Below, piece after piece: positions 1-40,657 of a stretch of 40,657 nucleotides of DNA. The notes beneath the pieces were generated by a model that was given only the letters and a program-made list of their open reading frames with translations, was not told where the DNA came from and ran no database searches. Position 1 is the stretch's first letter; every line of letters begins with the position of its first letter. The position numbers and the translations under genes were made by a program. The stretch comes from Bacillota bacterium. Lineage in GTDB: Bacteria; Bacillota; Bacilli; Alicyclobacillales; SLC66. The stretch is from contig JAPNUP010000117.1 in the NCBI GenBank assembly GCA_026627345.1, positions 1 through 40,657 on the forward strand, given 5' to 3'.

Positions 1-898
1 ACACTGGAGTTTTGCGAACGACTTCCACGCCTGCCCAATCCTCATAGCACTTGATGACCGCGCTCATGTCTTCGCGGCCTAGCCCTTTAGCCATCGCCAT
101 TTGCAAAAGATTGCGTACCACACCAAGCACCGGCAGGGGCAACTGCATGCCGTTAGCCATATCGGTGGCGAGATTCAAGTCTTTGAACAGCAGTTCGGTC
201 ATAAACTGTGGGCGAAAGTCCCGGTTCACAATGCGTCCTGCCTTGTTCTCGGCGATCCCGCTGCGCGCGCCGCCGCCTGCGACGACTTGTGCAAAGACCT
301 CAGGATCGATCCCGGCCTTCGTCGCCAGGGTCAGAGCTTCCGCGAATGATAGCAAATTGATCGCCGTCATCGTGTTGTTGGCGAGCTTCGTGTAGCAACC
401 GGCGCCGCTGCCTCCCATATGGTAGGCGCCTTTGCCCATCGCAGAAAAAAGCTCGGTACAAGCGTCAAAGTGTGCCTTGTCGCCGCCGACCATAAAGGTG
501 AGCACACCATCGATCGCCTGCGGCTCACTGCCTGTGACTGGCGCATCGAGCATGGCTACGCCGACCGCCGAGAGTTCCTGAGCCAGACTTTGACTCGTCT
601 TTGGCCCAATGGTGCTACAGTCGATCACCAGCAGTCCCGGATGTGCGCCTTCTTTCACACCACTGGTGCCCACTAGCACCTCTCGTACAGCGTCATCGGC
701 CGTGAGCATGGTGATGACGACGTCGCTTTGCTCGGCTACTTGAGCCGGTGAAAAAGCGACTCGCGCCCCTTCAGCACGGAGCGTCTCGACTTTGTCAGGC
801 GTCCGGTTGAAAACGGTCAGGGGGAAACCAGCTTTCTGTAGATTTCTCGCCATCGGTAAGCCCATGGTACCAAGGCCGATAAAACCAATGTGCATCAT
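1..898 (-). CDS. NAD(P)-dependent 3-hydroxyisobutyrate dehydrogenase-like oxidoreductase (C-terminus cut by window edge)
   Basis: A beta-hydroxyacid dehydrogenase. Family members oxidise 3-hydroxyisobutyrate or reduce tartronate semialdehyde or glyoxylate with NAD(P) in the cytoplasm. The N-terminal Rossmann signature GFIGLGTMG is at residues 5-13, the substrate-binding DCSTIGP at 93-99 and DAPVTGS at 118-124. The catalytic lysine is K171 in GSGAGCYTKLANN. About 299 residues are visible, close to the usual 290-300, so only the last few are missing. I chose the ATG at 898 because an AAAGGAGTG ribosome site (minus strand, around 905-913) precedes it; a second ATG follows at 895. It is divergent from the MurG-like gene. 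The substrate cannot be told from sequence. Confidence 0.9.
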   Translation of the reverse strand, partial: MMHIGFIGLGTMGLPMARNLQKAGFPLTVFNRTPDKVETLRAEGARVAFSPAQVAEQSDVVITMLTADDAVREVLVGTSGVKEGAHPGLLVIDCSTIGPKTSQSLAQELSAVGVAMLDAPVTGSEPQAIDGVLTFMVGGDKAHFDACTELFSAMGKGAYHMGGSGAGCYTKLANNTMTAINLLSFAEALTLATKAGIDPEVFAQVVAGGGARSGIAENKAGRIVNRDFRPQFMTELLFKDLNLATDMANGMQLPLPVLGVVRNLLQMAMAKGLGREDMSAVIKCYEDWAGVEVVRKTPV

Positions 899-1087
899 AA
901 ACGTCACTCCTTTTATGTACCTACCCGCCTGGTCTCCTGTCCGCCGAGCGCGGGGTTTTGACAGTGGTCGCCATCATTGTAAGCCTTTCAGCGGAACATT
1001 TTCCACAGTATCGCGTAGAATCAAAAGGCAAAGTGGTATCATAGAATCGCAGCGTTAGAGTATTCAACGAGACGGAGGCAACGACCA

Positions 1088-2149
1088 TTGCGACGCATTC
1101 TACTCACAGGCGGCGGTTCAGCGGGTCACGTCAGTGTCAATTTGGCGCTGATCCCGAGACTGCAGGCGGCCGGTTGGCAGGTGGACTACATAGGGTCCGA
1201 GAAAGGCATCGAACGGACGCTGATTGAAGGTCTGTCAGGGGTCCACTATGAGGCGGTGTCCACAGGGAAGCTACGTCGCTATTTTGATTGGAAAAATATC
1301 ATGGATCCCGTCCACGTCATGAAAGGCGTACTGCAAGCTTATCGCATCATTCACAAGCGAAAACCGAGCGTCATTTTCTCTAAAGGTGGATTCGTTTCCG
1401 TCCCGGTCGTCATTGGTGGCTGGATGAACCGCATTCCGGTGATCATACACGAATCCGATTTGACGCCCGGTCTCGCTAATCGTATTGCGATTCCGTTTGC
1501 TACCCGTGTATGCCTGACATTTGCCGAGACGGAACAGCGGGTGCCTATCGACAAAGCTACGTATGTAGGCGCCGTCATCCGAGCCGAACTGTTTGAAGGG
1601 CAAGCCACGAAAGGGCTGATGCTGTGCGATTTTGTGCGATCCAAGCCAGTCTTGCTAATCATGGGCGGCAGCCTCGGCTCACAACGCGTCAATGGCGCCA
1701 TTCGCAGCGTCTTGCCGGAACTGCTGAAAGACTTTCAAGTCGTGCACATCTGTGGGCAAGGGAATCTGGATGAGCGGTTGAAGATGCGCGGATACAAGCA
1801 GTTTGAATTTCTCAAAGATGAGTTGCCAAGCGTGATGGCGATGGCTGATATTGTGCTATCTAGAGCTGGCGCCAATGCGATATTTGAGTTCCTCGCGCTG
1901 CATAAACCGATGTTGCTGATTCCGCTGTCGCTAGAAGCGAGTCGAGGTGATCAGATCGCCAATGCGCGTTCATTTGAGCGGCAAGGATACGCACATGTGC
2001 TGCAAGAAGCCGATGCGCAGGGAGACGCGCTGGTTGCGGCGGTTCGTGCACTGTACGCAAGTCGCGAAGAGATCGTACGGCAGATGGAGGCGCATCCACA
2101 TGAAGACGCGCTTTTACGCTTGCTGCAGGTGATTGAAGAAATAGCCTAG
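1088..2149 (+). CDS. murG: MurG-type UDP-GlcNAc:undecaprenyl-PP-MurNAc-pentapeptide N-acetylglucosaminyltransferase
   Basis: GT28 family glycosyltransferase that turns lipid I into lipid II at the inner face of the membrane. The glycine-rich loop GGGSAGH is at residues 8-14, [11 protein letters not shown] at about 97-107, HESD at 121-124, and the UDP-GlcNAc-binding stretch [11 protein letters not shown] at about 258-268. The length of 353 aa is normal. The start is TTG, supported by GGAGG at 1074-1078. The gene stands alone, outside any division/cell-wall (dcw) cluster, and its loop has GSAGH rather than the GTGGH of the classical Bacillus subtilis protein. It resembles the stand-alone MurG type of some Firmicutes, so it may be the only MurG or a second paralogue; the window cannot decide. 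Confidence 0.92.
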
Positions 2150-2203
2150 GGTTTCGTGCTATAGTGAATAGGAAAAGACTAGACAAAGTTGAGGTGATTG
2201 GCA

Positions 2204-2608
2204 ATGGCTGATTTTACTATCGTGCTTTCCCGTGAAGACTGGATGCGCATGGAGCGCAAGCTAGGGCACCTTGGCGCGCATGGCAAGGTGATCAATATTC
2301 TACAAATGATTATTACATTCGCAAAAGATAACCCGGATTTGCAACTTGAAGTGATCCGACAGCGACTGTCGATCTCCCGCATTGCGATGAAGAAGTATGC
2401 GACACTCCTTGGAATTCTCAATGACGCAGAAGAGGAAGTGGCAGTCGTGATGGAGAGCTCTTTGGACGACATTTTGCTACCGCTTATCCAAGGCAACAAA
2501 CCGATACCACTGACGAGGCTGGCCCGACAATATGGCGTGTCCACTTCTCTGGTGATCGATCGGATGAAGACGCTACAACTGCAGGTGGGAGCTACTGAAG
2601 TTCTTTAG
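2204..2608 (+). CDS. Small conserved-type protein of unknown function with two possible helix-turn-helix segments
   Basis: I do not recognise the family. The 134-residue product is mostly helical and soluble, with no signal peptide or membrane segment. The stretch at about residues 46-70 and the C-terminal stretch at about 101-127, which includes LARQYGVSTSLVIDRMKTL, both look like helix-turn-helix units; the second is the more convincing. An acidic linker (DAEEEV) lies between them. I prefer the ATG at 2204, which has GAGGTG at 2191-2196, over the in-frame TTG at 2198. It follows murG by 54 nt and ends just before a strong terminator, so the two are probably co-transcribed. DNA binding is inference from the predicted helices. 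Confidence 0.7.
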   Translation: MADFTIVLSREDWMRMERKLGHLGAHGKVINILQMIITFAKDNPDLQLEVIRQRLSISRIAMKKYATLLGILNDAEEEVAVVMESSLDDILLPLIQGNKPIPLTRLARQYGVSTSLVIDRMKTLQLQVGATEVL

Positions 2609-2618
2609 GCGACGACCT

Positions 2619-2663
2619 GCATAAGAAAAAGGCCCGCACAGGATGCGGGCCTTTTTCTTATGC
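2619..2663. terminator. Bidirectional rho-independent terminator
   Basis: Perfect 20-bp inverted repeat with a 5-nt loop (cagga). GCCCGCA/TGCGGGC forms the core, flanked by an A-run on the left arm and a T-run on the right arm, so it can terminate both the murG unit (+) and the RND gene (-), whose stops lie 11 and 10 nt away. Confidence 0.95.
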
Positions 2664-2672
2664 AGAATTGGA

Positions 2673-5600
2673 TTACACGGTTGCCACGGCTCTCTCGCGG
2701 CGACTCCGTCGAAAATGCAACAGCTCGTACATCAGTGGCACAATGACCAGTGTCAAGATTGTCGACGTTGTGAGCCCACCGATAACGACGACTGCGAGAC
2801 CTTGCGAAATCAGTGCTCCCTCTGACAAGCCAAGCGCCAGCGGCAATAGTGCACAGATCGTTGCGATCGCAGTCATCAAGATCGGACGAAGGCGCGTGGT
2901 GCCGGCTTCCAAGAGCGCTTCGCGAATGCCCATCCCGCGTTCGCGCTGCTGTTCCACACGGGCGATCAGCACGATGGCGTTGGTCACTACGATGCCCATT
3001 AGCATGAGAATCCCGATCAAGGATGAGACGCTGATCGGCTGATGACCGATCCAAGTTCCGAAGAAGGCGCCAATCAGTGCAACAGGCATCGAGAACAAGA
3101 TGGCAAATGGCGCGGTCCATTCACCGAAGGCGATGAGCATGACGATGTAGACCATGCCGACTGCGACTACGACAGCTTCGATGAGCTCAGCGAAGCTTTG
3201 GTTCAACTGCTGCCCGCCTCCGGATAGCTGGGTCGTGACCCCATTTGGTAGCGTCAGATGCGACACGGCCTGTAAAGCCAGTTTAGTCGTGCTACCGGTG
3301 TTTTGCGTTGTATAGTCGCCGGTCACTTCGGCGTAATCTTGTCCGTCTCTGTGCATGACGTCCACTGGTGTCTGGGCAATGGTGACGTCGGCCACCTCGC
3401 CAAGCGTAATCGTCTGTCCAGTAGGTGTCGTGATAGGCAGCGCGTCCATGGCTGCCAGTGAACTCAATGAGGCTTGATTATTCACGTTGACCACGATCGG
3501 ATACTGGGTACCTGCCAGCTCTACATTGCCAATGTTTTGCCCACCCAAGTAGTCACGCACGACACCGGCTATTTGATACGGACTCAGACTGTACTGGGCC
3601 AGTTCTTGCATCTTCGGCTGCACACTGACTTGTGGCTGTGTATCCGACAAATTGTTTTGCACGTTGGCGAGACCCTGGAAATGCTGCAGGCGATTCGTGA
3701 TTTGTGTCGCCGCTTGCGTAATGGCAGGCAGATTCGGACCGTTGATGACGAGGTCAAATCCACTGCCACCGCTTGCCAGAGATACGGCGTTGACCTGGAT
3801 GACTGCATTGCCTGTGATAGGGACCACAGCGCTGCGCAACTGGTCGACAAACTGATTGACGTTCGCTTTGGTCGTGAGCTTCACGAAGAAGCTCGCTTGG
3901 TTTTGGCCACTGGGTCCTGATGTGCTGTACTGTCCAGGGTCGCTGCCGACCTGCACGTTGTCATCTACCACGCTGGTCGAAAATGCCGCTACTTTCTTCT
4001 CTACCTGCTGTGCTTTGGCATTCGTCACAGACTCCGGTGTGCCGACAGGCATCTTGATGGACACAGTGGCATAGTTGTCTCCTTCAGTCGGCAAGAACGT
4101 GCTGCCGGCAAGGGGAAGGACGGCAAGAGAGCCGAGAAAGACGATGACGGTGATGGCGATCACAGCGCCTTTGTGATTGAGCGTCCAGCTTAGCGCCTTA
4201 CGGTAGCCGTGTTGCCAAGGACGCAAGGCCGTGCCAGTGCTCGCCTCGTCGTCGGCGGCGAAGGCGGCTGCGAGCGCTGGATCAGAGGCATCGGTGAGAT
4301 ACTCCCCGGCAATGTGCTCGAGTCCCTTCGGGGCTTTGCGTGCAATCAGCAGCCAAGCTAACAGGGGTACCACGGTGAGAGCGACGAGCAAGGATGAAAT
4401 CAAGGAGAACACGACTGTCAAGGCAAACGGCTGAAACACTTTGCCGACAATGCCACTGACGAGCCCAAGCGGCACAAATACGGCAATCGTCGTAATCGTA
4501 GACGAGGTGATGGCGCGGCCGACTTCGCCGGTGGCGTATAGGACAAACGCTCGACCGTAACCGCTGGCGCGCTTCCACGAACGGTAGATGTTTTCTATGA
4601 CGACGATACTATCGTCCACCACGCGCCCTGTCGCGACAGCCATGCCGCCTAAAGTCATGATGTTGAGTGTAACGTTAAATTGATTGAGGAAGATCAACGC
4701 AATGAGAAGCGAGACGGGAATCGATATGACGGCGATGATCGTCGTCAGCCAGTTACGCAAAAAGAGCAAGATGACGATAGCCGCAAAGATGGCGCCAAGA
4801 ATCGCTTCGCGCAACATGCCATCGATCGACTGCACCACTGACTGGGACGAATCGTAAAGCTGTGTGATCTGCACACCGTGCGGAAGCGTGGTTTGCAGTG
4901 CGGCCATCTGCGTCTTGACACCTTGTGCGGTGGTAACCGTGTTGGCGTCATCCGTTTTGACAATCCCGATGAGAACACTGCGCTGGCCATTGGTGCGGTT
5001 GATGGCTGCATCAGTTGGCGGTTGCAAGCTGACGGTGGCGAGATCTGACAAGGGAATCGTCGGCGTCGTACTCGGTGTCGCAGCGCCTCCAGATCCTGTG
5101 GCAGGGGCCGTGACGCCACTATCAGATGCGCTGTTGCCATTAGCAGACTGGGAACCTGCGGTCGGGTAAACGGGCTGTCCGCTCCCTGTCGTCGCGCTTG
5201 CCGCAGAGGCGTGTCCAGCGGATGGAGTAGGCACGGCTGCTGCGATTTTCTTCAGTTGGGCAAACAGCTTTTGCTCTGTCTGTTCAAGGCCTTGAATCTG
5301 CATCGAGTAGCGCAGAATCAACTGGTTATCGCGTGTCGTTGCAGGCTTCGCGTACTGCTGTGCGAGTGCCATTTGCGCGCCCATGATTTGGCCTTGAATG
5401 GCGGTAATATTGGTGAGCAGCGTGTTTTCTGCCTGCACCATACCAAGACCTTGGCCCACTTGGCCTACCGCTTGACCGACTTGACCGATGCCTTTGGCAA
5501 GCTGCCCTTGGCCGGCCGCGAGCTGGCCCTCACCTTGGGCTAGCTGTCCGACTGATTTGCCAAGTTCTCCGATGCTGCTCCCAATGACCTTGAGGCCTGC

Positions 5601-6353
5601 TGTCGCAGACGGCGGAATCGGAATCGGCAGACTGCGTATATCGCCGATGGATAGAAATGGATTCTCTAGTTGCACGGGCTGCACTTTGCCTTCGATGGTG
5701 GCAGAACCGAGCGGTGTCGTGATATTGTCTGCCTGAAGGTCTTGCAACACGGTTTGGGCAGTCAACTGATGTTTTTGCAGTTCATTTTCGTGAAACTGGA
5801 TGACGACTTGATCTGGCGCCGCACCTGTCGTGGTCACTGAGCCGACGCCAGACACGCCCTGTAGGGAAGGGACTATGGAGGTTTGCACGAGGTTTTTCAG
5901 TGTCGCAAAAGGCAGGCGGTTGGATGATACCGTATAGTAGAGAATGGGTTGTGAATTAAAAGAAAACTGCTGTACTTGTGGCGTGCTCGCGGCAGATGGA
6001 AGCTGTACGGCAGAAACTGCCTGTTGGACTGTCTGCTGTACTTTATTCAAATCAGCGCTCAGACTAAGTTGCACTTCGATCTCCGACACGTTTTGAACGG
6101 AGTTGGATTCGACGTCTTGTACGCCTGACAGGCTTTCTACAGCCTTTTCGAGCGGGTCTGTGACGTCACTGGCGACGACTGAAGGGGAAGCGCCTGTATA
6201 CGTCGTCAGGATGCCGATGACAGGAAACGAGATATTTGGCATCAGTTCTTCCTTGAGTGACAGAGAAGACAGCACCCCGCCTACGATCACCAGAGCGGTT
6301 AATATAAAGATGACGACGGGATTGCGCATCGAAAAGCGCGTTAGGAACTTCAT
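2673..6353 (-). CDS. RND-family efflux transporter permease (AcrB/SwrC-like) with a large periplasmic-side insertion
   Basis: Proton-driven resistance-nodulation-division exporter, expected to be a trimer in the cell membrane. SwrC of Bacillus subtilis, which handles surfactin and other amphiphiles, is the closest functional analogue I can name. There is a first membrane helix at about residues 9-30, the proton-relay pair in VVDDSIVVIENI near residue 579, and a second membrane half with LMGIVVTNAIVLIARV. The product is 1226 aa against about 1030-1060 for the family. The excess is a glutamine/glycine-rich insertion at about residues 255-435 with repeated GQLA.G units and a Ser/Thr/Gly-rich stretch. 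I chose ATG 6353, which has GAGAGAGG upstream, over the TTG at 6386, which lies at the predicted transcription start. No membrane-fusion partner is adjacent. The substrate is unknown. Confidence 0.92.
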   Translation of the reverse strand: MKFLTRFSMRNPVVIFILTALVIVGGVLSSLSLKEELMPNISFPVIGILTTYTGASPSVVASDVTDPLEKAVESLSGVQDVESNSVQNVSEIEVQLSLSADLNKVQQTVQQAVSAVQLPSAASTPQVQQFSFNSQPILYYTVSSNRLPFATLKNLVQTSIVPSLQGVSGVGSVTTTGAAPDQVVIQFHENELQKHQLTAQTVLQDLQADNITTPLGSATIEGKVQPVQLENPFLSIGDIRSLPIPIPPSATAGLKVIGSSIGELGKSVGQLAQGEGQLAAGQGQLAKGIGQVGQAVGQVGQGLGMVQAENTLLTNITAIQGQIMGAQMALAQQYAKPATTRDNQLILRYSMQIQGLEQTEQKLFAQLKKIAAAVPTPSAGHASAASATTGSGQPVYPTAGSQSANGNSASDSGVTAPATGSGGAATPSTTPTIPLSDLATVSLQPPTDAAINRTNGQRSVLIGIVKTDDANTVTTAQGVKTQMAALQTTLPHGVQITQLYDSSQSVVQSIDGMLREAILGAIFAAIVILLFLRNWLTTIIAVISIPVSLLIALIFLNQFNVTLNIMTLGGMAVATGRVVDDSIVVIENIYRSWKRASGYGRAFVLYATGEVGRAITSSTITTIAVFVPLGLVSGIVGKVFQPFALTVVFSLISSLLVALTVVPLLAWLLIARKAPKGLEHIAGEYLTDASDPALAAAFAADDEASTGTALRPWQHGYRKALSWTLNHKGAVIAITVIVFLGSLAVLPLAGSTFLPTEGDNYATVSIKMPVGTPESVTNAKAQQVEKKVAAFSTSVVDDNVQVGSDPGQYSTSGPSGQNQASFFVKLTTKANVNQFVDQLRSAVVPITGNAVIQVNAVSLASGGSGFDLVINGPNLPAITQAATQITNRLQHFQGLANVQNNLSDTQPQVSVQPKMQELAQYSLSPYQIAGVVRDYLGGQNIGNVELAGTQYPIVVNVNNQASLSSLAAMDALPITTPTGQTITLGEVADVTIAQTPVDVMHRDGQDYAEVTGDYTTQNTGSTTKLALQAVSHLTLPNGVTTQLSGGGQQLNQSFAELIEAVVVAVGMVYIVMLIAFGEWTAPFAILFSMPVALIGAFFGTWIGHQPISVSSLIGILMLMGIVVTNAIVLIARVEQQRERGMGIREALLEAGTTRLRPILMTAIATICALLPLALGLSEGALISQGLAVVVIGGLTTSTILTLVIVPLMYELLHFRRSRRERAVATV

Positions 6354-6391
6354 GCGGTGAAACCTCTCTCTCACTTGGACATTCAACTATT

Positions 6392-6420
6392 ACCCTAGTC
6401 TTCATCATTTTGATTGTCAA
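6392..6420 (-). promoter_or_regulatory. Probable sigma-A promoter of the RND gene
   Basis: On the minus strand a perfect -35 TTGACA (6420-6415) is followed after 17 nt by TAGGGT (6397-6392), a weak -10 that keeps the T-A and final T. Transcription would begin near 6385, leaving a roughly 30-nt leader with the ribosome site before ATG 6353. Confidence 0.5.
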
Positions 6421-6505
6421 GATATACGGACGTTTGACGAGTGTGAACATTTTGTGCGGCAAAACAAGATTGTCCTTATTGCGATGAGTCCGGGCGTGGC
6501 TCGCT

Positions 6506-7348
6506 TTAGGGTCTGTGGTCGGAGATGCTCGTTTTACAGTGAGTTCCCTCATGCGGATCGCTGGCATCGAGCAGCTCTGGCACGGTGACAAAGGAGTACC
6601 CACGCGCTCGCAATGCGTGGATGACGACGGGTAAGGCGGCAACGGTTCCTTTTAGATTTTCGTTCGTGCTCCCGGCACAATGCTGCAAGATGATGGCACC
6701 CGGAAAGACAGATCCTACGATGTTGTGTTCGATCTGCGCGGCGCTCAGGCCTTGCCAATCGTTCGAATCCACACTCCAGTTGACCGCTTGATAGCCCATG
6801 CGACCAATCGCAGCTAACACACGCGCGTTGACACTTCCGTAAGGCGGCCGAACCCACTTATTGGGCTGTCCTGTGAGTCGTGCGATATCGCGCTCTGTGC
6901 GGGTGACCTCCCAGTTCATGTGAGAGAGAGAAATGCGCGCGAGATCAGGATGATCAAAGGTATGATTGCCGATCGCGTGACCAGCCCTTACGATGCGCGC
7001 CATCATTTGTGGGTGGCGTTCTGCCTGTTGACCAACGATAAAAAATGTGGCTTTCACGTGTTCTCTTTGCAAGATAGCGAGAATCTGTGGCGTATAGACA
7101 TTATCTGGCCCGTCGTCGAACGTCAGTGCAACTTCTCTGAGCGGTGGCCCTTTGCGCGTGAATACGTGAGGGAACAGTCGCGTGTAGTCAATCGGTTGCA
7201 CGGTCGCCGCTGACACTGTCGCCGGTGATCCGATCAGGGGTAGCACGACAAGCCAAGGAACCGCTCGCTGCAATGCTATACGTCCTCGCTGTGATCGCCT
7301 AAGCCATCTGGTTAAGCGAGGCTTCGCGCCTCTCGTGAAGTGCCACAC
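6506..7348 (-). CDS. Polysaccharide deacetylase (NodB-homology, CE4), secreted or membrane-anchored
   Basis: Metal-dependent deacetylase that removes acetyl groups from N-acetylated cell-wall sugars outside the membrane. All CE4 motifs are visible: TFDDGPD (76-82), H129/H133 in GNHTFDHP, RPPYGS (167-172), DSNDW (194-198) and LQHC (221-224). A basic N-terminus is followed by a hydrophobic segment at about 29-47 ending in an Ala/Ser-rich region, so it is a long signal peptide or a membrane anchor. At 280 aa it is typical of the PdaA/PdaB/YlxY-like group. The GTG start at 7348 has AGGAGG 7 nt upstream. It sits between kimA-like and the RND gene on the same strand, separated from each by more than 100 nt. 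The substrate (peptidoglycan or another glycan) is unresolved. Confidence 0.9.
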   Translation of the reverse strand: MWHFTRGAKPRLTRWLRRSQRGRIALQRAVPWLVVLPLIGSPATVSAATVQPIDYTRLFPHVFTRKGPPLREVALTFDDGPDNVYTPQILAILQREHVKATFFIVGQQAERHPQMMARIVRAGHAIGNHTFDHPDLARISLSHMNWEVTRTERDIARLTGQPNKWVRPPYGSVNARVLAAIGRMGYQAVNWSVDSNDWQGLSAAQIEHNIVGSVFPGAIILQHCAGSTNENLKGTVAALPVVIHALRARGYSFVTVPELLDASDPHEGTHCKTSISDHRP

Positions 7349-7454
7349 AGCGAGTCCTCCTCATGGCTGATCGCTCAGCGACTTTACCATTACTGTCTCC
7401 GAGTAGCCGTGTTTCCATTCCGGGAGAGCGCTGCTGTTGCTCGCTATAGCAACT

Positions 7455-7489
7455 ACAGGGGCCAAAGCGTCTGTCGCTTTGGCCCCTGT
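7455..7489. terminator. Strong hairpin, probable terminator or mRNA 3' end of the kimA-like gene
   Basis: Perfect 15-bp stem (ACAGGGGCCAAAGCG and its complement) with loop tctgt, 38 nt beyond the stop of the kimA-like gene. There is no U-tract on either strand, so its efficiency as an intrinsic terminator is doubtful; it may instead stabilise the 3' end. Confidence 0.6.
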
Positions 7490-7527
7490 GTCGAAGCAGT
7501 TATTCTCATGCCGTCGCAATTTCGCTT

Positions 7528-9351
7528 TCAATCACTGAGGTGGTACGGGACCGTAGTGACAATAATGTCTTTGCGATAAAGCAAAATGGTGCGCAGAAGC
7601 AAGCTGGTCTGATTGTGCAAGATATTGTGCCACCAGCGTTTGGCGATAAACTGTGGGATGGCGACAATCACGTTTTCAGGCTGCCCTTCCCAGTTTTCAA
7701 TCGTATTGAGAAACCGGAGCAATGGGCGCACGACCGAGCGATATTGACTACGCGCTGTAACCAACCGAATCCCGGTTCCCCAGGTAGCCCACTTCTCTTC
7801 CATACGCTCTATTGCCTCGTCATCGAACGCTACATAAAAAGCGACCACTTGATCTGACACGGACAACGCGTAGGACAAGGTACTGGCCACCACCCGGTTG
7901 ATCCCCGCGATCGGGACAATCACGGTCGTGCTGTGCGGACGCGGGCGGATCTTGGTCATGTCGATGCGTAGATTGTCTGCGATTGCCCGGTAGTGACGAC
8001 GGACTTTTAAACCGAAGTAGACGATAAGTGGCAAAAGAATGAGCACAATCCAGGCGCCTTGCGAAAACTTTGCGATCGAGAAGACGACGGTGACGATGGC
8101 CGACAAAAAGGCGCCGAATGAATTGATGGCGCCGCGTATCGCCCATCCTGATGCACGCGTCTTCACCCAGTGCTTGATCATGCCAGACTGCGCTAAAGTG
8201 AACGAGAGAAACACGCCAATCGCATAGAGCGGGATCAAGGCGTTCGTGTTGCCGCGAAACGCGATCACGAGAATGATGGCGAGCATACTGAGGATGAAAA
8301 TGCCGTTGCTGTACCCGAGTCGGTCGCCACGGAGCATGAACATATGCGGCATGAATCCGTCGCGTGCCATCAGGGCCGCGAGGATCGGAAAGCCGCTATA
8401 AGAAGTGTTGGCAGCTAATACGAGTACGGCGAATGTCGAGAATTGAATGAAATAATAGAACCAGCCGTTGTGAAAGAAATGCGTCGCCATCTGTGACAAT
8501 ACAGTGACATCGGGATTGACTTGAATGCCGAGTTTGAAAGCCAAAAGGCCGGTGCCAAGATACATCACTGCGAGCAATAGGCCGAGCATAAGTAAGGTTT
8601 TTTGCGCGTTGCGAATGGTTGGTTCGCGAAACTGCGGTGTAGCATTGGAAATGGCTTCGATGCCTGTGAGCGCGGAACATCCGGAAGCGAATGCGCGCAG
8701 GATGAGAAGAATGGAAAAGCCTTTCGGAATCAGCCCGAATACGGGAGTTTGTGGCGTACTAAAACCGGTCTTCGAGAGTTGGAAGAAGCCGACCCCGACG
8801 AGAACGATCATGGAGACGATGAAGGCATAGGTTGGCCACATGAAGGCAGAAGCGGATTCATTGATGCCGCGCAAGTTGACGACCATGATAATCAAGATGC
8901 AAGCGATACACATCGGCACGGTGTAGGGCAAGGCCCCTGGATAGGCGGACGTCAGTGCAGCGACCCCGGAAGATACCGATACGGCCACAGTCAATGTATA
9001 ATCAATCAGTAATGCAGAGCCTGCGACGAGGCCTGCGATCTTGCCGAACTGAGCGGAAGCCACAGCGTAGGCGCCGCCGCCGCCAGGGTAGACCTTGATC
9101 ACTTGCAGGTACGAAAGAATCAGGGCGATCAACAGTAACGTGATCACGCCCATGATGGGCACGCCTAACCACAGGCCTGCTGTCCCGAGAAAAGCCATCT
9201 CGGTGAGCGACGCCTCGTACCCGTACGCCACCGAAGATAAGGCGTCAGATGACAAAATGGGCAGCGCCTTTAACTTCGACAGCCGCTCATTGACAAGTTC
9301 TCGCGACTTCTTCGGTCGACCGATTAGAACCTGCTTGATATTAGTAGGCAA
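7528..9351 (-). CDS. kimA: KimA/YdaO-like APC-superfamily potassium transporter
   Basis: Membrane transporter of the APC amino-acid/polyamine fold. The best-characterised close relative, Bacillus subtilis KimA, is a high-affinity proton-coupled K+ importer regulated by c-di-AMP. The signature SSDALSSVAYG is at residues 34-44, followed by about twelve hydrophobic segments, a PGGGGAYAVAS motif after the second helix, and a soluble C-terminal region from about residue 470. Choosing the TTG at 9351 (with AAAGGAG upstream) instead of the TTG at 9372 gives 607 aa, the same length as B. subtilis KimA. Residues 8-21 carry a basic stretch before the first helix. It could transport an amino acid instead of K+; substrate assignment rests on family similarity. 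Confidence 0.85.
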   Translation of the reverse strand: MPTNIKQVLIGRPKKSRELVNERLSKLKALPILSSDALSSVAYGYEASLTEMAFLGTAGLWLGVPIMGVITLLLIALILSYLQVIKVYPGGGGAYAVASAQFGKIAGLVAGSALLIDYTLTVAVSVSSGVAALTSAYPGALPYTVPMCIACILIIMVVNLRGINESASAFMWPTYAFIVSMIVLVGVGFFQLSKTGFSTPQTPVFGLIPKGFSILLILRAFASGCSALTGIEAISNATPQFREPTIRNAQKTLLMLGLLLAVMYLGTGLLAFKLGIQVNPDVTVLSQMATHFFHNGWFYYFIQFSTFAVLVLAANTSYSGFPILAALMARDGFMPHMFMLRGDRLGYSNGIFILSMLAIILVIAFRGNTNALIPLYAIGVFLSFTLAQSGMIKHWVKTRASGWAIRGAINSFGAFLSAIVTVVFSIAKFSQGAWIVLILLPLIVYFGLKVRRHYRAIADNLRIDMTKIRPRPHSTTVIVPIAGINRVVASTLSYALSVSDQVVAFYVAFDDEAIERMEEKWATWGTGIRLVTARSQYRSVVRPLLRFLNTIENWEGQPENVIVAIPQFIAKRWWHNILHNQTSLLLRTILLYRKDIIVTTVPYHLSD

Positions 9352-9398
9352 GGTCTCAAACTCCTTTGACAATTTGACAGGCTGGTCAATTCGACCAT

Positions 9399-9427
9399 TT
9401 GTCTATCCTGTGCTGCATCCGTATAAT
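9399..9427 (+). promoter_or_regulatory. Probable sigma-A promoter of the queDEC genes
   Basis: A perfect -10 TATAAT (9422-9427) is preceded after 17 nt by TTGTCT (9399-9404). This places transcription start near 9434, about 80 nt before queD. A short inverted repeat, TGGTC-N5-GACCA (9383-9397), lies just upstream, between the divergent genes. I see no preQ1 riboswitch in the leader. Confidence 0.55.
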
Positions 9428-9514
9428 CTAAACCATTGCGCCGTCGAATACCAGCCTTTCTTTGCCAACTTCAGTGCAATCTTTCGCAGTCGAGAAAAAA
9501 GTGAGGTTTACAGG

Positions 9515-9973
9515 ATGTATGAGATGCCAGAAAAGCTTTTGCGGTTGGGACAGGAGATTACTGACGAACAGCTCCGCTACCATGATAAGAGAGTTACGGT
9601 GCATAAGGAATTTACATTCGATGCGGCACATCACCTATATAAATATGAGGGTAAATGTACGAGTCTGCATGGGCACACTTACCGACTGCGAGTTAGTGTA
9701 AGTGACTTTCTTGGTGATACGGGCCTGGCGATCGATTTTGGCGATGTAAAGGCCATTGTCAAGCGCGTCGTGGTCGATCGCCTAGATCATCAGTATCTCA
9801 ATGCCGTGTTGCCGCCGATGAACACGACGGCAGAAAACATGATCGTTTGGATGTTTCAGGAGATCGCGCAGGCACTGTCTGCACATAGCCCCACTGTGCG
9901 CCTGGAGCGGCTCGTCCTCTGGGAGACTCCCACTTCTGCAGTGGAGATTGCAGGTGAGGAGATGGGGCTGTGA
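9515..9973 (+). CDS. queD: 6-carboxy-5,6,7,8-tetrahydropterin synthase QueD
   Basis: Converts dihydroneopterin triphosphate to 6-carboxytetrahydropterin, an early step to queuosine. The pterin-synthase pattern is present: FDAAHHL with zinc ligand H39, catalytic-type C48 in GKCTSLHGH, and zinc ligands H52 and H54. Near the end, the WETPTS glutamate matches the pterin-anchoring position. At 152 aa it is close to the Bacillus protein, with an N-terminal lead of about 28 residues before the core. ATG 9515 has GTGAGG at 9501-9506; the reading frame stays open further upstream but without a ribosome site and across the promoter. It overlaps queE by 4 nt. Confidence 0.96.
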   Translation: MYEMPEKLLRLGQEITDEQLRYHDKRVTVHKEFTFDAAHHLYKYEGKCTSLHGHTYRLRVSVSDFLGDTGLAIDFGDVKAIVKRVVVDRLDHQYLNAVLPPMNTTAENMIVWMFQEIAQALSAHSPTVRLERLVLWETPTSAVEIAGEEMGL

Positions 9974-10668
9974 ACAGTGCGGCTTTGGTGAAAACCGTGA
10001 AACTTCCGATGGTAGAGATTTTTCAGACGGTCGAAGGTGAAGGTACGGCCGCCGGTTATCCTACCGTGTTCGTACGCCTTTTTGGCTGCCCGCTGCGGTG
10101 CGCATGGTGTGACACGCCCTATAGCTATCCGCCTGCCGAGGCGGAGTTTACGATGACCATCGGGGAGATCTGTGAGCGGGTGGCTTCCTTTCGGGCCGCG
10201 CGGGTATGTGTGACAGGGGGCGAACCACTTTTGTACGGGGAGCGCTCCGGCGCGCTCTTGAGGGCCATCGCCGAGATGGATCAGATCGTTGACGTGCATG
10301 TGGAGACGAGCGGCGCGATAGCTATTGCCCCGTTTCTGACCATGGTCAGCTCGTCGAAGGTGCGCTACATCGTTGACTACAAACTCCCGGGGTCTGGCGA
10401 AGAGGCGCGCATGGACTTGGCTAATGTAACTGATCTGCGAAGCGTGGACGAGCTAAAGTTCGTCATTGCCTCACGCGTGGACTACGAGCGGGCGTGTGCG
10501 GTCATCGCGCAATATCGGCCACTGGGCACCATCCTCTTTAGTCCGGTTTGGGGGAGTGTGGCGCCTGACCAATTGGTCACCTGGATGTTAGAAGATGGGC
10601 TCGCGAATGTGAAACTCAGCCTACAGATTCACAAGGTGATCTGGGATCCACAACTGCGCGGCGTCTAG
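9970..10668 (+). CDS. queE: 7-carboxy-7-deazaguanine synthase QueE (radical SAM)
   Basis: Radical S-adenosylmethionine enzyme that contracts 6-carboxytetrahydropterin to 7-carboxy-7-deazaguanine. The [4Fe-4S] cluster ligands are C40, C44 and C47 in CPLRCAWC (CX3CX2C). A substrate/AdoMet segment [16 protein letters not shown] precedes them and TGGEPLL follows. The length of 232 aa is normal. The GTG start overlaps the queD stop (GTGA), and a GAGGAG ribosome site lies inside the end of queD, so translation is likely coupled. Together with queD and queC it forms the preQ0 module. No queF reductase gene is in the window. Confidence 0.96.
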
Positions 10669-10702
10669 GCCGCGCGCTAATGTACAAGGGGGAAGTGTTG
10701 AC

Positions 10703-11392
10703 ATGGATATGCGCAAGCGAGCCGTTGTCATTTTAAGCGGAGGACTCGATAGTACCACTTGTCTCGGGATCGCAGACAAAGAAGGGTATATCGTACATGC
10801 ATTGTCGTTTGATTATGGGCAGCGCCACAGTATCGAGTTGGAAGCCGCCAAACGCGTGGCTGCGCACTATCGGGTGGCCGAACATCGCATTGCGCACTTA
10901 CCTTTTCTTCGCGAGATCGGCGGGTCCGCACTCACTTCTGACACGCTTACGGTGCCGACCGGGGGCGTGGTGACAGGAGATATTCCGATCACGTACGTGC
11001 CAGGGCGCAATCTTATCTTTCTCTCGATTGCTACAGCTTATGCGGAAGTAGTCGGCGCAAGCGCCTTGTACCTCGGTATTAACGCATTAGATTACAGCGG
11101 TTATCCAGACTGTCGACCAGAATTTATCGAGGCCTTTGCGACCGCCGCTACGCTTGCGACAAAAGCGGGTGTGGAAGGGAAGCTGCTGCGTATCGAGACA
11201 CCTCTGTTGCACCTGACCAAAGGAGACATTATCCGCCTTGGCACCTCACTTGGGGTTCCATACGAATGGACAGTCTCCTGTTATCAAGGTCACGATGTGG
11301 CCTGCGGTAGATGTGATAGTTGTCGCCTGCGGTTGAAAGGTTTTGCGGATGCGGGCATTTTAGATCCAATTGCCTACGCAATGTGCGACTAG
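10703..11392 (+). CDS. queC: 7-cyano-7-deazaguanine synthase QueC
   Basis: ATP-dependent enzyme that converts 7-carboxy-7-deazaguanine and ammonia to preQ0. The PP-loop SGGLDS is at residues 12-17. The C-terminal zinc site is complete, with C193, C201, C204 and C207 (CGRCDSC). At 229 aa it is the usual size. ATG 10703 follows a GGGGGAAG ribosome site in a 34-nt gap after queE, which fits a single queD-queE-queC transcript. I see no terminator immediately after it. Confidence 0.96.
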
Positions 11393-11463
11393 ATTTTCGG
11401 TGTAACCATACGTTTTGCAAGATCGTCATAGTTATTAGCACCGTGTGAGGCTCGGACGTGGTA

Positions 11464-11478
11464 GAATACTAGGTATTC
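11464..11478. promoter_or_regulatory. Palindrome upstream of the LCP gene, possible operator
   Basis: Inverted repeat GAATAC-TAG-GTATTC, 31 nt before the LCP start. It overlaps a possible -10-like TAGAAT (11462-11467). A dyad at this position could bind a dimeric regulator, but no partner is identifiable. Confidence 0.3.
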
Positions 11479-11509
11479 CAAAAAAGCGATTGACGGGGGT
11501 TTGCCCTAG

Positions 11510-12823
11510 ATGAGATCGGATAAGCAAAGTCCGATGGCAAGCAAGAAGAAAGAGAAGAAGCCGCTAACGAGGAAGCAGCGGCGTCGCCGGGCGCTGTACA
11601 TCGGTGTCCCGATCGCTGCGATCGTCATTGGAGTCGGAGTCGGCTTCGCCATGGGCGGCAGTTTGGTACAGGGGATACCGAGTGCGCTTCTCAGTACACT
11701 TACCCACCACGATACTTTGACACAACCTGAGAATATATTGTTGATCGGTAACAATGCCCGTAATCCTGCAGGTCCGCTGGATCTCAGCAGTGACGGGGAG
11801 GGCGGCGGTCAGGCAGATATCATGATGATTGCGCATATCGATCCGATCAAGCATCAGGTGGTTCTGATTTCCCTACCGCGTGACGCTATGTTTGCCATGC
11901 CGCAGTACAATAACCCGATTCCGAAGTTGAAGACCTTCTTCTTCATCGGCGCGCAGTTACAGCCTAACCAAGCCGCGCAGCTGACAGTCCAGGCAGCAGA
12001 AAAGTTTACCGGTATGCAGATTAGCCACTGGATTGTGACGGACTTTCAAGGATTTTCTGATGCGATCAACGCGGTCGGCGGTGTCCGGATCTATGTTCCG
12101 GCGCGTATCACTGACCCGTTGCACAGTGGCGCCAACTTCTATCCGGGCTGGCAGACGATCAATGGTCAAGAGGCGCTGGCTTACATCCGCGTTCGACAAA
12201 ATACCGCCAGCGATGTGGCGGTCAACGACTATCAGCGCGACGATGATCAAGCACAGGTGTTACTGGCTCTAAAGAATAAGCTGCTCGACACTGGCAATGA
12301 CTTTATGAATCTGGGTAAATTGATTTCGGCTTGGAATAAAGACGTCGCGACAGACATGAATGACTCGCAGCTCTTGGCGGCTGCGCGCGCTGCGCGCGGT
12401 GCGAAGATGATTCATATCAACCTCGGCACAGTGGGCGACTCGATGGATGTCGCCAGTGCGCCAGCGCCTGGGCTCAATCAAGAGAATTACATCACGGGAG
12501 CTTTTTACGATATTATCGACCCGGCCAAAGTGACGAAGAAGCTCAAACCGTACGGTAGTACGGGCGCCTGGACCGGTATTACGTTGCCGCCTCCGAGCCA
12601 GATTCCCGTGCAGTTTTATGGTTCACAGGCGACGTTCCAAGAACTGCAACAGGCAGGCTATCAAGTGACGTATATGGGCAGCGGCGGAACCTATCCAGCT
12701 GAGATTGATTATCCTGCAGGTGATATGGCTTGGGGGCTGCAGGTCGGAAGAACGCTAGCCACAGGGAACAGCCTTGTTCAACCGGGTAGTAACTCAAGTG
12801 CCGTCGTGGTGTACGCGCCGTAA
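11510..12823 (+). CDS. LytR-CpsA-Psr (LCP) family cell-wall glycopolymer ligase
   Basis: Membrane-anchored phosphotransferase that attaches lipid-linked wall polymers such as teichoic acids to peptidoglycan. A lysine/arginine-rich cytoplasmic tail (residues 1-27) is followed by one membrane helix (about 28-48) and the LCP domain with NILLIGNNAR (75-84), the metal-binding D103 region (QADIMMIAHID) and SLPRD (121-125). A later arginine-rich segment NDYQRDDDQ holds the arginine expected to bind the pyrophosphate. After the LCP core, about 130 residues form a C-terminal region resembling the LytR_C type. ATG 11510 has a GGGGG ribosome site. It is transcribed alone and closed by a terminator. Confidence 0.92.
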   Translation: MRSDKQSPMASKKKEKKPLTRKQRRRRALYIGVPIAAIVIGVGVGFAMGGSLVQGIPSALLSTLTHHDTLTQPENILLIGNNARNPAGPLDLSSDGEGGGQADIMMIAHIDPIKHQVVLISLPRDAMFAMPQYNNPIPKLKTFFFIGAQLQPNQAAQLTVQAAEKFTGMQISHWIVTDFQGFSDAINAVGGVRIYVPARITDPLHSGANFYPGWQTINGQEALAYIRVRQNTASDVAVNDYQRDDDQAQVLLALKNKLLDTGNDFMNLGKLISAWNKDVATDMNDSQLLAAARAARGAKMIHINLGTVGDSMDVASAPAPGLNQENYITGAFYDIIDPAKVTKKLKPYGSTGAWTGITLPPPSQIPVQFYGSQATFQELQQAGYQVTYMGSGGTYPAEIDYPAGDMAWGLQVGRTLATGNSLVQPGSNSSAVVVYAP

Positions 12824-12861
12824 GGCAAGAGAGGATTTTTCTCGCCGAGAGGCTATCCATA

Positions 12862-12901
12862 CAAAAGCAGCGGGTGTGCCTGAAGGCGCCCGCTGCTTTT
12901 G
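12862..12901 (+). terminator. Rho-independent terminator of the LCP gene
   Basis: 15-bp stem (one G.U pair) built on AAAAGCAGCGGG and CCCGCTGCTTTT, with loop tgcctgaagg, followed by a short U-rich stretch gttgttc. It lies 39 nt after the LCP stop. Confidence 0.85.
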
Positions 12902-12933
12902 TTGTTCAAAAGGCGTCGAATGGTATAGTCGAA

Positions 12934-12999
12934 GGGCGCTGAGCACGGTGCTGTCGCACCACCGCCCACGGGAAGAATAAGCGGCTGACGCCGTTATTC
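12934..12999 (+). repeat. Dispersed two-hairpin repeat, copy A
   Basis: Copy of a family also found at 18877, 20703 and 34256. A core of 53 nt (12947-12999) matches copy B at 52 positions. Hairpin 1 is GGTG/CACC inside an outer GGGCG (12934-12938)/CGCCC (12963-12967) stem. Hairpin 2 pairs GAATAA and CGGC, with one bulged G between them, to GCCG-TTATTC. It sits 89 nt before nnr. Confidence 0.85.
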
Positions 13000-13087
13000 A
13001 GATGGTTTTTACGCTCAAGCGTGTCTGAAATGGACTACTTGCACGGTTGTCCGAATATATGTGGTAGCAATCGGAGGGAACAAAGTG

Positions 13088-14683
13088 ATGATTGTCTCCG
13101 GCGCACAAATGCGTCAATTGGATCAGGAGATCATTCGCCGAGGGGTCCGCCCTGAAGCGCTTATGGAAGTGGTCGGACTCAGTGTAGCCAAGGCCGTAAT
13201 GCGCATCCGACAAGAGGCGCAGCAAAATGCCAGTGCCGTAACAAGACCGTGTTGCCACATCGTGGCCGGCAAAGGACATAACGGTGCTGATGGCTACGTC
13301 ACAGGTCGGTACTTGGTCGCCGCGGGTTGGCGAGTTGTCGCTTGGCAGACTGTTAAGTCAGAGCTTTTGTCACCACTATGTGCGCAGCAACAGCGCGCTT
13401 TCATCGCGATGGGTGGTGTGATGGCCGCGGCTACTGACAATCTTGCCGATGCGGATGTGGTGGTCGATGCGATCCTTGGTATCGCCACCCGGTTACCAGT
13501 AGAGGACAGCTTGCGAGTGTGGCTCCGTGCTATACGCTCGGTCGCTTGTCCGATTGTGGCAATCGATCTGCCTTCGGGTGTGCATGCAGATGATGGTCGT
13601 GTAGATGACGATGCCATCAAGGCCGATGTCACAGTTACCTGTGGGGTAGGGAAACAGGGACTGTATCAGTATCCAGGAAGGCTGTATGCAGGGCAGGTGG
13701 AAATTGCACCGCTCGGGATCACGGATGCCTTGCTAGAAGCCTATGGCTGCACGACACGCCTGATGGACGCTAAGGCCGCGACGCGCTTGTGGCGACCAAG
13801 GGTTGCGGATAGTCACAAAGGCACTTATGGCCGCGCCGGCGTATGTGCCGGCAGCCCTGGGATGTATGGGGCCGCGCGACTGGCTTTATCGGCAACCAGC
13901 AAAGCAGGGGCTGGGCTAGTCAAGTACCTCGCCGCAACAGAGGTCATGCAGTCGCTCGGGGCGGCGTTGCCGCCGGAAATCGTCACGCACGCAGTCGGTG
14001 AACATCAGTCAGGGCACCTGAATGCAGAAGCTGTTGTGGCGTATGCGGCCGTACTCGAAGAGTGCACGGCAGGGTTGCTGGGGCCAGGGATTGGCGCGGA
14101 GTGGGTGGCGCTTGCGACGCATAGCCCAGAGGCGCTGACAGTGCTCAGTACAGTCCCACGGCCGTTGGTGCTCGATGCGACAGCCCTTTCGATGATCGCT
14201 TGTTTACCGGACAAGGGTGCCGCCTTTTGGCGATCACGCAAAGGGCCTACGGTGATCACGCCGCATCCGAAGGAATGTAGTAGGTTAACGGGGCTGAGCG
14301 TTGCTGAGATCCAGTCCAAGCGGATAGAGGTTGCAGAATCATATGCACAAACGCATGGCATCATCGTGGTCTTAAAAGGAGCCGCAACAGTGATTGCCGA
14401 TGCAGACGGGCGAGTAGCAATCAATTCGTCGGGCAATTCGGGTTTGGCCACCGCAGGTACAGGTGACGTGTTGGCAGGGCTTGTCACAGGTATGTTGGCG
14501 TCCGGTTATGAGGCGTACGCGGCAGCGAGGCTGGGTGTCTATCTGCATGGGCGGTCAGCTGAGATCGCTTGTGAGCACGGTGTCAGTGAAGAGTCTCTCA
14601 CAGCTTCAGATGTTCTTGATCACGTGGGAGCGGTTTGGCAGGAGATGCGCAACGCTGCTTCGACAAATTCCCCGGGAAATTGA
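13088..14683 (+). CDS. nnr: Bifunctional NAD(P)H-hydrate epimerase / ADP-dependent NAD(P)H-hydrate dehydratase
   Basis: Metabolite-repair enzyme. The N-terminal YjeF domain epimerises damaged R-NAD(P)HX, and the C-terminal ribokinase-like domain dehydrates S-NAD(P)HX back to NAD(P)H using ADP. GKGHNGADG (61-69) marks the epimerase nucleotide site; PTVITPHPKE and the GTGDVLAG loop (G457-D460, catalytic Asp) mark the dehydratase. At 531 aa it has the full two-domain length. ATG 13088 has GGAGGG about 10 nt upstream; the GTG at 13085 is equally possible. In many Firmicutes this gene is next to acpS and alr; here the ydcC-like gene and alr follow but no acpS is seen. Confidence 0.95.
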   Translation: MIVSGAQMRQLDQEIIRRGVRPEALMEVVGLSVAKAVMRIRQEAQQNASAVTRPCCHIVAGKGHNGADGYVTGRYLVAAGWRVVAWQTVKSELLSPLCAQQQRAFIAMGGVMAAATDNLADADVVVDAILGIATRLPVEDSLRVWLRAIRSVACPIVAIDLPSGVHADDGRVDDDAIKADVTVTCGVGKQGLYQYPGRLYAGQVEIAPLGITDALLEAYGCTTRLMDAKAATRLWRPRVADSHKGTYGRAGVCAGSPGMYGAARLALSATSKAGAGLVKYLAATEVMQSLGAALPPEIVTHAVGEHQSGHLNAEAVVAYAAVLEECTAGLLGPGIGAEWVALATHSPEALTVLSTVPRPLVLDATALSMIACLPDKGAAFWRSRKGPTVITPHPKECSRLTGLSVAEIQSKRIEVAESYAQTHGIIVVLKGAATVIADADGRVAINSSGNSGLATAGTGDVLAGLVTGMLASGYEAYAAARLGVYLHGRSAEIACEHGVSEESLTASDVLDHVGAVWQEMRNAASTNSPGN

Positions 14684-14724
14684 CGGAACTGTCGAACGGT
14701 CGTGACTGAAGTGGGGAGGCTGAT

Positions 14725-15723
14725 GTGTTGCTTAGGAGAAACTGGATTGCCTTTGTGCTTACATTGGGTCTCGGGATGACGCTGGTCGGGTGTGGTCAGC
14801 CGAGTGCGACACAAGTGGTTCGACAACTGCAATCGCTTCAAAGTAATCTGACCAGTTATAAAAGTACAGCCATGATGACTGTACAGGTGCAAGGTACTGC
14901 TGAGCGTTATTTTGTCGAGACGTGGTATCGGGCGCCGGATCAATACCGCATTGCTCTCGGTAACGAGAATCGGGACATCTCCCAGATTATTTTGCGCAAT
15001 AATCAAGGCATCTACATCGTTAGCCCAGGGATCAAGAAGATCATTCGCTTTCAAGGTGACTGGGCGGAGCGCCAGGGCCAGTTGTACCTGTACAATGCGC
15101 TGCTGTCGCGTATTGTCGCTGCGAGCGAGCCGAGCTATACGACGCGCGATAAAGTCGTCACGTTTGAATTAGGGGCAGAATCTATCAACCCGTCTGTTGA
15201 AACACAGAGAATCGAACTTGCACAAGGCACCTATGCCCCTGTACAAGTCACGTTACTCGACAAGAAGAAGCAACCGTTGATTACGATGACCTACCTTTCA
15301 TTTGATCGAAATGTCAACTTCCCGGCCAATGCTTTTTCAACCGATCAAGCGACGACACTGGAACCCATTGAGTTGCCGGTGTCTGCGCAGACGCAGGAGT
15401 TTCACGTGATTGAACCGACGTGGGTGCCGCAAAGTGACACCGTCGCTGATGAGACGGACGCCGGGGGTATCGCGATGGTGCGCTACGATGGTCCGCATCC
15501 TTTTACCCTTGTAGAGACACGGCCGACTTCGGCTGGACAGGACCTGGGCAGCGGCCAACTCTTGACCATCGAAGGCATTCCGGCCGTCTTGTTGTCACAA
15601 GGGAACGTGCATCAGTTGTACTGGCTCTACGGTGGTCTGTCGTTTGCGCTCACTTCGCGCATGTCTATCGAGGACATTGTGCAAGTTGCGAGTTCCACGA
15701 TTACAGACATGGGAAAATCATGA
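14725..15723 (+). CDS. YdcC-like lipoprotein (LolA-like fold, DUF4367 type)
   Basis: Probable exported lipoprotein. A short basic N-terminus, a hydrophobic stretch and a lipobox ending at C23 (LVGC) predict lipid attachment. The following 300 residues are rich in short beta-strand-like segments (for example residues 50-110 and 190-260), as in LolA/LolB-fold sporulation lipoproteins such as Bacillus YdcC and clostridial GerS. The position directly before alr and ndoAI is the YdcC position in Bacillus subtilis. That gene is expressed in the mother cell; whether this one is cannot be seen. The GTG at 14725 has GGGGAGG 5 nt before it, and the TTG at 14728 is an alternative. It follows nnr by 41 nt. 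Confidence 0.82.
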   Translation: MLLRRNWIAFVLTLGLGMTLVGCGQPSATQVVRQLQSLQSNLTSYKSTAMMTVQVQGTAERYFVETWYRAPDQYRIALGNENRDISQIILRNNQGIYIVSPGIKKIIRFQGDWAERQGQLYLYNALLSRIVAASEPSYTTRDKVVTFELGAESINPSVETQRIELAQGTYAPVQVTLLDKKKQPLITMTYLSFDRNVNFPANAFSTDQATTLEPIELPVSAQTQEFHVIEPTWVPQSDTVADETDAGGIAMVRYDGPHPFTLVETRPTSAGQDLGSGQLLTIEGIPAVLLSQGNVHQLYWLYGGLSFALTSRMSIEDIVQVASSTITDMGKS

Positions 15724-15836
15724 ATACCTAGTCTGTGCAGCGGGCCCTGTCTGTGATATGCTACTTGCACAGCATGAATGAATTCGAGGCGTACGCAGCC
15801 GATGGCGTATGAAAGAAATAAGTTGGTGAGTAGCGG

Positions 15837-16958
15837 ATGTGGAGGCAGACCTGGGCAGAAATCGACCTCGGTCGACTGCGGCACAATGTTGCTGTGGTGC
15901 AAGCGCAAGTAGGAAAGCGCGTGAAGATCCTGGCGAGTGTGAAGGCGAACGCTTACGGACACGGGGTTGTGGAAGTTAGCAAAGCCTTGTTGTCTGTAGG
16001 TGTGCACGGCTTAGGCGTTGCCACGATCGAAGAGGCAGTGGAGTTGCGGGATGCAGGAATTGTTGCGCCTATTTTGTGTTACGGTGCGCTTGCCCCTGGT
16101 GTACATGAGGTGGTCGCAGAGCGCCAGATCGCCGTTTCGGTCATGAATACGGAAGAGATCGCCCGGTTGGCATCAGCCGCGCGGGTGACTGGCCGTGGTG
16201 TCGATATTCACGTCAAGGTGGATACGGGCATGGGGCGTCTCGGCGTGCGCGGCGAGATGGCTTTCTTACAAGTGATGCGAGCGGCCACGAGTACTGACGG
16301 GGTTCGCTTGCGAGGCGTGTACACGCACTTCTCCTCGGCCGATGATCCGCTCGATGCCCAAGTCGATGAGACGCGGACCCAAGCGCAAGAGCTTAGCTCA
16401 TTAGTGGCGCGCGCGCGTGAAGTAGGGATCGACGTGCCTTTGGTTCATGCAGCCAACAGTGCCGCGATTTTTCGCGATCCACAGTATCATTTTGACTGGG
16501 TCAGGCCTGGCATTGCGTTGTATGGATATCATCCGTTTTCCAGTGGGCATCAGACCGTCGAGCTTCTACCTGTGCTTTCCCTCTACACGCGGATTGTTCG
16601 AGTTGCTGACATGCCGCCAGGGGCCACGGTGAGTTACGGTCGAACCTTTGTCTGCGAGAAGCCTGAGCAGATTGCGACGCTACCGATCGGGTACGCCGAT
16701 GGACTGCCACGTGCTTTGTCAAACGCTGGGCGGCTGGATTTGGGTGGTCACAACGTACAGATTGCCGGACGAGTCTGTATGGATCAGACGATGATCGTAA
16801 CGACAGGACTGCATGCGAAGCTGGGGGATGTCGTTCGGATATACGGAGGGCAGGAGCATGCACATGCGTCACTAGCTGATGCAGCTCGACAGCTGGGGAC
16901 CATCCCGTATGAACTCTTGTGTGCCATTTCATCGCGTGTGCCAAGGATCTACGTGTGA
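15837..16958 (+). CDS. alr: Alanine racemase (PLP-dependent)
   Basis: Interconverts L- and D-alanine, supplying D-Ala for peptidoglycan. The PLP-binding lysine is K37 in VKANAYGHG, and the opposite catalytic tyrosine is Y267 in SYGRTF. RPGIALYG and MDQTMI, also conserved, are present. At 373 aa it is normal. The ATG at 15837 has GGTGAG at 15825-15830. A gap of 113 nt separates it from the lipoprotein gene and 112 nt from ndoAI; neither gap contains an obvious terminator. Confidence 0.96.
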   Translation: MWRQTWAEIDLGRLRHNVAVVQAQVGKRVKILASVKANAYGHGVVEVSKALLSVGVHGLGVATIEEAVELRDAGIVAPILCYGALAPGVHEVVAERQIAVSVMNTEEIARLASAARVTGRGVDIHVKVDTGMGRLGVRGEMAFLQVMRAATSTDGVRLRGVYTHFSSADDPLDAQVDETRTQAQELSSLVARAREVGIDVPLVHAANSAAIFRDPQYHFDWVRPGIALYGYHPFSSGHQTVELLPVLSLYTRIVRVADMPPGATVSYGRTFVCEKPEQIATLPIGYADGLPRALSNAGRLDLGGHNVQIAGRVCMDQTMIVTTGLHAKLGDVVRIYGGQEHAHASLADAARQLGTIPYELLCAISSRVPRIYV

Positions 16959-17017
16959 CCGTTGCCTGAACATTCCGCAGAAGGGCAAAAAACTGGATGT
17001 GTTTCACCTCGGTGCGT

Positions 17018-17023
17018 TATAAT
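17018..17023 (+). promoter_or_regulatory. Possible -10 element of a promoter for ndoAI-ndoA
   Basis: Perfect TATAAT in the alr-ndoAI gap, 48 nt before ndoAI. The -35 position (around 16995) is poor, so a separate toxin-antitoxin promoter is only suggested. Confidence 0.35.
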
Positions 17024-17070
17024 ACCAAAGGCATGATATAACCGGACCGACGTGCAGGGGGGATCGGACG

Positions 17071-17340
17071 ATGTCTCATCTTCGGAAGATCGCAGTCAGT
17101 ATACCGTCGACATTACTGGAAGAGGTGGACGGACTCGTGGCAGAGCAAGGTTCGCGCAGTCACATTATTCGCCAGGCGACAGCGATGTACGTCTGTGAAC
17201 GGAAGAAAGAGCGGATCAGAGAGTCCTTACAAAAGGGATATCTAGAAATGGCCCCGATCAATCTCCGGCTGGCCTCAGAGGCGTTCGACGCCGAAGGGGA
17301 AGCGGAAAACCTGGCCCTTCGCCTTGTCAGCGGGGTATAA
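17071..17340 (+). CDS. ndoAI: Antitoxin EndoAI (ribbon-helix-helix)
   Basis: Antitoxin that binds and inhibits the EndoA ribonuclease and probably represses its own operon. The first about 45 residues form a ribbon-helix-helix DNA-binding domain ([18 protein letters not shown], then [10 protein letters not shown]). The C-terminal helical tail, which in this family contacts the toxin, follows. 89 aa is the usual length. The ATG has GGGGGATCGGACG upstream. The toxin gene begins 4 nt after its stop. The order alr-ndoAI-ndoA is the conserved Bacillales arrangement. Confidence 0.93.
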
Positions 17341-17344
17341 ACGC

Positions 17345-17695
17345 ATGAATGTGAAGCGCGGAGATATCTACTACGCGGATCTGTCTCCGGTTGTGGGCTC
17401 GGAGCAAGGCGGATTCCGACCCGTGCTGATCATTCAAAACAATATTGGCAATCGATTTAGCCCGACTGTGATCATCGCCGCGATTACGGCACAGATTCAG
17501 AAAGCCAAGCTACCTACACATGTCGAGATTTCCGCTTCTGACTATGGTCTGGAGCGGGATTCTGTCGTGTTACTCGAACAGATTCGCACGATCGACAAGC
17601 AGCGCCTCACAGAGAAAATCACACACCTCGATGACGATCTTATGCGCCGAGTCAACGAAGCGTTACAGATCAGCCTCAGTTTGATTGACTTCTAA
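17345..17695 (+). CDS. ndoA: Endoribonuclease EndoA (MazF-family toxin)
   Basis: Sequence-specific mRNA interferase of the MazF/PemK family; the Bacillus enzyme cuts at UACAU. The conserved N-terminus [19 protein letters not shown] includes the arginine and serine of the active region, and the [23 protein letters not shown] and [13 protein letters not shown] blocks are almost family-perfect. 116 aa. I chose ATG 17345 because the family begins at this residue; the GTG at 17324 would overlap ndoAI. The strong conservation argues that the toxin is intact. Confidence 0.96.
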
Positions 17696-17756
17696 TCCAC
17701 GCACTCTTTCTTTTCCTGTCCCTAAATAACTGCGTAGCCAATGATTTTTCCCGCAA

Positions 17757-17882
17757 ACGGTGGTGCGAGAGCACCATTCACCGTCTCCTGGTATGACAAG
17801 CCTTTTTCCTGAATACAGTGTAGGGACGAGCGCGTCTACCAAGCTTTTTAGCGACGCGACCTCGCTAGAAAGGCGGGTCCCT
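17757..17882 (+). promoter_or_regulatory. Structured leader upstream of the ArsP-type permease gene
   Basis: Two structures precede the permease start. The first, 17757-17784, is ACGG-TGGTGC closed by a GAGA (GNRA) tetraloop, then GCACCA, a 4-nt bulge and CCGT. The second pairs AGGGAC (17822-17827) with GTCCCT (17877-17882), just 2 nt before the ATG. Inside it CGCGTC (17831-17836) can pair with GACGCG (17853-17858), or alternatively TAGCGA (17849-17854) with TCGCTA (17862-17867). These two inner stems exclude each other, and the likely ribosome site AAAGGCGG lies in the enclosed loop. I recognise no known riboswitch class. Confidence 0.45.
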
Positions 17883-17884
17883 TC

Positions 17885-18877
17885 ATGCACGAAACAGCAT
17901 CAGGACTTAAGGCGAGAACGGCGGCTTTGATCGCTCTGATTGTGAGCTGCACGGCTGTGATCGCCATCTATGAATTCGGAGCGTTTCAGCGCTTTTTGAA
18001 TATCGCGTTATTTCGCGACTTGTTTCAAAGCATCGTTTGGGAAGGTATCCCTTTTGTGGTGCTAGGCGTCGCACTTTCGGCGATCGTCGAGGTCTGGGTG
18101 AAAGCGGACGTGATGGCCGGGGTGTTGTCAGACGGCCTGATGGGGAGGCTGATGGCTGGGCTCACGGGTCTGTTTATCCCAGCTTGTGACTGTGGCGTTG
18201 TGCCATTGGCACGGGGCCTGCGCCGTAAAGGTGTGAGTGAATCGGTCGCTTTCACCTTCGTGTTGTCTGTCCCGACGGTCAACTGGATTGCGATGGCCGC
18301 GACTTTCTTTGCTTTTCATCGTGAGTGGCAATGGCTACTTGTCCGCATGGGGGCGGCGCTTGCGATTTCACTGGTCGCCGGGTTCGTCGTGCGCTTTGGC
18401 GAAGAGGGGCTAACCGAACGGGTGCAAACGAGTATACATTTGCATGATCATGGGCGGTCAAAGTGGCGATCTGTCATCGAGCACGCGCAGAGTGAACTGT
18501 TTGAGGTTGGCCCCTTTTTCGCTGCGAGCGCTTTGCTGGCGGGGCTCGTACAGGGCTTTACTCCGCTGCGCGCAGTCACTGTGTTTACGCACGATTCGCT
18601 CTGGTCTATTCCGCTGATGATGGCGCTCGGGGCGATTCTGTCTTTGTGTTCGTCCGCCGATGCCTTCGTTGCGATCGGCTTGTCCACGCTGTTTTCGCCG
18701 GGCGCTATCCTCGCTTTTTTACTTGCCGGACAGATGATCGATCTGCGCAACCTCGTGATGATGCCCAAAGTATTCAGTAGACGGACGCTTACGCTGGGCT
18801 TGACAGTGGCGGCAATTGGCATTTTTGCAGTGGCCGTGCTCGTGAATCATCTCTCTTTCGGCAAAATGCTTGTATAG
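17885..18877 (+). CDS. ArsP_1/DUF318-family permease (YcgR-like)
   Basis: Polytopic membrane protein of the PF03773 permease family. Named members (ArsP) export organoarsenicals, while Bacillus YcgR has no firm substrate. About eight hydrophobic segments are visible in two halves. The motif PACDCGVVPLARGL (residues 99-112, C101 and C103) and the second-half CSSADAFVAIG near 257 are the conserved family sites. A histidine-containing linker (about 185-192) joins the halves. At 330 aa it is normal. ATG 17885 has AAAGGCGG upstream, inside the structured leader. The next gene is a short YcgQ homologue, matching the ycgR-ycgQ pair. Transport of arsenicals is not implied by sequence alone. Confidence 0.88.
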   Translation: MHETASGLKARTAALIALIVSCTAVIAIYEFGAFQRFLNIALFRDLFQSIVWEGIPFVVLGVALSAIVEVWVKADVMAGVLSDGLMGRLMAGLTGLFIPACDCGVVPLARGLRRKGVSESVAFTFVLSVPTVNWIAMAATFFAFHREWQWLLVRMGAALAISLVAGFVVRFGEEGLTERVQTSIHLHDHGRSKWRSVIEHAQSELFEVGPFFAASALLAGLVQGFTPLRAVTVFTHDSLWSIPLMMALGAILSLCSSADAFVAIGLSTLFSPGAILAFLLAGQMIDLRNLVMMPKVFSRRTLTLGLTVAAIGIFAVAVLVNHLSFGKMLV

Positions 18878-18940
18878 ACGGTGGCATGGTGCTGTCGCAC
18901 CACCGTCCACGGGAAGAATAAGCGGCTGACGCCGTTATTC
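18877..18940 (+). repeat. Dispersed two-hairpin repeat, copy B
   Basis: Lies directly after the permease stop. The outer stem GACGGTGG (18877-18884)/CCACCGTC (18900-18907) and an inner TGGTGC/GCACCA option form hairpin 1. GAATAA-g-CGGC/GCCG-TTATTC (18915-18940) forms hairpin 2. The 53-nt core 18888-18940 differs from copy A at one base. It is 34 nt before the ycgQ-like start. Confidence 0.85.
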
Positions 18941-18973
18941 TGAATAGACGTTTGATAAGGAGTGGGTGTTGAC

Positions 18974-19321
18974 GTGGCGTCTGAGAAAAATTTGCGCATG
19001 TTGATTCTGGTTTTGTATGCGAGCGCGCTCTCCCACATGCTGTGGACGGGGGAAATCTATCGCTTTGTCGGTGGGTGGCTCGTGCCTTGGTTGTGGGCGT
19101 GTTGTGTCGTGTTGTGGATCCTCGTTTGCGGCATGGTGGTGTCGATGTTCAGTCGATCTCGGTCTGATGAGAGCACGGATGCCCTGGTGCCGGTCGGTGC
19201 TGCATCACCTGCATCGAAAGCAACTTGGGACATGGCACAAGGTGTCTTGTACGCGCTGTTCGCGATGCCCCCTGTGATCTATATTGCAGGTGCGATCACT
19301 GGTGATCTGCGTTGGTTTTAG
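18974..19321 (+). CDS. Short YcgQ-like (DUF1980/TIGR03943) membrane protein lacking the C-terminal domain
   Basis: Membrane protein of 115 aa with hydrophobic segments at about residues 8-24, 32-52 and 88-108. The pairing with an upstream YcgR-like permease identifies it more than sequence does. Full-length YcgQ proteins are about 270-290 aa, with a soluble C-terminal domain after the membrane part; here the frame stops right after the third hydrophobic segment, and I find no continuation downstream. It may be a reduced form or a broken gene. GTG 18974 follows AAGGAG (18957-18962) by 11 nt; the GTG at 18962 would overlap that site. Function is unknown. Confidence 0.65.
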   Translation: MASEKNLRMLILVLYASALSHMLWTGEIYRFVGGWLVPWLWACCVVLWILVCGMVVSMFSRSRSDESTDALVPVGAASPASKATWDMAQGVLYALFAMPPVIYIAGAITGDLRWF

Positions 19322-19370
19322 GTCTACCTTTTACTCGACCACACTTGTATATCCCCCAAGGTTTCCTGTA

Positions 19371-19388
19371 GTCTGTTAATGGACAGAC
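19371..19388. promoter_or_regulatory. Inverted repeat upstream of the ahcY-like gene, possible operator
   Basis: GTCTGT-N6-ACAGAC, 27 nt before the proposed start, in the only gap between the ycgQ-like and ahcY-like genes. Its spacing would suit a dimeric repressor; it could also be a small RNA hairpin. No regulator gene is adjacent. Confidence 0.35.
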
Positions 19389-19415
19389 AAAATAATGAAA
19401 TGGGGGACTTGGACA

Positions 19416-20705
19416 TTGGCTAATGATAGAACGGCTGAAGAGCAGCGAGCAGAAGTGTTGAGCAATTCGCAAATTCGCGATTACGGTTTATACGAGAATG
19501 GACTGCTCAAGATTGATTGGGTAAAAGGACGTATGCCGCTGTTGCGACAACTCGAGGCGGAGTTTGCGCAGAGTCAACCTTTTGCCGGTAAACGTGTTGT
19601 GATCTGTCTTCATCTCGAGGCGAAGACGGCTTATCTGGCTAAAGTGGTACAAGCAGGAGGCGCGCAGGTGACGGTGGTGGCGTCGAATCCGTTGTCTACA
19701 CAAGACGACGTGGTGGCGGGGCTCGTTCACGATGGTATTACCGCGTATGCGTGGCACGGCGCGACACAAGAGGAGTACACGGCGCACATCCGCGCCGCAC
19801 TAGACGCCCATCCGCAGATGATTATCGATGACGGCGGGGATTTGGTGACTACACTTCACCACGAACGGCCGCAACAGGTGGCGGAAGTCGTTGGCGGCTG
19901 TGAAGAGACGACGACAGGCATTCTGCGCTTGCGCGCGATGGCGGCGCAAGATGCACTGCGCTTTCCCATGATTGCAGTCAATGATGCGTTCATGAAGTAT
20001 CTCTTTGATAACCGCTATGGGACCGGTCAGTCTGTCTGGGACGGTATCATGCGCACGACCAACTTGGTTGTAGCCGGGACAACGGTCGTCGTCGTAGGAT
20101 ACGGATGGTGCGGTAAAGGTGTCGCGATGCGCGCGCGTGGGCTCGGTGCCCGTGTGATCGTCTGCGAAGTCGATCCGATCAAAGCGGTCGAGGCCCATAT
20201 GGACGGTCATCAAGTGATGCCGATGTCAGAAGCGGCAGCCCACGGAGATTTCTTTGTCACCGTGACAGGCAACTGCGACTGCATCACAGGGGCGCACTTC
20301 GATGTCATGAAATCTGGCGCGGTCATGGCAAACGCCGGACATTTTGACGTTGAGATCAGCAAACCAGATTTGCAGGAGCGGGCGGTCAGTGTGCGGCGCG
20401 TGCGCACCAATGTCGACGAATATACACTTTCGGACGGGCGCAAACTCTACCTTCTGGCTGAAGGGCGGCTAGTGAATTTGGCTGCAGGGGATGGGCATCC
20501 AGCGGAAGTGATGGATATGACATTTGCACTGCAAGCCTTAGCGCTTCAGTATGTATCGTCTGGGAATCTCACGCCAGGCGTCCATGACCTGCCACGCGAG
20601 CTCGATGATCGGGTCGCGCGGATGCGCTTGGCAGCGCTTGGCGTGTCTACTGATGAGTTGTCGGAGTCACAAGATGCGTATCTGCGCGGTTGGGGTCACG
20701 CGTAA
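19416..20705 (+). CDS. ahcY: Adenosylhomocysteinase (S-adenosyl-L-homocysteine hydrolase)
   Basis: NAD-dependent enzyme that splits S-adenosylhomocysteine into homocysteine and adenosine, relieving methyltransferase inhibition. The substrate motif HLEAKTAYLA lies in the first 70 residues. The catalytic block NDAFMKYLFDNRYGTGQS contains the lysine and aspartate of the family, and the NAD site VVVVGYGWCGKG follows. The length of about 429 aa matches the shorter archaeal/thermophile type without the eukaryotic insertion. I prefer TTG 19416, which follows GGGGGAC by 9 nt. The ATG at 19395 has no ribosome site. Many Bacillales, including B. subtilis, use the MtnN/LuxS route instead, so its presence is informative about lineage. 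Confidence 0.93.
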   Translation: MANDRTAEEQRAEVLSNSQIRDYGLYENGLLKIDWVKGRMPLLRQLEAEFAQSQPFAGKRVVICLHLEAKTAYLAKVVQAGGAQVTVVASNPLSTQDDVVAGLVHDGITAYAWHGATQEEYTAHIRAALDAHPQMIIDDGGDLVTTLHHERPQQVAEVVGGCEETTTGILRLRAMAAQDALRFPMIAVNDAFMKYLFDNRYGTGQSVWDGIMRTTNLVVAGTTVVVVGYGWCGKGVAMRARGLGARVIVCEVDPIKAVEAHMDGHQVMPMSEAAAHGDFFVTVTGNCDCITGAHFDVMKSGAVMANAGHFDVEISKPDLQERAVSVRRVRTNVDEYTLSDGRKLYLLAEGRLVNLAAGDGHPAEVMDMTFALQALALQYVSSGNLTPGVHDLPRELDDRVARMRLAALGVSTDELSESQDAYLRGWGHA

Positions 20706-20760
20706 GCGGTACACTGATGCCGTTATTCAGTAGACGGTGGTGCTGTTGACCACGTTCTAC
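20703..20760 (+). repeat. Dispersed two-hairpin repeat, copy C (rearranged)
   Basis: Hairpin 2 comes first (TAAGCGG, then GCCGTTATTC at 20719-20728, with an enlarged loop). It runs into a unit beginning TAGACGGTGGTGCTGT, the same as the left end of copy B. That second part makes its own hairpin, TAGACGGTGGT with ACCACGTTCTA (9 of 11 paired). It starts inside the ahcY stop codon and ends 31 nt before the hydrolase start. Confidence 0.7.
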
Positions 20761-20790
20761 TGGATGCATAAGCGACTGGGGGACTTTTGG

Positions 20791-21516
20791 TTGAGACCAC
20801 TCATTGGCATATCAGGCAACGAAGAAGGGGCGGCCAAAGGACGGTCAGGTCTCTATATCGGCGCTGACTACACCGACGGCATCTATGCGGCAGGCGGACT
20901 GTCGTCCGTCGTCGCCTTTACCATGGAAGAGGATATCATCCGAGAGCTCGCAGACCGGCTAGACGGGCTGCTCTTGACCGGCGGCGTCGATGTCGACCCG
21001 CGCTATTTTGGGCAAGAGCCACACATCGGACTCGGAGAAATCTCTCCTGTGCGAGACGCCATGGAAGCGAAGCTGCTGCAGGCGATGCTCGAACGACACA
21101 AGCCGGTACTTGGCATCTGTCGCGGCGTTCAGGTGATGAATGCCGTGCTCGGCGGCACGCTCTATCAGGACCTGCCGCGTGAGTGGAGCGGTAGGCTTCA
21201 ACACGCGCAACAGGCGCCGCGTCAGCACATGGCACACGTGGTTGACCTTGTGGCAAACACGCGCCTCGCTGCAATCTACGGGGACGAAGTGGTACCAGTG
21301 AACACGTTTCATCACCAAGCAGTAGATCAGGTTGCGCCTGGCTTTGCGGCTTGTGCGCACAGTCGCGACGGACTCATCGAGGCGATCGAGCGTCCGGGTG
21401 CGGACTTTGTACTCGGCGTGCAGTGGCACCCAGAGAACCTCTGGCGGACACATGCAGGCCATCGACGCTTATTTGACGCTTTCGTTCAAGCTGCGCGAAC
21501 CAGGGCGCAAGCGTGA
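20791..21516 (+). CDS. Class I glutamine amidotransferase-like hydrolase (peptidase C26, PuuD-like)
   Basis: Stand-alone GATase-1 domain of the gamma-glutamyl-GABA hydrolase group, cytoplasmic. The nucleophile is the cysteine of GICRGVQV, and the partner His-Glu pair is in VQWHPEN. The early LLLTGGVDVDPRYF and the internal FHHQAVDQV are both typical. 241 aa is normal. TTG 20791 has a GGGGGAC ribosome site at about 20778-20783; an upstream frame from 20737 lacks one. Its last 48 nt overlap the convergent flippase gene. The pathway (polyamine, glutamyl-amide or other) is not shown by the neighbours. Confidence 0.88.
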   Translation: MRPLIGISGNEEGAAKGRSGLYIGADYTDGIYAAGGLSSVVAFTMEEDIIRELADRLDGLLLTGGVDVDPRYFGQEPHIGLGEISPVRDAMEAKLLQAMLERHKPVLGICRGVQVMNAVLGGTLYQDLPREWSGRLQHAQQAPRQHMAHVVDLVANTRLAAIYGDEVVPVNTFHHQAVDQVAPGFAACAHSRDGLIEAIERPGADFVLGVQWHPENLWRTHAGHRRLFDAFVQAARTRAQA

Positions 21517-22800
21517 CAGCAACTGTCGATCGTTTGCAGTAAAGAGAAACAAGTGTCGTAACGGTCGACCGGTCAGGCGCTTGAAGTAGATGATCGACAT
21601 GATCAGCGCGACGGTGTAACCTGACGTGGAGCCGATGGCGCCACCTAGCATGCCGATGCGCGGGATGAGGATGACGCACAGGGCAAGATTGACGGCGATA
21701 CTGGTGAACTGCATATAGACAGGATAAGTCACTTTCCCCATTTGATCGGTGAAAAACTGCGTCAGCAGACCGATCATGCCATACGCAGTCGTGCCGATGA
21801 GCAGCACCTGAAAGGCAGGGACCGACCCGGCATACCGCGCTCCGTAGATCAAGTGGATGAGCGGGGAAAATAACAGGTACATGGCGGCCGCTGTGACGAC
21901 CAAAAACCAAAAGGTGAAGCGAAAGGTGCGCTCCGTCAATTCGATGGAGCGCTCTTTTTCATGTGCGGCCACTCTTGTGTACACAATGAGTGCTACGCTA
22001 GTCGAGATCTGCCACAAGACCTCGGACGATGTGACCGCCGGCGAATACAGGCCCGCTGCAGTCGTCCCTGCTAGCCATATGACCATATAGGCGTCACCGC
22101 GGTAATTGAGTTGCGTCAGGACGTTTTGCAGCGCTACTTTCTTGCCGTAGGCGAACATGCCACGCGAGATTTCAGGGTCGCGGCGAGGGCGAAAGCGCAC
22201 ACCCGCAAGCCTACGCGTAATGGCGACTGTGATGAGCGCCGCGAGAATGTTCGAGAAAAGCCATAGACTGAGCGTCCAGATAAGCTGATGAGAAAATGGC
22301 AGGTGCCGCGTGCGATCGAGCACAAAGAGGATACCAATGAGGACTGAAAATGACGCGATCTGAATGACATTGACTCGGTTGAGCCAGTCGATTTCGTTCA
22401 GTGCTTGCAGCAGATTGGCGCAAAAGCCGAACAGGAGAACGAAAAATAAGGTACCAAAGACGAAGCCGGCGTATAGGAAGATGGAACTCAAGCCCGCCAG
22501 CGCAAAAGCGATGAGTGCAAGCGGCACCACAGCGACGGAAATCTGTAAGAAAAAACGCACCGCAACGCTGACAGTGGATTGTCGATCCAATTTCAGGCGA
22601 TTCATTCCATAATTAAAAAAACGCGTAAAGGCGATGAAGTAAAAGGATCCGAAAAGCAAGGTGTTTTTCACTGTCGAGTAGATCCCAAAGTCTCCGACCG
22701 AAGCCAAGTAGTGCGTGACCAAAGACGCGCCGAGGATCGTCAGTACACTCACGCCAAGCTTGTAGCCAATCGTGCGAATAATGCGCATCACAGAACTCAT
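21469..22800 (-). CDS. Polysaccharide flippase (MOP superfamily, Wzx/PST-like)
   Basis: Polytopic membrane protein expected to move lipid-linked sugars across the membrane. Around 12-14 hydrophobic segments span the 443 residues. The N-terminal IRTIGYKLGVSVLTILGASLVTH and the late pattern LGGAIGSTSGYTVALI are typical of oligosaccharide flippases. ATG 22800 has GGGAGG 6 nt upstream; the frame upstream to 22827 has none. No glycosyltransferase neighbours identify a specific polymer. The C-terminal coding end overlaps the convergent C26 hydrolase gene by 48 nt (21469-21516), with no terminator between. Confidence 0.85.
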   Translation of the reverse strand: MSSVMRIIRTIGYKLGVSVLTILGASLVTHYLASVGDFGIYSTVKNTLLFGSFYFIAFTRFFNYGMNRLKLDRQSTVSVAVRFFLQISVAVVPLALIAFALAGLSSIFLYAGFVFGTLFFVLLFGFCANLLQALNEIDWLNRVNVIQIASFSVLIGILFVLDRTRHLPFSHQLIWTLSLWLFSNILAALITVAITRRLAGVRFRPRRDPEISRGMFAYGKKVALQNVLTQLNYRGDAYMVIWLAGTTAAGLYSPAVTSSEVLWQISTSVALIVYTRVAAHEKERSIELTERTFRFTFWFLVVTAAAMYLLFSPLIHLIYGARYAGSVPAFQVLLIGTTAYGMIGLLTQFFTDQMGKVTYPVYMQFTSIAVNLALCVILIPRIGMLGGAIGSTSGYTVALIMSIIYFKRLTGRPLRHLFLFTANDRQLLSRLRPGSRSLNESVK

Positions 22801-22949
22801 AACCATCCTCCCACGAGAGTATAGCACGCGTTTGAACGCTTGTCCCCCGCTAAAGGCCTTCGTGGTACTTCTTCAGATGCAACAGGCGTTGACCGCTTCG
22901 CCTGCCGGCGGCAGAGGTGGACAAGAAGCTTGTGCAAGGAGGAATGAAA

Positions 22950-23225
22950 ATGGTGGTCACAACGATGAACCGACATTTGCTGGTGCAGCTCCAAGTAGGG
23001 ACGAACGCGGCTGGGAAGCCGAAGTTGCAAAACCGTGCGTATCCATCCGTAGATGTCAATGCAACGGACGATGCAATTTCGAGTGTGCTGTCAGCACTCG
23101 AACCGCTGTTCGCTGACACAGTCTATGCGATGGGGCGAGTCGACACGGTGCAGATTCAGCCGGACACCAGTTCTAGCACTTCGAGTTCGACGGCTAGTAG
23201 TGCTACGACCTCGACCGTCGCCTGA
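22950..23225 (+). CDS. DUF1659-type small protein
   Basis: Small protein resembling Bacillales DUF1659 (PF07872): an N-terminal strand-rich segment LLVQLQVGTNAAGKPKLQNR followed by a helical part. Its last 20 residues are an almost pure Ser/Thr/Ala tail, unusual for the family. ATG 22950 has AAGGAGG (22936-22942) 7 nt upstream; an earlier ATG at 22944 is too close to it. It is followed after 40 nt by a DUF2922 gene, the usual pairing. No function is established for either family that I know of. Confidence 0.78.
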   Translation: MVVTTMNRHLLVQLQVGTNAAGKPKLQNRAYPSVDVNATDDAISSVLSALEPLFADTVYAMGRVDTVQIQPDTSSSTSSSTASSATTSTVA

Positions 23226-23265
23226 TCTCTGTCCTAGCGCTGCTATACCAAACATAGGGGGTTGA

Positions 23266-23487
23266 ATGATGAAAGACACATTACAGTTGTCCTTTCTCAC
23301 CGATTTAAACAAGACAGTGCATCTGACCGTGCCGAATCCGAAACAGCCGATTGACGCGACTGCGGTGGGCGCTGCTATGGATGCCATTGTGGCGGCAGAT
23401 ATCTTCTCCTTCGCCAATGGACGCATTGTCAAGAAAGTGCAAGCGAAGCTCGACAGTACAGACAGCAGTGCCATTGCCCTTTCGTAG
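23266..23487 (+). CDS. DUF2922-type small protein
   Basis: A 73-residue protein of the DUF2922 (PF11148) type: a strand pair (LQLSFLTDLNKTVHLTVPNP) followed by a helix (AVGAAMDAIVAADIF). The pattern VPNPK with the following acidic and hydrophobic helix is the family hallmark. The ATG at 23266 (or 23269) has AGGGGG upstream. It is probably co-transcribed with the DUF1659 gene. A 9-bp hairpin (GGGAGTCGC, 23525-23550) follows the stop but has no convincing U-tract. Confidence 0.8.
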   Translation: MMKDTLQLSFLTDLNKTVHLTVPNPKQPIDATAVGAAMDAIVAADIFSFANGRIVKKVQAKLDSTDSSAIALS

Positions 23488-23524
23488 ACAAGTGCAGGCC
23501 GCGTGATCTGCGCCAGAGCCCACA

Positions 23525-23550
23525 GGGAGTCGCGTTTTCCAGCGACTCCC
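23525..23550. terminator. Hairpin after the DUF2922 gene, possible weak terminator
   Basis: GGGAGTCGC / GCGACTCCC with an 8-nt loop gttttcca. It is located between the plus-strand DUF2922 gene and the minus-strand DUF1450 gene. The T-tract after it is poor on both strands. Confidence 0.5.
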
Positions 23551-23629
23551 TTGCGTATTGTCAAGGTTTTCCGTCATAATGTATCGGTAGTGTAATGCGC
23601 GCGAAAGTGAATTGCTGTTTGCAGAACAG

Positions 23630-23869
23630 CTAAGGGTTTTGTGCGAAGTAAGACTGCACCAGCACCCACAATTCTTCTTGTGTCGGGGCTTCTAGCAATG
23701 TATATTCGTCTAGCAGGGCAAATGGCACGCGGTAGCAGCGATGACAGTTGCCAAGACAACCCCACTCTGTGATGTGCAGACCTTCGAAAGTAGTGGACGC
23801 GCGACTGAGCAATTCTTCTGAGCCAAAAGGGCGATTGCCGATACAGGTCTCCAATTTACGGGTGGCCAT
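23630..23869 (-). CDS. DUF1450 (YuzB-like) cysteine-rich small protein
   Basis: A 79-residue protein with the DUF1450 (PF07293) signature: C9 in the N-terminal part and the cluster CLGNCHRC near the middle, followed by PFALLDEY. The cysteine spacing resembles a thioredoxin-like ferredoxin or a metal site, but no activity is established. ATG 23869 has GGGAGG 9 nt upstream on the minus strand. It faces away from the ECF sigma gene, so their promoters share the 130-nt gap. Confidence 0.8.
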   Translation of the reverse strand: MATRKLETCIGNRPFGSEELLSRASTTFEGLHITEWGCLGNCHRCYRVPFALLDEYTLLEAPTQEELWVLVQSYFAQNP

Positions 23870-23955
23870 TTTTCTATTCCTCCCTTTTGTTATTGTACCA
23901 TGTGCATACCGTCATCGAATTGAAACAAAAGACGGACGACGTAGAACCTTTTGCT

Positions 23956-23982
23956 TGTAACCTGATGAGAATCGGACGCGTC
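23956..23982 (+). promoter_or_regulatory. ECF-type promoter, probably autoregulatory
   Basis: TGTAAC (23956-23961), 17 nt, then CGTC (23979-23982). This matches the SigX/SigM class of Bacillus ECF promoters (TGTAAC or TGAAAC, spacer 16-17, CGWC). Start of transcription would fall near 23990, immediately before the sigma gene, as expected for self-activation. Confidence 0.6.
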
Positions 23983-24017
23983 TATACAGGTAGTCGCACG
24001 TGGGGTGGATCTATTTG

Positions 24018-24536
24018 TTGGTGCGGCATGATAGTGATGAGGCGCGCGTAAATCTCCTGCGCGAATTGATGGACGCGCACGGCAACGACGTGTTGCGTGT
24101 GGTGTACGGAATCGTTCGCGATCGACAGATCGCGGAGGATCTGAGCCAAGAGGTATTCGTGAAGGTCTATGACCATTTGCCCGAATTTAGGCAAGAGAGC
24201 AGCTATAAAACTTGGATTCTTCGCATTGCCGTGAATCGTGCGAAAGATTATTTGCGGTCGGCGGCGCGTCGTTCTGTGCCTGTGGACGACCTGACGTATC
24301 TGACGCAGGATGAAACGGCTGAACAAGCGGCACTGGCGCATTTGGATCAACAGGACTTGTGGAAAGCGGTGCTGGCACTACCGGACACCTATAGAGAAAC
24401 GATGTGGCTCTATTATAGTCAAGAGTTGCAAGTCGACGAGATTGCGAGTGTCATCGGTGTCAGCGTATCGTCTGTGAAGACGCGTTTGCATCGAGGACGC
24501 GAACTTTTGCGGCGCGCATGGGGAAGGGATGACTGA
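24018..24536 (+). CDS. ECF-type RNA polymerase sigma factor
   Basis: Sigma-70 family, extracytoplasmic-function group. Region 2 is clear (VVYGIVRDRQIAEDLSQEVFVKVYDHL, then the SYKTWILRIAVNRAKDYLR promoter-melting part). Region 4 holds a helix-turn-helix (VDEIASVIGVSVSSVKTRLHRGRELL). About 172 aa. The start is uncertain. The GTG at 24000 would leave almost no leader after the ECF promoter, while TTG 24015 or 24018 or GTG 24021 have GGGGTGG at 24002-24008 as a ribosome site. The probable anti-sigma gene starts 2 nt after its stop, the common ECF arrangement. Which signal it senses is unknown. Confidence 0.88.
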   Translation: MVRHDSDEARVNLLRELMDAHGNDVLRVVYGIVRDRQIAEDLSQEVFVKVYDHLPEFRQESSYKTWILRIAVNRAKDYLRSAARRSVPVDDLTYLTQDETAEQAALAHLDQQDLWKAVLALPDTYRETMWLYYSQELQVDEIASVIGVSVSSVKTRLHRGRELLRRAWGRDD

Positions 24537-24537
24537 C

Positions 24538-25746
24538 ATGAGGCCTCCAGAGGACAAGGAGTTGGATCAACAACTGCGTGACGCTGTGCGCCGTCATGCA
24601 GACGATCTCGTCTTTTCGCGCCCGCTTCAAGATCGGGTGCTCGCTACCATTGAGACGCGAAAGCGCGCAGATGAAGGGGTGCGTAGGCACCCGTTGGCCA
24701 AGCGTTTTACACGGCGCTCGCGAGCTTTCACGGTAGGCTTGTCGTCCGCGGCGGCGTGTCTGTTATTGGCTGCCTGGGGCGTGGCTTCGTGGCAGCAGTC
24801 GGAGTCCGCACATCGGGGAGCTGGAACGCAGTTTGCATCTGTGAATGCCACAACCAATTCAGAAGCGATTCATTCAGCCAGCGGCGTTGCGAATGACTTT
24901 ATGCAGCTAGTGACCACGACGATTCCAGCGTCCTTGGCGCCAGTGGAGTCAGAGGATCTCGCCCTTACGCCGGGGATTACATCGCTCGCCGAGCAACAGC
25001 AGAGTCAGAGGACTGCGTCTACTGGGACTGGCGCCACTTCGACGGGCCAGACAGTGGGTTCTGGGGCGTCTTCTTACGTACAATTGTCACGCCAAGCGTT
25101 TACGGTGTCGACCCGCCTTTACAATACCAGTAATCAACCTTTGCCTGGGAACAGTCTGCAAGGGATGCTCTTTATTCTCAAACAGCCGGCCGGACTATCG
25201 CCAGCTGTCGAGGCGGACTGGGAATACTTTGTCGATGGCCCGAGCGCGGTGATCCCGCCGCACCAGTCGGTCCCTTGGACGTTCACGCCTAATCCTGCAC
25301 CGCCTTATCGAACACTGAGTGACCGTCAAGCGCACCTGATCTGGATGTTTCGCTCACCTCATGCGCATTATCCTACGCTCTATCTCGGCACTTTGCCGGT
25401 GCGCGTATCACAGGTAAAGCTAGAAGTGACGGGTACGACCCATACCGCGGTCAAAACGGAGTTTCTGCGCGTGGCAGTGCGACTGACGAACCAAGGCGCT
25501 AGCGACTTTGATGTGCGCTCGGCACTCGGTATGCTCTTTTTTACGCAGAGGCCAGGCGCATCCTTGCTTAGTCGAGGGACGTACAAGTACTTTGATGATC
25601 TGACGCCTGTCGGACACAGCCCGTACGTTTTGCATCCGGGGCAGTCAAGTGAGGTGCAGTTCGTCATTACCGGTGTGCCGGGCGCGCAGATGCAGTCTCT
25701 GCCGCTGACCGTTTTACTGGTTGCGCGCAATCAGATTGGGGCTTGA
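24538..25746 (+). CDS. Membrane-anchored probable anti-sigma factor with a duplicated extracytoplasmic domain
   Basis: I recognise no named family. The first about 60 residues are a hydrophilic, charged cytoplasmic part. One membrane helix follows (around residues 62-82, AFTVGLSSAAACLLLAAWGV), then a Ser/Thr/Gln-rich linker and two similar strand-rich units (about 179-280 and 288-400). Each unit has the pattern V..RL.N, then GMLF, P, L, YF.D and a final P.QS. The position right after an ECF sigma gene and the single-helix topology suggest an anti-sigma factor that holds the sigma factor at the membrane. ATG 24538 lies 9 nt after GGGAAGGG; the ATG at 24529 touches that site. No zinc-binding HxxxCxxC motif is visible. 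Confidence 0.72.
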   Translation: MRPPEDKELDQQLRDAVRRHADDLVFSRPLQDRVLATIETRKRADEGVRRHPLAKRFTRRSRAFTVGLSSAAACLLLAAWGVASWQQSESAHRGAGTQFASVNATTNSEAIHSASGVANDFMQLVTTTIPASLAPVESEDLALTPGITSLAEQQQSQRTASTGTGATSTGQTVGSGASSYVQLSRQAFTVSTRLYNTSNQPLPGNSLQGMLFILKQPAGLSPAVEADWEYFVDGPSAVIPPHQSVPWTFTPNPAPPYRTLSDRQAHLIWMFRSPHAHYPTLYLGTLPVRVSQVKLEVTGTTHTAVKTEFLRVAVRLTNQGASDFDVRSALGMLFFTQRPGASLLSRGTYKYFDDLTPVGHSPYVLHPGQSSEVQFVITGVPGAQMQSLPLTVLLVARNQIGA

Positions 25747-25792
25747 CCGTGTAGTATAATAGGTGCACGAGTACCACGAGAGCGGTGATAGC

Positions 25793-26857
25793 GTGCACCT
25801 ACGCGATGTCGGTGAGTTTGGCTTGATTGCCCGTCTGCGGGCGCTTACGCATAGAGAAGATGCGCGCGTACTAGTGGGGATCGGCGACGACGCAGCAGTC
25901 GTAGCAGGCGCGAACACGTTGGTCATGACGACAGATGCGCTGGTCGAAGGCGTGCATTTCAGACGCGACTGGAGTCAGATGGAAGGGATCGGTTATCGCG
26001 CATTGGCAGCCTCCTTGAGTGATCTGGCTGCGATGGGTGCGAGCCCTGCCTATGTGATGGTTACGCTGATGGTACCGCACAGCGAGACTGTAGAAGGACT
26101 CGAGGAGCTCTATCGCGGAATGATGCAGTTGGCAGACTTGTTTGCCGTTCGCGTCGTAGGGGGAGATGTGGTAGCGACCTCAGGGCCGTTGACGATCTCG
26201 ATTGCAGCGACAGGTGAATTGCTTGGGATGCGGCCACTGTTGCGCAGTGGCGTACGACCAGGTGACTGGATTTTCGTGACAGGGGATCTTGGCGGGTCAG
26301 GCGCTTTCGTCCATTATCTGGCGAGTGGCAAGGCTTGCGTGCTTACGCCGGAAGACGCTTTGACCCTGCGCCTGCGTCACGAACGACCGCAGCCACAGGT
26401 GAGGGCCGCGCGCGTGCTCGCAACGCTGACAGATGACGCAAGACGCGGGACTGGGTGCACAGGATTAAACGATATCAGCGACGGGCTCGCATCGGAACTG
26501 CATGAACTTGCACAGGCGAGCGATGTACGCCTGTTGATTCATGCGGAGCGTGTGCCGACAGCGCCGGCGGTCCGACACTACGCGCGCGCGGCAGGAGTCG
26601 ACCCGCTAGACTTTGCGCTCTATGGCGGAGAAGATTTTCAGCTCGTGGGGGCCGTAGACCCGGCTCAAGCAGGACGTCTGTTAGCGCAAATGGAAGGCGC
26701 CGGAGTGCGCGTCACGATCATCGGTGAGGCTGAAGAAGGCGACGTAGGTGTCGATATGCGTAAAGGTCGACAACGCGTGGCCTTACATAAAGGCGGGTAC
26801 GATCACTTCGGACAAGCACCTACCGATCACGGCCGGACAGGGGGCAACGGGATATGA
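25793..26857 (+). CDS. thiL: Thiamine-monophosphate kinase ThiL
   Basis: Phosphorylates thiamine monophosphate to thiamine pyrophosphate with ATP, the last step of the pathway. The PurM/AIRS-like fold motifs are visible: GDDAAVV (31-37), TTDALVEGVHF (46-56), SDLAAMGA, the GGDVVAT metal loop and DISDGLASEL. About 354 aa, slightly long at the C-terminus. I chose GTG 25793, with AGCGGTGAT upstream. The frame also opens at GTG 25763, which lies 3 nt after a TATAAT and so would be barely transcribed if that is a promoter. It overlaps tsaE by 4 nt, as in the ydiA-ydiB order of Bacillus. Confidence 0.94.
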   Translation: MHLRDVGEFGLIARLRALTHREDARVLVGIGDDAAVVAGANTLVMTTDALVEGVHFRRDWSQMEGIGYRALAASLSDLAAMGASPAYVMVTLMVPHSETVEGLEELYRGMMQLADLFAVRVVGGDVVATSGPLTISIAATGELLGMRPLLRSGVRPGDWIFVTGDLGGSGAFVHYLASGKACVLTPEDALTLRLRHERPQPQVRAARVLATLTDDARRGTGCTGLNDISDGLASELHELAQASDVRLLIHAERVPTAPAVRHYARAAGVDPLDFALYGGEDFQLVGAVDPAQAGRLLAQMEGAGVRVTIIGEAEEGDVGVDMRKGRQRVALHKGGYDHFGQAPTDHGRTGGNGI

Positions 26858-27342
26858 GGGGCATTCCTGTTCGCCAGATTCCTATTTCGTTGCCGACAGC
26901 GGATGAGACGCGAGCTTTTGGCCGTGCCTGTGGACGCGTGGTGCAGCCAGGAACGGTGCTGGCGCTGTCGGGTAGACTAGGGGCTGGTAAAACGACCTTT
27001 GTCGAAGGGTTGGCGCAAGGCCTCGCTTCGTCAGAAGAAGTCAGCAGTCCCACTTTTGCCTTGGCTGCGTGTTATGCAGGCGGTCGCTTGCCGCTTTACC
27101 ATCTCGACTTATATCGGTTGGGAGAGGCCGTGAAGCAGGAAGTCGACTGGCTTGACGAGTATTTGTATAGTGATGGTGTGGCTGCAGTGGAATGGGCCGA
27201 GTTGCTCGGCGCTTTGCTTCCAGCTGATCGTTTGGACGTATACCTTGAAGATGAAGGCGGTGCTGGACGTATGGCTTATGTAGCGGCCCTCGGTCGGGCG
27301 GCCAGTACTGTTCTCGAGGCGTGGATGCAGCTATGGCGATAG
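26854..27342 (+). CDS. tsaE: tRNA threonylcarbamoyladenosine biosynthesis ATPase TsaE
   Basis: P-loop ATPase that activates the TsaB-TsaD complex for t6A formation at A37 of ANN-decoding tRNAs. Walker A GRLGAGKTT is at residues 40-48. SSPTFAL and the LYHLDLYRL block (aspartate and tyrosine of the family) follow, and VEWAE is present. 162 aa is normal. The ATG overlaps the thiL stop (ATGA), so translation is probably coupled. The next gene, tsaB, also overlaps its end. Confidence 0.94.
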   Translation: MRGIPVRQIPISLPTADETRAFGRACGRVVQPGTVLALSGRLGAGKTTFVEGLAQGLASSEEVSSPTFALAACYAGGRLPLYHLDLYRLGEAVKQEVDWLDEYLYSDGVAAVEWAELLGALLPADRLDVYLEDEGGAGRMAYVAALGRAASTVLEAWMQLWR

Positions 27343-28100
27343 TTGCGCTTGACACGGCCACGCCGACATTGTCAGTAGCGATAGGCGACGAATCGGGACG
27401 CGTGCTCGGACAATGGACGACACTTGCGCCACGCATGCATGCGACACAACTGCACCCGGTCATCGATGCGCTACTGTCATCACTTTCGCTCGATGTGACT
27501 GACGTGCGCGGCGTGCTGGTGGGCGTTGGGCCAGGCTCATACACGGGTGTGCGCCTCGGTGTCACGGCGGCTAAGTCGCTCGCATATGCACTTCACATTC
27601 CTGTGGTTGGTGTTTCATCCATGCTGGCCGCCTCCTTCCCGCTATGCTTGACAGAGCAGCCGGTAGGCGTCTTGTTTGACGCGCGGCGCAATGAGGCCTA
27701 TGTCGGGTTGTACGGGCCGACTGCGCAAGGGTGGGGCCCTCTCATGGCAGAAGCGCGAGTGCCGTACGAAGAAGCGATTGGGCGGATGGCTGAGATCGCT
27801 TTGGCCTTACATAGCAGTCGTTTGTGGTTGGTCGGCGACGGTGCCACGATAGCGGCGGCTAAGGCGCAGGAATGCGAGACGCAAACTGAGATACGAGTCT
27901 ACGACGATCAGTCGCAGGTCTTGGCGCCACACATCTATCAGGCAGGTATCAAGACGCTTAGAGCGCTACTGACGGCACCGGAGGAGGACGCTTATGAACA
28001 GCGCGCGCACGCTTTGGTACCGCGCTATCTCCAATTGGCGGAAGCGGAGACGCGGTGGCGAGAACGGCAGCAAGAGGGTGGAGCCAGTGGATCCGAATGA
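27333..28100 (+). CDS. tsaB: tRNA t6A biosynthesis protein TsaB
   Basis: ASKHA-fold partner and scaffold of TsaD, needed for t6A synthesis; it carries no catalysis itself. The N-terminal ALDTATPTLSVAI and the block VGVGPGSYTGVRLGVTAAKSLA are the family signature; a PRYLQLAEAE-type motif ends the protein. 255 aa. ATG 27333 is the start at which the family begins. It lies 10 nt inside tsaE, and the GTG at 27321 is the other possibility. It overlaps rimI by 14 nt. Confidence 0.94.
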   Translation: MAIVALDTATPTLSVAIGDESGRVLGQWTTLAPRMHATQLHPVIDALLSSLSLDVTDVRGVLVGVGPGSYTGVRLGVTAAKSLAYALHIPVVGVSSMLAASFPLCLTEQPVGVLFDARRNEAYVGLYGPTAQGWGPLMAEARVPYEEAIGRMAEIALALHSSRLWLVGDGATIAAAKAQECETQTEIRVYDDQSQVLAPHIYQAGIKTLRALLTAPEEDAYEQRAHALVPRYLQLAEAETRWRERQQEGGASGSE

Positions 28101-28572
28101 AATCTCCTTTCGCCGAATGACGGTTCGCGATATCGATCGCGTACTCGTGATTGAACGCGCCTCATTTTCCGCGCCGTGGTCGCGCAATGCTTTTTTAGGC
28201 GAATTGACTGAGAATCACTTTGCCCGCTATTTGTTGTTGTCTAAAGGCGGTACACCAATTGGTTACGGCGGAATGTGGGTGATCATCGATGAGGCGCATG
28301 TGACCAATATCGCGGTGTTGCCTGATCATCGCGGTCAGCGGTTAGGCGAGCGGATGCTACGCCAACTGATGGCCGAAGCGATCGCCTTAGGCGCGCGCAA
28401 GATGACACTAGAAGTGCGCGTCAGCAACCAACCGGCACTAGGTTTGTACCGCAAATTAGGCTTTCAAGACGGCGGTATCAGACGCGGGTATTACACAGAC
28501 AACCACGAGGATGCTCTGGTGATGTGGGTGGAGTTGCCGGAGTTGACGGAGGCTGCAGATGGGATACGCTGA
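28087..28572 (+). CDS. rimI: RimI-like N-acetyltransferase (GNAT)
   Basis: GNAT acetyltransferase; RimI proteins acetylate the N-terminal alanine of ribosomal protein S18. The acetyl-CoA motif is in VLPDHRGQRLGERML, the C-terminal RRGYYTDNHEDALVMW is the RimI hallmark, and NQPALGLYRKLGF precedes it. About 161 aa. The GTG at 28087, with GGTGGAG upstream, lies inside the end of tsaB. A longer upstream frame exists but extends over 90 nt into tsaB without family similarity. It overlaps tsaD by 14 nt, keeping the ydiB-ydiC-ydiD-gcp order. Confidence 0.93.
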   Translation: MDPNEISFRRMTVRDIDRVLVIERASFSAPWSRNAFLGELTENHFARYLLLSKGGTPIGYGGMWVIIDEAHVTNIAVLPDHRGQRLGERMLRQLMAEAIALGARKMTLEVRVSNQPALGLYRKLGFQDGGIRRGYYTDNHEDALVMWVELPELTEAADGIR

Positions 28573-29629
28573 ACGGATGAAAGCGCGCCATGATGCGGAT
28601 GCCAAGCGAGGCGGCCCCATAGATATCTTGGCGATTGAATCGAGTTGCGATGAGACGGCGGCGGCAGTCGTGCGTGACGGCCGGGTTTTGTTGAGCTCTG
28701 TCGTCGCTTCGCAGATGGCGTCTCACCAGCGCTTTGGCGGCGTTGTGCCGGAAGTGGCGTCGCGCGCGCATACAGAGCAAGTCACACGCGTGGTGGCGCA
28801 AGCCTTGACGGAGGCAGACAAGGAGCTCGGCGACCTACAAGCGATTGCGGTGACGCATGCACCGGGACTGATCGGCGCTTTGTTTGTCGGGGTGACCGCC
28901 GCCAAATCGCTAGCCTTGGCTACCGGTCTTCCGCTCATCGGTGTACATCATTTGGCGGGGCATATTGCCGCTAGCGCCCTGTCGTCTGACATAGAACCGC
29001 CGTATCTGGCGCTTGTCGTGTCAGGCGGGCATACGGAGTTGCTGTCCGTCCGCGGGCATGGGGATTTTGTTCGCCTAGGCCGAACGCGAGATGACGCGGC
29101 CGGTGAGGCGCTCGACAAGATCGCCCGTGCCCTCGGGCTAGGATACCCCGGCGGTCCGCTGATCGAGCAGGCGGCGCGGGAAGGTGACGCGCACGCCATT
29201 TCTTTGCCTGTAGCAAAGGTCTCCACTGGACAGTGGGATTTTAGCTTTAGCGGGTTGAAGTCCGCGGCGCTTTTACATATGGATAAAGAGCGTCGGGCGC
29301 TGCGTGAAGTGAACGTAGCGGACATGGCGGCAAGCTTTCAGGAGGCAGTCGTCGAGGCGCTCGTCTTACACACCGATTCGGCACTTGCGCACACTGGATT
29401 GCGACAACTCGTCGTCGCCGGTGGCGTCGCCGCCAATGGACGCTTGCGCGATCGGCTGACGGAGTTGTGCGCGTTGCGAGGTGTGCGGTTGATCGTGCCA
29501 GATCTGTGGCTTTGCACGGATAATGCCGCGATGATCGGAGCGGCCGCCTATCCGCGATACTGTAAAGGCCAGTTCGACGATCTGACTTTGACGGCACAAG
29601 CTACGCTGTCGCTTGAACAGTGGCTATAG
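28559..29629 (+). CDS. tsaD: tRNA N6-adenosine threonylcarbamoyltransferase TsaD
   Basis: Transfers the threonylcarbamoyl group to A37 of tRNA; an iron-dependent ASKHA-fold enzyme. ESSCDET is at residues 27-33. The metal ligands H131 and H135 lie in HHLAGH, VSGGHTELL follows, and DDAAGEALDKIARALGLGYPGG is the usual phosphate loop. The last metal aspartate is in LCTDNAAMIG. 356 aa, with about 20 extra N-terminal residues before the core. ATG 28559 has GGAGG upstream and overlaps rimI by 14 nt. It ends the operon; the 109-nt gap to the convergent ABC-F gene holds no clear terminator. Confidence 0.96.
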   Translation: MGYAERMKARHDADAKRGGPIDILAIESSCDETAAAVVRDGRVLLSSVVASQMASHQRFGGVVPEVASRAHTEQVTRVVAQALTEADKELGDLQAIAVTHAPGLIGALFVGVTAAKSLALATGLPLIGVHHLAGHIAASALSSDIEPPYLALVVSGGHTELLSVRGHGDFVRLGRTRDDAAGEALDKIARALGLGYPGGPLIEQAAREGDAHAISLPVAKVSTGQWDFSFSGLKSAALLHMDKERRALREVNVADMAASFQEAVVEALVLHTDSALAHTGLRQLVVAGGVAANGRLRDRLTELCALRGVRLIVPDLWLCTDNAAMIGAAAYPRYCKGQFDDLTLTAQATLSLEQWL

Positions 29630-29738
29630 AGCCGGGCGTGCGTGGCTCGTGACCACGAAGCGCTTGAGGTGTGAGCGCAGCGGGCAAGACTTGTGAGATC
29701 CCGTAACTGTGTGACACGACACGCTTAGGTGGATGGAC

Positions 29739-31661
29739 TCAAGAATCGGCCGCTGCTTCCTCTACTTGGGCCGCGCATGTCGTCCACTCTTCATAAAGCT
29801 GATCGAGTGCTTCGGTGACATCGGTGTACTGTTTTTGCAAACGATCGGCTAAGTCGCGGTCATCGTAGGTGGTGCTGTCTGCCAACTGCGCTTCCACCGC
29901 CGCTTTCTCCTCTTCGAGCACTGCGATTTTCTCCTCCGTCTTTTGCAGGCGTTCGCGACGCTGACGCAAGTCTGCCTTGAGGCGTTTGCGCTGCTCCCAA
30001 CTGATCTGATTGTCTGATAGCTCAGACGAGGACGGACTTTGTAAGGTAGGAGTCGTGGTCGCCTGTGCGCGAGTATAGGCGAGCCAGTCGTCGTAGTCGC
30101 CCGCCACATCTGTGATCCCGTCCGGCGTCAACACGAGAATGCGCGTGGCCAAACGATTGATAAAGTAACGATCGTGCGAGACAAAAAGCAAGGTGCCTTC
30201 AAAAGCGAGCAGTGCGTCCTCCAGTCGCTCTTTAAACGCAAGATCCAAGTGGTTAGTGGGTTCGTCAAGGAGCAGGACGTTGGCTTGCGTCAGAGACAGT
30301 TTGGCCAGTGCCAACCGACTCTTCTCACCGCCGCTCAGTACTGCGCAGGGCTTATAGACATCTTCGCCTTCAAATAACACTTGGCCGAGCCGCGTCCGAA
30401 TTTCGGTTTCGGAACATCGGGAAAAGGCGTTCCACAAATAGTCGAGTACCGTTTGTTCGTTGTCCATCCCTTCTAGCTCTTGCGCATAATAGGCCATTTC
30501 CACCTGTGTGCCGAGGCGAATCTTACCTCCGGCAGGGCTTTGCTTGTACAAGGTACGTAGCAGGGTCGTCTTGCCCACACCGTTGGCGCCAAGCACGGCC
30601 ACCCGTTCGCCGCGATAGATTGACAAGTTCAGCGGTGGTAGCAACTCCCGCCCCCCTTGCACCACGCGGACACCTTGAAGCGCTAACACATCGCGCCCGG
30701 TGGCTACGCGAATTGGAAACTGCAAAGACGCCTCGCTGCGCTGGAGAGGGCGCTCTAAACGTTCGATCTTTTCGAGCGCCTTGCGCCTGCTTTGTGCGCG
30801 CTTCGTGGTGGTTGCACGCGCGAGATTGCGCGCAATAAAGTCTTCCATCTTGGCCAACATGGCCTGTTGTTCTTCATAGGCATCCGCTTGTCGCGCGCGT
30901 TCTTCTTCTTTCCACTGTGCAAATAGACTGTAAGGGGCAGGGAAGCGAATGGTGCGCCCGCGCTCGAGCTCATAAGTAATATGGGTGACGCGGTCGAGAA
31001 AATAGCGGTCGTGTGAAACGACCAAAATCGCACTGCTGTACGATTCGAGATAGTTCTCCAGCCATTCAACCGTCTCCATGTCCAAATAGTTGGTAGGCTC
31101 GTCGAGGACGAGCAGTTCCGGCTCTTGTAGCAGCAGTTTCGCGAGCGCGAGTCGAGTTTTCTGACCGCCGCTCAACACTTTTACAGGCAACTCGTGCAAC
31201 GATTCAGGGAAAGCCATCCCGTGCAACACTCGCCGCACTGTCGCATTGACCGCATAGCCTCCCGCGTTCTCGAATTGCCGCTGCGCCTCCTCGCAGGCCT
31301 GGGCTAGTGTGGCAAGTGCCTTGTCGTCGCTCGCCTGCGCCATCTGTTCGCGCAGTGACAGGACTCGCTGTTCCCAAATATCAGCTTGCGCTAGTACCGC
31401 TCGCGCTTCTTCCCACACGGTTTTTTCATGCGTCAGTGGTTGTTGGGCCAGATAGCCGATGCGCGCCCCTTTTTGTACGGTACGTTGACCGCTGTCTGCC
31501 TGAAGCTCGCCTGTCACGATTCTCAACAAGGAGGATTTTCCAGCGCCATTCGGGCCGACCAGCGCGACGCGCTCGCCAGACTGCACCTCCAAATTGGCGC
31601 TCGTCAATACCTGGTCGCCACCATACGATAAAGCGATCGCTTGTAACGATAACATGGTCAT
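29739..31661 (-). CDS. ABC-F family ATPase (YdiF-like)
   Basis: Soluble protein with two ABC ATPase domains in one chain and no membrane part. ABC-F proteins act on ribosomes as translation or antibiotic-protection factors. Walker A GPNGAGKSS is at about 36-44 in domain 1 and GANGVGKTT near 360 in domain 2. LSGGQKTRLALAKLL and LSGGEKSRLALAKLS are the signatures, each followed by a DEPTN Walker B. A basic linker (about 265-315) and a C-terminal coiled coil (about 570-640, Glu/Lys/Arg-rich) complete the ydiF pattern. 640 aa. ATG 31661 has AAGGGG 8 nt upstream. In Bacillus, ydiF also lies just after the tsaD gene. Confidence 0.93.
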   Translation of the reverse strand: MTMLSLQAIALSYGGDQVLTSANLEVQSGERVALVGPNGAGKSSLLRIVTGELQADSGQRTVQKGARIGYLAQQPLTHEKTVWEEARAVLAQADIWEQRVLSLREQMAQASDDKALATLAQACEEAQRQFENAGGYAVNATVRRVLHGMAFPESLHELPVKVLSGGQKTRLALAKLLLQEPELLVLDEPTNYLDMETVEWLENYLESYSSAILVVSHDRYFLDRVTHITYELERGRTIRFPAPYSLFAQWKEEERARQADAYEEQQAMLAKMEDFIARNLARATTTKRAQSRRKALEKIERLERPLQRSEASLQFPIRVATGRDVLALQGVRVVQGGRELLPPLNLSIYRGERVAVLGANGVGKTTLLRTLYKQSPAGGKIRLGTQVEMAYYAQELEGMDNEQTVLDYLWNAFSRCSETEIRTRLGQVLFEGEDVYKPCAVLSGGEKSRLALAKLSLTQANVLLLDEPTNHLDLAFKERLEDALLAFEGTLLFVSHDRYFINRLATRILVLTPDGITDVAGDYDDWLAYTRAQATTTPTLQSPSSSELSDNQISWEQRKRLKADLRQRRERLQKTEEKIAVLEEEKAAVEAQLADSTTYDDRDLADRLQKQYTDVTEALDQLYEEWTTCAAQVEEAAADS

Positions 31662-31774
31662 GTGATTCACCCCTTGATCTGCTGTACGTGCGAAGCCGTT
31701 AATCTAGCGCAAAAGGTGGTATAAATGTTTCCCTTGTCACGTACCTCTTGTATCGTGGACAAGGAGGGAACGAG

Positions 31775-32701
31775 TTGGATGTACATGGGCTTTCTAGTTG
31801 GTTTGCTCTCTCGCGTAGCGAACTGCATGCGCTGTTGATAGAACCTTCGTTTCAACATGCGCAGGTGGCTATTTTGATCTGGATACAGCAGTTTCATCAC
31901 GCATTCATGGACACGCTGGCGCTTGCTCTTTCGCACCTCGGCAATTATAGCAGTTACTTACTGCTGTCTGCAGTATTGCTTTGGCTTAGCGGGCCGCTGC
32001 TGTACAGTGAGATTGCGCTCGCAGCGACGTTTGCCATGGTCGCCGCAGATATCGGCAAACTGCTGTTGTCCACAGCTCGTCCCATTGGGACTCCTGGCAT
32101 CCGTTCGCAGTACGTGGAGTCTGCGACGGGGGCTTCATTTCCAAGCGGTCACGCGCTTGTAGCGATGGCCGTCTGGCCGCGATTCGCGCGCTATGTCCAG
32201 CCGCTGCGTCTATTGTTCTGGCTGTTGCCGTTCGCGATTGGTCTGAGCCGCCTTTATCTTGGTGTTCACTGGCCTGTCGATGTTGCGGCAGGATGGCTCA
32301 TAGGCTGGTGGATCAGTCGCATGCAGTTTGGCAGTCCACAGGTGCACACCGTCTGGCTGTGGCGTGGACTATACTGGATCAGTATGCTTGTTTGCCTGCT
32401 GACGCTGGCGCTTGTTCCGGACACGCGTTTTGCCGTGCGTTTCGGACTGACGCTTTTTGTCTGTCTCCCGTTTTTAAAGGGACTTTCGCCCGTGTCTTCG
32501 GTGAAGCAAGCGGCGCTGCGCTTGCTCATCGCCGGTCCGGGTTTTGCGCTACTCGCAACCGCTGGCGCCATGAGTATGGCCCTTCAACCTGTCTTGCCTT
32601 ATATGCTAGCTATCTATACAGCGCTTGCCGCGTATGTATTTACCCGCTTTACTGCATGGTCAGTCAAGTCCTGCACACATGCGAGAAGGAAGGTCATTTG
32701 A
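31775..32701 (+). CDS. PAP2-family phosphatase, membrane-bound
   Basis: Type 2 phosphatidic-acid phosphatase domain in a six- to eight-helix membrane protein. Members dephosphorylate lipid phosphates such as undecaprenyl pyrophosphate or phosphatidic acid. The three catalytic motifs are complete: K95 to R102-P103 (KLLLSTARP), PSGH (123-126) and SRLYLGVHWPVD (158-169). The part after residue 180 holds four more hydrophobic segments of unknown role. TTG 31775 has AAGGAGG 7 nt upstream. It shares 1 nt with the folate gene, so the two are probably co-transcribed even though they look unrelated. Confidence 0.9.
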   Translation: MDVHGLSSWFALSRSELHALLIEPSFQHAQVAILIWIQQFHHAFMDTLALALSHLGNYSSYLLLSAVLLWLSGPLLYSEIALAATFAMVAADIGKLLLSTARPIGTPGIRSQYVESATGASFPSGHALVAMAVWPRFARYVQPLRLLFWLLPFAIGLSRLYLGVHWPVDVAAGWLIGWWISRMQFGSPQVHTVWLWRGLYWISMLVCLLTLALVPDTRFAVRFGLTLFVCLPFLKGLSPVSSVKQAALRLLIAGPGFALLATAGAMSMALQPVLPYMLAIYTALAAYVFTRFTAWSVKSCTHARRKVI

Positions 32702-33312
32702 TGGAAGACAGTGCTCAGTCGCCTTTGCTGACTTCACAGAAAGCGCAACTGCGAGCCGATATGAAAGCGCTACGTGCGGTCGTTGGCGCACAGCAAAGGA
32801 TGCAGTGGGATCGGGAATTAGGCGTGCGACTCGAAGCACTCTCGGCCGTTAGCCGCGCTGCGTGTGTCTTCGCCTACTTGGCACAACCAGAGGAAGTCCA
32901 GACGGATGACTGGATTGCGCGCGCGCTCTTGCGTGGTACGATCGTGTGCGCGCCGGTGCTCGGGCCTGCCCGTGGCGAGATGCATCCGCATCAACTACTG
33001 TCCCTGTCCGCTGTACGCAAGGGGACTTACGGCTTGCGCCAGCCGCTCGGTCCTGCTGTCCCTGTTCAACAAATCGACGCGATCTTGGTGCCGGGCGTGG
33101 CATTCACAAAACGAGGGCAGCGACTCGGTATGGGCGGCGGCTACTACGATCGATTTCTCGCCGAGTGTCGGGCGGACGCAGTGCGCATCGCCCTGGCGTA
33201 TGACCTTCAAATCGTAGAGGATGTGCCTGCGACCTCGCTCGATCAAGGGGTTGATTGGATCGTCACGCCAACGCGTCTGCTAAAGTGTGCTCACCGTAGC
33301 GAACTGCGCTGA
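32701..33312 (+). CDS. 5-formyltetrahydrofolate cyclo-ligase
   Basis: Converts 5-formyl-THF to 5,10-methenyl-THF with ATP, returning a storage folate to one-carbon metabolism. The family block RLGMGGGYYDRFLA is perfect; an early KAQLRADMKALR helix and the DAILVPGVAFTKRG strand precede it. 203 aa. The ATG shares its A with the end of the PAP2 stop (TGATG), and a GAAGGAAGG ribosome site is upstream. The open frame extends far upstream through the PAP2 gene, but that is not coding in this frame. Confidence 0.93.
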   Translation: MEDSAQSPLLTSQKAQLRADMKALRAVVGAQQRMQWDRELGVRLEALSAVSRAACVFAYLAQPEEVQTDDWIARALLRGTIVCAPVLGPARGEMHPHQLLSLSAVRKGTYGLRQPLGPAVPVQQIDAILVPGVAFTKRGQRLGMGGGYYDRFLAECRADAVRIALAYDLQIVEDVPATSLDQGVDWIVTPTRLLKCAHRSELR

Positions 33313-33406
33313 TCAGGGCAATCGCAAACCTATGCAACAGGTGAGCTCTCATGGACCAGGTGGTAGGGGCAAATGGTACAATAAGATCGATCGTCAGCAC
33401 TCGCAA

Positions 33407-33441
33407 GGGGCGTCGGCCAAAATAAGCGGCTACTCTTATTT
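33407..33441 (+). repeat. Dispersed two-hairpin repeat, partial copy D
   Basis: Shares AATAAGCGGC with copies A, B and E and is preceded by a GGGGCGTCGGCC stretch. It has a different short hairpin, AAATAAG with CTTATTT (33419-33440), instead of the GCCG-TTATTC arm. It may be a decayed member. It lies 10 nt before the large palindrome. Confidence 0.4.
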
Positions 33442-33450
33442 AAAGTGACT

Positions 33451-33594
33451 GTTCAAAAAGTGTCGAGGTAAGACGTGCGTGGAAGAGGCGGCAGGCCGTT
33501 TTCAGCGCGCGGAGTGTACGTAGTCGGTACATGAGCACGTTGGAAACGGCCTGCCGCCTCTTCCGCGCTATGGAGTTCTCGGCACTTTTTGAAC
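33451..33594. repeat. Large near-perfect palindromic element (144 nt) upstream of mobA
   Basis: Outer arms 33451-33467 and 33578-33594 pair over 17 bp with one G.U. Inner arms 33481-33501 and 33544-33564 pair over a perfect 21 bp (GGAAGAGGCGGCAGGCCGTTT). A 5-bp TGTAC/GTACA stem sits at the tip. A 6-nt direct repeat TTAAAG flanks it (33440-33445 and 33601-33606). No coding frame is evident. The structure resembles long palindromic intergenic elements seen in Bacillales, possibly miniature mobile elements or a structured RNA. Confidence 0.85.
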
Positions 33595-33622
33595 AACCTC
33601 TTAAAGACGGGCAGGTGATGGC

Positions 33623-34255
33623 ATGCACGAAGCGCTAGAAACCCCTTTTCCCATCAGTGTTCTCATTCTCGCAGGTGGTTACAGTCGGCGAATGGGTGAA
33701 GACAAGGCGCTGTTGCCGTTCGGGGACCAGACAGCACTGGAACGACTACTGTCAGTGGCGTGTGCGATTTCCGATGACGTGTTAGTCATCCGTCGGCCTG
33801 ATCAACCTGTCCTTCCAGCCGTGTCTACGTGTCGCATCGTACACGATCTTCGACCGGGCCAGGGGCCGCTCGCTGGAATCGAGGCGGGTCTACACGCAGC
33901 AAGGCACCTTTGGTGTCTGGTCTTGCCCGTCGATGCGCCAGGCGTTACGCGCGAGTTTGTAAACGCGTTGCTGTCCGTTGTTCCAGTCGCGCAAGCAGCA
34001 GGGGAACTAGCGGTGATTACCACAGAAGGTGTTCGGACCCATCCGTTACACGCAGTCTATCACAAGACTGTCGAAGGCATTATCGGTAAATTGCTGATCA
34101 ACAATAGAAGGAAAGTGCTTGAATTGTTAGCTGAAATTCCTTGGCGAGCCTGTCCGCAAGGACAGTGGGCAAGGACGGATCAACAGGGTCTGGCGGTGCA
34201 TCCATGCAACACGCCAGAGGAGGCGCAAGGACTACGCGAACGCCTTCATGGATAG
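33623..34255 (+). CDS. mobA: Molybdenum cofactor guanylyltransferase MobA
   Basis: Attaches GMP to molybdopterin, forming the bis-MGD cofactor of DMSO-reductase-family enzymes. The nucleotide-binding signature LAGGYSRRMGEDK is at residues 16-28. LRPGQGPLAGIEAGL and PVDAPGVT (the metal-binding DxP) follow. The length of 210 aa is normal. The ATG has AGGTGATG upstream. It starts the mobA/moeA-like/mobB/tatA/tatC cluster. The 310-nt gap before it holds only repeat D and the large palindrome. Confidence 0.92.
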   Translation: MHEALETPFPISVLILAGGYSRRMGEDKALLPFGDQTALERLLSVACAISDDVLVIRRPDQPVLPAVSTCRIVHDLRPGQGPLAGIEAGLHAARHLWCLVLPVDAPGVTREFVNALLSVVPVAQAAGELAVITTEGVRTHPLHAVYHKTVEGIIGKLLINNRRKVLELLAEIPWRACPQGQWARTDQQGLAVHPCNTPEEAQGLRERLHG

Positions 34256-34310
34256 AGACGATGGTGCGGTCGCAACACCGCTGTGGGAAAATAAGCGGCG
34301 GACGCCGTTA
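34256..34310 (+). repeat. Dispersed two-hairpin repeat, copy E
   Basis: It begins right after the mobA stop and ends 32 nt before the moeA-like start. It shares ATGGTGC, GTCGCA, CACCG, GGGAA, AATAAGCGGC and GACGCCGTTA with copies A and B in the same order and spacing, with several changes. The ATAA/TTAT and CGGC/GCCG pairs with the bulged G are kept. Confidence 0.7.
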
Positions 34311-34342
34311 TGTAGAGTGCGATGGAGAAAGAGGTGTGGCGT

Positions 34343-35323
34343 ATGAGACGCGAAGTTCGCGTGCAAGACGCGATCGGAATGACCTTGGCACACGACTTGA
34401 CGAGGATCGTCCCAGGCGAGTTTAAAGGGCGAGCGTTCGCCAAAGGTCACGTGATTCGCGAAGAAGACATTCCACAGTTGTTGTCCATTGGCAAAGAACA
34501 TATTTTTGTCTTGGAACTCGGGGCGGACGAGGTGCATGAGGATGAAGCGGCACAGCTCATGGCCAACGCCTTGGCACATAGTAGTTTGACGATGTCGGCC
34601 CCGCATGAAGGAAAAGTCACTTTTAAGGCAGCGCATGCGGGTCTGTGGAAGGTAGACGTCAGTGCACTGATGCGGATCAACAGCATCATCGATTTAGCAG
34701 TGGTGACCAAACGGACGGACACGCCTGTCGTGGCTGGAGAGTCGGTAACGGGACTGCGCGCGATTCCGCTGGTCTTGAAGCGTGAGAGGCTGGAGCAGTT
34801 TCTCGACGTGGCGAAACAAGACAGGCCATTGTTGCAGGTCATCCCTTACCGTCCTTTGCCTGTCGGCATTGTGACTACCGGGAGTGAAGTGGCTAAAGGT
34901 CGTATCACCGACCGCTTTGGCCCGGTGTTGCAAGAGAAACTGGAATTGTACGGACTTCAGTCACTAGGCCAGACCATCGTTGGAGACTCTGTAGACGATA
35001 TCGTGGCGGCGATTCGCGGTTTTTTAGCTGCAGGCGCAAAACTGGTGCTGGTGACAGGCGGTATGTCTGTCGACCCGGATGATCGCAGCCCAGCGGCAAT
35101 TCGTGAAGTGGCGACAGAAGTCGTGACTTACGGTATGCCGGTCTTGCCGGGGTCGATGTCGATGCTCGCTTATGCAGGGGACGTGCCGATCATGGGACTG
35201 CCGGGATGCGTAATCTATGACGCAGTGACAGTCTTTGACTGGTTGCTGCCGCGTCTTGCGGCGGGTGAGCGAATTGTCCGCGAAGACATCGTGGCGCTCG
35301 GACACGGCGGACTCATCAAATGA
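34343..35323 (+). CDS. MoeA/MoaB-like molybdopterin-binding protein
   Basis: A short MoeA-like protein. A helical N-terminal part with VQDAIGMTLAHDLTRIVPGEFKG, as at the start of MoeA, leads to a MoaB/MogA-type domain with TTGSEV (178-183) and VTGGMSVDPDD (237-247), then GLPGCVIYD. Family members bind molybdopterin and help insert molybdate. At 326 aa it is shorter than MoeA (about 400), lacking the usual C-terminal domain. ATG 34343 has AGAGGTG upstream; the ATG at 34322 does not. It overlaps mobB by 4 nt. Whether it can replace MoeA or is a regulator is open. Confidence 0.85.
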   Translation: MRREVRVQDAIGMTLAHDLTRIVPGEFKGRAFAKGHVIREEDIPQLLSIGKEHIFVLELGADEVHEDEAAQLMANALAHSSLTMSAPHEGKVTFKAAHAGLWKVDVSALMRINSIIDLAVVTKRTDTPVVAGESVTGLRAIPLVLKRERLEQFLDVAKQDRPLLQVIPYRPLPVGIVTTGSEVAKGRITDRFGPVLQEKLELYGLQSLGQTIVGDSVDDIVAAIRGFLAAGAKLVLVTGGMSVDPDDRSPAAIREVATEVVTYGMPVLPGSMSMLAYAGDVPIMGLPGCVIYDAVTVFDWLLPRLAAGERIVREDIVALGHGGLIK

Positions 35324-35871
35324 CACCGCTGATTGGGTTCGCAGGCCTGAAGAACACGGGGAAAACGACGCTTATCGCGCGTCTCATCGCGCACTACCAC
35401 GCGCGTGGACTGCGCGTAGGCGTCATCAAGCATGATGCCCACGGCTTTGCGGCATCGCCCGCAGGTACGGACACTGCAGTGTTTGCACAAGCGGGCGCCG
35501 AGGCCCTCGGCATTGCCAGCCCCGATGGTCATGTCGCTTGCGAATGGCGGCTGGATGTCGAACTTTCTTTGTGGGCGCTAGCTGAGCGACTCGGCGAAGT
35601 CGATCTGATCTTCGTCGAGGGGTATAAGCAAGCGCCTATTGTCAAATGGATCTTATTAGATACGTCGCAAGACGGGATCGACGTCAGCCGAACAGCGCCT
35701 TATGTCGACATGATGGAAGCCTCAGAGCGCGTCATCGGCTGGATTGTTCCGCGTCTACCATTTAGTATTGCCGGACACCATGGGCAGGTGTATCATAGAG
35801 AAGATATCGAAGGGATATGCAATCACATGGCAGACGTGTTCGCAGACGCCCGTCTCGCTTATAGCAACTGA
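35320..35871 (+). CDS. mobB: Molybdopterin-guanine dinucleotide biosynthesis protein MobB
   Basis: P-loop GTP-binding accessory of MobA in making MGD. Walker A GLKNTGKTT is at residues 9-17, VIKHDAHGF and DLIFVEGYKQAP (Walker B-like, with the family GYK) follow. 183 aa. The ATG overlaps the stop of the moeA-like gene (ATGA), so translation is coupled. tatA begins 56 nt after its stop and has its own ribosome site. Confidence 0.93.
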   Translation: MTPLIGFAGLKNTGKTTLIARLIAHYHARGLRVGVIKHDAHGFAASPAGTDTAVFAQAGAEALGIASPDGHVACEWRLDVELSLWALAERLGEVDLIFVEGYKQAPIVKWILLDTSQDGIDVSRTAPYVDMMEASERVIGWIVPRLPFSIAGHHGQVYHREDIEGICNHMADVFADARLAYSN

Positions 35872-35927
35872 ACATTTTACATTTTAGCGTTTTATAACAA
35901 TCATTCGACGTGAAGGAGTTGTAGATC

Positions 35928-36119
35928 ATGGGGATTGGCAACATTGGGATTTCCGGACTGATATTGATTCTCATCGCTGTTTTGCTCGTCTTCGGTCCTA
36001 GCAAGTTGCCGGAGGTTGGGCGCGCCTTTGGGCGGTCGCTGAAGGAATTCAAGGACGCGACGCGTGATTTGACTTCCGAAGCGAAACCTTCGCAGTTTAC
36101 GAAGAAAGACGAGGAGTAA
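35928..36119 (+). CDS. tatA: Twin-arginine translocase subunit TatA
   Basis: Pore-forming subunit of the Tat export pathway. One N-terminal membrane helix (about 8-23, [17 protein letters not shown]), the hinge [21 protein letters not shown] and a short charged tail are exactly the TatA/TatE pattern. 63 aa, typical of Gram-positive TatA. ATG 35928 has GAAGGAG (35912-35918) 9 nt upstream. It is followed by tatC after 12 nt. Its position after mobA/moeA-like/mobB suggests export of molybdenum enzymes. Confidence 0.95.
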
Positions 36120-36131
36120 CGTCGTCCGTCT

Positions 36132-37076
36132 ATGAATCGAGCGCATGATCATGGTTTAGTCGGGCATCTTGAGGATCTGCGCAGGCGTATCATCTATATT
36201 CTCATCTTTTTTATCGTGACGCTGGTCATCGCCCTCGCTTTCGTCGGCAATGTCTACGCGTTCTTGGTCAAACCAGTGCAAGGCAGGCTGGCAGTACTGG
36301 GCCCAGGCGATGTGGTGCAGATCTATCTGATGATCGCTGGCGTGGCTGCCCTCTGTGCCACGACTCCTTTTTTGCTGTGGCAGCTCTGGCGCTTTGTGAG
36401 TCCAGGGCTGGTCGAGCGCGAACGGCGGTATGCGCAAAGACTGATTTTGCCGATCACTTTGATGTTCTTGCTCGGAATCAGTTTCGGATATTTTATCGTC
36501 TTTCCTGAGATTTTTCATTTCCTCAGTGCACTGGCTGTGATCCGATTCCGCTTTTTGCTGACAGCGACCGAGTATTTTTCTTTTATGGTCAATATTGTAT
36601 TGCCGTTTGGCCTCTTGTTTGAGTTACCCGTTGTGGTGATGTTTCTGACGCGTATTGGCTTGATCACGCCGCGCTGGCTGAGAAAGGTGCGGCGCTTCGC
36701 CTATTTTATCTGCGTTATACTCGGCACCTTGATTAGTCCGCCTGAACTCATCTCTCACCTTTCAGTGACGGTCCCCATGATCCTCGTGTACGAGGCGAGC
36801 ATTGGGATTTCTGCGCTCGCCTATAGGCGCAAGATGGCGTCGCAGCGGTGGTGGCGCGAAGGCGCAAAGCCAGAGCGCGATGAAATGTCCGGAGATATAG
36901 CAGACTCGACATCCACTGTGGACAAGCCTGAGGACACCGAAAAGGTGCAAGGCACAGAAGAGTCCGCTGATGAGGTTCGGCCCACAGCGGAGCAGACATC
37001 AGAACCTATGGTTGACGAACACGCGCCGACGGTTCTGCCTAGTCGGCCAGGTATTGACGTCGAAGAACGCGAGTAG
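36132..37076 (+). CDS. tatC: Twin-arginine translocase subunit TatC, with acidic C-terminal extension
   Basis: Signal-peptide receptor of the Tat translocase, with six membrane helices in about the first 235 residues. The N-terminal HLEDLRRRI and the FVSPGLVERERRYAQ and LPFGLLFELPVV blocks are the conserved recognition and glutamate sites. From about residue 245 to 314 a hydrophilic tail rich in Glu, Asp, Thr and Ser follows. This is absent in the usual 230-260-residue protein. The ATG at 36132 has a GAGGAG site, but 15 nt away, so translation may depend on tatA. Confidence 0.93.
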   Translation: MNRAHDHGLVGHLEDLRRRIIYILIFFIVTLVIALAFVGNVYAFLVKPVQGRLAVLGPGDVVQIYLMIAGVAALCATTPFLLWQLWRFVSPGLVERERRYAQRLILPITLMFLLGISFGYFIVFPEIFHFLSALAVIRFRFLLTATEYFSFMVNIVLPFGLLFELPVVVMFLTRIGLITPRWLRKVRRFAYFICVILGTLISPPELISHLSVTVPMILVYEASIGISALAYRRKMASQRWWREGAKPERDEMSGDIADSTSTVDKPEDTEKVQGTEESADEVRPTAEQTSEPMVDEHAPTVLPSRPGIDVEERE

Positions 37077-37101
37077 TCGCCGATATGGGCGGCCAACACC
37101 A

Positions 37102-37132
37102 AAACAGAGACCTGTGATTCAGGTCTCTGTTT
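37102..37132. terminator. Hairpin between convergent tatC and trpS, bidirectional terminator
   Basis: 13-bp perfect stem AAACAGAGACCTG / CAGGTCTCTGTTT with loop tgatt. It lies 25 nt after the tatC stop and 26 nt beyond the trpS stop. A- and T-runs at the stem ends serve both strands, though they are short. Confidence 0.75.
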
Positions 37133-37158
37133 CGGTATTGGCTCTCGAACTTATACAC

Positions 37159-38172
<1,014 letters not shown>

Positions 38173-38189
38173 TCATCATCCTTTAATTA

Positions 38190-38225
38190 GGGAAGTGCAT
38201 CGATCTTCCCACAGGCCCGACCTGT
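38190..38225 (-). promoter_or_regulatory. Two tandem hairpins in the trpS leader
   Basis: In transcript order: ACAGG-N5-CCTGT (38225-38211) and GGGAAG-N9-CTTCCC (38210-38190), directly adjacent. They end 21 nt before the trpS start. There is no U-tract and no T-box specifier domain, and no run of Trp codons. A role in translation or mRNA stability is possible but unproved. Confidence 0.35.
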
Positions 38226-38302
38226 CTGTCAAATGCGCCCCTTCCTATGTTCACATCTTCCTTAGTCAACGAAATTTTTTCCGAAAAATTTGGTTCCATC
38301 AG

Positions 38303-38331
38303 TTGCATTGTCGCCGCCTATTGGTTAATAT
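38303..38331 (+). promoter_or_regulatory. Probable sigma-A promoter of groES-groEL
   Basis: TTGCAT (38303-38308), 17 nt, TAATAT (38326-38331). The transcription start would be near 38338, so the CIRCE operator overlaps the early transcribed region, as usual for HrcA-controlled genes. A TATAAG at 38329 is an alternative -10. Confidence 0.55.
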
Positions 38332-38342
38332 AAGTGATGTCG

Positions 38343-38369
38343 TTAGCACTCGAGCGAAGTGAGTGCTAA
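38343..38369. promoter_or_regulatory. CIRCE operator (HrcA binding site)
   Basis: Perfect TTAGCACTC-N9-GAGTGCTAA. HrcA, stabilised by GroEL, represses groESL at this site and releases it on heat or protein stress. It lies 42 nt before the groES start. Confidence 0.97.
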
Positions 38370-38411
38370 CAAAAGAACATTTCCGATGAGGAATTTAGAG
38401 GAGGGTTTCGC

Positions 38412-38696
38412 ATGATTAAACCACTCGGTGACCGCGTCTTGTTGCGCGCTGTTGAACGCGAGGAAAAGACCGCGAGCGGGATTGTTCTCCCAGACACCGC
38501 GAAAGAGAAACCGCAAGAGGCGGAAGTCGTAGCCGTTGGACCAGGTCGTTATGAAGATGGCAAACTGGTGGCTGTGGACGTAAAAGTCGGCGACCGCGTT
38601 ATTTTCTCCAAATATGCTGGCACCGAAGTCAAGTATGATTCGGTTGAATATCTGCTCTGCCGCGAGTCCGACATTCTGGCTGTCGTTGAGCGCTAA
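38412..38696 (+). CDS. groES: Co-chaperonin GroES
   Basis: Forms the seven-membered lid of the GroEL folding chamber. [20 protein letters not shown] with the mobile loop [13 protein letters not shown] and the late [12 protein letters not shown] are the family pattern. 94 aa is standard. The ATG has GGAGGG upstream. Its codons are biased to those of highly expressed genes, different from most of the window. groEL begins 33 nt after its stop, so they form one transcript. Confidence 0.98.
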
Positions 38697-40370
<1,674 letters not shown>

Positions 40371-40387
40371 GATCCCCTTTCGGGATC

Positions 40388-40431
40388 AAGCGCAGGGACC
40401 CTGGCAAGACCAAGGGGCCTGCGCTTTTTTT
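40388..40431 (+). terminator. Rho-independent terminator of groESL
   Basis: AAGCGCAGG (40388-40396) pairs with CCTGCGCTT (40418-40426), followed by a run of seven T residues (40425-40431). It lies just after the short GATCCC/GGGATC hairpin behind groEL. Confidence 0.85.
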
Positions 40432-40456
40432 GTGTTTTGTAGGCGCTTAGCCGTGT

Positions 40457-40486
40457 TTGTCGAGGCGATAGCCGCTACGTTATGAT
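40457..40486 (+). promoter_or_regulatory. Possible sigma-A promoter of the gene at the right edge
   Basis: TTGTCG (40457-40462), 18 nt, TATGAT (40481-40486). Transcription start would be near 40493, 31 nt before the ATG. Two-box match is moderate. Confidence 0.4.
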
Positions 40487-40523
40487 GGATGCGTAGCCTG
40501 GGTGATAGAGTGGAGCAATGGTC

Positions 40524-40657
40524 ATGAAGCTGCTTCAATATGTCGAGGGGCAGGAGCAACGCCTGGGGATCGCGCTCGATCACGGGGTCCTGACGGTCGC
40601 CGAGGCTGCGCGCGCCTTGCCTGCCGAGTCTGACGTACCGGTGACGCTCGCGGAAGT
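40524..40657 (+). CDS. N-terminus of a probable fumarylacetoacetate hydrolase (FAH)-family protein (cut by window edge)
   Basis: Only the first 44 residues are visible. MKLLQYVEGQEQRLGIALDH followed by GVLTVAEAA resembles the N-terminal domain of FAH-family hydrolases/isomerases, which often starts with a strand, a Gly and an ..GV.. segment. ATG 40524 has GGAG at 40512-40515 8 nt upstream; the ATG at 40518 is too near. The catalytic metal-binding domain lies outside the window, so the identity is tentative. Confidence 0.5.
   Translation, partial: MKLLQYVEGQEQRLGIALDHGVLTVAEAARALPAESDVPVTLAE

Follow-up and report, generated by a model that had tools for sequence, protein, structure and literature searches.

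The palindrome between fthC and mobA

The window, a stretch of 40,657 nt of DNA, carried a long palindrome between two genes of the + strand, the upstream gene encoding 5-formyltetrahydrofolate cyclo-ligase (fthC, 32701 to 33312) and the downstream gene being MobA-like (33623-34255). The palindrome was composed of inner arms of 34 nt (33477-33510/33535-33568, 88% complementary) and outer arms of 28 nt (33440-33467/33578-33605, 82% complementary). Single-strand folding of 33436-33610 gave -111 kcal/mol for the + strand (z -13.5) and -91 kcal/mol for the - strand (z -13.0), and 0 of 200 shuffles folded as well in either case. A palindrome that folds very stably on either strand, as described in an earlier sequence-only reading of this DNA, was thus confirmed.

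Alignment with other copies set the limits of the element at 33445-33600 (156 bp) rather than 33451-33594. The direct repeat of that reading was present, but its true length was 5 bp (TTAAA) and not 6 nt (TTAAAG): the sixth base, G, was on the left the first base of the element and on the right the nucleotide that follows the duplication, a position with a preference for G. Among the listed ORFs of at least 60 aa, only a 62-aa antisense frame (33440-33628) overlapped the element, in agreement with the earlier remark that no coding frame was evident; the element was short and without coding capacity. The features are listed in Table 1.

The R1 covariance model, built from 18 sequences including the window copy itself, scored this copy at 144.6 bits over the full length on the + strand versus 49.9 bits on the other strand. 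An Rfam search of the window copy returned only mir-1197 (21.7 bits, cut-off 80) and no match to a known RNA family.

Table 1. Features of the element and its flanks in the window.
Feature	Position	Strand	Basis or remark
Left target-site duplication TTAAA	33440..33444		Copy comparison
Whole element, 156 bp	33445..33600	+	Family-defined orientation: 5' GTGAC-TGTTCAAAAAG, 3' CTTTTTGAACA-ACCTC
Left terminal inverted repeat GTGAC-TGTTCAAAAAGTGTCGAG	33445..33467	+	Corresponds in position to the IS end lying 5' of the transposase (GAGCG-/GAGCC-)
5' internal-loop motif AGGTAAGA, conserved	33466..33473	+	AGGTAAG invariant in the 18-sequence alignment A1
GC-rich stem (family covariation) and apical part	33477..33568	+	Inverted repeats, alignment, covariation
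Apical core GGAGTGTAC-loop-GGTACATGAG	33511..33535	+	Recurs across the class
3' internal-loop motif GAGTTCT opposite AGGTAAGA, conserved	33573..33579	+	Alignment A1: GAGTT and last T invariant, C nearly so
Right terminal inverted repeat GAGGT-TGTTCAAAAAGTGCCGAG (read on the - strand)	33578..33600	-	Corresponds to the IS end lying 3' of the transposase
Right target-site duplication TTAAA	33601..33605		Copy comparison

Copies, target duplications and the mobA locus in relatives

The sequence-only reading had proposed a miniature inverted-repeat element with target duplication, to be checked by a search for other copies in the same genome and in relatives. The window's own genome (G000), a draft in 186 contigs, contained six full copies (C2, which is the window copy, C115, C48, C128, C101, and C141) and one solo end, and DNA matches at E 0.001 were found in 8 of the 18 family genomes. 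Aligned over 136-159 bp, the five other G000 copies shared 93-97% identity with the window copy; two of the six were short, and four had about 21 extra nt with a small hairpin close to their 3' ends. Perfect 5-bp duplications (TTAAA, TATAA, TATCA, TAGAA, and TTATA) flanked five of the six, the C101 copy being without an intact duplication. The solo end of about 24 bp (G000:C16:11434-11462, locus L014) lay between two ORFs that we take to be argG-like and argH-like, and was apparently an insertion remnant.

Terminal inverted repeats were common to the copies. Within the order, an end pattern matched 7 of 59 genomes, every one a member of the family; G000 counted as a miss here since the pattern demands a GGG that is absent from its own copies. 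End matches numbered 149 in G016 and 59 in G012. Out of 62 distinct paired-end copies, which were taken from the collected family loci and do not represent every copy in those genomes, 46 had a perfect 5-bp duplication; shuffled right flanks gave a mean of 5.45 and a maximum of 13 in 1000 shuffles. Duplications of other lengths (3, 4, and 6-9) were found in at most 3 of the 62 copies. The left pentamer began with T in 53 copies and ended with A in 53; C preceded it in 36, G followed the right pentamer in 44, and the whole 6-mer was shared at both sides in 26 (62 copies each). The target consensus was mostly C|TWWWA|G. A perfect 5-bp duplication was also present in 23 of 44 further copies obtained from distant matches, several of them from one genome.

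The window copy had no match at E 0.1 in plasmid and phage collections. Two plasmid searches with the ends only gave one weak match in one case and six in the other (E 0.3 to 7); under three of these no gene was annotated. The terminal repeat pattern matched viral contigs twice, each time within a long open frame, and all of these matches were attributed to chance. A G147 element as a plasmid query found nothing. In the open-licence literature, the best-ranked matches, judged by title and start of abstract, gave no description of this hairpin or MITE family.

MobA was found in 15 of the 18 family genomes, and G001, an 88% complete genome of the same genus, had no mobA match. None of the 14 mobA loci outside G000 had an R1 match at E 0.1. 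In seven of these 14 loci fthC and mobA were adjacent, and mobA began, by alignment, 12-106 bp after the fthC stop, versus 311 bp in G000; the seven genomes included G015 and G016, which are rich in copies elsewhere. The empty-site comparison that had been proposed was therefore answered in part: the insert was absent at all 14 loci, and the single TTAAA pentamer was unreadable in sequences so diverged. Presence in all relatives with neither other copies nor an empty site, the outcome named beforehand as speaking against mobility, was not what was found.

A hairpin of such stability, set between two genes that run in the same direction, could also act as a transcription barrier or bidirectional terminator controlling mobA. 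A simple scan for terminator-like or promoter-like sites at the palindrome gave none, and the terminator count for 33250-33700 was zero, versus 0.4 in shuffles; the hairpin was absent from the 14 other mobA loci, and other copies adjoined other genes. This role is very unlikely, and the earlier suggestion of a double-stranded RNA source or transcription barrier for mobA found no support, the orientation of the element relative to genes also looking random (counts below).

An IS1182-like insertion sequence with the same kind of ends

Plasmid NZ_CP104068 of Alicyclobacillus fastidiosus carried two IS copies of 1636 bp (L269 and L271), 99.9% identical and with both duplications intact (TATTA and TTATA), which suggests recent activity. 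Their ends, GAGCG- before the gene and GAGGT-TGTCCGAAAAGC after it, showed an asymmetry of the same kind as that of the MITE ends. The IS of G016:C92 was 1638 bp, with a 464-aa open frame, the duplication TATTA, and GAGCG-TGTCCGGAAAGC at both ends; its protein was 68% identical to that of the first A. fastidiosus copy. In G147, two inward-facing ends 1.6 kb apart enclosed a 1632-bp IS with ends GAGCC- and GAGTC-TGTTCAAAAAG, flanks TTTAA/TATAA (imperfect, 4/5), and a transposase split into two overlapping frames. In G016:C37, only one end was seen, C|TTATA|GAGGTTGTTCAAAAAG, which had the same 16 bases as the MITE right end and followed a transposase frame that lacks its beginning. GAGGT- was thus the IS end downstream of the transposase in both A. 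fastidiosus and G016:C37, and the complete asymmetric GAGCG/GAGGT pair occurred in A. fastidiosus only, with the inner end TGTCCGAAAAG versus TGTTCAAAAAG in the window copy.

Among the transposase proteins scanned, Pfam identified DDE_Tnp_1 in three of three and DUF772 in two of three. IS1182 (NF033551) was the best NCBIfam family for all four candidate transposases (62.5-110 bits), and the elements are called IS1182-like only, because these scores are far below the equivalog cut-off of 270 bits. None of the 27 DDE_Tnp_1 matches lay in G000, where a draft of 186 contigs could miss one; autonomous ISs with the same ends were found in relatives and on the named plasmid. R1 had no match at the IS loci L249, L269, and L271, and the core pattern matched L269 only loosely, twice; the hairpin was therefore considered not to be part of the IS. 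The parent IS, an IS1182-like element of about 1.63 kb that matches the MITE in the type of its ends and of its 5-bp target, is probably the mobiliser of the family.

Palindromic, repeated sequences are also known from REP/RAYT-type and Tn3-derived (TIME) elements, and Tn3 elements make 5-bp AT-rich duplications, as seen here. To our knowledge, REP elements make no such target duplication, which is at odds with the perfect duplications of the paired-end copies (46/62). The sole full Tn3 transposase match (G016:C55, 8 genomes searched) showed these ends only at a separate nearby MITE copy, and G000 had no Tn3 transposase match. A Tn3 parent was rejected since the ends were not shared with a Tn3-family transposon in the 8 genomes, and IS1182-like ISs carrying the same ends and duplications were at hand; an origin of either type is highly improbable.

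The palindrome is very likely a non-autonomous transposable element, a type-II MITE probably moved by an IS1182-like transposase into an AT-rich pentamer. Multiple copies, shared ends, the 5-bp duplication, uninserted relatives, and the autonomous IS all agree with the miniature element first proposed. The transposase would recognise GTGAC/GAGCC-TGTTCAAAAAG at one end and GAGGT-TGTTCAAAAAG at the other, and insertion into a pentamer, typically C|TWWWA|G, followed by gap filling, would duplicate the 5 bp. Movement would occur in trans, and the transposase source in the window's lineage may be lost, unassembled, or external. The interior is not derived from the IS and represents a hairpin module whose changes preserve pairing. 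A palindrome family spread through Bacilli, the class indicated by the named Paenibacillus and Alicyclobacillus relatives, thereby gains a likely mechanism, namely an IS1182-like transposase and a 5-bp C|TWWWA|G target.

The structured interior, its spread and its place among known elements

Alignment A1 contained 18 elements of 152-157 bp with less than 96.5% mutual identity. Out of 48 predicted pairs, 25 had changed on both sides, versus 16.0 in shuffles, and covariation cells numbered 109 versus 38.9; controls with a slid structure reached at most 9 pairs and 23 cells. In a strictly filtered class scan that scored no more than 7 candidates in each genome and gave rough E-values, R1 matched 32 of 398 genomes at E 0.001, including G000 and six other family genomes. 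Strong full-length matches included G038 and G056 (order), G003 (family), and G147 and G216 (class); weaker ones included G206, G307, G080, G067, and forms of 147-178 bp. A query with one of the latter forms detected an element of 78% identity, flanked by TTATA duplications, on a plasmid of Paenibacillus urinalis, and it matched a P. cellulosilyticus record at 26 places. Rfam searches of 14 distant loci (E up to 1) detected rRNAs beside two copies and ylbH elsewhere in L229, and nothing on the elements.

The apical motif GGAG[T/C]GTA...TAC[A/G]TGAG was present with at most 4 mismatches in 30 of 33 rows, which were picked by hand from R1 matches; R1 includes the apical region, so part of this conservation is by construction. 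In all 30 rows bearing the motif, left T went with right A and left C with right G. Some rows had other ends (L229, L236, and L238). Inspection of the apical loop by eye gave no fit to a K-turn. Judged from these alignments, the structured interior is real and widespread, and the family appears to be a type-II MITE with an unusually conserved structured interior.

Variant forms were also observed. Versions of about 279 bp with a second palindrome nested in the stem occurred at L123 and L129 (G012:C175 and C232), and five end pairs with this type of spacing were listed in G012. L113, L130, L131, L240-L242, L251, and L254 were minimal forms, about 46-64 bp where measured and consisting of nearly just the two ends; L240-L242 had identical flanks in three genomes and look like one inherited site. 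At L110 (G015:C1) and L226 (G003:C27), pairs of elements were inserted side by side. At L282 (G067:C6), a related hairpin (1001-1126, -) lay beside a T-box leader (755-986, +).

Six R1 matches lay between 16S and 23S rRNA, four in G023, one in G021, and one in G040, and all six were in the rRNA sense. Three of the G023 copies were identical; the fourth was slightly different and ended at the start of 23S. One G023 spacer (L273) appears to hold two tandem hairpins, the second ending at the 23S start. Five spacer hairpins (four from stretches with matches plus an additional one from the L273 spacer) gave local alignment scores of 47-89 with the G015 MITE, versus shuffled maxima of 27-38 and 13-23 for the opposite strand. 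With the G147 MITE the scores were 35-68, above the shuffled maximum in five of five; with the G000 copy they were 21-35, above it in only two of five. The G040 copy was still like the MITE ends (GAGCCTGTC...), which is suggestive of MITE insertion into rRNA spacers as one possible direction of transfer.

Compatible with the MITE explanation, the hairpin could be kept as a working RNA, that is, a processing, stability, or protein-binding site with the + strand functional and the ends serving for delivery. The covariation above its controls, the matched apical change (30/30 rows), and the spacer copies in rRNA sense (6/6, three genomes) point in this direction, as does the + strand fold, more stable in 62 of 62 mutually related copies. 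Against this, no orientation bias toward neighbouring genes was found: the left gene was in the element sense in 41 of 76 cases and the right gene in 38 of 76 (longest-ORF heuristic, 76 of 88 entries usable). A significant excess of G-U over A-C changes, 27 to 11 (p 0.014), was obtained only on the + strand structure; the counts were 21 to 10 (p 0.07) for pairs common to the structures of both strands, 31 to 26 for the two sets of pairs combined, and 25 to 25 for the - strand structure, and the argument for RNA-strand selection from this excess was dropped. Short forms without the core also had perfect duplications in 5 of 10 examined (L261, L279, L281, L288, and L289). Selection on the RNA is suggestive only, and a working RNA is a tentative reading, less probable than its absence.

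Equally doubtful is the wider proposal that the interior, with its conserved apical internal loop GGAGYGTA / TACRTGAG, represents a structured RNA module that is functional in Bacilli and is found both in pre-rRNA 16S-23S spacers and as cargo of IS1182-like MITEs. If true, the module in the spacers may direct processing immediately 5' of 23S rRNA or tolerate it, and MITEs would either have picked up a hairpin from a spacer or have introduced theirs into rRNA operons. The results indicate that the structure of a MITE interior can persist through divergence as wide as a class and that such an interior can reappear within rRNA operons. It thus becomes testable whether the hairpins of MITEs play a passive part or convey a conserved RNA signal.

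IS1272 is a member of the IS1182 family. The parent IS resembled this family in having it as the best-scoring one and in its DUF772 and DDE_Tnp_1 domains, and differed in scores far below the NF033551 cut-off. Unlike the parent IS, which makes a 5-bp duplication, IS1272 reportedly uses an inverted-repeat-replacing mechanism (PMC5678879). The bcr1 repeats of the Bacillus cereus group (PMC3446304, PMC6542083, and PMC2267715) are similar in description to the window element, both being gene-less, intergenic, MITE-like, and structured; bcr1 is of similar size, 147 or 167 bp (PMC2267715), and linked to the AT pentamer TTTAT (PMC6542083), and as described it is set apart by a host range reported as restricted. 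ERIC and Correia (PMC10969869) and REPIN (PMC3116915) are likewise dispersed non-autonomous repeats, in different hosts. The family was most like the bacterial type-II MITEs outlined in PMC10969869, which are less than 500 bp, carry terminal inverted repeats and target duplications, form hairpins, and resemble ISs only at the ends. It differed from that outline in an interior that keeps about the same length and the apical motif across the class, with related hairpins in rRNA spacers.
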